Below, piece by piece: positions 1-64,000 of a stretch of 64,000 bases of DNA (position 1 is the stretch's first letter; every line of letters begins with the position of its first letter). The position numbers were made by a program, and so were the translations under genes. The DNA is taken from contig NZ_KB911581.1 in the NCBI RefSeq assembly GCF_000383595.1, positions 5,973,519 through 6,037,518 of the forward strand, written 5' to 3'. The notes under the pieces are model-generated. The model was given only the letters and a program-made list of their open reading frames with translations, did no database searches and was not told the origin of the DNA. The stretch is from Streptomyces bottropensis ATCC 25435. GTDB lineage: Bacteria > Actinomycetota > Actinomycetes > Streptomycetales > Streptomycetaceae.

Positions 1-73
1 TCCATGTCGTCAGCCCTCTCCGCCGTGAACTCGCCTTCGCTGCGGGGCAGTTCACCGCGAACGGGAGCACGGG

Positions 74-507
74 TCAACGGGACGGCGGCCGGACCCCCAG
101 CTCGTCCGCCGCCGACCGCAGCAGCGGGACCAGGGCGACGAGATCGTCCATGCTGCGGCGGAAGGCGGGGCGCGGCGGTGGAGAAGGCGGCGAAGACGGT
201 GCCGTCGGGGCGCAGGATCGGGACCGCCACGGCGCGCAGGCCGGGGTGGTGCTCCTCGTCGGCCGTGGCGTAGCCGAGTTCGGCGGCGCGGGCCACGTGG
301 GCGCACAGGACGTCGCGGTCGGTGACGCTGTTCGGTCCGTGCGGGGTCAGCTCGACGTGGTCCAGGAGGTCGGCGCGGACGTCGTCGGGCGCGAAGGCCG
401 TCAGGACCTTGCCCATCGAGGTGCAGTGCAGCGGCCCGTGGCGGCCCGGCTCGCTGCGGACGCCGACCGGGAGGGGGCCCTCCACGTAGTGCACGTACAG
501 GTGAGGG
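74..507 (-). pseudogene. IclR-family regulator remnant (effector-binding half only)
   Basis: Read on the minus strand, this gives the C-terminal half of an IclR regulator: HLYVHYVEGPLPVGV near the break, then GPLHCTSMGKVL, GYATADEEHHPGLRAVAVPI and, in a second frame, FRRSMDDLVALVPLL. The stop is at 74-76. The N-terminal winged-helix half is absent; homology ends near 505, where idnO sequence begins on the other strand. A one-base frameshift lies near 155-165 (the frame changes between FSTAAPR and FRRSMDD), so even the remaining domain is broken. In intact loci of this type an IclR or similar regulator controls idnO/idnD. This copy cannot bind DNA as a normal IclR. Confidence 0.8.
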
Positions 508-784
508 CGGCCTGAAGATGCTCGCCAAGGGCATGTGCGCCGACCTCGGGCCGCACGGCATCCAGGTCAACGGTATCGGCCCCGGCTACTTCGACACCGA
601 ACTGACCGCCGCGCTGGTCGCGGACGAGGAGTTCAGCGCCTGGGTACGGGGGCGGACACCCGCCGGCCGCTGGGGCAGGGTGGAGGATCTGGTCGGCGCC
701 CTGCTCTACCTCGCCTCCCCCGCCTCCGACTTCGTGAACGGGCAGCTGCTGTACGTCGACGGCGGCATGCTGTCTGTCCTGTGA
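506..784 (+). pseudogene. idnO: Gluconate 5-dehydrogenase (SDR) C-terminal remnant
   Basis: The frame from about 506 reads GLKMLAKGMCADLGPHGIQV and ends DFVNGQLLYVDGGMLSVL. This matches the last third of short-chain gluconate 5-dehydrogenases, which are about 255 residues long. The Rossmann nucleotide-binding N-terminus (TGxxxGxG) and the catalytic Tyr-x-x-x-Lys are missing, so no active reductase can be made even if the ATG at 518 is used. It lies directly upstream of idnD (26 bp) in the usual order for L-idonate catabolism. The break coincides with the break in the minus-strand IclR remnant. Confidence 0.85.
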
Positions 785-810
785 ACCGGCCGACGCCTCA
801 AGGAGCACCC

Positions 811-1851
811 ATGCACGCGTGTGTTGTCCACGGAGCCGGCGATCTCCGCGTCGAGGAGCGGCCGTACGACGGCCCCGCGCCCGGTGAGATCGCGGTCGCC
901 GTCGCCCTCGGCGGCATCTGTGGTTCGGATCTGCACTACTACCACCGGGGCCGGGTCGGGGACTTCGCCGTGAGCGAGCCCATGGTGCTGGGCCACGAGG
1001 TGGTGGGCCGGGTCGCCGCGCTCGGGGCCGGCGTCGAGGGACCGGACGCTCCGGCGGTGGGCACGGCCGTCGCGATCCACCCCGCCACGCCGTGCGGGGT
1101 CTGCCCCGAGTGCGCGCGCGGCACCCGCAACGTCTGCGCCCACACCCGCTATCTGGGCAGCGCGGCCCACACCCCGCATGTGCAGGGCGGGTTCGCGCAG
1201 CGGATCACCGTGCCGGCCGGCCAGGTGCGGGAGCTGCCGCCGGGGCTCGGTCTGCGGCGTGCCGTGCTCGCCGAGCCGCTGGCGGTGGCGCTGCACGCGG
1301 TGCGCCGGGCGGGTGAGGTCAGCGGCAGGCGGGTGCTGGTCACCGGGGCCGGTCCGATCGGTCTGCTGGTCGTGGCCGCGCTGCGGCACGCGGGCGCCGG
1401 CGAGGTCGTCGTCAGCGACCTCCACGAGGAGCCGCTGCGGCTCGCCGGCGAGGTCGGCGCCACCGCCGTCGTGCGGGCGGACCGGCCCGCCGATCCCGCC
1501 TGGGCCGGCGTCTTCGACCTCGCCGTGGAGGCGTCCGGGGCACCGGCCGGGCTGCGCAGCTGTGTGGAGCGGGTACGGCGCGGTGGCGTCGTGGTCATGC
1601 TCGGGCTGCTGCCGCCCGGGGAGATCGGGCTGCTCGGCAATGTCGCGGTCACCCGTGAGCTGGAACTGCGCGGGTCCTTCCGCTTCGACACCGAGTTCGA
1701 CGAGGCCCTGTCCCTGTTGGCCCAGGGCCTCCCGGTCGACTCGGTTGTCACGCACACCTTCCCGTTGGAGCGGTCCGTCGCCGCGTTCGACACGGCTCAG
1801 GACCGCACGGTCGCCTCCAAGGTGCTGCTGGAGCTGTCCGGGGAGGCGTGA
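811..1851 (+). CDS. idnD: L-idonate 5-dehydrogenase (zinc MDR family)
   Basis: A 346-residue medium-chain dehydrogenase that would oxidise L-idonate to 5-ketogluconate with NAD(P)+ in the cytoplasm. Visible motifs are the catalytic zinc region GGICGSDLHYY and VLGHEVVGRV, the structural zinc cysteines in CGVCPECARGTRNVC, the AEPLAVALHAV segment and the Rossmann motif VTGAGPIGLLVV. The RBS AAGGAG sits a few bases before the ATG at 811. Its usual partner idnO, which would reduce 5-ketogluconate, is only a remnant just upstream. The enzyme may therefore be stranded or serve another polyol. The gene converges with the GH29 gene, with 6 bp between them. Confidence 0.9.
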   Translation: MHACVVHGAGDLRVEERPYDGPAPGEIAVAVALGGICGSDLHYYHRGRVGDFAVSEPMVLGHEVVGRVAALGAGVEGPDAPAVGTAVAIHPATPCGVCPECARGTRNVCAHTRYLGSAAHTPHVQGGFAQRITVPAGQVRELPPGLGLRRAVLAEPLAVALHAVRRAGEVSGRRVLVTGAGPIGLLVVAALRHAGAGEVVVSDLHEEPLRLAGEVGATAVVRADRPADPAWAGVFDLAVEASGAPAGLRSCVERVRRGGVVVMLGLLPPGEIGLLGNVAVTRELELRGSFRFDTEFDEALSLLAQGLPVDSVVTHTFPLERSVAAFDTAQDRTVASKVLLELSGEA

Positions 1852-1857
1852 GGGGCG

Positions 1858-4074
1858 TCAGACCTCGGTGAAGGTCCACAACAGGTTGGTGCTGTTGCCC
1901 CAGGTCCGCTGTTGGGCGGGCGAGCCGGAGGGGACGTCGCCGCCGCCGTCGAGGACGAGTCCCGTGGTCCGGTTGGCGAGGGAGTAGCGGCCGTCGCCGC
2001 GGTGGGTGATCAGCCACTGCTGGTCGGTGCCGTTGTTCCAGGCCGCCTGCCGCAGGGCGGAGCCGTCGCCGGTGGCGCCCCACCCGTCGACGACCATGCC
2101 GCTCGCCCGGCTCTCCAGCTTGTAGTAGCCGTTGCCGAGGGCGACGGCGTACCACTGCAGGTGGGTGGAGCCGTCCCACGTCAGCTGCTTGACGGGGGAG
2201 CCGCTCGGCACGTCTCCGCCGTTGTCCAGGGCGAGCCCGTTGGTGACGTTGGTGATCCGGAAGCGCGCGGTGGGATCGAACACGACCCGCAGCGAGGCGA
2301 TCTTGTCCCGGACCCGGGGAGTGTCGGCGGTGTAGGTCCACTCGGTGCCGGTGAGGTCGTCGCCGGAGAAGCCGATCAGCCGGTGGGCCGGGGCGAGCTT
2401 CAGCGAGGAGAGCCTGCGCGGCTCCAGGCCGGCCAGGGTGAGCTGTTCGGCGTCGTGGTCGCCGAGGGCGAGTACGGTGCCGTCGCCTCTGAACCGCGGG
2501 TCCGCGAAGGCCAGCGCCCCGGCGTGGGGCCGGAGCACGGGGATCCGGCCGGAGAAACGGAACTTGAGGACGTAGGCGGGGGCGTCGAACGGCTTCGTCG
2601 CCGGGAGCGTCACCCTCAGCCCGGTCGCGCTCTGGGCCGGGGTGCCGAGGTCGTGGTAGGTGCCGGCCTCGGAACCGAGGAGTTCCAGTGAGGTGAGCGA
2701 GTCCAGGTCGATCCGGGCGGAGTCGAGCGTCGTCAGGGTCAGCGAGTCGCCGGGCCAGCCGAGGACGGTCGCGTAGAGGACGGTGCCCTCCTTGTCGCGG
2801 GTGAACCGGATGTCCCGGGCGGTGCCGGCGGTGGGCCGGGTGAAGGACCCGCCGCCCATCTTCGTCGGTCCTTCGCCGTACACGGTCCAGGCGCGGGTGC
2901 CGTAGACCGACTCGCCGAAGCGCTTCAGGTAGTCGCCGATGCCGAGCAGGATGTCCTTCTGGCCCTGCGGAACGGTGCCGTCGGCCTTCGGCGCGATGTT
3001 GAGCAGCACGCTGCCGTTCTTGCTGATCCGGTCGACGAACGAGTGCAGCATCTGCGCGAGGGAGTAGTAGCCGATGCCCTCGGTGTAGCACCAACTGGTG
3101 TTGGAGATGCTGTCGTCGGTGAGCCAGTAGGGCGCGGTGAGATCGGCGGGGCCGCCGCGCTCGTAGTCGAAGACCGAACTGTGGCTGTCGAACCCGTCCT
3201 TGTAGGTGGCGACGACCTCCTTGCCCCACGTGCCGGCCTGGTTGAAGTAGTACGACAGGAAGTTCAGCCGCTGCTTCTCGTCGACGTGGTCGAGCCGCCA
3301 GTCCTGCCAGAGGATGTCGGGCCGGGACCGGTCGACGACCTCCTTGAGTTTGTCGTACCAGAGCTGGTTCTCGGCCTGCGGACTCAGCTGTCCGTACAGC
3401 TTCTTGAGGCTGGGGTCCGACTGGGCGGGCGCGCCCTCGAAGAAGCCGGTGTAGTTGTACGCGTGGTGCATCGCCACCAGGAGCTTCAGGTCCCTGGCCC
3501 GGATGGCGTCGGTGAACAGCTCCAGCAGGTCCAGTCCCGGGCCCTTGTCGACGGAGTTCCACTCGTTGACCCGGCTGTCCCACATCGAGTAGCCGTCGTG
3601 GTGCTCGGCGACCGGCCCGGCGAACCGTGCGCCCGCGTCGACGAACAGCTGGGCCCATTCCTCGGGGTCGAACCTCCCGCCGGCCGACTTGAGCTTCGGC
3701 GCGAACTGCGTGTGGTGGCCCGCGAGATCGTCGGCCCCGTCGATGAACCAGTGGTACGGCCAGTCGGCCGGGTCGCCGTACGTGTCGATGTGGTGCCTGT
3801 TCGCCTTCTGGCCGGGCAGGTACATGTTGCGCGGATACCACTCGCTGTCGTACGCCGGGACGCTGAAGGCACCCCAGTGGAAGTAGATGCCGAACTTGGC
3901 GTCCCGGAACCACTCGGGGGCGGCGGGGTGTCTGTTCACGGAGTCCCAGGTCGGTTCGTAGGTTCTCGGCGTGGCGGCCGAGGCACCACCGGCCGCGAAC
4001 ACGTCGGTGGCGGTGGCCGCCACGACGGCTGTGGCGCCCATCAGAAGCCCGCGCCTGCTGATCGATTGCGACAT
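1858..4074 (-). CDS. Secreted GH29 alpha-L-fucosidase with ricin-type carbohydrate-binding domain
   Basis: 738 residues. A twin-arginine-type leader (SRRGLLMG, cleavage likely near residue 34) precedes a GH29 catalytic domain (about 40-370). That domain starts with WFRDAKFGIYFHWGAFSVP and contains PDILWQDWRLDH, where Asp258 is the likely nucleophile. A beta-rich region follows, and then a ricin-B/CBM13-like trefoil at about 604-738 with three repeats ending in LQW, QQW and LLW. It should release terminal alpha-L-fucose from glycans outside the cell. The gene is monocistronic and converges with idnD. A GATACA-N5-TGTAT palindrome lies about 120 bp upstream and is shared with the GH95-like gene at 34993, which suggests common control. 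Confidence 0.87.
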   Translation of the reverse strand: MSQSISRRGLLMGATAVVAATATDVFAAGGASAATPRTYEPTWDSVNRHPAAPEWFRDAKFGIYFHWGAFSVPAYDSEWYPRNMYLPGQKANRHHIDTYGDPADWPYHWFIDGADDLAGHHTQFAPKLKSAGGRFDPEEWAQLFVDAGARFAGPVAEHHDGYSMWDSRVNEWNSVDKGPGLDLLELFTDAIRARDLKLLVAMHHAYNYTGFFEGAPAQSDPSLKKLYGQLSPQAENQLWYDKLKEVVDRSRPDILWQDWRLDHVDEKQRLNFLSYYFNQAGTWGKEVVATYKDGFDSHSSVFDYERGGPADLTAPYWLTDDSISNTSWCYTEGIGYYSLAQMLHSFVDRISKNGSVLLNIAPKADGTVPQGQKDILLGIGDYLKRFGESVYGTRAWTVYGEGPTKMGGGSFTRPTAGTARDIRFTRDKEGTVLYATVLGWPGDSLTLTTLDSARIDLDSLTSLELLGSEAGTYHDLGTPAQSATGLRVTLPATKPFDAPAYVLKFRFSGRIPVLRPHAGALAFADPRFRGDGTVLALGDHDAEQLTLAGLEPRRLSSLKLAPAHRLIGFSGDDLTGTEWTYTADTPRVRDKIASLRVVFDPTARFRITNVTNGLALDNGGDVPSGSPVKQLTWDGSTHLQWYAVALGNGYYKLESRASGMVVDGWGATGDGSALRQAAWNNGTDQQWLITHRGDGRYSLANRTTGLVLDGGGDVPSGSPAQQRTWGNSTNLLWTFTEV

Positions 4075-4190
4075 ACGTACGAACGTCAGGCATGCGGGCC
4101 GCCCGTGTCAACGACTGTACAGGGATGAATGCGGCTGGAGTGAAGAGTGATTAACCCCTTTGTCCGGAAGTACGGCCACATTGACCGATG

Positions 4191-4207
4191 GATACATCAC
4201 ATGTATT
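4191..4207. promoter_or_regulatory. Candidate operator upstream of the GH29 gene (GATACA-N5-TGTATT)
   Basis: The sequence GATACATCACATGTATT contains the inverted repeat ATACAT/ATGTAT. It lies 117-133 bp upstream of the GH29 start and just past the 3' end of the Gfo/Idh gene. It matches the site at 34948-34964 at 13 of 17 positions with identical TACA-N5-TGTA spacing. A TTGACA box on the minus strand lies at 4106-4111, closer to the gene. The binding protein is unknown. Confidence 0.6.
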
Positions 4208-4240
4208 TGTCTCCTACGGTGCCGAGCCGGTCGTCGTAGG

Positions 4241-5302
4241 TCAGTGAGGGAGAGCGGGGCGCGCGACGAGATCGACCGCGACGCGGACGCCCTCCCGCTG
4301 GGCGCGGACGCCCGCCTCGGAGATCGCGGCGACGGCGTATCCGTCCCAGATGCCGGGTCCGGTGACCTCGCCCCGGCGGGTGGCGTCCACCCAGGCCTGG
4401 ACCTGACGGTCGTAGGCGTCCTCGAAGCGTTCGAGGTAGCCCGGCGTGACGGTGCCGCCCCAGCGTCCGGCCGTGTTGACGAGCATGTCGTGTCCGTCGC
4501 CGATGCGGGCCGTGCCGTTCTCGCAGACCGCCTCGGCCTGGACCTGGTAGCCGTAGCGGGCGGTGAGGAAGATCTCGACGTCGGCGACGACGCCGCCGTC
4601 GGTCTCGAACACCACGAACTGCGGGTCGCTCAGACCCTGCGGGGCGTAGGCCGACGGCCGGGGCCGCAGCACGGTGACGGCGGTGATCTCCTGGCCGAGC
4701 AGCCAGCGGGTGACGTCCATCTCGTGGGCGACGGAGTCGTTGATCGCCATCGCGTCGGTGAACCCGGGCGGCGCCTCGGCGTTGCGGTGCCGGTGGTGCA
4801 GCAGCAGCGGCCGGCCCAGCTCGCCGCCGTCCAGCAGGGACTTGAGCCTGACGTACTCGCGGTCGTAGCGGCGCATGAACCCGACCTGCACCCGGCGGTG
4901 CCCCAGCCGCCGTTCGGCCTCCAGCAGGCGCAGTGCGGAGGCGGGGTCCGGGGTGAGGGGCTTCTCGCACAGGACGGGCAGGTCGTACTCGAACGCGGTG
5001 AGCAGGGCCGCCTCGTGGGCGGGGCCCGGGGAGGCGACGAGGACGGCGTCGACGCCCGGTGCGGCCAGCGCCTGCGCGGTGTCGGCGTAGGCGGCGCAGC
5101 CCTCGACGCCGGCGGCGACCGCCTCGGCGCGCTCGGTGTCGAGGTCGACCACGGCGGCCACATGGGCACCGCTGATCACGTCGGTGAGCCGGCGCACATG
5201 GTCGGCGCCCATCCGGCCGGTACCGATGACGGCGACGCCGAGCGACGCGGACCGCGCACCGGGTGAGCCCTGCCGAGAACCGGGTGAGCCCTGCGGGGAC
5301 AT
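4241..5302 (-). CDS. Gfo/Idh/MocA-family sugar/inositol oxidoreductase
   Basis: 353 residues. The N-terminal Rossmann fold shows [18 protein letters not shown] and the family signature [11 protein letters not shown] with the catalytic-region EKP. The C-terminal domain carries the substrate-binding segment [16 protein letters not shown]. Members oxidise inositols or sugars with NAD(P). The first 18 residues are an unusual Gly/Ser/Pro/Arg extension encoded by a 21-bp tandem duplication. Translation from the ATG at 5302 is supported by AGGAACGTC just upstream. It is the only gene on its transcript and is divergent from the DUF6215-like gene. The exact substrate cannot be read from the sequence. 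Confidence 0.82.
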
Positions 5303-5352
5303 GACGTTCCTGCCTCTCGTGACCGCACGGATCCCCTACGGGGAATCGTGTT

Positions 5353-5380
5353 TTGCCGCACTCCGCTCACAGGTTAGGCT
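5353..5380 (+). promoter_or_regulatory. Candidate promoter for the DUF6215-like gene
   Basis: TTGCCG at 5353-5358, a 16-bp spacer and TAGGCT at 5375-5380 resemble a Streptomyces housekeeping promoter. It would start transcription near 5387, about 40 bases before the ATG at 5430. Confidence 0.5.
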
Positions 5381-5429
5381 CCCCCGGCACACGGGGGGCG
5401 TGTGCACATCAAAGTGGGGGCACGGGGGC

Positions 5430-6176
5430 ATGACCGACGACGTCGCGGATTCCGGAACGGGTGCGGGGGCGGGTCCCGCAGCGGGCGCGAGAGCGGGCTC
5501 CGGCAAGGAGATGAGCACGGCGGCCCAGGTGATCTCGGCGGTGGCGACCGTCGGAGTGCTCCTGGGTGGCCTGTGGGCACTGGGAGACCTCCTCGACCAG
5601 ACGCCCCAGACCCTGGGACCGGCCGCGTGCTCGTCCTCCGACGACGCCTCGCCCGCTCCGCGGGGCAGGGTCTCCGGGGCGCGGCTGTGCACCGCCCTGA
5701 ACCGCGCCGACCTGCCCGCGCTCCTCGGCACCCCGACCGAGCAGGCGGTGAGCGCGTCGGGCAGCGAGAGCGAGTCGAAGTGGGCCGACGGCACCAAAAC
5801 GGTCACCCCCGAGGCGAAGGTCGAGCTGGACACCTACGCGGTGGAGCTGTCGGCGTCCTACGAGGACCTCCCGGTCGGCGAGTCGGTCGGCTACCTGGGC
5901 GCCGACGCCACGAGCAGGACCGTCCTGGGACACCGGGCGGTCCTGTACTCGGGACAGACCATCGCCATCTCCTTCAGGCTCGACGGCAGCGACGCCGAGT
6001 CCGGCCCCGGCGGCGTCGCCCGCCGGCTGCTGGTCGCGACCGACCCGAAGGACAGCGGCAGCACCTACGAAATCGTCATCTGGCGCCAGGACTCCCAACG
6101 GCCCGACGACCAGGCCCTGTTCCGGATCGCCGAGAAGGTCCTGCCGACACTCCCGGGCTGGAAACCGGCCGGCTGA
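5430..6176 (+). CDS. DUF6215-like membrane-anchored protein of unknown function
   Basis: 248 residues. An Ala/Gly-rich cytoplasmic N-terminus is followed by one transmembrane segment (VISAVATVGVLLGGLWALG, about residues 35-53) and a predicted extracytoplasmic domain beginning CSSSDDASPAPRGRVSGARL. I recognise it as a streptomycete family often annotated DUF6215. The domain contains CTALNRADLPALLGTPTEQ, reminiscent of ligand-free lipoprotein-like folds, but no catalytic motif is apparent. Function is unknown. It converges with the FAD monooxygenase, with a hairpin between them. Confidence 0.7.
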   Translation: MTDDVADSGTGAGAGPAAGARAGSGKEMSTAAQVISAVATVGVLLGGLWALGDLLDQTPQTLGPAACSSSDDASPAPRGRVSGARLCTALNRADLPALLGTPTEQAVSASGSESESKWADGTKTVTPEAKVELDTYAVELSASYEDLPVGESVGYLGADATSRTVLGHRAVLYSGQTIAISFRLDGSDAESGPGGVARRLLVATDPKDSGSTYEIVIWRQDSQRPDDQALFRIAEKVLPTLPGWKPAG

Positions 6177-6187
6177 CCCCTCGTCGT

Positions 6188-6213
6188 GGCCCGTGACTCC
6201 TACGACACGGGCC
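6188..6213. terminator. Hairpin between convergent genes
   Basis: GGCCCGTG and CACGGGCC form a perfect 8-bp stem with a 10-base loop. It lies just after the DUF6215-like stop and overlaps the last codons of the monooxygenase, so it could serve both strands. There is no T-run. Confidence 0.45.
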
Positions 6214-7375
6214 CGTCGAAGGTGTCGAGCGCCCAGGCACCCGCATGGGGGCCGAACCCGTTCGGCCCCGCCTGCGCGGTCAGTCGGGCGTCGCGGGCAC
6301 GGGACTCCGGTCCGTCGGGCAGGTGGTAGTCCTCGCCCGCCCGCGCGGATCCGGCCTGCACCCGGGTGGCGGTGGCGAGCCGTCGGCGCACGTACCGGTC
6401 CAGCGCGTCGGGAACGTCGGCCGGTGCCGCGCCCGCGAGGCAGTCGCCGAGCACCGCCGCGTCGACCAGGGCCTGGGCCGCGCCCTGCGCGTGGAACGGC
6501 ACCATCGCGTGGGCGCTGTCGCCGAGCAGGGCGACGCGTCCGACGTTCCAGCGGGCGAGTGGGGCGCGGGTGTGGATGCCGTACCGGAGCACCTCCCCCG
6601 CCCGTCCCAGGACCTCGCGCACCCGGGGGTCCCATCCGTCGAACGCGCGCAGGTACTCGCCCGGCTCGGCCCGGGCGGTCCACGACTCCCGCGCCGCCCC
6701 GGTACCGACGACGCCGACGACGTTGAGCAGTTCACCGCGCCGCACCCAGTAGTGCACGAAGTGCCGTCCGGGCCCGAGCCAGAGCGCGTACTCCGGGAGG
6801 TCCAGTCCGGCCACCTCGGCGGCCGGCAGCAGCGCCCGGTAGGCGGCGGTCCCCGAGTACAGGGCCTCGTCGGCGCCGAACAGCCACCGGCGGGCCCGGG
6901 AGCGTACCCCGTCCGCGGCGACGACCAGGTCGGCGGACAGGCGTTCGCCGTCGGCCGTCGTCAGCCACACGGACCTGTCGTCCTGCTCGACGCCGACGGC
7001 CACGGTGTCCGGACGCACCGACCCCGGCGGCACGGCGGCGGCCAGAATCCGGTGCAGATCGGCCCGGTGGGTCTGCAGGTACGGCGCCCCGAACGCGTCC
7101 TCCACCTCGCGTCCCAGCGGGTAGCCGCAGATCTCACCACCGTCGGACCAGGTGCGAAAGCTCAGCCGGGACGGCCGGTGGGAGCGGGCGGCGACCGCGT
7201 CGAGCAGTCCGAGCCGGCGCAGGACGCGGGTGGCGTTGGGCGCGAGCTGGATGCCCGCGCCGATCTCGGTGAACCGCGGCGCCTGCTCGACGAGCGTCAC
7301 CTCGCACCCGGCGCGCCGCAGACTCAGCGCCGCGGCCAGTCCCCCGATGCCCGCCCCCACGACGATCGCCCGCAT
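6200..7375 (-). CDS. FAD-dependent aromatic monooxygenase (salicylate/3-hydroxybenzoate hydroxylase-like)
   Basis: 391 residues. The N-terminal dinucleotide motif IVVGAGIGGLAAALSLRRAG, the DG motif VVAADGVRSRARRWLFG and the GD motif VALLGDSAHAMVPFHAQGAA define a class A flavoprotein monooxygenase (PHBH fold). Such enzymes hydroxylate aromatic acids with NAD(P)H and O2. The C-terminus keeps the usual QAGSARAGEDYHLPDG type of tail. The next upstream gene on the same strand is an AraC/GyrI regulator 92 bp away. It may belong to aromatic catabolism, but no ring-cleavage gene is adjacent here. Confidence 0.82.
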   Translation of the reverse strand: MRAIVVGAGIGGLAAALSLRRAGCEVTLVEQAPRFTEIGAGIQLAPNATRVLRRLGLLDAVAARSHRPSRLSFRTWSDGGEICGYPLGREVEDAFGAPYLQTHRADLHRILAAAVPPGSVRPDTVAVGVEQDDRSVWLTTADGERLSADLVVAADGVRSRARRWLFGADEALYSGTAAYRALLPAAEVAGLDLPEYALWLGPGRHFVHYWVRRGELLNVVGVVGTGAARESWTARAEPGEYLRAFDGWDPRVREVLGRAGEVLRYGIHTRAPLARWNVGRVALLGDSAHAMVPFHAQGAAQALVDAAVLGDCLAGAAPADVPDALDRYVRRRLATATRVQAGSARAGEDYHLPDGPESRARDARLTAQAGPNGFGPHAGAWALDTFDGPVS

Positions 7376-7467
7376 GCCCCCACCTCAGGTCGACGTCGTC
7401 CCACGCTACCGGCGGGCGAGGACGGGAGGCAGGCGCGCGACGACGGGAAGTCGCCGCGCGCCGGCGC

Positions 7468-8334
7468 TCAGAGCGGAGTCCGCTCCACCGGGATCCACAG
7501 CTCCGCGTCCGCCCGCGCCGCGTCCTCGGACAGCCGGGTCCGCAGGATCTCGGGGCCCGGCCGGCTGCGGTACGGATTGGACGGGAACCACTGGGTGAAG
7601 ACGTCCCGCCACAGATACTGCAGCGCCTGCGGGAACGGTCCGGAGTTCTCGAACACGGCCCAGGTCCCGGCCGGGACGGTCAGCTCCTCCAGGCCCTCGG
7701 GTGCGGCGACGCGGGTCACCGCCCCGTGGAAGTAGTCGAGTTCGGTGCCCTCCGCCCGGCTGTCGTCGAGGTTGTCGCTGACGGAGACGATGCCCCGCGG
7801 TTCCTGGTCCGACAGGCTCTCGATGCGCCGCAGCGTCTCCTGGCCGATGCCCCGGATGAAGTCGGCGATCGCCGGGTTCACCCCCTCGTGCACCAGCGGG
7901 ACCCTCGTCCCCCTCCCGACCACCCGGAACTCCTCCCTGTCCACGACTCGGTATCGCATGCTTCCGCTCCCTTCGACGACGAGGCGGAAGGACATCCGGG
8001 GCTGGGACCGCAGAGCCGCCCCGGTCCGCCGGGCCTCCCCGGGGCCGACGCCGTGCAGGGCGCGGAACGCCCGCGCGAACGCCTCCCCCGAGCCGTAGCC
8101 GTAGCGCACCGCGATCTCCAGCAGGGTCCGCTCGCCGGACAGCACCTCGGCGCCGGCGACGGTGAGCCGTCGGCGCCGGACGTACTCCGACAGCGGCATG
8201 CCCGCGAGCGCGGAGAACATCCGCCGCAGGTGGTACTCCGACGTCACCGCGATCCGCGCCAGGTCGGCGACCTCGATCGGCTGATCGAGACGGTCCTCGA
8301 TGTGCTCCATGGCCTGGTTGAGCCGTTCCAGCAC
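7468..8334 (-). CDS. AraC-family regulator with GyrI-like effector domain
   Basis: 288 residues from a GTG start at 8334 that has a strong AAGGAGG upstream. The first 105 residues form two AraC helix-turn-helix units (EVADLARIAVTSEYHLRRMF and LLEIAVRYGYGSGEAFARAF). The rest (about 120-288) is a GyrI/BmrR-type small-molecule-binding domain ending in LWIPVERTPL. Proteins of this Rob/SoxS-like architecture sense drugs or lipophilic compounds. An upstream ATG at 8418 is possible but would add a tail not seen in the family. It may control the downstream monooxygenase. Confidence 0.85.
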   Translation of the reverse strand: MLERLNQAMEHIEDRLDQPIEVADLARIAVTSEYHLRRMFSALAGMPLSEYVRRRRLTVAGAEVLSGERTLLEIAVRYGYGSGEAFARAFRALHGVGPGEARRTGAALRSQPRMSFRLVVEGSGSMRYRVVDREEFRVVGRGTRVPLVHEGVNPAIADFIRGIGQETLRRIESLSDQEPRGIVSVSDNLDDSRAEGTELDYFHGAVTRVAAPEGLEELTVPAGTWAVFENSGPFPQALQYLWRDVFTQWFPSNPYRSRPGPEILRTRLSEDAARADAELWIPVERTPL

Positions 8335-8452
8335 CCCGGCCTCCTTCCTTTCACCCACCACGCTAGGAAGGAGCCACCCTGCCGCACCCGACATCCTGTG
8401 CCCGCTCCGGTCGGGCACGGCGGTGGAGGGGAGCCGCGGGACGGCTCACGGC

Positions 8453-8519
8453 TCAGCGCCTGGCCAGGGCCAGCAGGCTCAGGCCGAACATCAGCACGCC
8501 CAGGGAGGCGAAGGACATC
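8453..8519 (-). pseudogene. C-terminal fragment of a membrane protein
   Basis: The minus strand reads FASLGVLMFGLSLLALARR followed by a stop at 8453-8455: one hydrophobic segment ending in positive charge, like the last helix of an integral membrane protein. Upstream homology ends within about 15 bases of where the plus-strand sigma-factor sequence begins, so the 5' part of this gene appears lost. The fragment is short and the assignment is tentative. Confidence 0.4.
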
Positions 8520-8831
8520 GCGGCCCTCGTCGCCCTCCTCGACCCGTCGGCCGTGCTGACCGCCGACGGAGGCGGCGCGGTCGGCGCCGTCCTGCGCCCG
8601 GTCGAGGGCGGTGCGCGCATCGCCCGGTACCTGGTCGCCATCGCCGACATGGCCCCTGGGCTCGAACTCCTGGAGCGGTCGGTCAACGGTGTGCCGGGCC
8701 TGGTGGCCCGGCGGGCCGGCATCGTGACGACCGTGGCCGCGTTCGGTGTCTCCGAAGGCCAGGTCACCCGGATCTGGGCGGTCCGCAACCCCGCGAAGCT
8801 GCGGCCGTGGGCGCGGGAGGGCGGGCTGTAG
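8514..8831 (+). pseudogene. ECF41/SigJ-type sigma factor C-terminal remnant
   Basis: The frame reads DIAALVALLDPSAVLTADGG and continues AVLRPVEGGARIARYLVAIA, VNGVPGLVARRAG and TRIWAVRNPAKLR. This is the SnoaL-like C-terminal domain typical of ECF41/SigJ-type RNA polymerase sigma factors. The sigma2 and sigma4 DNA- and core-binding regions, normally about 170 residues, are missing. Only the regulatory tail remains, so it cannot act as a sigma factor. The break point abuts the minus-strand membrane-protein fragment, giving another head-to-head double truncation like that at 506. Confidence 0.75.
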
Positions 8832-8876
8832 GGCACGTGTCCCTCCCCGGCTCCCGCCTCTCGGAGGGGCGCACGA

Positions 8877-8915
8877 CTCGGGCACCGGCGGGCATCTCCC
8901 CCACCGGTGCCCGAG
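8877..8915. terminator. Strong bidirectional hairpin terminator
   Basis: CTCGGGCACCGG (8877-8888) and CCGGTGCCCGAG (8904-8915) form a perfect 12-bp stem. It sits between the sigma-factor remnant and the end of the convergent P450 gene, so it would stop readthrough into or out of the catabolic island. Confidence 0.7.
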
Positions 8916-8921
8916 GGTGTG

Positions 8922-10226
8922 TCAGGCGAGGGTGACCTCGACCGGCAGCTTCTTGATGCCGTTGACGAAGTTGGAGCGCACGCGCGGCACGTCGCCGACG
9001 AGGCGGATGTCGGCGAGGCGCGGGATCAGCTCCTCGAACATGATGCGGATCTCCGTGCGGGCCAGCAGATTGCCCAGGCACAGGTGCGGGCTGCCCTTGC
9101 CGAAGGTGACGTGGTCGTTGTCGGCGCGGGCGACGTCGAAGTCGTACGGGTTGCCGAAGACCGCCTCGTCACGGTTGCCGGAGGCGTACCACATGACGAC
9201 CTTGTCGCCCTCCTTGACCTGCTTGCCGCCGAGTTCGACGTCACGGGTCGCGGTGCGGCGGAAGTGGTAGACGGGGGACGCCCAGCGCAGGAACTCCTCG
9301 GTGGCCGCCGGGATCAGTGACGGGTCCTCCTGGAGGCGGGCCAGCTGCTCCGGGTGCTGGAGCAGGGCCAGCATGGAGTGGGTGATGGTGTGGCGGGTGG
9401 TCTCGTTGCCGGCCACGACGAGGAGCAGGAAGTAGTTGTCGAAGTCCTGGGCGGAGAGCGGGACCCCGTCGCGCGGGGTGGTGTTGATCAGCTTGGACAC
9501 CAGGTCGGTGCCGTCGCCGCCGCGCCGCTGCCGGGCCAGTTCGCGGCCGTACTCGAAGACTTCGAGGGAGGCGGGCGAGCGGAAGGGCAGGTCGCGGTAG
9601 CGCTCGCTCTCCGCGCTGTGCAGCAGGACGTCCGCGTAGTCGGGGTCGGTGTTGCCGATGATGCGGTTGCCCCAGTCGATGAGGCGCTGGTTGTCCTCCG
9701 GCGGCACGTCCAGGAGCCGGGCGAGGACGTTGATGGGGAAGTCGGCGGAGACGTCGGCGACGAAGTCGAAGGTGCCCTTGGCGAGGGCCGTGTCGAGGGT
9801 GCGGGCGGTCAGGCCGCGCAGGAAGTCGGTGTAGCTGTTGATGACGTTCGCGCCGAACTGCCGCTGGATCACGCTGCGCAGCGCGCGGTGGCGGACGCCG
9901 TCCAGCTCCAGGATGGAGGCGCGGATCTTGATCTGGTCGTCGTCGACCTCCTCCAGGTTGACGAACCGGGTGGAGGTGAAGGTCTCGGCGTCCCGGTCGA
10001 CGCGGGCGATGTCGGCGTGCCGGGTCACCGCCCAGAAACCGGAGTTGGGGGCCTCCTCCGGCTGCCAGTGGACCGGGTCCTCGTGGCGCAGGGTGTGGAA
10101 CATGCGCCACGGGGTGACGCCGTCGGTGAACTTGTCGAGGTCGGCGAGGTCCACGTCGTCCAGCGGCATGGGTTCCTGGACGGCCTCGCGTACGAGGGCG
10201 GAGGGAAGGTGGGCGGATGTGGTCAT
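8922..10226 (-). CDS. Cytochrome P450
   Basis: 434 residues from the ATG at 10226 (GGGAGAA upstream). The oxygen-binding I-helix AGNETTRHT is at about 272-280, the ExxR pair EFLR at 311-314, and the heme loop FGKGSPHLCLGN has its Cys ligand at about 383. The overall sequence resembles bacterial CYP124/CYP125/CYP142-type P450s. It is a soluble monooxygenase needing electrons, and the ferredoxin and ferredoxin reductase divergent from it at 11813-13197 are the obvious donors. It follows the GlnA-like gene by 20 bp, so both are probably one transcript. A likely role is oxidation of the glutamylated or free amine substrate; this is inferred from context. Confidence 0.9.
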   Translation of the reverse strand: MTTSAHLPSALVREAVQEPMPLDDVDLADLDKFTDGVTPWRMFHTLRHEDPVHWQPEEAPNSGFWAVTRHADIARVDRDAETFTSTRFVNLEEVDDDQIKIRASILELDGVRHRALRSVIQRQFGANVINSYTDFLRGLTARTLDTALAKGTFDFVADVSADFPINVLARLLDVPPEDNQRLIDWGNRIIGNTDPDYADVLLHSAESERYRDLPFRSPASLEVFEYGRELARQRRGGDGTDLVSKLINTTPRDGVPLSAQDFDNYFLLLVVAGNETTRHTITHSMLALLQHPEQLARLQEDPSLIPAATEEFLRWASPVYHFRRTATRDVELGGKQVKEGDKVVMWYASGNRDEAVFGNPYDFDVARADNDHVTFGKGSPHLCLGNLLARTEIRIMFEELIPRLADIRLVGDVPRVRSNFVNGIKKLPVEVTLA

Positions 10227-10246
10227 GGCAGTGGTTCTCCCGGGCT

Positions 10247-11602
10247 TCACAGGTGGTAGGCGTACTCGGTGAACTCCCAGTCGGTGACGTGCCGTTGGAA
10301 GCGTTCGACCTCATCGCGCTTGTAGGTGAGGTACGAGGTGGTGAAGTCCTTGCCGAGGATCTCGGTGAGGGCGGTGTCCGCCTCCAGCGCGTCCAGGGCG
10401 GCGGGCAGGCTGGTCGGCAGCACGGCCGAGCGGGCGGTGTCGTAGCCGTAGCCCTCCAGCGGGGCGGGGGGTTCCCCACCCGCGCGGACGCCGAGCAGCG
10501 CGGCGGCGATCGTGCCGGCGATGAGCAGGTACGGGTTGGCGCCGGCGTCGCCGAGCCGCAGTTCGAGACGGGCTCCGGAGCCGCGCTCGGGCGGGATGCG
10601 GACCATGGCGCTGCGGTTGTCCAGGCCCCAGTCGATCAGCCAGGGCGCGAGGGTGTCGGGGCCGAACCGCTTGTAGGAGTTGATCGTGGGGTTGGCGAGG
10701 GCGGCGAGGGCCGGGGCGTGGGCGAGGACTCCGGCGACGGCGTGGCGGGCGGTGTCGGAGAGCCCGTACCGGCCCGCGGGGTCGTCGAAGGCGTTGTGGC
10801 CCCGCTCGTCGTCGCAGGACAGGTGGAGGTGGAAGCCGGAGCCGCCCGCGTCGTTGAAGGGCTTGGCCATGAAGGTGGCGAGGCGGCCCTCCTTTCGCGC
10901 GAGTTCCTTGACGGCGGCCTTGAAGCGGAAGGAGCGGTCGGCGGCCGAGAGGGCCTCTGAATGCGTCAGGTTGATCTCGAACTGGCCGCCGTCGAACTCG
11001 TGGTTGCCGTTGGTGACACCGATGCGCAGGTCACGGAGGTGGCGCAGGGTGCGCAGCAGGTGGTTGTCCGGGTCGGCGCGCAGGCCGGCCGTGTAGACGG
11101 CTCCGGTGGTGCCCGAGTAGCGCTTGAAGCCGCTCGGGGACGCGGGGTCCTCGTCGCAGAGGAAGTACTCCAGTTCGGGGCCGACGACCGGGCGCAGGCC
11201 CTGCTCGGCCGAGCGGGCCAGCACCGAGCGCAGCAGGTCGCGCGGGGACTCGGGGGCGGGTGCCCCGGTGGCCGGGTCGATGGTCTCGCCGAGGCAGGTG
11301 GCGACGCCCGGCTCCCACGGCAGGGCGATCAGGGTGTCGAGGTCGGGGCGCACATGGATGTCGGGCAGACCGGCGTCCAGGCCCCCGGCGACGGGGACGA
11401 CATCGCCCTGCGGGGAGGTGTGGTAGACGGCCCGGCAGAAGGTGAGCCCGTGCTCGCACGCCGTCGGCAGCTGGTCGAGCAGTACGTCGCGGGCACGGTC
11501 GGTGCCGATGAGGTCGGGGTAGATCACCCGGACCACGTCGATGCCCTCTGCGGCCAGCCGCTCCTGGTGATGTCCGACGGCCGGCGTTTCAGATGCGCTC
11601 AC
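10247..11602 (-). CDS. Glutamine-synthetase-like gamma-glutamyl amine ligase
   Basis: 451 residues from a GTG start with AGGAG 9-10 bases upstream. GS-fold motifs are visible: GPELEYFL (141-148), HEFDGGQFEIN (201-211), GSGFHLHLS (254-262), NPTINSYKRF, NRSAMVRIP and LELRLGDAGANPYL. It lacks the adenylylation loop and length of true GlnA. It groups by eye with PuuA/GlnA3/GlnA4-type enzymes that attach glutamate to amines using ATP. It heads a transcript with the P450 and faces the ferredoxin operon across a promoter region with two matching operators. The PuuC- and PuuD-like genes at 19901-22131 support a gamma-glutamylation route. Confidence 0.83.
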   Translation of the reverse strand: MSASETPAVGHHQERLAAEGIDVVRVIYPDLIGTDRARDVLLDQLPTACEHGLTFCRAVYHTSPQGDVVPVAGGLDAGLPDIHVRPDLDTLIALPWEPGVATCLGETIDPATGAPAPESPRDLLRSVLARSAEQGLRPVVGPELEYFLCDEDPASPSGFKRYSGTTGAVYTAGLRADPDNHLLRTLRHLRDLRIGVTNGNHEFDGGQFEINLTHSEALSAADRSFRFKAAVKELARKEGRLATFMAKPFNDAGGSGFHLHLSCDDERGHNAFDDPAGRYGLSDTARHAVAGVLAHAPALAALANPTINSYKRFGPDTLAPWLIDWGLDNRSAMVRIPPERGSGARLELRLGDAGANPYLLIAGTIAAALLGVRAGGEPPAPLEGYGYDTARSAVLPTSLPAALDALEADTALTEILGKDFTTSYLTYKRDEVERFQRHVTDWEFTEYAYHL

Positions 11603-11628
11603 CGTTGTCTCCTAGACGACTGGGGCCG

Positions 11629-11648
11629 ATTGTTTGATGCCAAACGAT
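11629..11648. promoter_or_regulatory. Operator A of the catabolic island
   Basis: ATTGTTTGATGCCAAACGAT is an imperfect palindrome TTGTTT-N6-AAACGA located 27-46 bp before the GTG of the GlnA-like gene, where it would overlap the -10 or start site of the leftward promoter. The same pattern recurs at 11736 and 18317. The TetR encoded at 17491 is the best candidate binder. Confidence 0.65.
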
Positions 11649-11709
11649 AAGAACGTCTTCCTCGGCCCGCAAGGGGTCGGCCACAAAAAATTATCCACCT
11701 GGACAGGTA

Positions 11710-11738
11710 TTGACCAGGGGGTGGCGGCTTCCTATGTT
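11710..11738 (+). promoter_or_regulatory. Promoter of the ferredoxin operon
   Basis: TTGACC at 11710-11715, a 17-bp spacer and TATGTT at 11733-11738 form a good sigma-70-type promoter. Its -10 overlaps operator B, as expected for repression. The leader before the ferredoxin ATG is about 68 bases. Confidence 0.6.
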
Positions 11739-11755
11739 GTTTGAAGCCAAACGAG
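11736..11755. promoter_or_regulatory. Operator B of the catabolic island
   Basis: GTTGTTTGAAGCCAAACGAG has the same TTGTTT-N6-AAACGA layout as operator A and shares the half GCCAAACGA exactly. It overlaps the -10 and start region of the rightward promoter. Confidence 0.65.
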
Positions 11756-11812
11756 ATGCTTCGTCATCGGCTTCCACCCCGCCCGACGCCCTGAATCCCA
11801 GGAGGACCGGCC

Positions 11813-12001
11813 ATGAAGGTCGTCGTCGACATGAACAAGTGCCAGGACCACGGACAGTGCGTCTTCGCCGCCCCCGACGTCTTCCAGCTCGACGAGAACG
11901 GGCGCCTGGCCTACGTCAGCGACCCCGACGACGCGCTCCTCGACGAGGTCGAGGAAGCCGCCGACGTCTGTCCGCTCCAGGCCATCCGGATCGAGGGCTG
12001 A
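11813..12001 (+). CDS. [3Fe-4S]-type ferredoxin, P450 partner
   Basis: 62 residues. Cluster ligands are Cys10, Cys16 and Cys53, with His13 in the CQDHGQC motif in place of the second cysteine of a 4Fe cluster; this is typical of actinobacterial P450 ferredoxins. It is a small acidic cytoplasmic electron carrier. It is first in the rightward operon, 5 bp before the reductase, and divergent from the P450 transcript, so it should carry electrons from the reductase to that P450. Confidence 0.92.
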   Translation: MKVVVDMNKCQDHGQCVFAAPDVFQLDENGRLAYVSDPDDALLDEVEEAADVCPLQAIRIEG

Positions 12002-12006
12002 GCGCC

Positions 12007-13197
12007 ATGACAGCACGCGTGGTCGTCGCGGGCGCCTCCCTGGCCGGTCTGCGCGCCGCCGAACAGCTGCGGGCCGCGGGATGGACGGGGCCGGTCACCG
12101 TCGTCGGCGACGAGCCGCACATGCCCTACAACCGGCCCCCGCTCTCCAAGGAGGTGCTGGCCGGAAAGGCGCCCTTCGAGTCGCTCGCCCTCCGTCCCCG
12201 CGCGAGCGTGGCCGACGTGGAGTGGCGGCTCGGCACCAAGGTCGTCGCCGCGCGCCTCGACGAGCGGACCGTCGCACTGGACGACGGCTCGTCGCTGTCC
12301 TACGACGCCCTGGTCGTCGCCACCGGCGTGCGGCCCCGCCGCCTGGACTGCCCCGGCCCGCTCGCCGGGCGCCACACGGTCCGTACGCCGGCCGACGCGC
12401 AGGGCCTGCGCGAGGAGCTGACCCGGCCCGGTGCCCGGGTGGTCGTGGTCGGCGCCGGGTTCATCGGCTGCGAGGTCGCCGCCACGGCCGTGGGTCTCGG
12501 GGTCGCCGAGGTGACCGTGGTCGATCCGCTGCCGCTGCCCATGGTCGGTCCGCTCGGTGACCTACTCGGACGCGCGCTGCTGCGGCGGCACGAGGAGCGC
12601 GGGGTGCGGTTCGCGCTCGGCACGGGTGTCGCCGGTTTCGAGGGCGAGGACCGGGTCACGGGTGTGGTGCTCGGCGACGGGACCGTCCTGCCCGCCGACG
12701 TGGTGGTGGAGTCGGTCGGCTCTCTCGCCAACGTCGAGTGGCTGGAGGGCAACGGCCTCGATCTGTCCGACGGCGTGCTCACCTGCGAGCAGCTGCGGGT
12801 CGGCGGACGCCCCGAGGTGGTCGCCGTCGGCGATGTGGCCCGCTTCCCCAACGCCCGCTACGACGGCGTGCCCCGCCGCGTCGAGCACTGGTCGATCCCC
12901 ACGGACACCGCCAAGCACGCGGCGAAGGTCCTCACCGGCGCCGAGTTGCCCCCCTTCGCGCCGCTGCCGACGTTCTGGAGCGACCAGCACGACTTCCGCC
13001 TGCAGTCCTTCGGCGCACCGGTCCTCGGCCGGGACGACGTACGGGTCCTGGAGGGCGATCCCGCCGGGGACGTCCTGGCCGGCTACCACCACGGCGGCCG
13101 GCTGGTCGGGGTCGTCGCGCTCGGCGGCCCCGCCACCGTGTCCGCCGCCGCCCGCCACCGCGCCGAACTGCTCAAGCAGCCCGCCCTCACCGCGTAA
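12007..13197 (+). CDS. Ferredoxin reductase (FAD/NAD(P)-dependent)
   Basis: 396 residues. An FAD-binding motif VVVAGASLAGLRAAEQLRAA lies at the N-terminus, a second NAD(P) motif VVVVGAGFIGCEVAATA near 148-164, and the FAD motif EVVAVGDVARFPN near 275. The protein has the rhodocoxin/putidaredoxin reductase fold. It transfers electrons from NAD(P)H to the ferredoxin encoded 5 bp upstream. With the P450 and ferredoxin it makes a complete three-component monooxygenase inside the island. Confidence 0.9.
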   Translation: MTARVVVAGASLAGLRAAEQLRAAGWTGPVTVVGDEPHMPYNRPPLSKEVLAGKAPFESLALRPRASVADVEWRLGTKVVAARLDERTVALDDGSSLSYDALVVATGVRPRRLDCPGPLAGRHTVRTPADAQGLREELTRPGARVVVVGAGFIGCEVAATAVGLGVAEVTVVDPLPLPMVGPLGDLLGRALLRRHEERGVRFALGTGVAGFEGEDRVTGVVLGDGTVLPADVVVESVGSLANVEWLEGNGLDLSDGVLTCEQLRVGGRPEVVAVGDVARFPNARYDGVPRRVEHWSIPTDTAKHAAKVLTGAELPPFAPLPTFWSDQHDFRLQSFGAPVLGRDDVRVLEGDPAGDVLAGYHHGGRLVGVVALGGPATVSAAARHRAELLKQPALTA

Positions 13198-13211
13198 GGA
13201 TCCCCCTGACC

Positions 13212-14024
13212 ATGACCAGTGTCCGTGGATACTTCCACCCCAAGACCGCGAGCGGTGCCTCGTCGCTGATCCCGTCGCCGCCGTGGCGCTACTCGGGCGA
13301 TCTGCTCACCGTCGAGTACCGCACCGATCCCGCGCGGGTGCGTGAACTGCTGCCGGAGCCGCTGGAACTGGCCGAGGAGGACCCCGGCGCGGTCGCGCTG
13401 ATCTGGGCCGACTGGCAGTCCTGCTCGGCTTCGGGCGCGGAACTGCTCGACCCGGTGCTCTCCCAGTACAAGGAGGCCTTCGCCGTCGTCCGCTGCCGGT
13501 ACAAGGGGCTGACCTACTCGCGGTGCGTCCACATCTGGGTCGACAAGGACTTCGCGATCGCGCGCGGGCTGCACCAGGGGTATCCGAAGAAGCTGGGGTC
13601 CATCCACCAGACGCGGCCGCACCCCTTCGGACCCGCCCCGCGGATCGAGGCGGGGGCGCGCTTCGGGGCGACGCTTGCGGCCGCCGACCGGCGGCTCGCG
13701 CAGACCGTGGTGACGCTGCGGGAACCGTCGGAGACGAACGGGTTCGTGAACGCCCACCCCATGGCGCACCACCGCTGGCTGCCGTCGATCGAGAAGGGCA
13801 AGGGCCTGGCGCTGGACGAGCTGATCGAGACCGGCGCCGCCTCCTTCGAGGGCGGTCAGCCGTGGGTCGGCGAGGCCGAGCTGGAGCTTTTCGAGGCGCC
13901 GACCGAGGAGTTGGCCCGCCTGTCGGTCGAGGAGCCGATCGCCGCGTACTACCGGCAGGTCGGGGTCGTCTGGGACGGCGGGCGGCTGCTGGAGTCCGGG
14001 CTGTCGGGCGCGCTCGCCGAGTAG
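13212..14024 (+). CDS. Acetoacetate-decarboxylase-fold enzyme
   Basis: 270 residues of the ADC superfamily. The Schiff-base lysine pair of acetoacetate decarboxylase is kept as QGYPKKLGSI (Lys126-Lys127), so the protein is probably catalytic. Some ADC-fold enzymes are known to act as decarboxylases, others as dehydratase-aldolases or cyclases on pyruvate-derived intermediates. Here it sits between the electron-transfer genes and the meta-cleavage genes. It could supply the hydratase or aldolase-like step that no other gene in the window covers; that is inference. It starts 14 bp after the reductase. Confidence 0.82.
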   Translation: MTSVRGYFHPKTASGASSLIPSPPWRYSGDLLTVEYRTDPARVRELLPEPLELAEEDPGAVALIWADWQSCSASGAELLDPVLSQYKEAFAVVRCRYKGLTYSRCVHIWVDKDFAIARGLHQGYPKKLGSIHQTRPHPFGPAPRIEAGARFGATLAAADRRLAQTVVTLREPSETNGFVNAHPMAHHRWLPSIEKGKGLALDELIETGAASFEGGQPWVGEAELELFEAPTEELARLSVEEPIAAYYRQVGVVWDGGRLLESGLSGALAE

Positions 14025-14170
14025 AGCCGCCGGTCGCGCGCGGGTCGAGTACAGCCGTCGGCGCGGGCCGTCCGTGGCCGGTCGCGTCCACGCGGCCCAC
14101 CGCCCGTCGCGACACTCCCGCGCCCCCAGCCGAGCGGGTCCGCACCTCTCCCGAGAAGGAATCCTCTTTC

Positions 14171-15631
14171 ATGTCTGACAAAATCACCGTCGCCGGCGTC
14201 TCCGTCGACACCCGGCACTGGATCGGCGGGCGGCGGGTCGCCTCCGCCGAGACCTTCACCGACGTCTCCCCCATCGACGGCCGGGTCCTCGGCGAGATCG
14301 CCCGCGCCGGGACCGCCGAGGTCGAGGCCGCCGTCGCGGCCGCCCGTGCGGCGTTCCCCGGCTGGGCCGCCACCTCCCCCGCCGAACGCGCCCGCGTCCT
14401 GCACGCCGTCGCCGACGGGGTCGAGAAGCGGATCGAGGAGCTGGCGATCGTCGAGACCAACGACAACGGGGCGCTGCTGCGCTCGCACCGGCGGGGTGTG
14501 ATGCCGCGCGTGGCGCACAACTTCCGGTTCTTCGCCGACTGGCTGCTCACACTGGCGCACGAGGACTTCGACACGCGCGGGCACACCAACAAGGTGAGCT
14601 GGGACCCGGCCGGCCCGTCCGTGCTGATCACGCCGTGGAACGCGCCGCTGATGCTGGCCACCTGGAAGGTCGCCCCGGCCCTGGCCGCCGGCAACACGGT
14701 GATCCTCAAGCCCGCCGAGTGGACCCCGCTGACCGCCTCGCTGCTGGCGGACATCGCCGCCGAGGCGGGACTGCCCGCCGGAGTGCTCAACGTCGTGCAG
14801 GGGTACGGCTCGGAGATCGGTGACGCGCTCACCTCGCACCCGGACGTGCGGCGGATCAGCTTCACCGGGTCGGTGCCCACGGCCAGGCGGATCGCCGCCT
14901 CGGCGGCGCCGAACCTCACCCCGCTCAGCCTCGAACTGGGCGGCAAATCACCGCTGGTGGTCTTCGCGGACGCCGATCTGGACCTGGCCGTGGACCTCGC
15001 GGTGGAGCAGTACGACAACGCCGGGCAGGTCTGCCTCGCGGCCACGCGGTTCCTGGTCGAGGAGTCGGTCGCCGAGGAGTTCACCGGTCGGTTCGTGGCG
15101 AAGGCGTCGGCGCTGAAGCAGGGCGACCCGCGCGAGGAGGCCACCGACATCGGGCCCAACATCCACCCCCGGCAGCTGGAGAAGATCGACGGCTTCGTGC
15201 GGCGGGCCGTGGCCGACGGGGCCCGGGCGGTCATCGGCGGGCACCCCGGGCAGGGGCGGTACTACGCGCCCACCCTGCTCACCGATGTCGCCCAGGACTC
15301 GGAGATCGTGCAGGAGGAGGTCTTCGGGCCGGTGCTGACCCTGCAGACCTTCACGGGCGAGGACGAGGCGGTCCGGCTCGCCAACGACACCCGCTTCGGA
15401 CTGGCCGCCACCCTCGTCACCGGTGACACCGAGCGCGCCGCCCGGGTGACCGAGCGGCTGGTGGCGGGCACGGTGTGGGTGAACTGCTTCTTCGTCCGCG
15501 ACCTCCAGGCCCCCTTCGGCGGCTCCCGGCACTCCGGGGTCGGCCGCGAGGGCGGCACCTGGAGCTTCGACTTCTACTGCGACGTGAAGAACACCGTGAC
15601 CGCGCCGAACGGATGGAACAACCATGGGTGA
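14171..15631 (+). CDS. 5-carboxymethyl-2-hydroxymuconate semialdehyde dehydrogenase-like ALDH
   Basis: 486 residues from the ATG at 14171. ALDH catalytic residues are Asn157 (WNAP), Glu255 (LELGGKSP) and Cys288 (NAGQVCLAA). The C-terminal segment RDLQAPFGGSRHSGVGREGG is the pattern seen in HpaE/HpcC enzymes, which oxidise the ring-cleavage semialdehyde of homoprotocatechuate. Its last codons overlap the dioxygenase start by 8 bases (ATGGGTGA), implying translational coupling with the enzyme that would make its substrate. A gap of 146 bp precedes it, without a clear promoter. Confidence 0.85.
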   Translation: MSDKITVAGVSVDTRHWIGGRRVASAETFTDVSPIDGRVLGEIARAGTAEVEAAVAAARAAFPGWAATSPAERARVLHAVADGVEKRIEELAIVETNDNGALLRSHRRGVMPRVAHNFRFFADWLLTLAHEDFDTRGHTNKVSWDPAGPSVLITPWNAPLMLATWKVAPALAAGNTVILKPAEWTPLTASLLADIAAEAGLPAGVLNVVQGYGSEIGDALTSHPDVRRISFTGSVPTARRIAASAAPNLTPLSLELGGKSPLVVFADADLDLAVDLAVEQYDNAGQVCLAATRFLVEESVAEEFTGRFVAKASALKQGDPREEATDIGPNIHPRQLEKIDGFVRRAVADGARAVIGGHPGQGRYYAPTLLTDVAQDSEIVQEEVFGPVLTLQTFTGEDEAVRLANDTRFGLAATLVTGDTERAARVTERLVAGTVWVNCFFVRDLQAPFGGSRHSGVGREGGTWSFDFYCDVKNTVTAPNGWNNHG

Positions 15632-16568
15632 GATCGTCGGGGCGGGGCTCCTCGCCCACGTCCCCACCATCGTCCTGCCGCAGGCCGACCGGCTGGAGCT
15701 GAACGAGGGCAGGGAGATCACCCTCGTCACCGGCCTGCGGCAGCTGCGCGAGGACGTCTTCTCCCGCGACGACTACGACACCGTCGTGGTCCTCGACTCG
15801 CACTGGGCGACGACCGTCGAGTTCGTGGTCACCGCGCAAGCGCGCCGGGCCGGCCTCTTCACCTCCGAGGAGTTGCCGCGCGGGATGTGCCGGATGCCCT
15901 ACGACTTCCCCGGCGACCCCGAACTGGCCCGGAACATCGAGCGGTTCGCGGACCGGCACGGCACCTGGATCACCGCGATCGAGGACGAGTACCTGCCGAT
16001 CTACTACGCCACGATCAACCTGTGGAAGTTCCTCGGCGAGGGTCTGCCCGACAAGCGCTGGGTGACCATCGGCGTCTGCCAGACCGGCGACATGGAGGAC
16101 CATCTGCGGCTCGGGCGGGCGCTCGCCGACGGCATCGCCGCCACCCCCGGGCGACGGGTCCTGCTCATCGCCTCCGGCGCCCTCTCGCACACCTTCTGGC
16201 CGCTGCGCCAGCTGCGCGACCACGAGTCCAGCGACCCGGCGCACATCTTCACACCCGAGGCGCGCGAGGCCGACCGCGAGCGCATCTCCTGGTTCAAGGA
16301 GGGCCGGCACGACAAGGTCCTCGACACCATGGACGAGTTCTGGAAGTACAAGCCCGAGGCCAGGTTCTTCCACTACCTGATGATGGCGGGCGCGCTCGGC
16401 GAACAGGCCTGTGTCGCCAGGGCCCGGCAGTACGGGGAGTACGAGAACTCCATCGGCACCGGACAGGTGCACCTGTGGTTCGACCGCCCGGCCCACGGCT
16501 GGACCGGCGACGACAGCGGCGCCACGTCCACGGCCGCCGGCCCGCACGACCCTCACACCCGCGACTAG
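15624..16568 (+). CDS. Class III extradiol ring-cleavage dioxygenase (HpaD/HpcB-like)
   Basis: 314 residues of the LigB superfamily. The pattern of metal and acid-base residues matches the HpcB type: His12 in LAHVP, His60 in DSHW, His189 in SGALSH, and a Glu in GEYENSIGTGQV (272/274) near the C-terminus. Such enzymes use Fe(II) and O2 to open catechols next to the diol, classically 3,4-dihydroxyphenylacetate. It overlaps the HpaE-like gene upstream and is followed by an FAH-family gene, giving the core of a meta-cleavage branch. The true catechol is not known. Confidence 0.87.
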   Translation: MGEIVGAGLLAHVPTIVLPQADRLELNEGREITLVTGLRQLREDVFSRDDYDTVVVLDSHWATTVEFVVTAQARRAGLFTSEELPRGMCRMPYDFPGDPELARNIERFADRHGTWITAIEDEYLPIYYATINLWKFLGEGLPDKRWVTIGVCQTGDMEDHLRLGRALADGIAATPGRRVLLIASGALSHTFWPLRQLRDHESSDPAHIFTPEAREADRERISWFKEGRHDKVLDTMDEFWKYKPEARFFHYLMMAGALGEQACVARARQYGEYENSIGTGQVHLWFDRPAHGWTGDDSGATSTAAGPHDPHTRD

Positions 16569-16587
16569 CCCCACCCCTGGAGCCCTC

Positions 16588-17433
16588 ATGCCCGAGTACC
16601 GCCGCATCCTCCTCGACGGGGCCACCGTCGAGGTCACCGTCGACGGCGACGAACTGGTCGCCGGGGACGGCCGCCGCGTCAAGATCGAGGAGGCCCACCA
16701 CCTCCCGCCGGTCGTGCCGTCGAAGGTGATCGCCGTCCACCTCAACCACCGCAGCCGCGTGGACGAGTTCCGGATCGATCTGCCGCAGACGCCCACCTAC
16801 TTCCACAAGCCGACCTCCTCCCTCAACGGCCACCGGGGCGCGATCGTCCGCCCCGACGGCTGCAAGTGGCTCAACTACGAGGGCGAGGTCGCCATCGTCA
16901 TCGGCAGGACCGCCCGGAACATCGCGCCCGAGGACGCGGGCGCGTACATCGCCGGCTACACGATCGCCAACGACTACGGCCTGCACGACTTCCGTGACAC
17001 CGACGCCGGTTCGATGCTGCGGGTGAAGGGCTCCGACACCCTGTGCCCGCTCGGCCCCGGGCTCGTCACCGACTGGGACTTCCGTGGCAAGCGGCTGCGG
17101 ACGTACGTCAACGGCGAGGTCGTCCAGGACGGCACGACGGACGAGATGAAGTGGGACATGCACTACCTCGTCGCCGACATCGCCCGCACGATCACGCTGT
17201 ACCCGGGTGACGTCCTGCTCTCCGGCACCCCGGCCAACTCCCGGCCCGTCCGGCCCGGCGACGTCGTCGAGGTGGAGGTGGAGGGCCTCGGCCGGCTCAC
17301 CAACCACGTCGTCACCGGCCCCACCCCGGTCCGCGCCGACGTCGGCGCACAGCCCACCGAGTCCGAGGAAGTCCTGTCCACGGCGCTCGGCGGCGACTGG
17401 GAGTTCCGTGGCGTCCGCCCGCCCCGGCGGTGA
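16588..17433 (+). CDS. Fumarylacetoacetate hydrolase-family enzyme (HpaG-like)
   Basis: 281 residues. The FAH catalytic domain (about 55-255) shows the metal-binding acidic motif NYEGEVAIVIG, then GYTIANDYGLHDFRD and GDVLLSGTPANS. Members near HpaG act as decarboxylase/isomerase on 5-carboxymethyl-2-hydroxymuconate derivatives, and others are hydrolases. The N-terminal 55 residues resemble the small beta domain common in this group. It follows the dioxygenase by 19 bp in the same operon and would process the product of the ALDH. Confidence 0.85.
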   Translation: MPEYRRILLDGATVEVTVDGDELVAGDGRRVKIEEAHHLPPVVPSKVIAVHLNHRSRVDEFRIDLPQTPTYFHKPTSSLNGHRGAIVRPDGCKWLNYEGEVAIVIGRTARNIAPEDAGAYIAGYTIANDYGLHDFRDTDAGSMLRVKGSDTLCPLGPGLVTDWDFRGKRLRTYVNGEVVQDGTTDEMKWDMHYLVADIARTITLYPGDVLLSGTPANSRPVRPGDVVEVEVEGLGRLTNHVVTGPTPVRADVGAQPTESEEVLSTALGGDWEFRGVRPPRR

Positions 17434-17490
17434 TCCCGGCGGCGAGAGGGGAGGGCGGCGGGCCGGAGGCAGGCGGGTAGGGTCACGCGC

Positions 17491-18177
17491 ATGACCGACT
17501 CCGCCGACGTCCCCAAGAGCCGACGGCCGCGCAAGCGCCTCCACTACGGCGAGGGGCGGGAAGCCCTGCTGAACGCCGCCGTACGCGTGGTGGCGCGGGG
17601 CGGGCTGCGCCGGCTCACCTACCGGGCCGTCGCGGAGGAGGCGGGGGTCACCCACGGGCTCGTCGTGCACCACTTCGGCTCGCGCGACGCCCTGATCGAG
17701 GAGGCCCTCGCCCACACCATCCGCTCCTCGCTCGACACCAGCTCCCTGGAACCGGGCACCGGCGAGGTCGCCGACTTCTCCGTCGGGCTGTCGGAGATGG
17801 TCACGGCCGACCCGGACACCCAGGCGTTCCAGTACGAGCTGCTGCTGGAGTCCCGGCGGCGGCCGGAGCTGCTGCCCCAGATCCGCGAGCTGTACGACGA
17901 GTACTTCGACGCCGCCCGGCGCGAGCTGGGCCGGATACTGCCGGCCGGCGCCGACAAGGCGCTCGCCCGGCTGGTCTTCGCCGCGCTGGACGGTCTCGTC
18001 CTGCACCAGCTCGTCTTCGACGAGCCGGAGGTCACGGAACGGGCCGTGGAGGAGCTGCGCACGCTCCTGCGGCTGCTCCACGCCGACGGCGACGCCTCCG
18101 ACGACGGCGAGGCCTCCGACGCCTCCGCCACCTCCGACGACCAGGACGCGTACGACGCCGACGAAGCCCGCGCATAG
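17491..18177 (+). CDS. TetR-family repressor of the catabolic island
   Basis: 228 residues. The N-terminal helix-turn-helix is LTYRAVAEEAGVTHGLVVHH (about 47-66) and the ligand domain carries the TetR_C-type segment LLLESRRRPELLPQIRELYD. The last 25 residues are an acidic, low-complexity tail of Asp, Ser, Ala and Glu. A TAGGGT box just before the ATG suggests its own short-leader promoter. A strong terminator follows. Three palindromes around it in the island are probable targets. Position and orientation make it the local regulator, most likely a repressor released by the substrate. Confidence 0.85.
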   Translation: MTDSADVPKSRRPRKRLHYGEGREALLNAAVRVVARGGLRRLTYRAVAEEAGVTHGLVVHHFGSRDALIEEALAHTIRSSLDTSSLEPGTGEVADFSVGLSEMVTADPDTQAFQYELLLESRRRPELLPQIRELYDEYFDAARRELGRILPAGADKALARLVFAALDGLVLHQLVFDEPEVTERAVEELRTLLRLLHADGDASDDGEASDASATSDDQDAYDADEARA

Positions 18178-18198
18178 CCGCTGACCTCACCGGTCATG

Positions 18199-18227
18199 GC
18201 CCCGGACGTGCCGCGTCCGGGGCTTTT
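18199..18227 (+). terminator. Rho-independent terminator after tetR
   Basis: GCCCCGGACG and CGTCCGGGGC form a perfect 10-bp stem with a 5-base loop, followed by TTTT at 18224-18227. It separates the ring-cleavage operon from the permease operon. Confidence 0.85.
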
Positions 18228-18280
18228 CGCCATGCCCGTACGGGGCGTGAGAAGCCTGCGGAAAATCTTCACGAGACCCC

Positions 18281-18309
18281 TTGCCAAACGGATAGTTCGA
18301 GCCCACGAT
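18281..18309 (+). promoter_or_regulatory. Candidate promoter of the permease operon with an operator half-site
   Basis: TTGCCA (18281-18286), 17 bp and CACGAT (18304-18309) could form a promoter. The -35 overlaps GCCAAACGGAT, a half-site like the right arm of operator A. Operator C follows immediately downstream. Confidence 0.4.
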
Positions 18310-18316
18310 GAGGCAA

Positions 18317-18336
18317 TTCGTTTGGGCCTAAACGAA
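18317..18336. promoter_or_regulatory. Operator C of the catabolic island
   Basis: TTCGTTTGGGCCTAAACGAA is a near-perfect palindrome (TTCGTTT-N6-AAACGAA) with the same spacing as operators A and B. It lies 35 bp before the permease start, where bound repressor would block transcription of the permease, ALDH and PuuD-like genes. Confidence 0.7.
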
Positions 18337-18370
18337 CCCCATCCCTCCCCGTCCCCGACAGGTGATCCGA

Positions 18371-19828
18371 GTGGACAGTCAGACGGCGGTCGCCCCGCAC
18401 CCCTCGCACGAACCATCCCCGGCAGACAGGCTCAAGCCCGACTCCCTCGGCGTCCTGGGCATCCTCTTCTTCGTCCTGTCCGCCCAGGCCCCACTGACCG
18501 GCATCGCCGGAGCCGTGCCCATCGCCGTGGTCATCGGCAACGGGGCCGGCGTCCCCGCCGCCTACATCGCGGCCGGCGTCGTGATCCTGCTGTTCTCCAT
18601 CGGCTTCGTCACCATGGGCCGCCACGTCGTGGACGCCGGCGCCTTCTACACGTACATCGGCAAGGGCCTGGGCCGCCCGACCGGCTCCGGCAGCGCCGGC
18701 GTCGCGCTCTTCGCCTACTGCGCCATCCAGGCCGCGATGTACGGCCTCTACGGCGCCACGGTCAGCGGCCTCGTCGAGACGTACGCCGACGTGCGGATCG
18801 CCTGGTGGGTGTGGGCGCTGGTCACCATGGTGGTGGTCCAGGTCCTCGGCGCCGCCGGGATCGAGATGGGCGCCAAGCTGCTGGCGGTGTTCGTCCTGGC
18901 GGAGTTCAGCATCCTGATCGCCTTCGCCCTCGTGACCTTCTTCAAGGGCGGCGGACCCGAGGGGCTCGGCCTCGCCGACAGCTTCTCGCCGGACGCGGCG
19001 CTCCAGGGCGCTCCCGGGGTGGCGCTGATGTTCGCCGTGGCGTCGATGTTCGGCTTCGAGGCGACCGCCATCTACGGCGAGGAGGCCAAGGAGCCGAGGA
19101 AGACGGTCCCGCGCGCCACCTACCTGTCGGTCGCGGTGGTCACCGGCTTCTTCGCCTTCACCTCCTGGATGCTGGTCTCCGCGCACGGCGCCTCCCGGGC
19201 GACGGCGGAGGCGGGCAAGGCCCTGGAGAGCGGCGACGCGGCGGGCTGGGTCTTCGCCCCCATCGCGGCGGAGTTCGGCGCGTGGACCGGCGACGTGCTG
19301 CCCGTCCTGCTGGCCACCTCGCTGTTCGCCGGGATCCTGGCGTTCCACAACTCCGCCAACCGCTACCTGTTCTCCCTGGGCCGCGAAGGGCTGCTGCCGC
19401 GCGGACTGACCTCCCTCAACCGGCGTCACTCCCCCTGGGCGGCCGGCCTCGTCCAGACCGTGATCGCGGCGGGCCTGGTCGTCCCGTTCGCGCTGCTGGG
19501 CAAGGATCCCGTGCTGACGCTGTTCTCCTGGTTCAGCGGGGTGGCCGTCCTCGCGATGATGCTCCTGTACTTCCTGACGTCCGTGTCCGTGGTCGTCTTC
19601 TTCCGCCGCTCCCGTGCCGACACCCGGCCCTGGAACACGCTGATCGCACCCGTCCTGGGCGCCCTCGGCATCGCCTGGGCGATCTGGCTGATCATCGAGA
19701 ACTTCACCACGCTCATCGGCGGCGACCCGACCACCGCCGTGTGGCTGCAGCTGACCGTGCCCGCGGTGCTGGCGCTGGGTCTGGGCGCGGCCTGGGTGAC
19801 CCGGAACCGGCAGCCGGCCACGGACTGA
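18371..19828 (+). CDS. APC-superfamily amino acid/amine permease
   Basis: 485 residues, about 12 transmembrane helices, beginning after a hydrophilic 30-residue N-terminus (LGVLGILFFVLSAQAPLTGI is helix 1). The conserved APC segment FGFEATAIYGEEAKEPRKTV is present in the middle. The start at GTG 18371 is preferred because AGGTGA lies 6-8 bases upstream; GTG 18362 is an alternative. As the first gene of the PuuC/PuuD-like operon and under operator C, it probably imports the island's amine substrate. Confidence 0.85.
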   Translation: MDSQTAVAPHPSHEPSPADRLKPDSLGVLGILFFVLSAQAPLTGIAGAVPIAVVIGNGAGVPAAYIAAGVVILLFSIGFVTMGRHVVDAGAFYTYIGKGLGRPTGSGSAGVALFAYCAIQAAMYGLYGATVSGLVETYADVRIAWWVWALVTMVVVQVLGAAGIEMGAKLLAVFVLAEFSILIAFALVTFFKGGGPEGLGLADSFSPDAALQGAPGVALMFAVASMFGFEATAIYGEEAKEPRKTVPRATYLSVAVVTGFFAFTSWMLVSAHGASRATAEAGKALESGDAAGWVFAPIAAEFGAWTGDVLPVLLATSLFAGILAFHNSANRYLFSLGREGLLPRGLTSLNRRHSPWAAGLVQTVIAAGLVVPFALLGKDPVLTLFSWFSGVAVLAMMLLYFLTSVSVVVFFRRSRADTRPWNTLIAPVLGALGIAWAIWLIIENFTTLIGGDPTTAVWLQLTVPAVLALGLGAAWVTRNRQPATD

Positions 19829-19900
19829 TCTCCGCCCGACTCCACCGATTCGAACCCCGCCCACGGAAACCCCGCACACAGAACAGCAAGAGGAGAGCCG

Positions 19901-21394
19901 ATGCCCGCCGCCCTCGCCCACGACGACCTGCTCCGTCGCGCCAAGGAGCTGGCCCTCCCCAGCCGGCACCACATCGACGGGGTGGACGAGCCGGGCGGGG
20001 GCGCCTCCTTCGCCGTCGTGTCACCCCGTGACGGTCAGGTCCTCGTCGAGGTCGCCGACGCGCACAGCGCCGAGGTCGACCTGGCCGTGGCCGCCGCCCG
20101 CCGCGCCTTCGACTCGGGCCCCTGGCCCCGCCTGGCACCCGCCGACCGAGGCCGGATCCTGCTCCGCGTCGCCGAACTCCTGGACGAACAGCGGGAGAAG
20201 CTCGCCCTGACCATCACCCTGGAGATGGGCAAGCCGTTCACGGAGGCGCACGACATCGAGCTGCGCGCCGCGATCACCACCTTCCGCTGGTACGGGCAGC
20301 TGGCCGACAAGCTCACCGACGAGTCGCCCCACACCTCCCCCGACGCCCTGGCCCTGGTCACCCGCGAGCCCGCGGGCGTCGTGGGCGCGGTGGTGCCGTG
20401 GAACTTCCCCCTGACCCTCGCGAGCTGGAAGGTCGCCCCGGCGCTGGCGGCCGGCTGCACGGTCGTCCTGAAGCCCTCGGAGAACTCCCCGCTGTCCGCC
20501 CTGCTGCTGGGCCGGATCGCCACCGAGGCCGGGCTGCCGCCGGGCGTCCTCAACGTCGTCACCGGGGACGGGCCGACGGCCGGGCGGGCGATCGGCCTGC
20601 ACCCCGATGTGGACGTGCTGGCCTTCACCGGCTCCACGGCGGTGGGCCGGCACTTCCTGCACTACGCCGCCGACTCCAACCTCAAGCGGGTCTGGCTGGA
20701 GCTGGGCGGCAAGTCGCCGAACATCATCCTTCCCGACGCCCCCGACCTGGAGAAGGCCGCCGCCACTGCGGCCTGGGGCATCTTCTTCAACCAGGGCGAG
20801 ATGTGCACCGCCCCCTCCCGGCTCCTGGTGCACTCCTCCGTCGCCGAACGCGTCACCGACGCGATCGTGACCCGTGCCCGGGAGCTGCGTGTCGGCGACC
20901 CGCTGGACCCGGCCACCGAGATGGGCGCCCTGGTCCGCGAGGCCCACCTCGAACGGGTCCTCGGCCACATCCGCGCGGGTGTCGACGACGGCGCCCGCCT
21001 GCGGGCCGGCGGCGCACGCACGCTGACCGACACCGGCGGCAGCTATCTGCGGCCCACCGTCTTCGACCGGGTCGACCCCGGTATGCGGCTGGCCCGCGAG
21101 GAGATCTTCGGCCCCGTGCTGTCCGTCCTCACCTTCGACGACCTCGACGAGGCCGTGACGCTCGCCAACGGCACCGAGTACGGCCTCGCCGCCGGCCTGT
21201 GGACCTCCGACCTGTCCACCGCCCACAAGGTCTCGCGCGCGCTGCGGGCCGGCACGGTCTGGGTCAACTGCTACGAGGAGGGGGACCTGACCGTCCCCTT
21301 CGGCGGCATGAAGCAGTCGGGCAACGGCCGCGACAAGTCCGCCCACGCCATCGAGAAGTACACCGAGCTGAAGACCACCTGGATCCAGCTGTGA
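19901..21394 (+). CDS. Aldehyde dehydrogenase, PuuC-like
   Basis: 497 residues with a full NAD-dependent ALDH core: WNFP (Asn168), LELGGKSPN (Glu267) and QGEMCTAPSR (Cys302), plus FGGMKQSGNGRD near the end. The AAGAGGAGAG RBS is strong. It most resembles gamma-glutamyl-aminoaldehyde dehydrogenases by context: its stop overlaps the start of a PuuD-like hydrolase, so the two are translationally coupled. It would oxidise the aldehyde formed after amine oxidation, before glutamate is removed. It is distinct from the HpaE-like ALDH at 14171. Confidence 0.87.
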   Translation: MPAALAHDDLLRRAKELALPSRHHIDGVDEPGGGASFAVVSPRDGQVLVEVADAHSAEVDLAVAAARRAFDSGPWPRLAPADRGRILLRVAELLDEQREKLALTITLEMGKPFTEAHDIELRAAITTFRWYGQLADKLTDESPHTSPDALALVTREPAGVVGAVVPWNFPLTLASWKVAPALAAGCTVVLKPSENSPLSALLLGRIATEAGLPPGVLNVVTGDGPTAGRAIGLHPDVDVLAFTGSTAVGRHFLHYAADSNLKRVWLELGGKSPNIILPDAPDLEKAAATAAWGIFFNQGEMCTAPSRLLVHSSVAERVTDAIVTRARELRVGDPLDPATEMGALVREAHLERVLGHIRAGVDDGARLRAGGARTLTDTGGSYLRPTVFDRVDPGMRLAREEIFGPVLSVLTFDDLDEAVTLANGTEYGLAAGLWTSDLSTAHKVSRALRAGTVWVNCYEEGDLTVPFGGMKQSGNGRDKSAHAIEKYTELKTTWIQL

Positions 21395-22088
21395 CCCGGC
21401 CCCTGATAGCCCTGCCCGCCCGTTTCTCCGCCACGACCTCCGCGCTGCGGTACGCCGCCGAGGTCAACGCGCGCGCCCTGATCGAGGCCGTCTGGCGGGC
21501 GGGCGGCGAACCCGCGAGCATCCACCCGGCCGAGGGCGACACGGCAGCCCGCCTGGCCCGCTTCGACGGCGTCCTCCTGCCCGGCGGCGGCGACCTCGCA
21601 CCGCACCGCTACGGCGCGACGGACACCCACGCCAGCGTGTACGACGTGGACGACGTCCAGGACACCTTCGACCTCCGGGTCGCCCGCGCCGCCCTGGAGT
21701 CGGGCATCCCGCTGCTGGCGGTCTGCCGGGGCCTCCAGGTCGTCAACGTCGCCCTCGGCGGCACCCTGGAACAGGACATGGGCGGTCCCGAGCGCGAACA
21801 CCGCCACCTCGTGCACCCGGTGGCGCTCCGGCGCGGCACGCTGCTGGAGCAGGCGACCGGAGCGCGGAAGGCGGAGGCGTCCTGTTACCACCACCAGCGG
21901 GTGGACCGGCTGGGCGAGGGGCTGGAGGTCACCGCCCGCGCCGCCGACGGGACGACGGAAGGACTCGAACTCCCCGGCGCCACCGGCTGGTTCACCGCCG
22001 TGCAGTGGCACCCCGAGGACACCGCCGAAGAGGACCCCGTGCAGCAGGCCCTCTTCGACGCCCTCGTCCGGGCCGCCGGCGCCCGGCG

Positions 22089-25715
<3,627 letters not shown>

Positions 25716-25802
25716 GCGGCTGCTGGCCTTCCTCGGGGTCCGCGCCCCGGGCGGTGTCGGATCGGAGTCTCCCCTGCTCGGACGGGCCGAGGGGTACGGG
25801 GA

Positions 25803-26105
25803 AGGGAGTTCCTGACTTGCCCGCCCCTCCTGGGACGGACTCACAGTGGCGGGACCGCGCCGGACTCGCACCGGCTTCCTCCCCTAGGGTCTGTCGTCAC
25901 GTTCCCGTCTGCCCCGCGACGCCTGGCACGCACTCTCGCCGCACCGGGCGAAAGCCCAAGTACGTCCAGTACGAGGTCTTTCGCCCGGCACGCCGAGAGC
26001 ACGCACCAGACGCCGCGGGGCCGCCCTTCGGGCGACGACGGGAATGTGACGACAGACCCTAGCGCCGTGGTGGCGTCGGCGGACCGGATGATCCGCCAAG
26101 CAGCA
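25803..26105 (-). promoter_or_regulatory. Cobalamin riboswitch of cobN, apparently interrupted by a MITE
   Basis: On the minus strand the conserved core reads GGAAGCCGGTGCGAGTCC, then CGGTCCCGCCACTGTGA (25841-25857) and the 3' box GTCAGGAACTC (25807-25817). This is a class typical of actinobacterial B12 riboswitches. The 5' part expected directly before GGAAGCC is not adjacent. Instead a CTAG-bounded hairpin element intervenes, and a plausible 5' part (CATCCGGTCCGCC and a GGCG-CTAG junction) lies beyond it at 26063-26095, after a TACTAT -10-like box at 26104-26109. The core is certain; the interrupted arrangement is inferred. Confidence 0.85.
25884..26062. mobile_element. MITE-like hairpin element with CTAG target duplication
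   Basis: About 175 bp between two copies of CTAG (25884-25887 and 26059-26062). The ends are inverted repeats: GGTCTGTCGTCACGTTCCCG on the left and its complement, with one mismatch, on the right. The interior is also self-complementary (GCACGCACTCTCG against CGAGAGCACGCAC, CCGGGCGAAAG against CTTTCGCCCGG), so almost the whole element can fold as one long hairpin. There is no coding capacity. CTAG duplication is typical of IS5-group transposition, which would have been supplied in trans. Confidence 0.8.
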
Positions 26106-26145
26106 TAGTAAGGGTCGCCTCAAAAGGGCGGAGAGTACGTCCCCG

Positions 26146-27474
26146 ATGCCGGTGGGTATGCTCGCGGCCATGTCCACGCCTCCCGTCCGATCATCGTCCC
26201 AGGCCACGGCGGTCACACGGGACCGTGGCGACGCCTGCCCGGGGACGCTGCGGCTGCACGCGGCGGACGACGGGGCGCTGGCCCGGGTCCGGGTGCCCGG
26301 TGGGGTGCTGACCGTCCGCCAGGCCGAGGCGCTCGCGGAGGCGACCCGGCGGCTCGGGGACGGTGATCTTCACCTCACCTCACGCGGCAACGTGCAACTG
26401 CGGGGGCTCGCCGACGGCTGCGGGGGCGCGCTGGCCGAGGCACTGGACGCGGCCGGGCTGCTCCCCTCCCCCGCGCACGAACGGGTGCGCAACATCGTCG
26501 CCTCCCCGCTGTCCGGTCTCGACGGGCGGGGCCTGCGGGACGTACGGCCCTGGCTGTCGGGCCTCGACGATGCACTGTGTGCGAGCGAGGCGGCACGGGA
26601 GTTGTCCGGCCGGTTCCTGTTCGCGCTCGACGACGGGCGGGGGGACGTGAGCGGGCTCGACGCCGACGTGACCCTGCGGGCGGAGGCGGACGGCCGCGCG
26701 CGCTTGAGCCTCGGCACGGCCGCCGAGGCCCTGTCGGTCTCCGGCGAGGACGCGCCCCGGGCCGCGCTGACGGCCGCCGAGACCTTCCTGGCGGCGGCGC
26801 GGGAGGGCGGGTCCCGCGTCTGGCGCGTGGCCGAACTCCCGCTCCCGGACGGGCTGTTCCCCCTGGTCCGGGACCGTCTGGCCGCCACCGGGATCGAGGC
26901 GGTGAGCCGGCCGCGTACGGCCACCGGGCCGGGCCCGGCCGAGGGTCCGCCCCCCGGAGCCGTGGGCGAGGCCCTGTCCGTACACGCCCCCCTCGGCCGC
27001 CTCACCGCCCCCCAGTGGCGGGAGTTGACCGCTCTCGCGTCCACGACCGCCCGCCGTGAACTGCGGCTGACGCCCTGGCGCGGAGTCGTGGTCCCGGTTC
27101 CGGGCCTGGGCGAGGAGCGGGCGGCCGACGCGCTCGCCCGGCTGTCCGGGACCGGTCTCGTCACCGATCCCGCCTCCCCCTGGCTCCGCGTCGGCGCCTG
27201 CATCGGGCGGCCCGGCTGCGCCAAGTCCCTGGCGGACGTACGGGCGGACGCGACCACGCACCTCGACGCGGCACGGCACGGCGGCGGCCTGCCCCTGTAC
27301 TGGTCCGGCTGCGAGCGCCGCTGCGGACATCCCCGGGGCGAACGCGTCGACGTGGTGGCCGTGCCGGACGGTGGCTACCGGCTCTCCCGCACCGCCCCCG
27401 GACACGACCCCCGGACCGCGCCCCTGGAGGATGCCTCCCGACTCGCCACCGCCCTGGAGGAGATCACCTCGTAG
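26146..27474 (+). CDS. cobG: Precorrin-3B synthase CobG
   Basis: 442 residues of the nitrite/sulfite reductase ferredoxin-fold family. The N-terminal half has [15 protein letters not shown]. The C-terminal cluster-binding cysteines occur in [12 protein letters not shown] and [14 protein letters not shown]. CobG uses O2 to make precorrin-3B, the defining ring-contraction step of the aerobic cobalamin route. The start is taken at 26146 (GGAGAG upstream); ATG 26170 is possible. It is divergent from cobN across the riboswitch/MITE region and begins the cobG-cobH-cobIJ run. Confidence 0.9.
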
Positions 27475-27541
27475 GCCGCAGACGAGCACGACCCGCACCG
27501 ACGACACCCGTACGACGACCGAGAGCAGCGAGAAGACCACC

Positions 27542-28174
27542 GTGACCACCTACGACTACGAGAAGGACGGCCCGGCGATCTACCGGCAGTCCTTCGCCAC
27601 CATCCGCGCGGAGGCGGACCTCGCGGCCCTGCCCGCCGACGTCAGCCAGGTCGCGGTACGGATGATCCACGCCTGCGGAATGGTCGACCTCGTACGGGAC
27701 CTGGCGTACACCCCCGACGTGGTGGCACGCGCCCGCGAGGCCCTGCGTGCCGGGGCACCGATCTTCACCGACGTCAAGATGGTGGCCAGCGGGGTGACCC
27801 GCAAGCGGCTGCCCGCCGACAACGACGTGCTGTGCACGCTCTCCGCCCCGGGCGTGCCCGAACTGGCGGCGAAGCTCGGCACCACGCGCAGCGCCGCCGC
27901 GCTGGAGCTGTGGCGGGACCGGCTGGAGGGGTCGGTCGTGGCGGTCGGCAACGCGCCCACCGCGCTGTTCCGGCTGCTGGAGATGATCGAGGAGGGCGCG
28001 CCCCGGCCCGCCGCCGTCATCGGCGTGCCGGTCGGGTTCGTGGGCGCCGCCGAGTCCAAGGACGCGCTCGCCGCGCACCCCTCGGGCCTGGAGCACATCG
28101 TCGTACGCGGCCGGCGGGGCGGAAGCGCCATCGCCGCCGCCGCGCTCAACGCGATCGCGAGTGAGGAAGAGTGA
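27542..28174 (+). CDS. cobH: Precorrin-8X methylmutase CobH
   Basis: 210 residues from a GTG start. It shows the CbiC/CobH hallmarks [18 protein letters not shown] with the catalytic His, [13 protein letters not shown] and [17 protein letters not shown]. It moves a methyl group from C11 to C12 to form hydrogenobyrinate. Its stop overlaps the GTG of cobIJ (GTGA), so translation is coupled. Confidence 0.93.
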
Positions 28175-29661
28175 GCGGCAAGCTGTACGGGGTCGGGCTC
28201 GGCCCCGGGGACCCGTCCCTGATGACCGTCCGGGCCGTCGAGGTGATCTCCGAGGCGGATGTGATCGCGTATCACAGCGCCCGGCACGGCCGTTCCATCG
28301 CGCGCTCGATCGCCGCGAAGCACCTGCGCGCCGACCACATCGAGGAGCGACTGGTCTACCCGCTGACGACGGAGACCACCGACCACCCGGGCGGCTACAA
28401 GGGCGCGATGGAGGAGTTCTACGCGCAGGCGTCGGCCCGGCTGGCCGCGCATCTCGACGCGGGCCGCACGGTCGCGGTCCTCGCGGAGGGCGACCCGCTC
28501 TTCTACGGCTCCTACATGCACATGCACAAGCGGCTCGTGGACCGCTACGACACCGAGGTCGTCCCCGGTGTCACCTCCGTGTCGGCCGCCGCCGCCCGGC
28601 TGGGCACACCGCTCGTCGAGGGCGAGGAGGTGCTGACCATCCTGCCGGGCACCCTGCCCGAGGAGGAGCTGACCGCACGGCTCGCCGCGACCGACGTGGC
28701 CGTGGTGATGAAGCTGGGGCGGACCTTCACCAAGGTCCGCGGCGCGCTGGAGAGTTCGGGCCGGCTCGGCGAGGCCCGCTATGTCGAGCGGGCCACCATG
28801 CCCGGGGAACGCATCGGCGAACTGGCGGACGTGGACCCGGAGTCGGTGCCGTACTTCTCGGTGGCCGTGCTGCCCAGCCAGGTCGACACCGAGCGGCCCG
28901 AGGCCCGGGAGCGGGGCGAGGTCGTCGTGGTCGGCACCGGGCCCGCCGGGCCGCTGTGGCTGACGCCGGAGACGCGGGGCGCGCTCGCCGCCGCCGACGA
29001 CCTGGTCGGCTACACCACCTACCTGGACCGGGTGCCCCGGCGCGCGGGGCAGGTACGGCACGGCTCGGACAACCGGGTCGAGTCGGAGCGCGCCGAGTTC
29101 GCCCTCGATCTGGCCCGGCGCGGGCGGCGGGTCGCGGTCGTCTCCGGGGGCGACCCGGGGGTCTTCGCCATGGCGACGGCCGTGCTGGAGGTCGCCGCGC
29201 AGGAGGAGTACGCGGACGTGCCGGTGCGCGTGCTGCCGGGGGTGACCGCCGCCAACGCGGCCGCCGCCCGCGCGGGCGCCCCGCTCGGCCACGACTACGC
29301 CACGCTCTCCCTCTCCGACCGGCTCAAGCCCTGGGAGGTCATCGCCGAGCGGCTGCGGGCGGCGGCCTCGGCGGACCTGGTGCTGGCCCTGTACAACCCG
29401 GGCTCGCGCAGCCGTACCTGGCAGGTGGGCAAGGCGCGTGAGCTGCTGCTGGAGCACAGGGCTCCGGACACCCCGGTGGTGGTCGCCCGGGACGTGGGCG
29501 GCTCCGGCGAGTGCGTACGGATCGTACGGCTGGCCGACCTGGACCCGGCCGAGGTCGACATGCGGACCATTCTGCTGGTCGGCTCCTCGCAGACGCGGAT
29601 GGTCCGGCGCGGGGACGGAGAGCAGATCGTGTGGACGCCCCGCCGGTACCCGGAGGCGTGA
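28171..29661 (+). CDS. cobIJ: CobI-CobJ fusion: precorrin-2 C20- and precorrin-3B C17-methyltransferase
   Basis: 496 residues made of two SAM-dependent tetrapyrrole methylase domains. The first (1-245, CobI) starts [20 protein letters not shown] and has [15 protein letters not shown]. The second (about 247-496, CobJ) has [28 protein letters not shown] and [12 protein letters not shown]. Together they methylate C20 of precorrin-2 and C17 of precorrin-3B, on either side of the CobG step. The fusion is common in actinobacteria. It ends 54 bp before the convergent cobK. Confidence 0.93.
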
Positions 29662-29715
29662 GCGGAGGGGAAGCGCGGGCGTGAGCGGGGCGAAGGCCCG
29701 TGCGGCGGTCGGGGG

Positions 29716-30462
29716 TCAGCGGGCGTGGAGGCGCTCGCCCACCCAGCGGGCCGCGGCCTCCGGGTCCGGCACCACGCTGACGCCCTCGGGCGCGGGGGGC
29801 CTGCGCACCACGACCACGGGCACCCCGGCCTCCCGGGCGGCGGTCAGCTTCGGCGCGGTCGCGGCACCTCCGCTGTCCTTCGTCACGACGACGTCGACGC
29901 GATGGTGCCGCAGGAGGTCCCGCTCCCCGTCGAGGGTGAAGGGGCCCCGGTCGAGCAGTACCTCCGTCCGGGCCGGGTACGGGGCCTCGGGCGGGTCCAC
30001 GGACCGGACGAGGAACCACAGGTCGTCCAGGGCGGCGAACGCGGCCAGGCCCATGCGCCCGGTGGTGAGGAACACGCGGCGCCCGAGCGTGGGCAGCAGC
30101 CGCGCCGCCTCCGCCAGTGAGCCGACGTCGTGCCAGTCGTCGCCGGTGGCCGGGACCCAGCCGGGCCGGCGCAGCGCGAGCAGGGGAACATGGGTGGTGG
30201 CGGCAGCCCGTGCCGCGTGGAAACTCATGGTCCCGGCGAAAGGATGGGTGGCGTCGATGAGCGCGTCCACCCGGTGCTCGCGCAGCCAGGCGGCCAGCCC
30301 CTCGGCCCCGCCGAAGCCGCCGACGCGGACCTCGCCCGGGGGCAGCCGGGGGCTCGCCACCCGTCCGGCGAGGGAGCTGGTCAGCCGCAGGCCCGGGGTG
30401 CCGTGCAGCAGTTCGGCCAGGCGGCGGGCCTCCGTGGTTCCGCCGAGTATCAGTACGTGCAT
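29716..30462 (-). CDS. cobK: Precorrin-6A reductase CobK
   Basis: 248 residues. It starts MHVLILGGTTEARRLAELL, the classic CobK/CbiJ nucleotide-binding start, and keeps ALIDATHPFAGTMSFHAARA and VVVTKDSGGAATAPKL. It reduces the macrocycle double bond of precorrin-6A with NADPH. Its ATG lies only 18 bp from the divergent cbiD start, with no good ribosome-binding site in the gap, so a leaderless transcript or a promoter within cbiD is likely. Confidence 0.92.
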   Translation of the reverse strand: MHVLILGGTTEARRLAELLHGTPGLRLTSSLAGRVASPRLPPGEVRVGGFGGAEGLAAWLREHRVDALIDATHPFAGTMSFHAARAAATTHVPLLALRRPGWVPATGDDWHDVGSLAEAARLLPTLGRRVFLTTGRMGLAAFAALDDLWFLVRSVDPPEAPYPARTEVLLDRGPFTLDGERDLLRHHRVDVVVTKDSGGAATAPKLTAAREAGVPVVVVRRPPAPEGVSVVPDPEAAARWVGERLHAR

Positions 30463-30480
30463 GGAAGTCCGGGTCCGATC

Positions 30481-31632
30481 ATGAGCAGTGACGAGAAGCA
30501 GCGTGCCGACGGGGGCGGGGGTGCGGCGAAGGGCGGTCGCGCGGCCCAACTCAAGCACACCGGTCTGCGGCCCGGCTGGACCACCGGCGCCTGTGCGACG
30601 GCCGCCACGACGGCGGCGTACACCGCGCTGCTGACCGGCGAGTTCCCCGACCCGGTGACCATCACCCTGCCGAGGGGGCAGAGGCCGTCGTTCGCGCTGG
30701 CCGTGGAGGAGCTGACCGGCGAGAGCGCGACGGCGGGGATCGTGAAGGACGCGGGCGACGACCCGGACGTCACGCACGGCGCGCTGGTCCGGGTCACCGT
30801 ACGGCGACTGCCCGCCGGGGCGGGGGTGGTCTTCCGGGCCGGTCCCGGGGTCGGGACGGTCACCCGTCCGGGTCTGCCCCTGCCCGTCGGGGAACCGGCC
30901 GTGAACCCGGTCCCCCGACAGATGATGCGGGACCACGTCGCCGAGGTCGCGGCCCGGCACGGCGGCACGGGCGACGTCGAGATCACCGTCGGCGTCGACC
31001 ACGGCGAGGAGATCGCCCGCTCCACCTGGAACCCGCGCCTGGGCATCCTCGGCGGGCTGTCCATCCTGGGGACGACCGGGATCGTCGTCCCGTACTCCTG
31101 CTCGGCGTGGATCGACTCCATCCGGCGGGGCGTCGACGTGGCGCGGGCGGCCGGGCGTACGCATCTCGCCGGGTGCACGGGGTCGACGTCGGAGAAGACG
31201 GTCGTCGCCGCGTACGCGCTGCCCGAGGACGCTCTGCTGGACATGGGTGACTTCGCGGGCGCGGTCCTCAAGTACGTGCGCCGCCACCCCGTGGAGCGGC
31301 TGACGATCTGCGGTGGTTTCGCCAAGCTCTCCAAGCTCGCCGCCGGCCATCTCGACCTGCACTCCGCCCGCTCCCAGGTCGACAAGGGCTTCCTCGCGGA
31401 CCTCGCCCGACGCGGTGGCGCGGACGAGGCGCTGGCCGCCGAGGTGGCCGGGGCCAACACCGGGCTCGCCGCGCTCCAGCTGTGCGCGGCGGCCGGGGTG
31501 CCGCTCGGCGACCTGGTCGCGGTGGCGGCGCGCGACGAGGCCCTGTCCGTGCTGCGGGGCGCGCCCGTCGCGGTCGACGTCATCTGCATCGACCGCGCGG
31601 GGGCGATCGTGGGCCGCAGCGAGGTCCGCTGA
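30481..31632 (+). CDS. cbiD: Cobalt-precorrin-5B C1-methyltransferase-like protein CbiD
   Basis: 383 residues. It has LRPGWTTGACATAATTAAYT at the N-terminus and TWNPRLGILGGLSILGTTGI and HLAGCTGSTSEKT further on, all diagnostic of CbiD. CbiD methylates C1 in the cobalt-early route, and actinobacteria commonly use it alongside aerobic-type genes such as cobG and cobN. The first 30 residues are a Gly/Ala/Lys-rich extension, so a later start is possible. It is divergent from cobK, with 18 bp between the start codons. Confidence 0.92.
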   Translation: MSSDEKQRADGGGGAAKGGRAAQLKHTGLRPGWTTGACATAATTAAYTALLTGEFPDPVTITLPRGQRPSFALAVEELTGESATAGIVKDAGDDPDVTHGALVRVTVRRLPAGAGVVFRAGPGVGTVTRPGLPLPVGEPAVNPVPRQMMRDHVAEVAARHGGTGDVEITVGVDHGEEIARSTWNPRLGILGGLSILGTTGIVVPYSCSAWIDSIRRGVDVARAAGRTHLAGCTGSTSEKTVVAAYALPEDALLDMGDFAGAVLKYVRRHPVERLTICGGFAKLSKLAAGHLDLHSARSQVDKGFLADLARRGGADEALAAEVAGANTGLAALQLCAAAGVPLGDLVAVAARDEALSVLRGAPVAVDVICIDRAGAIVGRSEVR

Positions 31633-31685
31633 GTGCGGGGGCCGGCTCGGGTGCGTCGTCGGGTGCGGGTCCGGTGGGGCTTCTC

Positions 31686-31823
31686 GCGCAGTTCCCCGCG
31701 CCCCCGAAAAGCAGGGGCTGCGCCCCATGCTTTTCGAGCCCGAAGGGCCGTCGCTCCCAGGCCCGCAGGGCCGTGTCCTTCAGGCCCGCAGGGCCTGGGC
31801 TTCCAGGGGCGCGGGGAACTGCG
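31686..31823. repeat. Streptomycete-type intergenic inverted repeat
   Basis: The arms GCAGTTCCCCGCGCCCC (left, from 31688) and GGGGCGCGGGGAACTGC (right, to 31822) are perfect complements about 100 bp apart. The interior has repeated GGCCCGCAGGGCC-type motifs, themselves small palindromes. Sequences of this kind recur between genes in Streptomyces. It lies between the convergent cbiD and cobM genes and may also end transcription. Confidence 0.65.
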
Positions 31824-31871
31824 TGACCAGCCCCCACTCACCCGCACCCGACAACGCACCCACCCCGCCCG

Positions 31872-32621
31872 TCAACACCCGTGCCGGTCCCGCTCCGGCG
31901 AGTACAGGTGGCTGTCCCGGAACTGCTCCGCCCCCAGCGTCCGCCCGACCATGATCACAGCCGTACGCAGCACACCCGCCGCCTTCACCTGCCCGGCGAT
32001 CTCCTCCAACGTCCCCCGGAGGATCAGCTCGTCGGGCCGCGAGGCATACGCGACGACCGCGACAGGACAGTCCGCCCCGTAGTGCGGCACAAGCTCCTCG
32101 ACGACCCGGTCCACGTACCGCGCCGCCAGGTGCAGCACGATCAGCGCCCCGCTCCGGCCGAGCGTGGCCAGATCCTCACCCGCCGGCATGGCCGTGGCCC
32201 GCTGCGCGATCCGCGTGAGGATGACGGTCTGCCCGACCGTGGGCACGGTCAGCTCCCGCTTCAGCGCCGCCGCCGCCGCGGCGAACGCGGGCACCCCCGG
32301 CACCACCTCGTACGGCACTCCCGCCGCGTCCAGCCGCCGCATCTGCTCGGCGACCGCGCTGAACACGGACGGGTCCCCCGAGTGCAGCCGGGCCACGTCG
32401 TGACCCTCCTCGTGCGCGCGCACCAGCTCGGCGGTGATCTGGTCCAGGTCCAGCCGGGCGGTGTCCACCAGCCGCGCGTCCGGCGGGCATTGGGCCAGCA
32501 GGTCGATCGGGACGAGGCTGCCCGCGTACAGGCAGACCCCGCAGGCGGCGAGCCTGCGGGCGCCCCGGACCGTGATCAGGTCGGCGGCACCGGGGCCGGC
32601 GCCGATGAAGTACACGGTCAT
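31872..32621 (-). CDS. cobM: Precorrin-4 C11-methyltransferase CobM
   Basis: 249 residues of the tetrapyrrole methylase family. It begins MTVYFIGAGPGAADLITVRG and has LYAGSLVPIDLL, RLHSGDPSVFSAVAEQMR and PTVGQTVILTRIAQRA, the CobM/CbiF signature set. It adds the C11 methyl group with SAM. Its ATG overlaps the stop of cobL (ATGA), so the pair is coupled and forms a two-gene minus-strand operon. Confidence 0.94.
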   Translation of the reverse strand: MTVYFIGAGPGAADLITVRGARRLAACGVCLYAGSLVPIDLLAQCPPDARLVDTARLDLDQITAELVRAHEEGHDVARLHSGDPSVFSAVAEQMRRLDAAGVPYEVVPGVPAFAAAAAALKRELTVPTVGQTVILTRIAQRATAMPAGEDLATLGRSGALIVLHLAARYVDRVVEELVPHYGADCPVAVVAYASRPDELILRGTLEEIAGQVKAAGVLRTAVIMVGRTLGAEQFRDSHLYSPERDRHGC

Positions 32622-33904
32622 CTGTCTGCTCCCGAAGTGGTGTCGGCGGTGTCGGCGGTGTCGAGGGGGGGCTTGCGTACGGCCCACTGGGTCACCGGCA
32701 TCGCCTGCCGCCATCCGGTGAAGCCGCCCACGGGCACGGCGTGCGCCACGGAGAGCCGCACCAGCTCCCCGCCGTGGCGGCGGTGGGCGGCGGCGAGGAC
32801 GGCCTCGGACTCCAGCGTCACGGTGTTGGCGACCAGCCGCCCGCCCACCGGCAGGGCCTGCCGGCAGGCGTCGAGGAGGCCGGGCGCGGTGAGCCCGCCG
32901 CCGATGAACACGGCGTCGGGCGGCGGCAGTTCGGCCAGGGCGGCGGGCGCGGCCCCGGTGACGACCCGCAGGCCGGGCACGCCGAGCCGGTCGGCGTTGC
33001 GGGTGATGCGTGCGGCGCGGACCGGGTCGCGTTCGACGGTCAGCGCCCGGCACGAGGGGTGCGTGCGCATCCACTCGATCGCGATCGAGCCCGAGCCGCC
33101 GCCGATGTCCCAGAGGAGTTCGCCGGGTGCCGGGGCCAGCGCGGCCAGCGTGGCGGCGCGCACGTACCGCTTGGTGAGCTGCCCGTCGTGCTCGTACGCC
33201 TCGTCGGGGAGGCCGGGCCCGGCACCGAGGCGGAGAGCGTCCGGGGCCCGTCGGCATTCGACGGCGACGATGTTGAGGGGGTCGCCGGGCGGGTGCGCGG
33301 GCTCCCAGTCGTCGGCGGTGGTCTCCTCGCCCGTCCGTTCCCTCTCGCCGCCGAGCTGTTCCAGGACCCGCATCCGGCTCGGTCCGAAGCCCCGGTCCCG
33401 CAGCAGGGCCGCGACCTCGGCGGGTGTGCCGGCGTCCGCGCTGAGCACGAGGAGCCGTCGGCCGTCGTGCAGGGCGGCGGCCAGGCGGGCGGCGGGCCGG
33501 CCGACGAGCGTGACGACCTCGGCGTCCTCCAGCGGCCAGCCGAGGCGGGCGGCGGCGTAGGAGACGGAGGAGGGGTGCGGCAGGACGCGCAGCCGGTCGC
33601 CGGCCTCCTCGGCGAGGGCGCGGCCGATGCCGTAGAACATGGGGTCGCCGCTGGCCAGTACGGCGATCCGACGGCCGGAGTGCGCGGCGAGCAGGGCGGG
33701 GACCGCGGGCCGCAGGGGCGAGGGCCAGGTGATCCGCTCGCCCGCGCACTCCGGCGGCAGCAGGTCGAGCTGCCGGGGGGCACCGATCAGGACCCCGGCC
33801 TCGCGCAGCGCCGCTCGGGAGGCGTCGGGGAGGCCGCGCCAGCCGTCGGCGCCGAGCCCGACGACGGTGACGGCGTACGGCGGTCCTGGTCGTGCGGGGG
33901 TCAC
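32618..33904 (-). CDS. cobL: Precorrin-6Y C5,15-methyltransferase/decarboxylase CobL
   Basis: 428 residues from a GTG at 33904. The N-terminal half is a CbiE-type methylase (VTVVGLGADGWRGLPDASRA, VLASGDPMFYGIGRAL). The C-terminal half is a CbiT-type Rossmann methylase (LLWDIGGGSGSIAIEWMRT, VFIGGGLTAPGLL). The fused enzyme methylates C5 and C15 and decarboxylates the C12 side chain. It is followed by cobM with a 4-base overlap. No riboswitch motif is visible upstream, unlike cobN. Confidence 0.93.
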   Translation of the reverse strand: MTPARPGPPYAVTVVGLGADGWRGLPDASRAALREAGVLIGAPRQLDLLPPECAGERITWPSPLRPAVPALLAAHSGRRIAVLASGDPMFYGIGRALAEEAGDRLRVLPHPSSVSYAAARLGWPLEDAEVVTLVGRPAARLAAALHDGRRLLVLSADAGTPAEVAALLRDRGFGPSRMRVLEQLGGERERTGEETTADDWEPAHPPGDPLNIVAVECRRAPDALRLGAGPGLPDEAYEHDGQLTKRYVRAATLAALAPAPGELLWDIGGGSGSIAIEWMRTHPSCRALTVERDPVRAARITRNADRLGVPGLRVVTGAAPAALAELPPPDAVFIGGGLTAPGLLDACRQALPVGGRLVANTVTLESEAVLAAAHRRHGGELVRLSVAHAVPVGGFTGWRQAMPVTQWAVRKPPLDTADTADTTSGADR

Positions 33905-33976
33905 TGCGCGGTACCTCGGGCGGATCGGGGGCGGTTCTCGGTAACGACAGAGGCGCACTCTACTGGGCGGTGACCT

Positions 33977-33998
33977 GCGCACCCGTGCCCGGGTGCGC
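33977..33998. terminator. Hairpin after the lyase-like gene
   Basis: GCGCACCCG and CGGGTGCGC form a perfect 9-bp stem with a TGCC loop, 36 bp past the stop of the minus-strand lyase-like gene and upstream of cobL. It probably isolates the two transcripts. Confidence 0.6.
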
Positions 33999-34033
33999 GG
34001 GAGCCGGCCGCCGCGCTCCCGCGCCGGGCCCGG

Positions 34034-34771
34034 TCAGCGGGTCCAGTGGGTGATGTCGCGGAAGCGGGCCTCGGCGCGGCCGGAGCCGTGGTGGTAGACG
34101 CCGTTCTTGAAGTAGCGGGTGGCGGGGCCGCGGTCGGCGACCGTGAGGACGAGGGAGTTGTCGAGATAGACCTTGATGGTGCCGGTTCCGCTGCCCGCCT
34201 CGTGGGCGATCTTCACGTTGAACCAGGTGTCGTAGGCGTCGGTCTTGAGGACCGTGCCGTCGTAGCGGCGCACGGTGCCGCCGCCGGTGTCGTGGACGTT
34301 GAGCATGATGTCCGTGGCCGGGGTGCCCGAGGGGCGTCGGGTCCGCAGGATCTGGACGAAGGACGCGCGGTCGGCACCGGCCGGAAGGTAGACGTCGGCG
34401 TCCCACATGCGATCGCCGGTGGTGTAGTCGTTCTTCCAGCGCATCTCCGTGCGCGGGCCGGTGGAGCTGCCCTGCTCGAAGGGCTCGTCGGTGGCGTACA
34501 CCCACATGCGGTGGACGCCCCCGGTGTGGCTGTGGCGGTCGCTCAGGTCGAGGTTCCAGGGCTTGTGCCAGCTGTACGTGAACGCGGTCCGGGTCCAGCC
34601 GTCGGTCGGGTCGGCGGCCGGGACGGCAGTGGGGACGGTTCTCGTTGGCGTGGTCGGGGCGGCAGCGGGGGGCGTGGTCGGGACGGCAGTCGGGTCGGCG
34701 GCGGGGGCGGCGGCGACCGTGCCGCCGGCCAGCAGACCCGCTCCCGCCCGCAGGACGGTTCGTCTCTTCAT
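34034..34771 (-). CDS. Secreted polysaccharide-lyase-like protein
   Basis: 245 residues. The start MKRRTVLRAGAGLLAGG is a Tat-type leader. A Pro/Thr/Ala-rich linker (about 25-52) precedes a jelly-roll domain with RTEMRWKNDYTTGDRMWDAD, TWFNVKIAHEAGSG, VYLDNSLVLTVADRG and RYFKNGVYHH. The RTE..., FNVKI and YFKNGVY patterns resemble PL7/PL14-like or related lyases that cut uronic-acid polysaccharides. Exact family and substrate are uncertain. It is divergent from the GH95-like gene, and the operator at 34947 lies between them, so it may be co-regulated. Confidence 0.65.
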   Translation of the reverse strand: MKRRTVLRAGAGLLAGGTVAAAPAADPTAVPTTPPAAAPTTPTRTVPTAVPAADPTDGWTRTAFTYSWHKPWNLDLSDRHSHTGGVHRMWVYATDEPFEQGSSTGPRTEMRWKNDYTTGDRMWDADVYLPAGADRASFVQILRTRRPSGTPATDIMLNVHDTGGGTVRRYDGTVLKTDAYDTWFNVKIAHEAGSGTGTIKVYLDNSLVLTVADRGPATRYFKNGVYHHGSGRAEARFRDITHWTR

Positions 34772-34914
34772 CAGCCTTGTCCTTCCGCGACAGGAAACAT
34801 CGGAGGAGTGCAAACGTCTGGACCAGGTGCCAGAGTGAGCATGGAGGCCAATTCCCCGGCGAGACAGGCTAATTCAGGCCCATGTTGGGCAGGATCTCGC
34901 CACCGGCCGACCCA

Positions 34915-34943
34915 TTGACAGACCCCTCAGCCCTGCCTAGGTT
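34915..34943 (+). promoter_or_regulatory. Consensus promoter of the GH95-like operon
   Basis: TTGACA (34915-34920), exactly 17 bp and TAGGTT (34938-34943) make a near-consensus sigma-70 promoter. The transcript would start near 34950, inside the palindrome at 34947-34965. Confidence 0.75.
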
Positions 34944-34946
34944 CGC

Positions 34947-34965
34947 CGATACACCCGATGTATCG
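34947..34965. promoter_or_regulatory. Operator of the GH95-like operon (CGATACA-N5-TGTATCG)
   Basis: CGATACACCCGATGTATCG is a perfect 7-5-7 palindrome placed right after the -10 box, the position of a classic repressor site. It matches the site upstream of the GH29 fucosidase at 4191-4207. No regulator gene is adjacent to either copy. Confidence 0.7.
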
Positions 34966-34992
34966 ATGATCCGTCAGGTATGGAGGACGATG

Positions 34993-37332
34993 ATGACCTC
35001 GCAGTCGGGGAAGCACTCCCCCCTGCCCCGCCGTGCCGTGATCGGCACCGCGCTGGGCGGCGCGGCAGCGGCGGCCCTGCCCGGGACGGCCCATGCCGGA
35101 CCGGCCTTACCGACGGCGGCACCGGCCACCGGAACCGACGCGCCGGCCGCCCCGGGGAGCAGACGCCCCTGGCAACTCCGCGACACCATGACCACCGACC
35201 GCTCCTGGGACCGGTTCCTACGGGAGCAGGACCTGCGCTGGAGCAGACTGCCCACCCGCTGGTACGAGGGCCCGTTCCTCGGCGACGGGCTGCTCGGCAG
35301 CATGATCTACCAGGAACCGGACGCCAACCGGATCCGTTTCACCGTCCAGCACGGCCGCGTCCAGGACCACCGGCCCGAGTTCGGCAGCGGCTGGGGCACC
35401 TGCCGGCTGCCGGTCGGCCACCTCACGCTCGACCCGGTCGGCACCATCACCGCCGTCGACTGGCGGCTGAGCCTGTGGAACGCCGAGCTGACCGGCACCG
35501 TGACCACCACCGCCGGCACCCTCACCCTCTCCGCCCTCGTCCACGACGAGGTGCTGGCCACCCGCGTGACGGCGGCCGGCGGCGAACGCGCCGTCTGGAC
35601 CTTCCACCCCGAGGAGGCCGTCAGCCCCCGGAGGATCAGCGAGGCCCCGCCCGCCGGCTACACCGCCCACCCGCCCTGGACGACCCGGACCACCGCCGAC
35701 GGCACCGAGCAGGTGCTCCAGCCGCTCGTCGGCGGCCAGACCGCCACCGCCTACCGCCGCGACGGCGACGAACTGCTGCTCGCCGTCGGCCACAGCGCCC
35801 CCTCCACGACCGCCGCCGAGGCCGACTCGCTACGGCACCTCCGGCGCGCCAAGTCCTACAGCACCCTTCGCCGGCGGCACCGCGACTGGTGGCACGCCTT
35901 CTACCCCAAGAGCTTCGTCTCGTTCCCCGACGAACGGCTGCAGAGCTTCCACTGGATCCAGCTCTACAAGGTCGCCTCCGCCAGCCGCGCGGGCGGCCCC
36001 GTCATGGCCACCTGCGGCCCCTGGCTGGAACCGACCCCGTGGCCGGCGGTGTGGTGGAACCTCAACGTCCAGCTGGAGTACTGGCTCGTCCACGGCTCCA
36101 ACCACCTGGAACTCGACTCGCTCGCCACCACCGTGCGCCAGAACCAGGAACAGCTCATCGCCAACGTGCCGGCCGCCTACCGCACGGACAGCTCCGGTGT
36201 CGGCCGCAGCTCGGACATGTTCGCCACCCGGAACGTGGGCCGACCGGGCACCGGCGCCGAGGTGGGCGACCTCACCTGGGCGCTGCACAACGTGTGGCTG
36301 ACCTACCGGCACTCCATGGACAAGGCCCTGCTGCGCGACACGGTCTTCCCGGTGCTGCGCCGGGCGATCAACTACTACCTGCACTTCCTCACCCCGGGCA
36401 GCGACGGCAGGCTGCATCTGCCGAGCACGCTCTCCCCCGAGTATCCGGTCGTGCCGCCGCAGGACACCAACTACGACCTGGCCCTCATCCGCTGGGGCTG
36501 CCGCACGCTCATCGATTCCGCCGAACTCCTCGGTGTGGACGACGAGTTGATCCCGCGCTGGCAGGAGGTGCTGACCCGGCTCACCCCGTACCCGGTCGAC
36601 GACGACGGCTTCATGATCGGCGCCGACACCCCGTACGCGCAGTCCCACCGGCACTACTCGCATCTGCTGATGGTGTACCCGCTGTACCTCGTCAACTGGG
36701 AGCAGCCCGAGAACCGTGACCTGATCACCAGGTCGGTCGTCCACTGGCACGCGCTGCCCAGCGCCCACCGGGGCTACAGCTACACGGGAGCCGCGTCGAT
36801 GTACGCGATGACCGGCGACGGCGACACCGCGATCAGCTATCTGCGGAAGTTCTTCGACCCCACCACCCGCTACCCCTGCCGGCCCAACACCCATTACACA
36901 GAGGCCGGCCCGGTGATCGAGACACCGCTGTCCGCCTCGCAGTCGCTGCACGACATGTTCTGCCAGAGCTGGGGCGGCGTGATCCGCGTCTTCCCCGCCG
37001 TCCCCTCCGCCTGGGCTGACGTGACCCTGCACGACTTCCGCACCCAGGGGGCCTTCCTGGTCAGCGCCGTCCGCAGGGCGGGGACGACCCGGTTCATCCG
37101 GATCAGGAGCCTGGCCGGTGAACCGCTGAAGCTGCGGCACGGGCTCGCCGGCCGCCTCACCGTCCTCCTCGACGACGGCACCCCGGCCCGCACCGACGAC
37201 CTGGGCGACGGCACCCTCGCCATCGACCTGCCCAAGGGCCGCGAGGTGCTCGTCCACTCCGGCTCCCGGCCCGACCTCGTCATCGAGCCGGTCGCCGTCA
37301 GCGAGCCGGGTGCCGCCTGGGGACTGCCGTAG
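34993..37332 (+). CDS. Secreted GH95-like alpha-L-fucosidase/galactosidase
   Basis: About 779 residues from the second ATG (34993), chosen because GGAGG lies 6 bases upstream; the ATG at 34990 is too close. A Tat-like leader (PRRAVIGTALGGAAAAALPG) precedes an N-terminal beta domain (RWYEGPFLGDGLLGSMIYQE) and an (alpha/alpha)6 barrel (VWWNLNVQLEYWLVHGSNHL, LPSTLSPEYPV, YSHLLMVYPLYL). This is the layout of GH95 enzymes, which release fucose or L-galactose from plant or algal glycans. It is followed by GH97 at 46 bp. Its expression probably depends on the palindrome at +1. Confidence 0.72.
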   Translation: MTSQSGKHSPLPRRAVIGTALGGAAAAALPGTAHAGPALPTAAPATGTDAPAAPGSRRPWQLRDTMTTDRSWDRFLREQDLRWSRLPTRWYEGPFLGDGLLGSMIYQEPDANRIRFTVQHGRVQDHRPEFGSGWGTCRLPVGHLTLDPVGTITAVDWRLSLWNAELTGTVTTTAGTLTLSALVHDEVLATRVTAAGGERAVWTFHPEEAVSPRRISEAPPAGYTAHPPWTTRTTADGTEQVLQPLVGGQTATAYRRDGDELLLAVGHSAPSTTAAEADSLRHLRRAKSYSTLRRRHRDWWHAFYPKSFVSFPDERLQSFHWIQLYKVASASRAGGPVMATCGPWLEPTPWPAVWWNLNVQLEYWLVHGSNHLELDSLATTVRQNQEQLIANVPAAYRTDSSGVGRSSDMFATRNVGRPGTGAEVGDLTWALHNVWLTYRHSMDKALLRDTVFPVLRRAINYYLHFLTPGSDGRLHLPSTLSPEYPVVPPQDTNYDLALIRWGCRTLIDSAELLGVDDELIPRWQEVLTRLTPYPVDDDGFMIGADTPYAQSHRHYSHLLMVYPLYLVNWEQPENRDLITRSVVHWHALPSAHRGYSYTGAASMYAMTGDGDTAISYLRKFFDPTTRYPCRPNTHYTEAGPVIETPLSASQSLHDMFCQSWGGVIRVFPAVPSAWADVTLHDFRTQGAFLVSAVRRAGTTRFIRIRSLAGEPLKLRHGLAGRLTVLLDDGTPARTDDLGDGTLAIDLPKGREVLVHSGSRPDLVIEPVAVSEPGAAWGLP

Positions 37333-37378
37333 CAGCCACCGTCCGAGGGCCACGTACACAGCAACAGGGAGGATTCTC

Positions 37379-39268
37379 ATGGCGGTTCCGATCAGGACCG
37401 CGGTCGCCGGGCTCTGCGCCGGGCTGGTGGCCACACTGCTCACGACCGTGCCCGCGCGGGCCGAACCGCACGACCACGCCTGGACCGTGTCCGCGACGGC
37501 GCACGCACCCCGCGCGCGGGTGTCCCTGGACTCCACCACCGGCGCCCTGAGCCTGACGGTGTCCCGCGGCGGCCGTACGGTGATCGAGCCGTCGCCCGTC
37601 GGCATCGTCACCGAACGGGCCGACCTGTCCCAGGGGCTGCGCTTCCTGCACCGCAGGGACAGGGTGATCGACGAGCGGTACCGGACGAGGGCCGGCAAGC
37701 GGCTGGAACGCCGGGCGCGGATGAACGAGAGCCGGCTGTCGTTCGCGACCACCGCCGGAGCCCGGCTCGACCTCGTCGTCCGTGCCTCCGCCGACGGCGT
37801 CGCCTACCGGTACGTCCTGCCCGCCGGGTACGGTGACGTGCTCGGCGAGACCTCCGCGTTCAGCCTTCCGGCGGACGCCACGGCCTGGCTCGGCACCTAC
37901 CGGGCCGACAACGAGGGGCAGTTCGTCCAGTACACCGCCGCGAGCGCACCCACCGGCGCGTACGCGGACCAGGCGCTGTTCGCGACCGACGGCGGCTACA
38001 CCCTGCTCGCCGAGTCCGACCTCACCGGCGCCTACTCCGGCGCCCGGCTCAGCCACGAGCAGGGCACGGGCACCTACCGGATCAGGCTCGCCGACGACCG
38101 GGTCGTCACCGACGGCCCCCTCGCCACCCCTTGGCGGGCCATGGTCACCGGTGACCTCGCCACCGTCACCCGCTCCACCTTCACCGACGACCTGGCCCCC
38201 GCCTCCAAGGTCCGCGACCCTTCCTGGATCCGGCCCGGCACCGCCCTGTGGACCTGGCTCGCCGGCGGCCGACCGGCCGGCCAGAGCCTCGCGGCGCAGA
38301 AGGCGTACGTCGACTACGCCGCCGAACGCGGCTGGCCCTACGAGGCCGTCGACGCGGGCTGGTACTTCAGGTCCGACGCCTGGGACACCACCGACCCGAA
38401 CTGGCAGACCAACAGCTGGATGCCCGAACTCGTCGAGTACGCGCGCGCCAAGGGGGTCGGCATCATCGTCTGGATCCACCAGCGCGACCTCGACACGGCC
38501 GAGGAACGCGCCCGGTGGCTGCCCACCCTGGAACGCTGGGGCGTCAAGGGCGTCAAGATCGACTTCATGGACTCCGAGGCGCAGGCCACGCTCCGCTGGT
38601 ACGACGCGATCCTCCCGGAGACCGCCGCCCACCACCTCCTGGTCAACTTCCACGGCTCCACGATCCCCAAGGGCATCCAGCGCACCTGGCCGCACGTCAT
38701 GACCCTGGAAGGCGTCGCGGGCGAGGAGAAGCGCACCAACACCGCCGCCCATCTCACCACCCTGCCCTTCACCCGTAACGTCATCGGCTCCATGGACTTC
38801 ACCCCCGGCGCCTTCCAGCGCGTCGGACTGCGCCCCAACTCCGACGCGGCCGAGGTGGGGCTCTCCGTCGCCTACGAGTCGGGCCTGCAGATGTTCGCGG
38901 GCACCCCCGAGTCGTACGACGCCCGCCCGCTCGCCCGTGCCTACTTCGACCAGGTCCCCGCCGCCTGGGACGACACCCGGCTCCTGGCAGGACAGCCCGG
39001 TCAGGAGGCGGTGCTCGCCCGCCGCAGCGGCGACCGCTGGTTCATCGGCGGGGTGTACGCCGGCGCGGCCCGCACCGCCGAGGTGCCGCTGTCCCTGGGC
39101 TCCGGCCGCTGGCTGGTCGAGACGGTCCGGGACGGCGCCGACGGCCTCGTCCAGGACCGCCGGGTCCTGCGCGGCGGCGACCCGCTCACCGTCGACGTCA
39201 CCGCCAACGGCGGCTTCGCCGCCCTGGCCTGCCCGTGGCGCCCGGGGGTCGCCACCTGCCACCGCTGA
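37379..39268 (+). CDS. Secreted GH97 family glycosidase
   Basis: 629 residues. A Sec-type leader (TAVAGLCAGLVATLLTTVPA) is followed by the GH97 N-terminal beta-sandwich, a TIM barrel (WPYEAVDAGWYF, GIIVWIHQRDLD, WGVKGVKIDFMDSE) and a short C-terminal beta domain. The Asp in VKIDFMD fits the nucleophile of the retaining (alpha-galactosidase-type) branch, and a Glu in MTLEGVAGEEK may be the acid/base; inverting alpha-glucosidases of the family use a different set. It is second in the operon behind the GH95-like gene with a GGGAGG RBS. Confidence 0.82.
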   Translation: MAVPIRTAVAGLCAGLVATLLTTVPARAEPHDHAWTVSATAHAPRARVSLDSTTGALSLTVSRGGRTVIEPSPVGIVTERADLSQGLRFLHRRDRVIDERYRTRAGKRLERRARMNESRLSFATTAGARLDLVVRASADGVAYRYVLPAGYGDVLGETSAFSLPADATAWLGTYRADNEGQFVQYTAASAPTGAYADQALFATDGGYTLLAESDLTGAYSGARLSHEQGTGTYRIRLADDRVVTDGPLATPWRAMVTGDLATVTRSTFTDDLAPASKVRDPSWIRPGTALWTWLAGGRPAGQSLAAQKAYVDYAAERGWPYEAVDAGWYFRSDAWDTTDPNWQTNSWMPELVEYARAKGVGIIVWIHQRDLDTAEERARWLPTLERWGVKGVKIDFMDSEAQATLRWYDAILPETAAHHLLVNFHGSTIPKGIQRTWPHVMTLEGVAGEEKRTNTAAHLTTLPFTRNVIGSMDFTPGAFQRVGLRPNSDAAEVGLSVAYESGLQMFAGTPESYDARPLARAYFDQVPAAWDDTRLLAGQPGQEAVLARRSGDRWFIGGVYAGAARTAEVPLSLGSGRWLVETVRDGADGLVQDRRVLRGGDPLTVDVTANGGFAALACPWRPGVATCHR

Positions 39269-39302
39269 GCAGGCGGCCTCGCCGGCGGGCGTCCGTACCC
39301 GC

Positions 39303-40268
39303 TCAGCCGGGGGTCAGCGTGCGGACCGGGGAGCCGGCGAGGAAGGCGGTGATGTCCTCCACCGCCTCCGTGTAGAAGGTGCGGTAGTTCCGCTCGGTGA
39401 CATAGCCCAGGTGCGGGGTGGCGAGCACGTTCGGGAGGGAGCGCAGGGGGTCGTCGGCGGGAAGCGGTTCGGTCTCGAAGATGTCGAGACCGGCGCCGGC
39501 GATCCAGCCCTCGCGCAGGGCACGTTCAAGGGCGGCCCGGTCGACGATGGCGGCGCGGGAGGTGTTGACGAGGTGGGCGTGCGGGCGCATGGCACGCAGT
39601 TCCGGCTCGCCGAGCAGGCCGCGGGTGCGGTCGGACAGGACGAGGTGGACGGACACGAAGTCGCTGCGGCCGAGCAGATCCGCCTTGCCGGCGGCGAGTT
39701 CGGCTCCCGCCGCGGCCGCCCGTTCGGCGGTGAGGTTCTGGCTCCAGGCGAGGACCTCCATACCGAAAGCGGTGGCGACGCGGGCCACCCGGGTGCCGAT
39801 CCTGCCCAGTCCGAGCAGACCGAGGGTGCGGCCGTGCAGGTCCTGCCCGACGGTGGACTGCCAGGGGCCGCCCGCGCGCAGCACCCGGCTCTCCACGGTG
39901 AGCCAGCGGGCCAGGCCGAGGAGGAGCGCCCAGGTCAGTTCGACGGGCGGGGTGGGGCTGCTCGCCGTCCCGCACACGACCACGCCCTGGGCCCGGGCCG
40001 CGGCGAGGTCGATGGAGGCGTTGCGCATACCGGTGGTCACCAGCAGGCGCAGCCGGGGCAGTCGGCGCAGCAGGTCGGCGTCGATGGGGGTGCGTTCCCG
40101 CATGGCCACGACGATCTCGCAGTCGGCGAGTTCGGCCACGAGCCCGTCCCGGTCGGTGATGTTCTCGCGGAGCGTGCGCACCTCGACCCGGTCGGCGAGG
40201 GGGCTCCAGTCGGCCATGTCGAGGGCGGCGCCCTGGTAGTCGTCCAGCACTGCGCAGCGGAGGGTCAT
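39303..40268 (-). CDS. D-2-hydroxyacid dehydrogenase
   Basis: 321 residues from the ATG at 40268. The NAD-binding motif GLLGLGRIGTRVARVATAFG and the catalytic Arg (NTSRAAIVD), Glu (FETEPLP) and His (ATPHLGYVT) are all present, so it should reduce 2-oxoacids or oxidise D-2-hydroxyacids. The N-terminal AVLDDYQGAAL start is typical of a subgroup of unknown substrate. It ends 34 bp from the convergent GH97 gene. Its promoter region contains two TTCAAATTTGAA palindromes shared with the divergent DUF2218 gene. Confidence 0.87.
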   Translation of the reverse strand: MTLRCAVLDDYQGAALDMADWSPLADRVEVRTLRENITDRDGLVAELADCEIVVAMRERTPIDADLLRRLPRLRLLVTTGMRNASIDLAAARAQGVVVCGTASSPTPPVELTWALLLGLARWLTVESRVLRAGGPWQSTVGQDLHGRTLGLLGLGRIGTRVARVATAFGMEVLAWSQNLTAERAAAAGAELAAGKADLLGRSDFVSVHLVLSDRTRGLLGEPELRAMRPHAHLVNTSRAAIVDRAALERALREGWIAGAGLDIFETEPLPADDPLRSLPNVLATPHLGYVTERNYRTFYTEAVEDITAFLAGSPVRTLTPG

Positions 40269-40328
40269 ACGGGCAGTCTGCCGTTCGCCGCCCGGTACGC
40301 GGGAATGTGATCCACGCGACATCACCCT

Positions 40329-40346
40329 TGATTCAAATTTGAATCA
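40329..40346. promoter_or_regulatory. Palindromic operator 1 (TTCAAATTTGAA type)
   Basis: TGATTCAAATTTGAATCA is a perfect 18-bp palindrome in the divergent promoter region of the hydroxyacid dehydrogenase and DUF2218 genes. Its centre is 44 bp, about four helical turns, from that of operator 2. Confidence 0.7.
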
Positions 40347-40374
40347 TGCGGGACTATGGTCGACACGACGGTCA

Positions 40375-40388
40375 CTTCAAATTTGAAG
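40375..40388. promoter_or_regulatory. Palindromic operator 2 (TTCAAATTTGAA type)
   Basis: CTTCAAATTTGAAG is a perfect 14-bp palindrome with the same 12-base core as operator 1. It lies 45-58 bp before the DUF2218 start. The AT-rich core stands out strongly from the surrounding GC-rich DNA. Confidence 0.7.
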
Positions 40389-40432
40389 CAACGGTCGCAC
40401 CGCCTTGATCCCCCGCCCCTTGGAGTCTCCCC

Positions 40433-40729
40433 ATGCCCACCTCCCTCGGTCGCGCCTCCACCGACGCCGCCCCCCGCTACGCCAAGCAACTCGCCTCGCA
40501 CTTCGGCCGGAAGATCCCCACCGAGCAGACTTCCGAAGGCGGCCACCGCCTCACCTTCGAGCAGACCGATGTCCTCCTCCAGCCCGCCGAGGACCACCTC
40601 CTGATCCGCGTGACCGCACCCGACGCGTCCGCGCTCACCTCCATCCGCGAGGTCGTGGGCAGCCACCTCGAACGCTTCGGCCAGCGCAACGAACTGTCCG
40701 TCACCTGGGAAGAGCCGTCCGAGAGCTGA
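40433..40729 (+). CDS. DUF2218 domain protein
   Basis: 98 residues, cytoplasmic, with no signal or membrane segment. The chain (TDAAPRYAKQLASHFGRKIP, then GGHRLTFEQTDVLLQPAEDH and ending FGQRNELSVTWEE) matches the DUF2218 family, often found near metal or iron-siderophore genes but without known biochemistry. It is transcribed alone behind paired TTCAAATTTGAA palindromes and ends before a strong terminator. Function is unknown; the operators suggest tight inducible control. Confidence 0.8.
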   Translation: MPTSLGRASTDAAPRYAKQLASHFGRKIPTEQTSEGGHRLTFEQTDVLLQPAEDHLLIRVTAPDASALTSIREVVGSHLERFGQRNELSVTWEEPSES

Positions 40730-40784
40730 CGGCCGACGGCCAGCCCGGTGGCGTGTGCAGCCATGCGGCCGTGCAGTCATGCGG

Positions 40785-40816
40785 CCGGTGACGCGAGAGG
40801 AGAGTCGCGTCACCGG
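40785..40816. terminator. Bidirectional terminator hairpin
   Basis: CCGGTGACGCGA (40785-40796) and TCGCGTCACCGG (40805-40816) pair perfectly over 12 bp with an 8-base loop, between the convergent DUF2218 gene and the AAT permease gene. Confidence 0.75.
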
Positions 40817-40848
40817 CGGTAGGGGCGGCCCTGTGCGGGCCCGGTCCC

Positions 40849-42300
40849 CTACGAGGGGGTGCCCGCCTTCTGCCGGGCAGGTGACAGCCGCTTGCGGATC
40901 AGTGCGAAGGCCACCACGCCCCCGGCCACCAGGGTGGACAGGACGACCTGGTCCCGGCCGCCGCCGGAGGCGGTGTCGGTGAGCATGTAGCCGAGCACGA
41001 ACACGATCAGGGCGATGGTGGCCCAGGTCAGGTACGGGAACAGCCACATACGGACGACGAGCTTCTCGGGCGCCTCGGCCTGGATGATCCGGCGCATCCG
41101 CAGCTGCGAGAAGCAGATGACCAGCCAGACGAACAGGGCGATGGCGCCGGAGGAGTTGAGCAGGAACAGGAAGACGGTGTCGGGCCAGGCGTAGTTGAAG
41201 AACACCGCGACGAAGCCGAAGACGACCGAGGCGAGAATCGCGGTCTGCGGCACACCCCGGCGCTTGGTCCGGCCGAAGGCGGCGGGGGCGTCACCGCGGC
41301 GGCCGAGGGAGAAGGCCATGCGGGAGGCGGTGTAGAGGCCGGAGTTCAGACAGGACAGCACCGAGGTGAGCACGATGAAGTTCATGACCTGCCCGGCGTG
41401 CGCGATGCCCAGGGAGTCCAGGGCGGCGACGTACGAGCCGTCCTTGGTGATGGCCGGGGAGTTCCAGGGCAGCAGGGTCAGCACGACGAAGATCGAGCCG
41501 AGGTAGAACACGCCGATCCGCCAGATGACGCTGTTGGTGGCCTTGGTGACCGCGCGCTGGGGGTCCTCGGACTCCCCCGCCGCCAGGGTGACGATCTCGC
41601 TGCCCATGAAGGAGAAGACGACCATCAGCACGCCGGTGAGGATCTTGCCGGGCCCGTTGGGCAGGAAACCACCGTGCGCGGTGAGGTTGGACAGTCCCGC
41701 GGTGTCGCTGTGCGTGCCCGGCAGGATCCCGAAGACGGCCAGGAGACCGACCCCGATGAACGCGACGATCGCGACGACCTTGATCCCGGCGAACCAGAAC
41801 TCGAACTCGCCGTAGGAGGCGACCGAGGCGAGGTTGGAGACGGTCAGCACGATCATCACGATGAGCGCCCAGGCCCACTGGGGCACGCCCGGGATCCAGC
41901 CCTCCAGGATCTTCGCGCCGGCGGTCGCCTCCACGGCGAGCACCACGACCCAGAAGAACCAGTACAGCCAGCCGATGGAGAACCCGGCCCAGCGGCCGAG
42001 CGCGCGGTCGGCGTAGGCGGAGAAGGAGCCGGAGGTCGGGTTCGCGGCGGCCATCTCACCCAGCATGCGCATCACGAGCACGACCAGGGCGCCCACGAGT
42101 GCGTACGACACGAGGATGCCGGGTCCCGCGGCGGCGATGCCCGAGCCGGAACCGACGAACAGGCCCGCGCCGATCACGCCGCCGATGGCGATCATCGACA
42201 GGTGACGGTTCTTCAGCCCGGCCTGCAGGCCGGATTCCGCTGGGGTGCTTTCGGTGGTGGTCACCGTATCGGGAGCGGGGGCAGGGGGACGTGTTGTCAT
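40849..42300 (-). CDS. Amino acid permease, AAT/APC family
   Basis: 483 residues with about 12 transmembrane helices. The AAT signature RHLSMIAIGGVIGAGLFVGS begins helix 1, and VVFSFMGSEIVTLAAGESED follows in the middle. It resembles GABA, D-serine/alanine or aromatic amino acid permeases; the substrate cannot be chosen from sequence alone. The next gene upstream is a divergent GntR regulator about 800 bp away. A candidate promoter at 42514-42543 would give a leader of about 200 bases. Confidence 0.85.
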   Translation of the reverse strand: MTTRPPAPAPDTVTTTESTPAESGLQAGLKNRHLSMIAIGGVIGAGLFVGSGSGIAAAGPGILVSYALVGALVVLVMRMLGEMAAANPTSGSFSAYADRALGRWAGFSIGWLYWFFWVVVLAVEATAGAKILEGWIPGVPQWAWALIVMIVLTVSNLASVASYGEFEFWFAGIKVVAIVAFIGVGLLAVFGILPGTHSDTAGLSNLTAHGGFLPNGPGKILTGVLMVVFSFMGSEIVTLAAGESEDPQRAVTKATNSVIWRIGVFYLGSIFVVLTLLPWNSPAITKDGSYVAALDSLGIAHAGQVMNFIVLTSVLSCLNSGLYTASRMAFSLGRRGDAPAAFGRTKRRGVPQTAILASVVFGFVAVFFNYAWPDTVFLFLLNSSGAIALFVWLVICFSQLRMRRIIQAEAPEKLVVRMWLFPYLTWATIALIVFVLGYMLTDTASGGGRDQVVLSTLVAGGVVAFALIRKRLSPARQKAGTPS

Positions 42301-42513
42301 TTCTACATCCAGGGGACTGGCGGGGAATGTGGATGATTCCGGCGATGTCCGACGGAGTCGGCCGTCTGGACCCGCCGGACGCGCCGGGCGCGACATGCGG
42401 GGTTGCCGGGTCGGCGGCGGGGTCGCGGGTGGCGATCACGGTCGCGGGGAAGGCATGGTGGATCACGACCGCCGGTCGGCGTCCGTCGTGTCGGCCGCCC
42501 GATGACGCTCAGG

Positions 42514-42543
42514 AAAATAGTTCACGGCGATCAAAAAAAACAA
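42514..42543 (-). promoter_or_regulatory. Candidate promoter of the AAT permease
   Basis: On the minus strand TTGTTT (42543-42538), 18 bp and TATTTT (42519-42514) form a plausible promoter directed at the permease. Confidence 0.4.
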
Positions 42544-42726
42544 GAGGCCCAGCTGCCCGGCGACGGCTCCCACGCGCCGCGCTCCGGGGCACCGACGTCT
42601 CGCGGACGCCGCCGTCACCTCACCCCGCGGACCGCGCGACGAGGCACGAATCCCCTGCTCAGGGGCGTGACACCCCGGCCACCGACCCACCCCCTCCCCC
42701 GCCCGCGAACCGGGCGCGGCCAGGTC

Positions 42727-42755
42727 TTGTTTAACTGTTCACCTTGCTCTAATTT
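42727..42755 (+). promoter_or_regulatory. Candidate promoter of the GntR gene
   Basis: TTGTTT (42727-42732), 17 bp and TAATTT (42750-42755) point rightward to the GntR gene about 350 bp away. Confidence 0.4.
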
Positions 42756-43108
42756 TTCTCCATCGCGGCTCCTCCGTACCGGCGCGACAGCCGCGCCACG
42801 CCGTGGCCCGGCTGTCCCCGGGCCGTCACGGACCGCTTCGGGGGAGTTCCCTCCGGCGATCCCCGCACCCTGGGAGTCCTGTGCACCACACCCGCGCGAG
42901 CCCGCTTCCCGATGGGCGAACGCCGAGAAGCCGACCCGCAGCACCTGCGGGCCGGAGACCGGGCGCCGGGACACCGGCCGCCCGGACGCCGGTCGCCGTG
43001 CGACCGCGCCCGCCTCCGCCCCCACCTCCGCCCCCGCCGCGGCCCGGCGCGCCGGGTCGCGTGCCTCACGGGCCGGGGCCGCGTTCAGCAGGCCGTTAGG
43101 GTGGCGTC

Positions 43109-43843
43109 GTGGTGAATGCAGCGGGCAAGTTCGGGCCGTACAACCAGCCGGGCCCGGCTCGGACGACGTCGGTCACCGGCGTGGGACACGCCCGCGCCCT
43201 GCCCGGCGGGGGCCAGAACGGATCCGATCTCGTCCGGTCACGCATCGCCCTGCGGGTCCGCCTGCGCTCCGTACGGCCCGGGGACCGGCTCCCCGACACC
43301 GGGGTCCTGGCCGAGGAACTGGGGATCAGCGAGATCACCGTCCGGCGGGCGCTGGAGGGCATGTGCCAGGACGGCCTGCTGGACCGCCGACGCGGACGTG
43401 CGGGCGGCACCTTCGTCGCGCAGGAGTGGGACACCGTCGTCGCCGTGATGCACGACGCCCAGGAGGCAGCCGCACTCGACGCCTTCCATCTGCTGCTCGA
43501 ATGCGGCCTCGTGGCCCACGGTTCGGGAGAGGTGCCGGGCGAACGGCTGGAGGGGCTCCGGGCGTTGGTCGAGGAGACGGAACTGACCGACGATCCGGCA
43601 CACCTGGCCGAGTTGGAGACCCGCTTCCACCTGGACCTCGCGGAGACGCTCGGCGGTGCCGGAATGCGCGAGTTCGCCGCCGATCTGCTCGGCCGGCTCT
43701 GCCTGCTGCTGCCCCTGCCGCACCCCGCGGTGGTACGGGCGCAGAACCGGTGCCACGCCGAGCTGCTCACCGAACTGGGCCGGGGCGCGACCGACCCGGC
43801 CGTACAGGCGGTGAAGGGACACCAGCGTTCCCGGCACGGCTGA
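43109..43843 (+). CDS. GntR-family regulator (FCD type)
   Basis: 244 residues from GTG 43109 (or 43112). A 35-residue unstructured N-terminus precedes the winged helix (PDTGVLAEELGISEITVRRA, about 70-89) and an FCD-like all-helical ligand domain (LETRFHLDLAETLGGAGM with a metal-site His). FCD regulators sense small organic acids or amino acids. It sits between two amino-acid-type permeases, 90 bp before the second, and probably controls one or both. Confidence 0.82.
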   Translation: MVNAAGKFGPYNQPGPARTTSVTGVGHARALPGGGQNGSDLVRSRIALRVRLRSVRPGDRLPDTGVLAEELGISEITVRRALEGMCQDGLLDRRRGRAGGTFVAQEWDTVVAVMHDAQEAAALDAFHLLLECGLVAHGSGEVPGERLEGLRALVEETELTDDPAHLAELETRFHLDLAETLGGAGMREFAADLLGRLCLLLPLPHPAVVRAQNRCHAELLTELGRGATDPAVQAVKGHQRSRHG

Positions 43844-43933
43844 CGCCGGGTCGTGCCGGTCCGACCGTCGAGAACCCGCGCCGGTAGTCGGAGCGGCACC
43901 CATCAGGCCACCACCGCACAAGGAGTTGCCGCC

Positions 43934-45403
43934 ATGCCCGACCCCGGAGCAGGCAAGCCGTCCCCGCCGGGTCCCGTCGGCGACGCGCCGCAGCGGCTGC
44001 GTGGCGGCGTCCTCGGCATGGCGGACATCGCCGCCGCCACGATGGCCAACGTCGGCCCGGCGATGAGCTTCTTCTTCGGTTTCGCCTTCCTGGCCGGCAC
44101 CGCGGGGGTGGCCTCACCCCTGACCATCGTCGCCGCGGGCATCGCGGTCGCGCTGCTCGGCAACACGCTGGCCGAGTTCTCCCGGGCGCACCCGTCGGCG
44201 GGCAGCTTCACCACCTTCGTGGGCAAGACCTTCGGACCGGTGAGCGCGGTGACCACGGCGCTGCTGGCGGGAGTGGGCTACATCATCGCGATGGCCTCCG
44301 TGATCGCCATCTCCGGCGGGTTCGTGCAGATCACCCTGCACCACTACACCGGCGTGGACCTGCCGTGGATCCTCTGGACCCTGCTGCTCACCGGACTGGC
44401 CGTGGGGCTGATGCTGCGCGGGATCGTGGTCTCCACCAAGTGGGCCGGCTACTTCTTCGGCGTCGAGATGCTGGTCCTGGCCGTGGTCTCGATCGCGGCA
44501 CTCGTGGAACACCGCGGCTCTCTTTCCCTCGATCCGTTCCTGCCCAGCCACATCAGCAACGGTTTCAGAGGCCTGGCGGCCGGTTTCCCCCTGGCGGTGT
44601 ACCTGTTCGTCGGCTGGGAGAACTCGGCCGCGCTCGCCGAGGAGACGGAGAACCCGCGACGCAACGTCGGCCGCGCGGTGTTCTCCTCCGTCGCGATCAT
44701 GACGGTGAGCTACGTCGTCTTCGCCTACGCCACCGTGACCGGCTTCGGATACGACCTGGACCGGCTCGGGGCCTCCCCGATCCCCTTCGTCGAGGTGGCC
44801 CAGCACACCCTCGGCGCACTGGCGTTCCTCACCTACCTGGGCGGTCTGACCTCCACGCTCGGCGTGCTGATCGCCGGCATCAACTCCCAGGCCCGCCTGG
44901 TGTTCAACGCCGGACGCGAAGGGCTGCTCCCGTCCTTCTTCGGCTACGTGCACCCCACCCGCCGTACACCGAACAACGCGATCGTCACCTTCGCCGCCAC
45001 GGCCCTGCTGATCATCGGCGGCTGGGGCCTCGGCCATCTGCTGGGATCCGGCGGCGGACCGATGAACCCGGTGGTCTTCTTCACCGAGTCCTCGACGCTC
45101 GGCACCATCCTGATCCTGCTGGTCTACCTCGCCTCCAACATCGCCCTGCCGCTGTACTACCGCAGATACCGGCCGCAGGAGTTCCGGGTGGTCCGGCACC
45201 TCGTCCTGCCCGCGCTCGGCACCCTGGCCATCCTGGTCCCGCTCTACTACCTCGCCAAGCCGGGCCAGCCCGCCCCGTACAACTGGTTCCCCTACGCGGC
45301 ACTGGCCGCCCTGCTCGCCGCCGTCGGCTACGCGGCCCTCCTGGTCCGCCGTGACCCGACCCTCGCCGACCGCGTCGGTTCCGTGGTCGCGGACGCGGAC
45401 TGA
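43934..45403 (+). CDS. APC-family amino acid permease
   Basis: 489 residues with about 12 transmembrane helices after a 30-residue hydrophilic start; AGGAG lies 8 bases before the ATG. The APC core is visible in FPLAVYLFVGWENSAALAEE and NPRRNVGRAVFSS. It may import an amino acid or a purine-related compound. A LacI-type operator and an amidohydrolase gene follow 46-92 bp downstream on the same strand, so it could be linked in function to that purine unit, but the GntR next to it is a rival regulator. Confidence 0.83.
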   Translation: MPDPGAGKPSPPGPVGDAPQRLRGGVLGMADIAAATMANVGPAMSFFFGFAFLAGTAGVASPLTIVAAGIAVALLGNTLAEFSRAHPSAGSFTTFVGKTFGPVSAVTTALLAGVGYIIAMASVIAISGGFVQITLHHYTGVDLPWILWTLLLTGLAVGLMLRGIVVSTKWAGYFFGVEMLVLAVVSIAALVEHRGSLSLDPFLPSHISNGFRGLAAGFPLAVYLFVGWENSAALAEETENPRRNVGRAVFSSVAIMTVSYVVFAYATVTGFGYDLDRLGASPIPFVEVAQHTLGALAFLTYLGGLTSTLGVLIAGINSQARLVFNAGREGLLPSFFGYVHPTRRTPNNAIVTFAATALLIIGGWGLGHLLGSGGGPMNPVVFFTESSTLGTILILLVYLASNIALPLYYRRYRPQEFRVVRHLVLPALGTLAILVPLYYLAKPGQPAPYNWFPYAALAALLAAVGYAALLVRRDPTLADRVGSVVADAD

Positions 45404-45446
45404 AGCGCGGGGTCACAGCTCCACGGCAGCCCTTGGAAGGGGCTTG

Positions 45447-45461
45447 TGCAAAACGTTTTGG
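45447..45461. promoter_or_regulatory. LacI-type operator 1 (amidohydrolase-lacI-deoD unit)
   Basis: TGCAAAACGTTTTGG with a perfect 12-bp core CAAAACGTTTTG, 35 bp before the amidohydrolase ATG. It is the exact reverse complement of the 15-base site at 49490 and fits the AAACGTTT pattern of LacI/PurR-family operators. The LacI gene at 46829 lies in this unit. Confidence 0.8.
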
Positions 45462-45495
45462 ATCCTTAACGTCCGGTTCGAACGGAAGGATCCAC

Positions 45496-46839
45496 ATGAC
45501 GCACCGACTGATCGTGACGTCCTGCTCGGTGCTTGTGACGCCCGCGCAGGGTCCCTGTCGAGTGGAGACCGACCAGGACATCCTGGTCGAGGACGGAGTG
45601 ATCGCCTGGCTGGGTCCGGCGGGGTCCGGACCGGAGGCGGCGGGGGCCGAGACCGTCGACGGCACGGGACTGCTCGCCGTACCCGGGCTGGTGAACGCCC
45701 ACACGCACGGCCCGATGACGCTGATGCGCGGCGCCGCCGAGGACGTGAGCGTGGAGGCCTGGTTCAACGAGCGGGTGTGGCCCATGGAGGTCAACCTCAC
45801 CCCCGCCGACATCGGCCTCGGTGCGGAGCTGGCCTGCGCGGAGATGCTGCTCAGCGGCGTGACCACCTTCGCCGACCACTACTTCCACGCCGATCGGATC
45901 GCCGACGCCGTCGTACGGACCGGGATCCGGGCCGACCTCGCGCCGACCTTCTTCAGCAGCCGGGGACGCGCGGCCCTGGAGGAGAGCGCCGAGACCGCCG
46001 TAGCCCTGCACGGCACGGGTGGCGGACGGGTCACGGCGTCGCTGGGCCCGCACGCGCCTTACACCGTCGACGACGCGGACCTGGCCCGGCTGGCGGAGCT
46101 GGCCAAGGGGGCGGGCCTGCGCATCCACATCCACGCAGCCGAGCACCTGGAGCAGACCGAGTCGTCTCTCGCCCGGCGCGGCATCACGCCCATCGGGGTG
46201 CTGGAGCGGACCGGGGTGCTGGACGCGGGCGCGCTGATCGCGCACGGCTGCGGGATCGTCCCCGAGGACCTGGCGACGCTGGCGGCGCACCGGGGCCGTA
46301 CGGGCGTGGCCTGCTGTCCGAAGGTGTATCTGAAGCACGCGCTGCGTCCGCTCACCCCGGTACGGAGCCTGCTGGACGCCGGTGTCGCCGTCGGGGCCGG
46401 GACGGACGGGGCCGCCGGGCACAACACGCTGGACGTGTGGGAGGCGATGCGGCTGATCGCGCTCACCCAGAAGCAGGCCGAACGGGACGCCACCTGGATG
46501 ACGGTCTCCGACACCGTCCGGCTGGCCACGCGCGGTGGGGCACGGGCGCTCGGCCTCGGGGACCGGATCGGCACGCTGGAACCGGGCCGGGCCGCGGACA
46601 TCGTGCTGGTCGACCTGGGCGGAGCGCACTGCCGGCCGGTGCACGACCCGGTGGCGGCCCTGGTCTACAGCGCCCGGGCGAGCGATGTGCGCACGGTCGT
46701 GGTGGACGGGCGGGTCGTCGTGCGGGACGGCCGGCTGCTGACGGTGGACCTGCCGGCGCTGCTGGCCGAGATCGAGGGACGCGTGCCCGCGCTCCTCGAC
46801 ACCTCGCACGGCAGGGCGGTGCAGCACTATGACCCCTGA
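45496..46839 (+). CDS. Amidohydrolase of the SAH/MTA/guanine-deaminase type
   Basis: 447 residues with a GAAGGATCC RBS. Metal-binding motifs are VNAHTHGPMTLMRG, LRIHIHAAEHLEQTE, ALIAHGCGI and GAGTDGAAGHNTLD, giving the HxH...H...H...D set of the ATZ/TRZ-type deaminases. Such enzymes deaminate purine bases, adenosine derivatives or pterins. Context with a DeoD phosphorylase and a nucleoside-type ABC importer favours a purine or nucleoside substrate. Its 3' end overlaps the lacI start by 11 bases. Confidence 0.82.
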   Translation: MTHRLIVTSCSVLVTPAQGPCRVETDQDILVEDGVIAWLGPAGSGPEAAGAETVDGTGLLAVPGLVNAHTHGPMTLMRGAAEDVSVEAWFNERVWPMEVNLTPADIGLGAELACAEMLLSGVTTFADHYFHADRIADAVVRTGIRADLAPTFFSSRGRAALEESAETAVALHGTGGGRVTASLGPHAPYTVDDADLARLAELAKGAGLRIHIHAAEHLEQTESSLARRGITPIGVLERTGVLDAGALIAHGCGIVPEDLATLAAHRGRTGVACCPKVYLKHALRPLTPVRSLLDAGVAVGAGTDGAAGHNTLDVWEAMRLIALTQKQAERDATWMTVSDTVRLATRGGARALGLGDRIGTLEPGRAADIVLVDLGGAHCRPVHDPVAALVYSARASDVRTVVVDGRVVVRDGRLLTVDLPALLAEIEGRVPALLDTSHGRAVQHYDP

Positions 46840-47887
46840 ACGGGACGAGGACGCGGGCCGCCGCCGGTTGCGGCGGCCCGCGTCGATCAAGGACGTGGCT
46901 GCCGCCGCCCGGGTCAGCCCGACCACGGTGTCCCATGTGCTCAGCGGCAACCGGCCGGTCGCGGAGGAGACCGCCGAGCGGGTCCGCTCGGTCGTCAGCA
47001 GGCTGGGCTACGTCCCGGCCTCCACGGCGCGCAACCTCCAGGCCGGTTCGACCAACGTCATAGGGCTGCTGGTGCCCGACATCACCAACCAGTTCTTCGC
47101 CGAACTCGCCAAGGGCGTCGACGACGCCGCCCACGACCTGGGCTACGGCGTCATCCTCTGCAACACCGAGTTCGACCCCGACCGCGAGGACCGCTATCTG
47201 GAGATGCTCCGCGGCCGGTTCATCGACGGCATGGTGTACGCCTCCGGCTCGCCGCCCTCCCGCGGCCGGCTGGCGTCGCTGCTCGGGCGGTTCCCCATCG
47301 CCCTGGCCGACGAGGTCGTCCCCGGGCTGCTGGAGCAGACCATCCTGGTCACCGCCGACCACCGCGCCGGCGGCCGGCTGATCGGAGAGCACCTGCGGGA
47401 GCTGGGCCACCGCCGGGTGCTGGCGATCAGCGGGCCGGTGGACCTGGTCAGCAGCCTGGAGCGGATCGCCGGTTTCCGGGAGGCGTTCGGCGACGCGGGC
47501 GTCACCGAGGTCGAGGGCGCGTTCGTCGAACGGTCCGGTTACGACGTGGTCGCCGCGGCCCTGGACGGCGGCGGCCCGTGTCGCTTCACCGCGGTGTTCG
47601 CCGCCAACGACCTGATGGCGCTCGGCGCGGTCGCCGCCCTGGAGGACGCGGGCCTGAGCGTCCCCGGCGACGTCTCGGTGGCGGGCTTCGACGACATCAT
47701 GCTCGCCTCCCGGGTCCACCCCCGCCTCACCACCGTCCACCAGCCCGCCTACGACGTCGGCCGCACCGCCGGCGCCCAACTCCTCAGCTACGTCCACCGT
47801 GACGAGGTGCCCCCCGCCTCCCGGCACATCCTGCCGGTCCGGCTGAAGGTCCGCGCCAGTACGGCGCCCGTGCGCCCGACCCGCTGA
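46829..47887 (+). CDS. LacI-family repressor of the nucleoside unit
   Basis: 352 residues. The N-terminal LacI helix-turn-helix is IKDVAAAARVSPTTVSHVLS (about 20-39), the hinge region follows, and the periplasmic-binding-like core has GLLVPDITNQFFAELAKGVD and the usual VSVAGFDDIMLASRVHPRLT. It overlaps the amidohydrolase gene and so is co-transcribed with it. Two identical-core operators flank the unit, so it is probably autoregulatory and controls both the salvage genes and the importer operon. The inducer is likely a nucleoside or purine. Confidence 0.88.
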   Translation: MTPERDEDAGRRRLRRPASIKDVAAAARVSPTTVSHVLSGNRPVAEETAERVRSVVSRLGYVPASTARNLQAGSTNVIGLLVPDITNQFFAELAKGVDDAAHDLGYGVILCNTEFDPDREDRYLEMLRGRFIDGMVYASGSPPSRGRLASLLGRFPIALADEVVPGLLEQTILVTADHRAGGRLIGEHLRELGHRRVLAISGPVDLVSSLERIAGFREAFGDAGVTEVEGAFVERSGYDVVAAALDGGGPCRFTAVFAANDLMALGAVAALEDAGLSVPGDVSVAGFDDIMLASRVHPRLTTVHQPAYDVGRTAGAQLLSYVHRDEVPPASRHILPVRLKVRASTAPVRPTR

Positions 47888-47950
47888 CCCGGGGCACCGC
47901 CGCCCCCATCACCTCAACACCCCGCACCTCTTGTGAAAGGCCGTACAGCG

Positions 47951-48712
47951 ATGCCCCATGTCCTCGTCGTGGGTGAGTCCTGGTTCACCCACTCCGTCCA
48001 CCAGAAGGGGTTCGACTCCTTCTTCACCTCCGAGTACGTCGAGGGCGCCCAGGTCTTCCTCGACGCGCTGCGCGACCGCGGCCACACGGTGACCTACGTC
48101 CCGGCGCATGAGATAGCGAGCAGAGTGCCCGCCACCACCGAGGGACTGGACGCCTACGACGTCGTCGTGATCAGCGACGTCGGGGCCAACAGCTTCCAGC
48201 TCACCCCGCAGACCTTCGCCCACTCCGTCCCCGCCCCGGACCGCACGGAACTGCTGCGGGCCTACGTCGAACGCGGCGGCGGCCTGCTGATGGTCGGGGG
48301 CTACCTCACCTTCACCGGCATCGACGCCAAGGCCCGCTGGGGCCGCACCCCGCTGGCCGCCGCGCTGCCGGTCACCCTGCACGACCGGGACGACCGGGTG
48401 GAACTGCCCGCAGGCGCCGCACCCCGGGTTCTCGGCCGACACCCGGTGGTCGACGGGCTGGACGCGACCTGGCCGGACCTGCTCGGCCTCAACGAGGTGG
48501 CGGTACGGGACAGCGCGGACCTGCTCGTCGAGTGCGCGGGTCATCCGCTGCTGGCGGTGGGCGAGTACGGCGCGGGCAGGTCGGCGGCCTTCACGTCCGA
48601 CCTGGCGCCGCACTGGGCCCCGCCGGCCTTCCTGGAGTGGCGGGGCTACCCCGGGCTGTGGGACCGGCTGGTCCGCTGGCTGGCCAAGGCCCCGGCAGAG
48701 GCGGAGGTCTGA
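47951..48712 (+). CDS. Glutamine-amidotransferase-fold protein (DUF1355/PF07090-like)
   Basis: 253 residues. The chain HVLVVGESWFTHSVHQKGFD, then YDVVVISDVGANSFQL, GGGLLMVGGYLTFTGIDA and VGEYGAGRSAAFTSDLAPHW matches a class I GATase-like/ThuA-like family with no proven activity. The nucleophile position seems to be Gly-Gly rather than a clear Cys, so ordinary amidotransferase activity is doubtful. It sits between lacI and deoD and its stop overlaps the deoD start by one base, implying a role in the same nucleoside pathway. Confidence 0.72.
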   Translation: MPHVLVVGESWFTHSVHQKGFDSFFTSEYVEGAQVFLDALRDRGHTVTYVPAHEIASRVPATTEGLDAYDVVVISDVGANSFQLTPQTFAHSVPAPDRTELLRAYVERGGGLLMVGGYLTFTGIDAKARWGRTPLAAALPVTLHDRDDRVELPAGAAPRVLGRHPVVDGLDATWPDLLGLNEVAVRDSADLLVECAGHPLLAVGEYGAGRSAAFTSDLAPHWAPPAFLEWRGYPGLWDRLVRWLAKAPAEAEV

Positions 48713-49464
48713 TGGTCACCGCCCACATCTCGGCCGCTCCCGGCGACTTCGCGCCGGACGTGCTGATGCCCGGCGACCCGCGCCGGGCACGCCGCATCGC
48801 GGAAACGATCCTTCAGGACGCGCGGCTGGTCACCGACGTGCGCGGCATCGAAGGCTTCACCGGAACGTACCGAGGGGCTCCCCTGTCGGTACTGGCCTCG
48901 GGCATGGGCATGCCGTCCGTCACGATCTACGCGACCGAACTGTTCCGCTTCTATGGTGTGCGCCGCATCGTGCGGGTGGGCACCGCGGGCGCCCTCCCCG
49001 CCTCGGTGGGGCTGCGGGACGTCGTCGTGGCCACGACGGCCCACACCGACTCGGCGATGGGCAGCAGCCGTGTCGACGGAGTGCACCTCAGCCACGCCGC
49101 CTCCTTCGGCCTGGCCGCGGCGGCCGCACGGGCCGCCCAAGCCGGGGCCGACGCCGGGGCCCGGGCCGAAGGCGGAACCGGACCGCGCACGCATGTCGGG
49201 CCGGTGTTCACCACCGACCACTTCTATCTGGAGCGGCCGGCGCTGTTCGAGCGGCTGGAAGCACACGGGACCCTGGCCGTCGAGATGGAGGCCGCGGGCC
49301 TGTACGCGACCGCCGCCGCCGAGGGCGGCCAGGCGCTCGCCGTCCTGACGGTCAGCGACCACGTGCGCCATGCGCAGGCGCTCACCCCGGCCGAGCGGGA
49401 GACCGACTTCGACAGGGCCGTCACCATCGCGGCCACCTCGCTGCTCCCGGAAACAAACTCCTGA
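48712..49464 (+). CDS. deoD: Purine nucleoside phosphorylase, DeoD type
   Basis: 250 residues. Matches the hexameric DeoD pattern throughout: DVLMPGDPRRARRIAETILQ, GFTGTYRGAPLSV, GMGMPSVTIYATELF, RVGTAGALPASVGLRDVV, AVEMEAAGLYATAA and the catalytic SDH in LTVSDHVRH. It splits purine nucleosides with phosphate to base plus ribose-1-phosphate. An insertion of about 10 Ala/Gly-rich residues near 140-160 is the only oddity. It is the last gene of the lacI unit, just before operator 2 and the importer operon. Confidence 0.88.
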   Translation: MVTAHISAAPGDFAPDVLMPGDPRRARRIAETILQDARLVTDVRGIEGFTGTYRGAPLSVLASGMGMPSVTIYATELFRFYGVRRIVRVGTAGALPASVGLRDVVVATTAHTDSAMGSSRVDGVHLSHAASFGLAAAAARAAQAGADAGARAEGGTGPRTHVGPVFTTDHFYLERPALFERLEAHGTLAVEMEAAGLYATAAAEGGQALAVLTVSDHVRHAQALTPAERETDFDRAVTIAATSLLPETNS

Positions 49465-49489
49465 CGCGAGAGAACACAAAGACCCATAG

Positions 49490-49504
49490 CCAAAACGTTT
49501 TGCA
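49490..49504. promoter_or_regulatory. LacI-type operator 2 (importer operon)
   Basis: CCAAAACGTTTTGCA, the exact reverse complement of operator 1 over 15 bases, 77-91 bp before the BMP lipoprotein gene. The two copies bracket the salvage genes and mark a second promoter for the ABC importer. Confidence 0.8.
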
Positions 49505-49580
49505 TTGCATAGCTTTCGGCCAATGGACAACCCCCACAGAGAAGCACGTACAGGATCTTGAACAGAAAGAGAATCGATCG

Positions 49581-50678
49581 ATGAACAAGATCAGAATTCT
49601 GGGAGGCGTCGCGGCGCTCTCCCTCACCCTCGCCGCATGCGGCGCCTCGACGGACACCGACTCCGCCCGGTCCGGAGATTCCGGCAAGCCGAGAATCAAG
49701 TTCGTCATCAACGGAAACCTCGGCGACCGCTCCTTCTTCGACTCCGCGTACGCGGGCCTGAAGAAGACGGAGAAGGACCTCGGTTACAGCCTGAAGGTCG
49801 TCGAGCTGGGCAGCGACCGCACGAAGTGGGCCTCCGGCTTCGAGGACGCCGCCGCGGGCGACGACTACGACGTGCTCGCGGCGGGCACCGTGGACACGGT
49901 CGACCTCGTCTCCGAACTGGCTCCGGAATACCCCGACAAGAAGTTCTGGCTCTTCGACGGTTCCGTCGACTACACGGGCAAGAGCGGCTGTTCCAACAAG
50001 TGCGCGAATGTCTACTCGGTCACCTTCAAGCAGAACGAGGCCGCCTATCTCGCCGGATTCCTCGCCGACAGACTCGTCGCCGACAAGTCCCTTCCCGGCA
50101 GCACCGAAAAAAACGGGAAGGTGGGCGTAATCGGCGGAGTGAAGATACCCGTCATCGAGGACTTCGTCGTCGGCTTCAAGGCGGGCTTCGAGGCGGCGGG
50201 CGGAAATCCGTCCTCGGGTGTTCTCGTGCAGTACGTCGGCGGCGACAACCCGTTCGGCGACCCCGCCAAGGGCAAGCAGATCGCCTCGGCGATGTACGGG
50301 CAGGGCGCCGAACTGGTGTGGCCCGTCGCCGGATCCTCCGGGCTCGGCGTGTTCGAGTCGGCCGTGGCCGCCAAGCGGTACGCCTTCGGCGTCGACTCCG
50401 ACCAGTACAGGACGCTCACCGACGCCGACCAGCGCCAGACGGTCGTCACCTCCATCCTCAAGAACGCCGGCAACGCGCTCTACCTGGCGGCCAAGGCGAA
50501 CAAGGCGGGCACGCTCGCCTACGGGAAGCCCGCCGCCGTGGGCCTCGCCGAGGACGGCGTGGGCTACGTGGAGAACGCCAACTTCGACAAGCTCGTCCCC
50601 GCCGCCGTACGCGCCGAACTCAAGGCGCAGGCCGCGAAGGTCAAGTCCGGTGCCGTCAAGGTCCCTTCGGCCTTCTGA
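49581..50678 (+). CDS. BMP-family nucleoside-binding lipoprotein
   Basis: 365 residues with a lipoprotein signal peptide (lipobox LAAC, Cys20). The mature protein is a PnrA/BMP-type binding protein (VINGNLGDRSFFDSAYAGLK, FKQNEAAYLAGFLAD, GYVENANFDKLV), a family that captures nucleosides for ABC import. AT-rich codons near the start differ slightly from neighbours. It is first in a five-gene operon with the ATPase, two permeases and a secreted enzyme. Confidence 0.88.
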   Translation: MNKIRILGGVAALSLTLAACGASTDTDSARSGDSGKPRIKFVINGNLGDRSFFDSAYAGLKKTEKDLGYSLKVVELGSDRTKWASGFEDAAAGDDYDVLAAGTVDTVDLVSELAPEYPDKKFWLFDGSVDYTGKSGCSNKCANVYSVTFKQNEAAYLAGFLADRLVADKSLPGSTEKNGKVGVIGGVKIPVIEDFVVGFKAGFEAAGGNPSSGVLVQYVGGDNPFGDPAKGKQIASAMYGQGAELVWPVAGSSGLGVFESAVAAKRYAFGVDSDQYRTLTDADQRQTVVTSILKNAGNALYLAAKANKAGTLAYGKPAAVGLAEDGVGYVENANFDKLVPAAVRAELKAQAAKVKSGAVKVPSAF

Positions 50679-50694
50679 CCTCCGAGGAACACTG

Positions 50695-52284
50695 GTGGAA
50701 CCCATCGAGGAAACCGACGCGACCGTGCACCGGCCCGCGGAACAGGCCACGTCCGCCCCGCCCGCCCTGGCGGCCACGGGTCTGGGCAAGACCTACCCCA
50801 ACGGCACCCGCGCCGTGATCGACGTCGACCTGTCGGTGCCCGTCGGCGAGATCAGGGCCATCGTCGGGCAGAACGGCGCCGGCAAGTCGACACTGATGAA
50901 GCTGCTGTACGGGCTGGAGCAGCCGTCGGCCGGGCAGCTCAGCGTGCACGGCCGGCCGGTCAGGTTCTCCCGGCCGCAGGACGCCATCGCCCTCGGGGTG
51001 GGGATGGTCCACCAGAACCTCATGCTGGTGCCGTCGTTCACCATCGCCGAGAACGTCGTCCTCGGCGTCGAACCGGGCCGGGCCGGCCGCGTCGACCGGG
51101 TGGCCGCCGCCGAACGTACCGCCGCGCTGGCCGAGGAGGCGGGGCTCGCCGTCGACCCGGAGGCCAGGGTCGACGCGGTGTCGGTGGGAATGCGCCAGCG
51201 CGCCGAGATCCTCAAGGCCCTGCACCGCGGCGCCCGCATCCTGATCCTCGACGAACCCACCGCCGTGCTCACCCCCCAGGAGACCACCGACCTGTTCGGC
51301 GCGGTCCGCAGACTGCGCGACGCGGGCATGACCGTGCTGTTCATCTCGCACAAGCTCAAGGAGGTACGGCAGATCAGCGACCGCGTGACCGTCATGCGCG
51401 CCGGGTCGATGGTCGCGACCGTGCGCACCGAGGAGGCGACCCCGGCGCAGCTGGCGTCCATGATGGTCGGCCGGGAGATGTCCCTCGACGTGACGAAGCC
51501 TCCGGCCCGGCCCGGGGCGGGAGTGCTGCGGGTACGGGGGCTCTCCGGACCCTCGGTGCACGACGTGTCCCTCGACATCGCGGCCGGAGAGATCGTCGGT
51601 CTCGCGGGTGTCGAGGGCAACGGCCAGACCGAACTCGTCGAACTGCTCGCCGGACTGCGCCGGCCCACCGCCGGAACGGTCACCGTGGACGGCACCGACG
51701 TCACCCACCTCGACGCGGCCGGCCACCGCCGGGCCGGTGTCGCCCATGTGCCCGAGGACCGGCTGTCGAACGGGGCGGCCCTGGACCGCTCCATCGCCGA
51801 CAACCTGATCGTCGACCGTCACGACCGGCCCCCCGTCGCCCGGCGCGGCATCCTGCGCACCCGCCGCATCCGTGAACTGGCGGAGGACCTGATCGGCCGG
51901 TACGCGATCCGCGCCCCGCATCCCGACGCGACGGCCGGTTCCCTGTCCGGCGGCAACCTGCAGAAGGTCGTCGTCGCCCGCGAACTGTCCGCCCGGCCAC
52001 GCCTGCTGCTCGCCGCACAGCTGACCCGGGGCGTCGACATCGGCGCCATGCACTTCATGTACGAGCGGCTCGTCGAGGCCCGGGACGCGGGCGCGGCGGT
52101 GCTGCTCGTCTCCGCCGACCTCGGTGAACTGCTCGCGCTCTCCGACCGGTTGCTCGTCATCAAGGACGGCCGCCTGGTCGCCCGCTTCGACGACCCGACC
52201 GGGCTCACCGAGGAGGCCACCGGCCTGTACATGCTCGGCGTGGAGCGGCATCCCGACGAGCGGATCACGGCAGGTGTCCGATGA
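50695..52284 (+). CDS. ABC transporter ATPase, double-domain (BMP/NupA type)
   Basis: 529 residues from GTG 50695. The first nucleotide-binding domain has Walker A GQNGAGKST (58-66), a weak signature VSVGMRQRAE and Walker B ILILDEPTAVL. The second has a degenerate Walker A (GVEGNGQTE), signature LSGGNLQK and LLAAQLTRGVD. This pattern is normal for the ribose/nucleoside-type double ATPases. It powers the importer formed with the BMP lipoprotein upstream and the two permeases downstream, and overlaps the first permease by 4 bases. Confidence 0.92.
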   Translation: MEPIEETDATVHRPAEQATSAPPALAATGLGKTYPNGTRAVIDVDLSVPVGEIRAIVGQNGAGKSTLMKLLYGLEQPSAGQLSVHGRPVRFSRPQDAIALGVGMVHQNLMLVPSFTIAENVVLGVEPGRAGRVDRVAAAERTAALAEEAGLAVDPEARVDAVSVGMRQRAEILKALHRGARILILDEPTAVLTPQETTDLFGAVRRLRDAGMTVLFISHKLKEVRQISDRVTVMRAGSMVATVRTEEATPAQLASMMVGREMSLDVTKPPARPGAGVLRVRGLSGPSVHDVSLDIAAGEIVGLAGVEGNGQTELVELLAGLRRPTAGTVTVDGTDVTHLDAAGHRRAGVAHVPEDRLSNGAALDRSIADNLIVDRHDRPPVARRGILRTRRIRELAEDLIGRYAIRAPHPDATAGSLSGGNLQKVVVARELSARPRLLLAAQLTRGVDIGAMHFMYERLVEARDAGAAVLLVSADLGELLALSDRLLVIKDGRLVARFDDPTGLTEEATGLYMLGVERHPDERITAGVR

Positions 52285-53420
52285 CCTCGACCCTGGAACC
52301 CGGAACAGCCGCGGAAGCGCAGGGGCGGCCCGAGACGCGGGGACGCCGGGATTTCCTGGCCACCCGGCGCCGTACGGCCGTCGTCGAGCTGACGATGACC
52401 GTGCTGACCGTCGCCGTCGCCGTCCTCATCGCCTTCCTGGTCGTCCTGGCCTCCGGCAAGGACGCCACCGGCGCGCTGAACGCCCTGCTCACCGGCCCGC
52501 TGGAGCGCACGCCCCGGATCGGCCGCTGGCTCGCCGACGCCACCACCCTGGCGCTGCTCGGTCTGTCCGTGTCGATCCCCTTCCGGGCCCGGCAGATCAG
52601 CCTCGGCGCGGAGGGCCAGGTGTACGCCGGCGCCCTGGCCGGCGCCCTGGTGGCGATCCACCTGCATCTGCCGCCGGTCGCCGCCGTCCTGGTGCCGCTC
52701 GCCGTCGCCGCCCTCGCCGGGGGCGCGCTGGGCGCGGTCCCGGGGGTGATGAAGGCCCGCCTCGGCGCCAACGAGATCGTCGCCACCCTGATGCTGAACG
52801 CCGTCGTCGTGCGGGTCTTCGACTACCTCCTCACCGATCACATCAAGGCGCCCGACAGCAGCGCGGTGCAGTCCGCCCCGGTGCGGCCGGACTCGGCGCT
52901 GCCGTTGCTCTCGGACTTCTTCGGCGTGCCCCTGGACCGGGCGAACATCGGCCTGTTCGGGATGCTCACGGTCGCCGCGGCCGTCTGGTTCCTGCTGGCC
53001 AGGACACCGCTCGGCTACCGCATCCGGATCACCGGCTCCAACCCGGACTTCGCCCGGTACGGCGGCCTCGACGTACCGCGCACCATCGAGTGGAGCTTCG
53101 TCATCGGCGGCGCGCTCGCCGGTCTCGCCGGGGCGCACCTCGCCCTCGGCGTCTACGGCGGGCTGCAGCCCGACATGGCCGGCGGCCTGGCCTTCGAGGG
53201 CATCGTCGTCGCCCTTCTCGGGCGCAACAACCCGGTCGGCGTGGTCGCCGCCGCGCTCCTCTACTCGTATCTGCGCGTCGGCGGCGATGTGATGGAGCAG
53301 CAGACCGATGTCGGCTCCGAGGCCGTGACCATCATCCAGGCGGTCATCGTGCTGCTCGTGACCGCCCGGGCGCTGCCCGAACTCGTCAAGCGGTACCTCG
53401 CCCGAAGGGAGGCCCGCTGA
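52281..53420 (+). CDS. ABC transporter permease 1 (nucleoside type)
   Basis: 379 residues with 8-9 hydrophobic helices, starting after a charged 40-residue N-terminus. The BPD_transp_2 family pattern is clear: SVSIPFRARQISLGAEGQVY, GVMKARLGANEIVATLMLN and GITGSN-type ITGSNPDFARYGG. It pairs with permease 2 to form the membrane channel. ATGA overlap with the ATPase gene upstream; its TGA overlaps the next ATG. Confidence 0.9.
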   Translation: MTSTLEPGTAAEAQGRPETRGRRDFLATRRRTAVVELTMTVLTVAVAVLIAFLVVLASGKDATGALNALLTGPLERTPRIGRWLADATTLALLGLSVSIPFRARQISLGAEGQVYAGALAGALVAIHLHLPPVAAVLVPLAVAALAGGALGAVPGVMKARLGANEIVATLMLNAVVVRVFDYLLTDHIKAPDSSAVQSAPVRPDSALPLLSDFFGVPLDRANIGLFGMLTVAAAVWFLLARTPLGYRIRITGSNPDFARYGGLDVPRTIEWSFVIGGALAGLAGAHLALGVYGGLQPDMAGGLAFEGIVVALLGRNNPVGVVAAALLYSYLRVGGDVMEQQTDVGSEAVTIIQAVIVLLVTARALPELVKRYLARREAR

Positions 53421-54385
53421 TGGGCCCCGTCCTCGACGTCGTGCTCAGCACCGGATTCCTCGCGGCGATCCTCGGGGTGTCCACGCCGTACGTCCTCGCC
53501 GCCCTCGGCGGTCTGCTGGCCGAGCGGGCCGGCGTGCCCAACATCGCGCTGGAGGGCTCGATGCTGACCGCCGCCTGCACGGGTGCGCTGGTCGCCGGGT
53601 ACAGCGGCTCGGTGTGGGCGGGGGCCGCGTGCGGGATCGCCGGGGGCGCGCTGCTCGCGCTGCTGCTCGGCGTGCTGCACCTCTACCTCGGCGCGGACGC
53701 CATCATCGCGGGCATCGGCCTCAACCTGCTCGCGGCGGGCGCGACCGCGTACACCGTGTACGCGCTCCTCGGCGACAAGGGCGGGACCAGCAGGCTGCAC
53801 AGCGGGGCACTCCCCTCGGTCCGGCTGCCGCTCATCGAGGACGTTCCCGGTCTCGGCGCGGTGCTCAGCGGGCAGAACGTGCTGACCTGGGCCGCTCTCG
53901 CCGCCGCCCCGGCGGTGGCCTGGCTGCTGTACCGGGCCCGGTTCGGTTTCCATCTGCGTGCCGTCGGCGAGCATCCCGAGGCGGCCCGTTCGGTCGGCAT
54001 CCATGTGCACCGGGTCCAGTTCCGCGCCCTCGCGCTCAGCGGTGCGCTGGCCGGGGCGGCCGGAGTGTTCCTGAGCATGGGCGCGGTGTCCTTCTTCGTC
54101 ACCGGTATGACCGCGGGCCGCGGCTACATCGCCCTGGCCGCCGTCTTCCTCGGCGCCCTGCGCCCCTGGGGCGTCTTCCTCGCCGCCCTCGGCTTCGGCA
54201 CCGCCGAGGCCCTCGCCGTCCAGCTCGGCAACCTCGCCATCCCGTCCCAGCTGGTCTCCGCGATCCCGTACGCCTTCACCCTGTTCGCACTCGCCCTCTT
54301 CGCCTGGCGACGCCGCCGCGCGGCACGTACCGCGCCCGCGTCACCGCCCGGCCTGCCCACCCCACAACTCACGGAGACCCCATGA
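53420..54385 (+). CDS. ABC transporter permease 2 (nucleoside type)
   Basis: 321 residues with about 9 transmembrane helices, including the family motif GGLLAERAGVPNIALEGSML and ADAIIAGIGLNLLAAG. It is the second permease of the BMP-type importer, coupled at both ends by start-stop overlaps. Together with the lipoprotein and ATPase it makes a complete system for nucleoside uptake. Confidence 0.9.
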   Translation: MGPVLDVVLSTGFLAAILGVSTPYVLAALGGLLAERAGVPNIALEGSMLTAACTGALVAGYSGSVWAGAACGIAGGALLALLLGVLHLYLGADAIIAGIGLNLLAAGATAYTVYALLGDKGGTSRLHSGALPSVRLPLIEDVPGLGAVLSGQNVLTWAALAAAPAVAWLLYRARFGFHLRAVGEHPEAARSVGIHVHRVQFRALALSGALAGAAGVFLSMGAVSFFVTGMTAGRGYIALAAVFLGALRPWGVFLAALGFGTAEALAVQLGNLAIPSQLVSAIPYAFTLFALALFAWRRRRAARTAPASPPGLPTPQLTETP

Positions 54386-55548
54386 GCATCCGCGCCGCCC
54401 GCGCCCGGATCATCGCCGGCGCCGTCGTCCTCGCCGCGCTTCCCGCCCTCTTCGGCACCCCGGCCGCCGCCGCTCACGACAGCGGCGTACGGCTGGACTT
54501 CCTGGGCGAGCGGGAGCTGCCGAACGCGATGACCTTCCAGGGCACCACCGTCGGCGGGCTGTCCGCGATCAGTTACGACGCGAAGTCCGGCGCGTACTAC
54601 CTGATCAGCGACGACCGGTCGCAGACCGGCCCCGCTCGCTTCTACACCGCCCGCGTGGATCTCACCGGCGGCGCCCTCAAAGGCGTCGAGCTCACCGGCA
54701 CCCACCCCTGGCTCCGCCCGGACGGCACCACCTTCCCGCCCACCTCGACCGCCACCGCCACCGTCGCGCCCGACCCGGAGGGCATCGCCGTAGACCCGCG
54801 CGACGGCAGTCTCGCCTGGACGAGCGAGGGCGAACGCATCGTCCCGTCCGACGGCCCGGCCCTCCTCGGCGACCCCTGGATCCGCCGTGCCACCACGACC
54901 GGCACCTCCACCGGACAGCTCGCACTGCCCCCTCAACTGCACATGGACGCAAAGGAGTTCGGCCCCCGCAAGAACCAGACCCTGGAAGGGGTCACCTTCA
55001 CCCCGGACGGACGGCGGATCGTCACCGCCATGGAGGACCCCCTCCACCAGGACGGCGACGACCCCACCCCCGAGCACGGCGCCCTCACCCGCATCACCGT
55101 CCACGACGCCCGCACCGGGCAGCCGCTGTCCCAGTACGCCTACCCGCTGGAGCCACTGTTCGCCGCGACCCCCGCGGGCAGCACCGACACCAACGGGGTC
55201 AGCGACCTCGTGGCGCTCGGCCACGGCCGCTTCCTGGTCCTGGAGCGCGCCTCGATCTACGCCGACAACAACTGGAAGGCCCGCATCTACCTGGTCGACC
55301 TGCACGCCGCCACCGACGTCCTTGGGCGCGACTCCCTCACCGACCCGTCCGCGCAGCCCGTCCGGCCGGTCCGCAAGACGCTCGTGACCGACCTGTCCGA
55401 CGTAGCCGGGCTCTCCCGGGTCGACAACGTCGAGGGCATCACCCTCGGCCCCCGACTCCCCGACGGCCGCCGCACGGTCGTCCTGGTCTCCGACGACAAT
55501 TTCGCCGCCCGCCAGGTGACCCAGTTCCTGGCCTTCGCATTCGCCTAG
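54382..55548 (+). CDS. Secreted phytase-like (esterase-like) domain protein
   Basis: 388 residues with a Sec signal peptide (IIAGAVVLAALPALFG...AAA). The mature protein matches the esterase-like activity of phytase domain: LSAISYDAKSGAYYLISDDR, DPEGIAVDPRDGSLAWTSEG, LEGVTFTPDGRRIVTAMEDP and DNVEGITLGP. Such beta-propellers are linked to phosphate-ester hydrolysis. It overlaps permease 2 by ATGA, an unusual partner for a nucleoside importer, and may strip phosphate from extracellular nucleotides before uptake (inference). Confidence 0.8.
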   Translation: MSIRAARARIIAGAVVLAALPALFGTPAAAAHDSGVRLDFLGERELPNAMTFQGTTVGGLSAISYDAKSGAYYLISDDRSQTGPARFYTARVDLTGGALKGVELTGTHPWLRPDGTTFPPTSTATATVAPDPEGIAVDPRDGSLAWTSEGERIVPSDGPALLGDPWIRRATTTGTSTGQLALPPQLHMDAKEFGPRKNQTLEGVTFTPDGRRIVTAMEDPLHQDGDDPTPEHGALTRITVHDARTGQPLSQYAYPLEPLFAATPAGSTDTNGVSDLVALGHGRFLVLERASIYADNNWKARIYLVDLHAATDVLGRDSLTDPSAQPVRPVRKTLVTDLSDVAGLSRVDNVEGITLGPRLPDGRRTVVLVSDDNFAARQVTQFLAFAFA

Positions 55549-55563
55549 GCCGTTCTGGGCCGA

Positions 55564-55595
55564 CGGATCGGCGGATCGGCGGATCGGCGGATCGG
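55564..55595. repeat. 8-bp tandem repeat, four copies
   Basis: CGGATCGG is repeated four times without interruption just after the phytase-like stop, in the spacer between convergent genes. Confidence 0.85.
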
Positions 55596-55634
55596 CGGGG
55601 CTTGGTCCCGCCGGCTGGTCCACGCGAACGCCGT

Positions 55635-55677
55635 CGGCGCCGCCGGACTCGCCGTAGGGCGAAGCGCGACGGCGCCG
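55635..55677. terminator. Two-level hairpin between convergent genes
   Basis: CGGCGCCGCCG (55635-55645) pairs with CGACGGCGCCG (55667-55677) with one mismatch, and the loop holds an inner TCGCC/GGCGA stem. It lies between the phytase-like and GH5 genes and could end both transcripts. Confidence 0.5.
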
Positions 55678-55739
55678 GCGGTTTCGAACGGTGTCGGGTC
55701 GGTCCTCCGGGTCGGGGCCGAGGCAGACAGGTGCCGGCG

Positions 55740-57224
55740 TCAGCTCCTGGTCCACTGCTGGTTGCTGCTGCCGTTGCAGAACCAGACGTCGACCGAGGTG
55801 CCGTTGCCGGTGCCCGCTCCGGCCGCGTCCAGGCAGAGCGCCGGGTTCGCGACGCTGGTCACGGAGAGGTCCGTGTTCACGTTCCACTGCTGTGCCGCCG
55901 CGCCGGTGCAGTCGGCGATGACCACGGGGTCGCCCGCCGTGGCTCCGGTGCCTCCCACCGTCATGCACTTGTTGCCGTAGACGGTGAGCTGTTTGTCCGC
56001 GTTCCAGTTCCAGATCTGGTTGCCTCCGGAGTTGCAGTCCCAGAGGTCGAGCTGGGTTCCGCTCTTCGTGCTGAAGCCGGGCACGTCGACGCAGCGGCCC
56101 GAGCCCACGCCCCGCAGGACCTCACCGGGAGGCGCGGGCGGCAGGTTGTTGACCGGCGGGGTCTTGCCGAAGCCGTAGCCCCAGCGCAGCAGCGCGACCC
56201 CGGTCTCGCTGTTGTTCACGAGGTTGCCCTTGGCGTCCAGCGACTGGATCGAATAGGCGTCGTCGAACCGCAGCCCCGGCCAGTAGACCAAACCCATTCC
56301 CTCGCTGCGGGCGGTGTCGGCCACGGCAGCGAGGTACGAGGTGTAGATGTTGCCGTTCCAGGCGCCGTAGTTCAGGCCGATGGTCATCGGGGCGCCGGCC
56401 TCGTCGATGATGGTCCGGTCGGCGTACTTGCCGATCCGGGCCTTGAGGTCGGCGGTCCATTCGGACTGCTTGGTGTAGCTGTTCCAGAAGCCGTAGAAGT
56501 GCAGGGACAGCAGTGTGCCGCGCAGTTCGCGGGCCGCGCCGACGCCGGTGACGTTGTCGTTGTAGCCGGTGCCGCTGATCACGACACGGCCGCGCGGAAC
56601 GTCCTTGTACCGGTCAAGCCAGCCGCTGGTGACGGACACCCACTGCTTCAGGGTGTAGCCGTGCGGCTCGTTCATCGGCTCGAAGTAGACCCGCGGGTTG
56701 TGCTTGTACTCCCGCACCACGGTCTTCCACATCTTCTTCCAGGCGGCCGTGTCGTCGACCAGCCCGTCCTTGCTGGTGTCGGCCTCCCAGTAGCTGACGA
56801 TGACCTTGTCACCGTAGGCCGTGGCCGCGTCGATCGTCGCGCGGTACGACTTCCACCAGGTGGTGTTCACGGTCGCCGGGTTGATCGGCAGACGCAGCGT
56901 GTTGGCGCCCAGGTTCTTCTTGAAGCCGCGCACCATCTTGTCCGTGGTGCGGTACACGGTGCGGTAGTTGTCGGTCACCGCCAGCCCGCTCGGCACCACG
57001 GCGTCGCCGGCGTAGTTGTCGCGCGGGTCGGCCCAGTTCACTCCGCGGAAGTCGCTGGTACCGCCCTTCGGCTTGGGCTTCTCCGACGCGTGCGAGGCGG
57101 CTGACGTGTCGGCGGCCGACCGGGCGAGAGCGGGAGGGGCGGCGCTCAGGAACATGAGCGTCGCACCTAGGCCGGCCATGAGCACGGTGGCCGGCCTCCT
57201 GTGCCTCGTCGGGGTCTTGGTCAT
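55740..57224 (-). CDS. Secreted GH5 endoglucanase/glycosidase with ricin-type domain
   Basis: 494 residues with GGAG before the ATG at 57224. A signal peptide (about 1-35) and a charged linker precede a GH5 barrel: FRGVNWADPRDNYAGD, acid/base Glu186 in FEPMNEPHG and nucleophile Glu275 in TIIDEAGAP. The C-terminal 125 residues form a ricin-B trefoil with QIW, QQW and QQW repeats that would bind polysaccharide. It probably cuts cellulose or a related beta-glucan outside the cell. It is transcribed alone; a striking palindrome at 57344 lies about 120 bp upstream. Confidence 0.87.
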   Translation of the reverse strand: MTKTPTRHRRPATVLMAGLGATLMFLSAAPPALARSAADTSAASHASEKPKPKGGTSDFRGVNWADPRDNYAGDAVVPSGLAVTDNYRTVYRTTDKMVRGFKKNLGANTLRLPINPATVNTTWWKSYRATIDAATAYGDKVIVSYWEADTSKDGLVDDTAAWKKMWKTVVREYKHNPRVYFEPMNEPHGYTLKQWVSVTSGWLDRYKDVPRGRVVISGTGYNDNVTGVGAARELRGTLLSLHFYGFWNSYTKQSEWTADLKARIGKYADRTIIDEAGAPMTIGLNYGAWNGNIYTSYLAAVADTARSEGMGLVYWPGLRFDDAYSIQSLDAKGNLVNNSETGVALLRWGYGFGKTPPVNNLPPAPPGEVLRGVGSGRCVDVPGFSTKSGTQLDLWDCNSGGNQIWNWNADKQLTVYGNKCMTVGGTGATAGDPVVIADCTGAAAQQWNVNTDLSVTSVANPALCLDAAGAGTGNGTSVDVWFCNGSSNQQWTRS

Positions 57225-57997
57225 GTCGTCTCCAGTGACAGGAAAGCGCGGAGGGCGGAGTGCGGGTTCGTCACCTGAGCCGAGGCACTGATGAACCTGA
57301 TGAACCAGGGTCCGGTACGGATACTCGGACCCATTCGAACCGGCCATGTTTACGTAACCATGGCGGAGATTGGCACGACGCCGGCACAGGTGACAAGACC
57401 CGTGACGGTTCCGGAGTGCGGCGCGGGCCCCCTCACCGGACCCGGAGCGGTCCGTCGGCCGATGGGGGCGAGGGCGGCTGTTCGACAGGCCGTCGCACGC
57501 CCCACCAGACATATGCCGCGCGGGGCCGCATCCTTGGACTACCGCCGCACGAAGCTCCACCGGCGAGCCGGGCACCGGAAAGGTGACGCGCCGGCCGAAG
57601 AGTTGATCCGGTTGCCGCAACTCGCGCCGCGGGGAGCCGAGTTCGGCGGCCGGGCAGCGAGGTCGAGCGGCACGTACCGTGCACGCCTCGCCCATGCCCG
57701 GGGCCGCCGACGGGCACTCCCCGGCCACGGCCGCGCGGTCGACGTACGAGGCCACCATGCCGCACAGCCGGTCCCGTGGCCGTCCCCGGAGTCGCACGCG
57801 GACCGGCCACGTCGCACCGGCCACGTCGCACCGGCCGAACAGCGACGCGTGTGCCCAGCTGCGCCCGCAGGGTCGACAGGCGGCTCTGCCTGTCGCAGTC
57901 GTCCCCCTTCACGCCACCGGGACGTCCCCTTCCATGGCCCGGCGGAGCTGGGGTCTCCCCGGCGGACCTGAAGTATCCCCGGCGAACCAGCCGACCG
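57225..57997. other. Gene-free region upstream of the GH5 gene
   Basis: About 770 bp between the divergently placed GH5 start and the M48 peptidase stop. It holds the palindrome at 57344-57363 near a short AT-rich patch. The remaining open frames are Arg/Gly/Pro-rich and look like shadows. No RNA gene is recognised. Confidence 0.55.
57344..57363. promoter_or_regulatory. Candidate operator upstream of the GH5 gene
   Basis: CCATGTTTACGTAACCATGG reads almost the same on both strands (9 of 10 base pairs), centred on TTACGTAA. It lies 120-139 bp upstream of the GH5 ATG and is unlike the CebR box (TGGGAGCGCTCCCA) of cellulase genes. Confidence 0.6.
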
Positions 57998-60202
57998 TCA
58001 GGGCGAGGTGCCCGTCGGGGGGACGAACAGCAGGCTGTCCCCGGAGTGAAGGACCGCGAGGACGCCCGCTGCCGCGAGGACGGCGGCCAGGACCGGGGTC
58101 AGACCGGCCACCCACCCGCGACCGGGGCCGAGGGTGGGGGTGGGGAGGAAAGCCGCGGGGAGCGCGAGCGCGAGCAGGAGCAGGGCGAGCTGGGAGAAGG
58201 GGTTGGTGGCGTAGAGGGCGGCAGCTTGGAGAGGGTGGTGCCAGGAGCCGAGGTAGCGCGCCCACATGACGGCTCCGGCGACCGCGGCGGACAGCGGCGC
58301 CGCGTACAGGGCGTCACCGAGGCCCGAGGCGCCCTTGAGGGCGAGCAGGGCGGCCAGAGTGGCGAGTCCCGCGCAGGTTGCCGCCCAGCAGTCGAACTGG
58401 GTGGCAGACAGGGAGCCGCCCTGGGGCACCACCGGTTCGTACGCCCACCGTGCGGCCACCGCCGCGCCGGCTGCCGCTGCCACCGTCCACACCACGTGCC
58501 GACCCGTCGTGGCCCCGGCGCCGGGTGGCGGGAGGGTCCGGTCGCCCCGCAGGGCGAGCCAGAGAGCGAACAGGGCGACACCGGCCAGTCCCAGTGCGGT
58601 GGAGTCCGCCGAGGCCGAGTACATGCCGCTGAGCGCGAGCGCGTCGACCGCCTTCCGCCAGCCGGACAGTCCGAGGAAGAGGGCACTTTCCTGCGCGATC
58701 CGCAGGGCGCCGGTGAACAGTACGAGGTTGACGCCGACGGCCGCGGCCCATCCCCACCGCGAACCGGGCGCTGCTCCGCCGCGACGGACCCACAGCCGGG
58801 CGAGAGCCGAGCTCAGCGCACCCGCGCCCGCCACCGCCAACGGCAGCGTCACCACCAGCGGCCACCGGCCCGAGGGGCCGGCCCCACTGGTGCCGGTGCT
58901 CTGCAACTGCGCCACCAGCCCCACGGGCATACTCCCTGCCAGGGCCAGCAGGGCTCCGCGGGGGACCGGCCCGGCACCGCCCCCGGCCGGAGTGCCGCGC
59001 CACACCGCGATGCCCCATCCCACCGACAGCAGCGATCCGGTGACCAGGGCGCTCAGCAGCAGCGCGGGCCCGCCTGTCAGCGACGTGCCGGTGAATCCGG
59101 CCTGGGCCAGCTCGGCCGTCGCGTTCATGACCATCGCGCTGAGCAGGCCGGTGACCGTGACGTCGAGCAGTGACACGGGAAGCGGCAGGCGCGCCTGCCG
59201 CAGGGCGGCCAGTCGCCGGGCCGCCGTGGGGTGGGTCGCACGGGCGCGGTCCACCCACGACATCGCCGACGACGGCTGCCCGGCCAACAGGGACTCCAGG
59301 GGCTCGCGGCTCCGGCCCCGCAGCGAACGCAGGTCGGCTTCGTGCTCGCGCGAGCGCAGCACGTGCTGCGAGATGAGAGCGGCGACGGTGAGCAGCAGCA
59401 GCGCCCGTACGCCGTACTCTCCCCAGAAGGACGTGCCGAGCACGGTGAACGCACCCCGATGCTCGTGGTACCGGTCCCGCACCACGATGGTGACCGTCGG
59501 CACCAGCAGAACCGGGGCGAGCGCCCACCACACGCCGCGGGTCAGCCACACCAAGGTGACATCCCCGGCGGCCACATGTGCCAATTCGTGCCGGAGGATC
59601 GCGTCGGCCTGCGCGGGCGGCAGGTCCCGCACCCCACGGGGCAGCACGATCCTGGTCCGGCCCGGCCGGCCCGCGGTGAACGCCTCCTGGAGCCACACCG
59701 AACCCCACACCACGACGGGCACCCGCCGGACGCCCGTCTCCGACGCGGCCAGGGCCGCCCGGTGCTGCCACTCGGCCGGAGCCTTCACCAGCGGACCCGC
59801 CTGCCGCATCAACCGCCGGGGCAGCACCCACAGGCTCGCCACTCCCAGGAGCAGTACCGCGAACGACCCCGACAGCGACACCAGGGCGAGTCGCAGCTGC
59901 ACCGGCCGGGTGCAGTCCTGGACGTGGGTGTTGCGCGCGAACTCCTGGGAAACGCCCTGGCCGGGTACGGCCCGGACAGCCTCGTCGATGCAGCGCAACG
60001 TGGTCGACGCCCACGAGGTCCCGAGGATCTGGTTGTGCATGATCTGCCCGGCGAAGGCGCCGGCGAGCAGCAGGACGGCCACCAGCAACAGGTACCGGGC
60101 ACCGGCCGACGAGGTGACACCCGGCCAGTGCCGCGAGGTCGGCAGGCTCTCGGCGGGGGTGGGCGAGAGTGGGGGAGGTCCGGAGGTGGCGGTATCGGTC
60201 AC
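57998..60202 (-). CDS. M48-family membrane metallopeptidase
   Basis: 734 residues. An HExxH zinc motif sits in DAILRHELAHVAAGDVTLVW (His205, Glu206, His209), and a downstream SREHEADLRSL supplies the third ligand Glu. About 15 transmembrane helices surround and follow the protease domain, roughly twice the size of a plain HtpX/M56 protein. The long hydrophobic C-terminal half (about 330-734) is not recognised. It starts with GTG overlapping the stop of the upstream membrane protein, so the two are co-translated and probably act together; the substrate is unknown. Confidence 0.78.
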   Translation of the reverse strand: MTDTATSGPPPLSPTPAESLPTSRHWPGVTSSAGARYLLLVAVLLLAGAFAGQIMHNQILGTSWASTTLRCIDEAVRAVPGQGVSQEFARNTHVQDCTRPVQLRLALVSLSGSFAVLLLGVASLWVLPRRLMRQAGPLVKAPAEWQHRAALAASETGVRRVPVVVWGSVWLQEAFTAGRPGRTRIVLPRGVRDLPPAQADAILRHELAHVAAGDVTLVWLTRGVWWALAPVLLVPTVTIVVRDRYHEHRGAFTVLGTSFWGEYGVRALLLLTVAALISQHVLRSREHEADLRSLRGRSREPLESLLAGQPSSAMSWVDRARATHPTAARRLAALRQARLPLPVSLLDVTVTGLLSAMVMNATAELAQAGFTGTSLTGGPALLLSALVTGSLLSVGWGIAVWRGTPAGGGAGPVPRGALLALAGSMPVGLVAQLQSTGTSGAGPSGRWPLVVTLPLAVAGAGALSSALARLWVRRGGAAPGSRWGWAAAVGVNLVLFTGALRIAQESALFLGLSGWRKAVDALALSGMYSASADSTALGLAGVALFALWLALRGDRTLPPPGAGATTGRHVVWTVAAAAGAAVAARWAYEPVVPQGGSLSATQFDCWAATCAGLATLAALLALKGASGLGDALYAAPLSAAVAGAVMWARYLGSWHHPLQAAALYATNPFSQLALLLLALALPAAFLPTPTLGPGRGWVAGLTPVLAAVLAAAGVLAVLHSGDSLLFVPPTGTSP

Positions 60203-60891
60203 GGTGCCGCGTCACCCCGTTGACGCAGGACGTCCAGGATCGTGTCGGCCAGGTCGCGGGCCTTGGCCTCGTCCATGCGCATCCCCACGGCCCAGCCTGT
60301 CAGCAGTGTGCGCAGCACCTGTTCCTCGTCCGGGTTCAGCCGGGCCGTGGGAGTCGCGGCGGTCACCACTGCCGAAGCTGTCGCCCCGTCGTGCGGAGTC
60401 ACCGGGGTCGCCGTGTCCGTGCGGCGTTGTTCGAGCAGACGAGTGACCTTGCGGCGGGTGGCGTCGCCGATGACGTCGAGTGCGCCGTTGACGACCCGTT
60501 CGGCCATGAGCCCCACCAGCAACGACACCACCGGCAACACGTAGGGGACGGCCGACTGCAGGATGACGCCGCTGCCCACCTTGGGCCGCAGTTGACGGGA
60601 CCTCAGGACACGGTGGGGGTCCTTGCGGAACTCGGCCAGCACCGGGTCGAACTCGGCCCCGTCCTCGGGATGGGCCGAGACGAACACCTCACGGCTGAAC
60701 CGGGTGAACACCTCCCAGCCCCGCACGCTGCCGGCATCCGCGTCGTCGTCCGGCAACGGAATGGAGATCGTCGGCTGTTCGGTCCTGCGCCATCGGAACA
60801 CACTGCCCCCGTTGATTGTCCGTCGGCCCACGCCGGGCGCGACGGCGAACCCACGACAACGTAGCGACACGGACACCTGCAGTGACGGCAT
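60199..60891 (-). CDS. Unknown single-pass membrane protein, partner of the M48 peptidase
   Basis: 230 residues from the ATG at 60891 (AGGAG upstream). An N-terminal soluble part contains PTISIPLPDDD and EVFVSAHPEDGAEFDPVLAE; one hydrophobic segment (VPYVLPVVSLLVGLMA) is followed by ERVVNGALDVIGDATRRKVT. The C-terminus has a helical segment RMDEAKARDLADTILDVLRQ. I do not recognise the family. The GTGA overlap with the peptidase suggests an anchor, adaptor or regulator of that protease. A longer frame to 61095 exists, but its extra part looks less protein-like. Confidence 0.6.
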   Translation of the reverse strand: MPSLQVSVSLRCRGFAVAPGVGRRTINGGSVFRWRRTEQPTISIPLPDDDADAGSVRGWEVFTRFSREVFVSAHPEDGAEFDPVLAEFRKDPHRVLRSRQLRPKVGSGVILQSAVPYVLPVVSLLVGLMAERVVNGALDVIGDATRRKVTRLLEQRRTDTATPVTPHDGATASAVVTAATPTARLNPDEEQVLRTLLTGWAVGMRMDEAKARDLADTILDVLRQRGDAAP

Positions 60892-61569
60892 TTCGGCAGA
60901 ACTGCTCCTGTAGCGGACTCCCCGACGGCCTGGGGGTGAAGCGCCGGAGTGTGCCCGCCGACGGCATGGGGAACATCTCTGCATCCCCTTCACCGCACCG
61001 AACCGCGCCCCTTCCATCCAGTCCCGGCGCGCCTGTTCGATCTCCTCCTGGGACCGTCCGGTCCAGTTCCGGAACATGGCAGACCCTGCGCGCATTACTG
61101 CGGGTCGGCCACGTCCGGGCCTACTGAACCTGCGACGCGGCGACCAACTCTCCGCATCTGCATCTGACCCCTCGCCAGGCCGGCTCGGGTGTCGGACCCA
61201 GCCGATTGAGCCCGGAACTCCCTCATCGTGTCTCCGTTCCTGCCCGGTCGGCAGCGCGAGCAGATGTGCGGGGGGCGAGGCACGGCGGCAACCGGTCCCA
61301 GGTCGAGCCGGGTGTCCATGTCCACAGCAGTCCAGCCCCGTACCACCCGTACCAAAGGAGGGCGCCCAGAGTGCTCCTCCTGCTCAGCACGGCCGGAGCA
61401 TGGACCCTTTCGACTCCCGACCCAGCTGTTGCGGTTGGGGTGATGAGACGTCGCTGATCGTCAATTGTCGGCTGGGCGCGTGTTTTCGCTGCTCGGGCAT
61501 GGCGGAGCCCCAGCACGGTGGCCGAGTTCTCCGAAATCGTTCGGGCCGAGGGCGGGCAGGGGCTACCGG
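60892..61569. other. Region with no confident gene
   Basis: About 680 bp. Several open frames run on both strands but none shows a recognisable family or good start. A minus-strand frame near 61020-61095 (SQEEIEQARRDWMEGARFGA) has protein-like composition and could be a fragment. GC is slightly lower than in neighbouring genes. The segment may be degraded coding sequence. Confidence 0.4.
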
Positions 61570-61947
61570 TCAGCCGGCGGGGCGGGGCAGTTCGGTGAGG
61601 CGGTGGAACACCGTGGCGAATTCGGGTCTCCAGGGCCTGGTCGCCGATATCCGCAAGCGCAGACAGCCGACGGCACCCGACCGGACCACCGGTGCAACCG
61701 CTGTCGCGCCGACCGCCGCGGGTGAGGCGTGCGGCGAATGCGGCAGCCGGTGGATGAGCTTTCTCGACTCGGCAGACGCGGGTTCACCGTCCAGCAGCAG
61801 GAACACTTCCAGGCCGGCCCGGAAGACCGGGTCCGGCCCACACCCACATCGCAGCAGCATGACGAGCGGCACGTCTTCACCCTCGTGCCTCGGCGCGATC
61901 GAAGGGCAGGCCACCCTCGCCGATACCCGGCACGGGGCCGACGTCAT
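61570..61947 (-). CDS. Small protein, faintly SsgA-like, possibly degenerate
   Basis: 125 residues. The ATG at 61947 overlaps the stop of the DM13 gene (ATGA), which supports translation. The chain begins MTSAPCRVSARVACPS, has EGEDVPLVMLLRCG and GEPASAESRKLI and later VGCLRLRIS. This order faintly recalls SsgA-like sporulation proteins (xVPLxxxLRYD, ARELL, CLxLSS), but the key aromatic and Trp positions are missing. It could be a decayed SALP or an unrelated small protein; confidence is low. Confidence 0.4.
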   Translation of the reverse strand: MTSAPCRVSARVACPSIAPRHEGEDVPLVMLLRCGCGPDPVFRAGLEVFLLLDGEPASAESRKLIHRLPHSPHASPAAVGATAVAPVVRSGAVGCLRLRISATRPWRPEFATVFHRLTELPRPAG

Positions 61948-62504
61948 GCGCGGCTGAGTTCGGCAGCGCCGAAGGACACGTCGAAACGGTCACACCAGAT
62001 GCTCACGCTGGTGTAGCGGGACGGATCGACGTCATTGGGCACGGCGTAGTTCTGGCTTCCCTTGTTGCCCTTGAGTTTGCCGAGGCTGACGTACTCGCCG
62101 TCGTCGAAGACGTGCCAGCCGGCCTGCCCCTCCTTCACGGGCGCGTCGGTCAGCCACACCCGCAGGTCCGGTCCGTTGCTCGTGTCGAGGTTCTCCAGCC
62201 GGACGACATGCGAACCGTCGTCCAACCGTACGAGCTTCACGGTGCCCGAGGTCGCGTGCTCATGGCTGATCAGCGCACCGCCGGCCAACGTCTGGGGCCC
62301 TGCCGGGGAGGAGGGTGCCGCGGACGGCTCTGCCTCGGCGGGCCCCGGGGTCGCCTGGGCGGCGGGCAGGGCCTCCTCCACGGTTCGGTCCTGCCACAGC
62401 TTCCACGGCTGGAACCAGTACAGCCCGAAGCCGACCGCGGCGACCGCCACCACCAGCAGCCCGACGCCCAACGGCCTGCCCAGCACCTTCCGTACGCGCG
62501 CCAT
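61944..62504 (-). CDS. Membrane-anchored DM13-domain protein
   Basis: 186 residues with one N-terminal transmembrane segment (VGLLVVAVAAVGFGLYWF, about 14-31), a Pro/Ala/Ser linker (about 42-70) and an extracytoplasmic DM13 domain: VVRLENLDTSNGPDLRVWLT, EYVSLGKLKGNKGSQNYAVP and SVSIWCDRFDVSFGAAEL with its conserved Cys. DM13 domains are proposed to carry out redox or hydroxylation-linked chemistry at the cell surface. A small coupled ORF follows. A start at 62504 is supported by GAGAGGCAGAC upstream. Confidence 0.85.
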   Translation of the reverse strand: MARVRKVLGRPLGVGLLVVAVAAVGFGLYWFQPWKLWQDRTVEEALPAAQATPGPAEAEPSAAPSSPAGPQTLAGGALISHEHATSGTVKLVRLDDGSHVVRLENLDTSNGPDLRVWLTDAPVKEGQAGWHVFDDGEYVSLGKLKGNKGSQNYAVPNDVDPSRYTSVSIWCDRFDVSFGAAELSRA

Positions 62505-62718
62505 GTCTGCCTCTCGTCCCCACGGTCAGTCGTCCTCACCCATTCAACGGGCCGAGCGGCCGTTCCCGTAGCCGCGGGAGATGACGAAACCCTTACGGCG
62601 CACCGGCGCATACGATCACCTCAGGTACCGGCTCCTGCCAGGCACCCCTGGAACGACCGGTGTGTCCGCCCCGAAAGCAGCAGGGGGATGACCGCCGCGA
62701 AGGCGGCCGCGGCACGGG

Positions 62719-62853
62719 CTAGGGCGGCGGGGCAGGTAGCGCGTCCAGGCGTGCGAGCTTGCCCGCGGCGGCGCCGACCGGCAGCGCGACGACGATGACG
62801 AAGGTGATGGCGAGAAGGAGGACGGCGACGATCACGGCAGGCTCCCTGCGCAT
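62719..62853 (-). CDS. Small single-helix membrane protein, possibly frameshifted
   Basis: 44 residues: one hydrophobic helix (VIVAVLLLAITFVIVVALPV) followed by GAAAGKLARLD and a short Pro-rich end. The AAGKLARLDG type of ending recalls small streptomycete membrane proteins of 70-80 residues whose second half reads PAALARAAAAF. That segment exists here in another frame just past 62750 (PAALARAAAAFAAVIPLLL), so a one-base indel may have split the gene. It lies downstream of kdpC in the same orientation. Confidence 0.5.
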   Translation of the reverse strand: MRREPAVIVAVLLLAITFVIVVALPVGAAAGKLARLDALPAPPP

Positions 62854-62958
62854 GGTGGGGTGTTGACGTGGTCGAAGGAGGAAGATCCGTGCCGAGCGTC
62901 GGGGGACGAGGACTCTCGGCCCACCCGCTCTCGGTCGCGATGCTTCCTGCCGAGGCCA

Positions 62959-63579
62959 TCAGTTCTCGGCCAGTTCCTTGAGCGCGAGGTTGAGTTCGAG
63001 GACGTTGACGCGTGGCTGGTCGAGGAAGCCGAGCGTACGGCCCTCGGTGTGGTCCTCGACCAGCTTCTCCACCTGGGCGACGGACAGGCCGTTCGCCTCG
63101 GCGACCCGCTTGATCTGGATGTCCGCGTACTGCGGGGAGATGTCCGGGTCGATGGCGGAGGCCGAGCCGGTGACCGCGTCCTTGGGTACCTCGGACTCGG
63201 GGACGCCGTTGAAGTCGGCGGCCCGCTTCTTCGCCGCCTTGACGTCCTTGACCAGGGTCGGGTCGTCGGCGCCCAGCTGACCGGAGCCGGTGGCCAGCGG
63301 GTCGTAGCCGCTGTTGGAGGGGCGGCCCTGGAACCACTTCGGGTCCGGCCTGTCCGTGCCCTTGATGTTCCAGCTCTGGCCGATCAGCTTCGAGCCGACT
63401 TCCCTGCCGTCGACCTCGGCCATCGAACCGTTGGCCTTGTCGGGGAAGGCCACCTGCCCGATGCCGGTGACCGCAAGGGGGTAGATGACGCCGGTGACGA
63501 CGGTGAGGACGAGCAACATGCGCAGCGCGGCCCACGCCATGCGCCCGGTGTTCACTACGGAGTTCTTCATGTCCTTCAT
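62959..63579 (-). CDS. kdpC: Potassium-transporting ATPase subunit KdpC
   Basis: 206 residues. One N-terminal transmembrane helix ([20 protein letters not shown]) and the KdpC motifs [22 protein letters not shown] and [10 protein letters not shown]...ADIQIKRVA are all present, as is the end [13 protein letters not shown]. KdpC stabilises the KdpFABC complex and helps ATP binding by KdpB. Its ATG overlaps the kdpB stop (ATGA). In this window it is the last kdp structural gene; kdpDE are not present. Confidence 0.95.
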
Positions 63580-64000
63580 CCGATCCCGGGGATCAGCGAG
63601 ATGAGCAGGTCGATGAGCTTGATGCCGACGAACGGGACGATCAGGCCGCCCAGCCCGTAGATACCGAGGTTGCGGCGCAGCATCTTGTCCGCGCTCATCG
63701 GCCGGTATCGCACGCCTCGCAGGGCGAGCGGCACGAGCGCGATGATGATCAGCGCGTTGAAGATGACGGCCGACAGGATCGCCGACTCCGGGGACGCCAG
63801 CCCCATGATGTTGAGCTTGTCGAGCGACGGGTAGGCGACGGCGAACATCGCGGGGATGATCGCGAAGTACTTCGCGACGTCGTTGGCGATGGAGAACGTC
63901 GTCAACGCGCCCCGGGTGATGAGGAGTTGCTTGCCGATCTCGACGATCTCGATGAGCTTGGTGGGATTGGAGTCGAGGTCGACCATGTTGCCGGCCTCCT
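63576..64000 (-). CDS. kdpB: Potassium-transporting ATPase subunit KdpB, C-terminal end
   Basis: The last 141 residues of the P-type ATPase subunit, running off the right edge. Readable segments are [40 protein letters not shown] and the three last helices ([40 protein letters not shown]). These belong to the transmembrane part after the ATP-binding domain. The catalytic DKTG motif lies outside the window. Confidence 0.95.

Follow-up and report, generated by a model that had tools for sequence, protein, structure and literature searches.

In cobalamin riboswitches, binding of Cbl takes place mainly in the four-way junction of P3-P6, with peripheral domains tuning selectivity (reviewed in PMC10907184). 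In the ppe2 switch of Mycobacterium tuberculosis, the P3-P6 junction serves as the pocket and the P1-P3 arm is fused, while J6/3 lacks the UCU motif seen in other Class IIb switches (PMC11260477). For Streptomyces lividans TK24, 21 of 22 cis-elements were reported to be transcribed, and the cbiM entry carries an asterisk (PMC8079986). MITEs, for their part, have been speculated to form riboswitches, and the sections of that account available to us contain no case of a MITE within a known riboswitch (PMC10969869). We likewise found no such description in the open-licence literature of PubMed Central, which was represented by partial texts and included PMC10969869, PMC9208149, PMC11260477, PMC10907184 and PMC8079986.

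Here we describe a MITE-like element in the cobN leader of Streptomyces bottropensis ATCC 25435, located in a 64,000-nucleotide stretch of the genome that we call the window. A sequence-only reading of this DNA had proposed that the element splits the cobN riboswitch and that the RNA hairpin of the element may reunite the two halves. That reading misplaced the element relative to the aptamer, since it lies beside the aptamer and not inside it.

Results

Architecture of the cobN leader

Positions are those of the window.

22089-25715, minus strand: cobN, cobaltochelatase subunit, 1208 aa (TIGR02257, 1151.7 bits, E 0; start ATG located)
25725-25734, minus strand: Shine-Dalgarno-like GAGGAAGG region of cobN, read from the sequence
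25802-25808, minus strand: 3´ strand (CUCCCUU) of the core-closing P1-P3-type helix, pairing with 25885-25879
25806-25881, minus strand: cobalamin riboswitch core, RF00174 model positions 45-169 (43.9 bits, gathering score 31.5)
25806-25818, minus strand: B12 box of the core
25879-25885, minus strand: 5´ strand (AGGGGAG) of the core-closing helix; the leading AG overlaps the terminal CTAG of the element
25884-26062, no strand assigned: MITE-like self-complementary element, 179 bp, CTAG-bounded, with 26-nt terminal arms
26063-26075, minus strand: hairpin B (CGCC/GGCG), abutting the element on the promoter side
26078-26097, minus strand: hairpin A, a 5´ leader hairpin
26104-26111, minus strand: TTACTATG, probable -10 box of the cobN promoter
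26146-27474, plus strand: cobG (precorrin-3B synthase), divergent neighbour (TIGR02435, 252.5 bits, cut-off 234.8)

The TIGR02257 score of the downstream gene upholds the earlier assignment of the riboswitch to cobN. The GGAAGCC motif occupies 25879-25873 with the element directly upstream, and the CTAG-bounded hairpin that had been noticed at this place is confirmed, as complementary arms within 25884-26062 next to a minus-strand riboswitch. The outer arms (26 nt) are 96% complementary and the inner arms (53 nt) 77%. Like other MITEs, the element is short, non-coding and flanked by terminal inverted repeats, and it is both repeated and mobile, as seen from matches across the genus and from an empty site in a sister genome. 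As to a target-site duplication, the CTAG at the two ends is itself palindromic, and some other copies end in CCAG/CTGG, which would fit inverted-repeat ends better than a direct duplication.

A survey that scored two candidates per genome found matches to the element in 234 of 295 genus genomes, the genome of the window counted. That genome holds one full copy, the one in the window, and a further match of 102 bp to the inner part; it also has nine matches to GGNCTGTCKTCA, with paired ends at the window element only. Among 17 aligned copies, double changes at 20 of 68 consensus pairs indicate that the hairpin is kept through paired changes. A simple consensus scan of 25700-26200, covering some promoter types, found no promoter-like or terminator-like consensus that the element might bring with it.

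The 102-bp match (C1:5751205-5751306) belongs to a relative of the element (locus L002, about 1478-1638) with the same inner hairpin (92% over 102 bp) and other terminal repeats (about 24 bp, by eye). It looks as though its ends had been exchanged, as if the MITE family were modular.

Empty sites in related genomes

The comparison of cobN leaders drew on the best 30 loci, one of which is the window, leaving 29 relatives. A sister genome (G108; 97% over the query) lacks the element, and its leader passes from the 5´ hairpins straight into the core; between hairpin A and the core the leaders of 28 of the 29 relatives are uninterrupted; the remaining one (G254) is interrupted elsewhere. The element is a real insertion into the cobN leader. 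The sequence on its far side, already suspected of being a 5´ part of the same leader, is the true 5´ continuation, as the sister and other aligned relatives carry it joined to the core.

No insertion at the same site was present in any of the 29 relatives' leaders fetched. A pattern for the same site gave 13 matches across 84,980 species genomes, none of them from Streptomyces by record title, in a search from which the genome of the window and very near ones were possibly excluded. A shared or selected insertion at this site was rejected, given no second case among the 29 leaders or, by title, among the 13 matches. The window and its sister differ at 3 of 70 aligned columns in the 5´ region, 5 of 77 in the core and 3 of 67 in the platform, part of the core difference reflecting a one-base misalignment of the sister around the element junction; with a sister this close, conservation cannot serve as proof that function has been kept since the insertion.

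An alignment of 29 leaders (28 relatives and the joined window) places the element between hairpin B and the closing helix, where it breaks no helix and replaces a conserved ACA linker. This linker reads ACA in 23 of the 29 aligned leaders, TCA in three, ACAA in one and ATCA in the sister; the joined window junction, now cut by the element, reads CTA if a single CTAG is kept. Hairpin A shows compensatory double changes at five of its eight pairs, and hairpin B is paired in 94.8% of cells with no double changes. Four pairs of the closing helix are standard in all 29 leaders and a fifth in 28, the exception being the misaligned sister, while the outer two are standard in 19 and 21 of 29, with no double changes. 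The inner part of this helix hardly varies and thus gives little evidence either way. The eight bases of the probable -10 box are shared by 19 of the 28 aligned relatives.

After the common core, these leaders carry one of two kinds of expression platform, either CTCCC then T/C (21 of 29, the window among them) or CTCCCGCCGT (8 of 29). With the short kind of platform, GACGGC of hairpin B could pair with a downstream GCCGUC. One leader (L018) has an extra hairpin-like stretch between the -10 box and hairpin A that does not align with the others.

The riboswitch core

The RF00174 match in the window runs unbroken and is confined to the 3´ side of the element. Core and B12 box are therefore in one piece (25881-25806), as the sequence-only reading had stated. 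Its further claim that the element splits the aptamer is not supported, as the sister, which has no element, is matched over an identical span of the model. That reading had also expected the score to rise once the element was removed. With the natural empty site of the sister standing in for the joined window sequence, no gain was seen (43.4 bits, model 45-169, versus 43.9), an outcome that the reading itself had named as refuting it. Nor does a hairpin that reunites two halves fit a core and B12 box that are whole downstream, with an intact sister that scores no better.

Model positions 1-44, the 5´ P1/P2 part, are unmatched in the window and in the sister, so this lineage leaves them unmatched even without the element; the family cut-off does not need them. 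A scan of relatives covered 20 of the 30 fetched loci and left only G254 without a match at the gathering score. Four of the 19 matches cover model 1-189 and three more start at 22, so that in some relatives the 5´ region of the model can be recognised in part.

Both the B12 box and the core helices are conserved. The pairs of P4 and of the P6 base are standard in every one of the 29 aligned leaders, and five of eight pairs of the P6 extension show compensatory changes. Six bases replace 52 model positions in the window core, which is to say that it has no P8-P12 extension. Just before AGYCAGG, the window has an A where all 28 relatives aligned have a G. A purine is allowed at this place in the B12 box; going by sequence, the A is possibly a sign of decay.

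A complete second aptamer in 25600-26200 was rejected, as this region gave one RF00174 match and six other rows that were below gathering scores and chance-like. The whole genome has five RF00174 matches above the cut-off and one below, among which the cobN riboswitch ranks fourth.

Predicted folding of the leader RNA

The predicted fold of the leader (25780-26150) has z = -12.6 against 100 shuffles. Between the element and the rest of the leader, 0.12 pairs are expected, whereas 60 shuffled inserts average 38.6 (range 9.1-84.2). P4 has a mean pairing of 0.645 when the element is present and 0.649 when it is absent, and the P6 base 0.513 and 0.522; shuffled inserts give similar averages that are very variable (P4 0.605, sd 0.40; P6 base 0.486, sd 0.32). 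The closing helix has a predicted probability of 0.02 in free RNA, with or without the element. When the element is given 175-nt bounds, cross-pairs number 4.0 versus 40.4 (60 shuffles), and the outside fold is also kept in one of the 60 shuffles. In these predicted folds the window element is almost self-contained and core pairing is unchanged, and the earlier description of a self-folding MITE in the cobN leader stands, with pairing almost only within the element itself.

Riboswitches interrupted by the same MITE family

The idea of a split aptamer finds no support in the window, but it does fit two other genomes, G254 and G118, where the same MITE family interrupts the aptamer. These two cases, outside the window, are the more surprising part of our results. 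In G254 (L016), the MITE lies inside the cobN aptamer, in the P6-extension hairpin. The leftover core piece scores 23.4 bits with RF00174, below the gathering score of 31.5, and a laxer scan gave 34.6 bits with RF01482 (gathering 50). In G118 (L095, 1444-1804), it lies in a cbiM riboswitch (gene identity by TIGR00123, 277.6 bits), between the core and a P8-P12-type region, with RF00174 matches of 36.7 and 29.6 bits on either side, each running into the element. The G118 insert is predicted to form 0.0 cross-pairs versus 46.7, with a fold overlap of 0.91 versus at most 0.74 in 40 shuffles. For the G254 insert, the values are 1.6 versus 42.0 cross-pairs and an overlap of 0.58, which is not outstanding among 40 shuffles (0.06-0.82).

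Pattern scans for such cases were limited to certain MITE end types. The pattern CCACTGTGAN{3,33}TGTCGTCA occurred in 5 of 392 genomes, of which G254 and G118 are real; G357 was rejected, its sequence looking like a gene start, and G096 and G360 share their string with it. Two of 382 genomes, G254 and G295, matched CCACTGTGAN{190,220}AGYCAGGAA, and two of 234, the window and G213, matched TTACTATGN{200,230}GGAAGYC; both G295 and G213 were judged unrelated from the printed sequence. The pattern GACGACAGN{3,33}GGAAGYC was uninformative, matching at least 344 of 392 genomes, with a reversed control that was similar or larger by eye. A MITE-like end near GGAAGYC was noticed in a few of the matches listed for this last pattern.

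Discussion

The reading we favor, and regard as rather likely, is that the MITE adjoins an intact B12 aptamer as an insulated extra hairpin and that the switch still represses cobN with B12. In this model, a non-autonomous MITE inserted between the two conserved 5´ hairpins and the aptamer-closing helix, such that the B12-binding core, the B12 box and the expression platform stay contiguous downstream. Because the element landed just outside the vitamin-sensing core, the sensor is probably intact. Transcription of the leader would depend on the -10-like box, which lies upstream of the element, and in the RNA the element would fold back as one long, nearly isolated hairpin and so act as an inert extra helix. 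If the pocket follows the P3-P6 junction architecture, sequence 5´ of the closing arm would lie outside it; the element can thus be taken as an added, self-contained helix, and B12 binding and cobN repression would be expected to survive the insertion. From general knowledge, we might guess that RNase III trims the long duplex, leaving the core attached to cobN.

Two other readings give the insertion a larger effect on the switch. The insertion may have damaged it, such that cobN escaped B12 control, or the long hairpin or cleavage of it may have silenced the gene. The replaced ACA linker, the A next to the B12 box where 28 of 28 relatives have G, and the very stable hairpin that now stands between the -10-like box and cobN would all agree with damage. 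However, core and platform are otherwise nearly as in the sister, predicted core folding is unaffected, and no terminator-like site appeared in the simple consensus scan of 25700-26200, and we regard such damage as unlikely. A truly split aptamer, with the MITE hairpin bringing two essential halves together, seems to us more doubtful still. Homology and conservation extend to the sequence beyond the element, hairpin A covaries, and several relatives align to the 5´ region of RF00174, four of them over model 1-189 and three more from position 22. Yet in the four full-length alignments several pairs of the outer 5´ helix are absent or non-standard, the uninterrupted leader of the sister matches only 45-169 and gains no score, and no helix of the genus structure is broken by the insertion. 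We found nothing in favor of an assembly or annotation artefact, for which there seems hardly any room with a single 8.96-Mb contig at 99.98% completeness, no second full copy found in the genome that might cause a misjoin, and a clean empty site in relatives.

Beyond the extra-hairpin reading of the window, a broader and more tentative proposal, to which we give somewhat less than even chances, is that this MITE family repeatedly enters Streptomyces cobalamin riboswitch leaders where an extra helix spares the four-way junction, that the switches still work, and that fold-back is the cause of the tolerance. The positions that would be tolerated, in an equally tentative list, are the sequence 5´ of the closing helix, the loop of the P6 extension and the peripheral arm of class I. 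If true, the natural insertions would chart where an RNA sensor tolerates added sequence. Nature has provided three constructs, one with the MITE beside the aptamer, which is the mildest case, and two with it inside, and the uninterrupted cobN relatives can serve as controls. Such insertions would allow tests of the sequence tolerance of riboswitches and of the near-silence of self-folding mobile elements in structured leaders. They also warn that a riboswitch with a MITE in it can be overlooked or cut in half by covariance-model scans, as with G254 cobN (23.4 versus 31.5 bits) and the two matches at G118 cbiM.

The window core resembles the family RF00174 (clan CL00101) in its score of 43.9 bits, its B12 box, its core helices and its place upstream of cobN, and differs in that model 1-44 is unmatched, as in the sister, and in the 179-bp MITE directly upstream. 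S. lividans TK24 also has RF00174 elements upstream of cobD-cobQ-cobN and of cbiM, and the TTACTATG box of cobN fits the TAnnnT -10 sequence reported for that species; unlike the window, the S. lividans riboswitches come with no mention of a MITE in the sections of the report consulted (PMC8079986). The element itself shares with described prokaryotic MITEs its short, non-coding sequence, terminal inverted repeats and self-folding transcript (PMC10969869). The aptamer also has a likeness to the ppe2 switch of M. tuberculosis, which is Class IIb-like, with GGAA by P4, a short P6 extension, no P8-P12 and a short closing arm, although ppe2 is a different gene from cobN and no ligand preference is assigned to the window aptamer (PMC11260477). 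A UCU at J6/3 was not recognised by eye in GGAACUCCC of the window. Both features given for Class IIb in the parts of that study consulted, GGAA at J3/4 and no P8-P12 extension, are found in the window, and by analogy its aptamer resembles the ppe2 switch in its GGAA junction and truncated P6.
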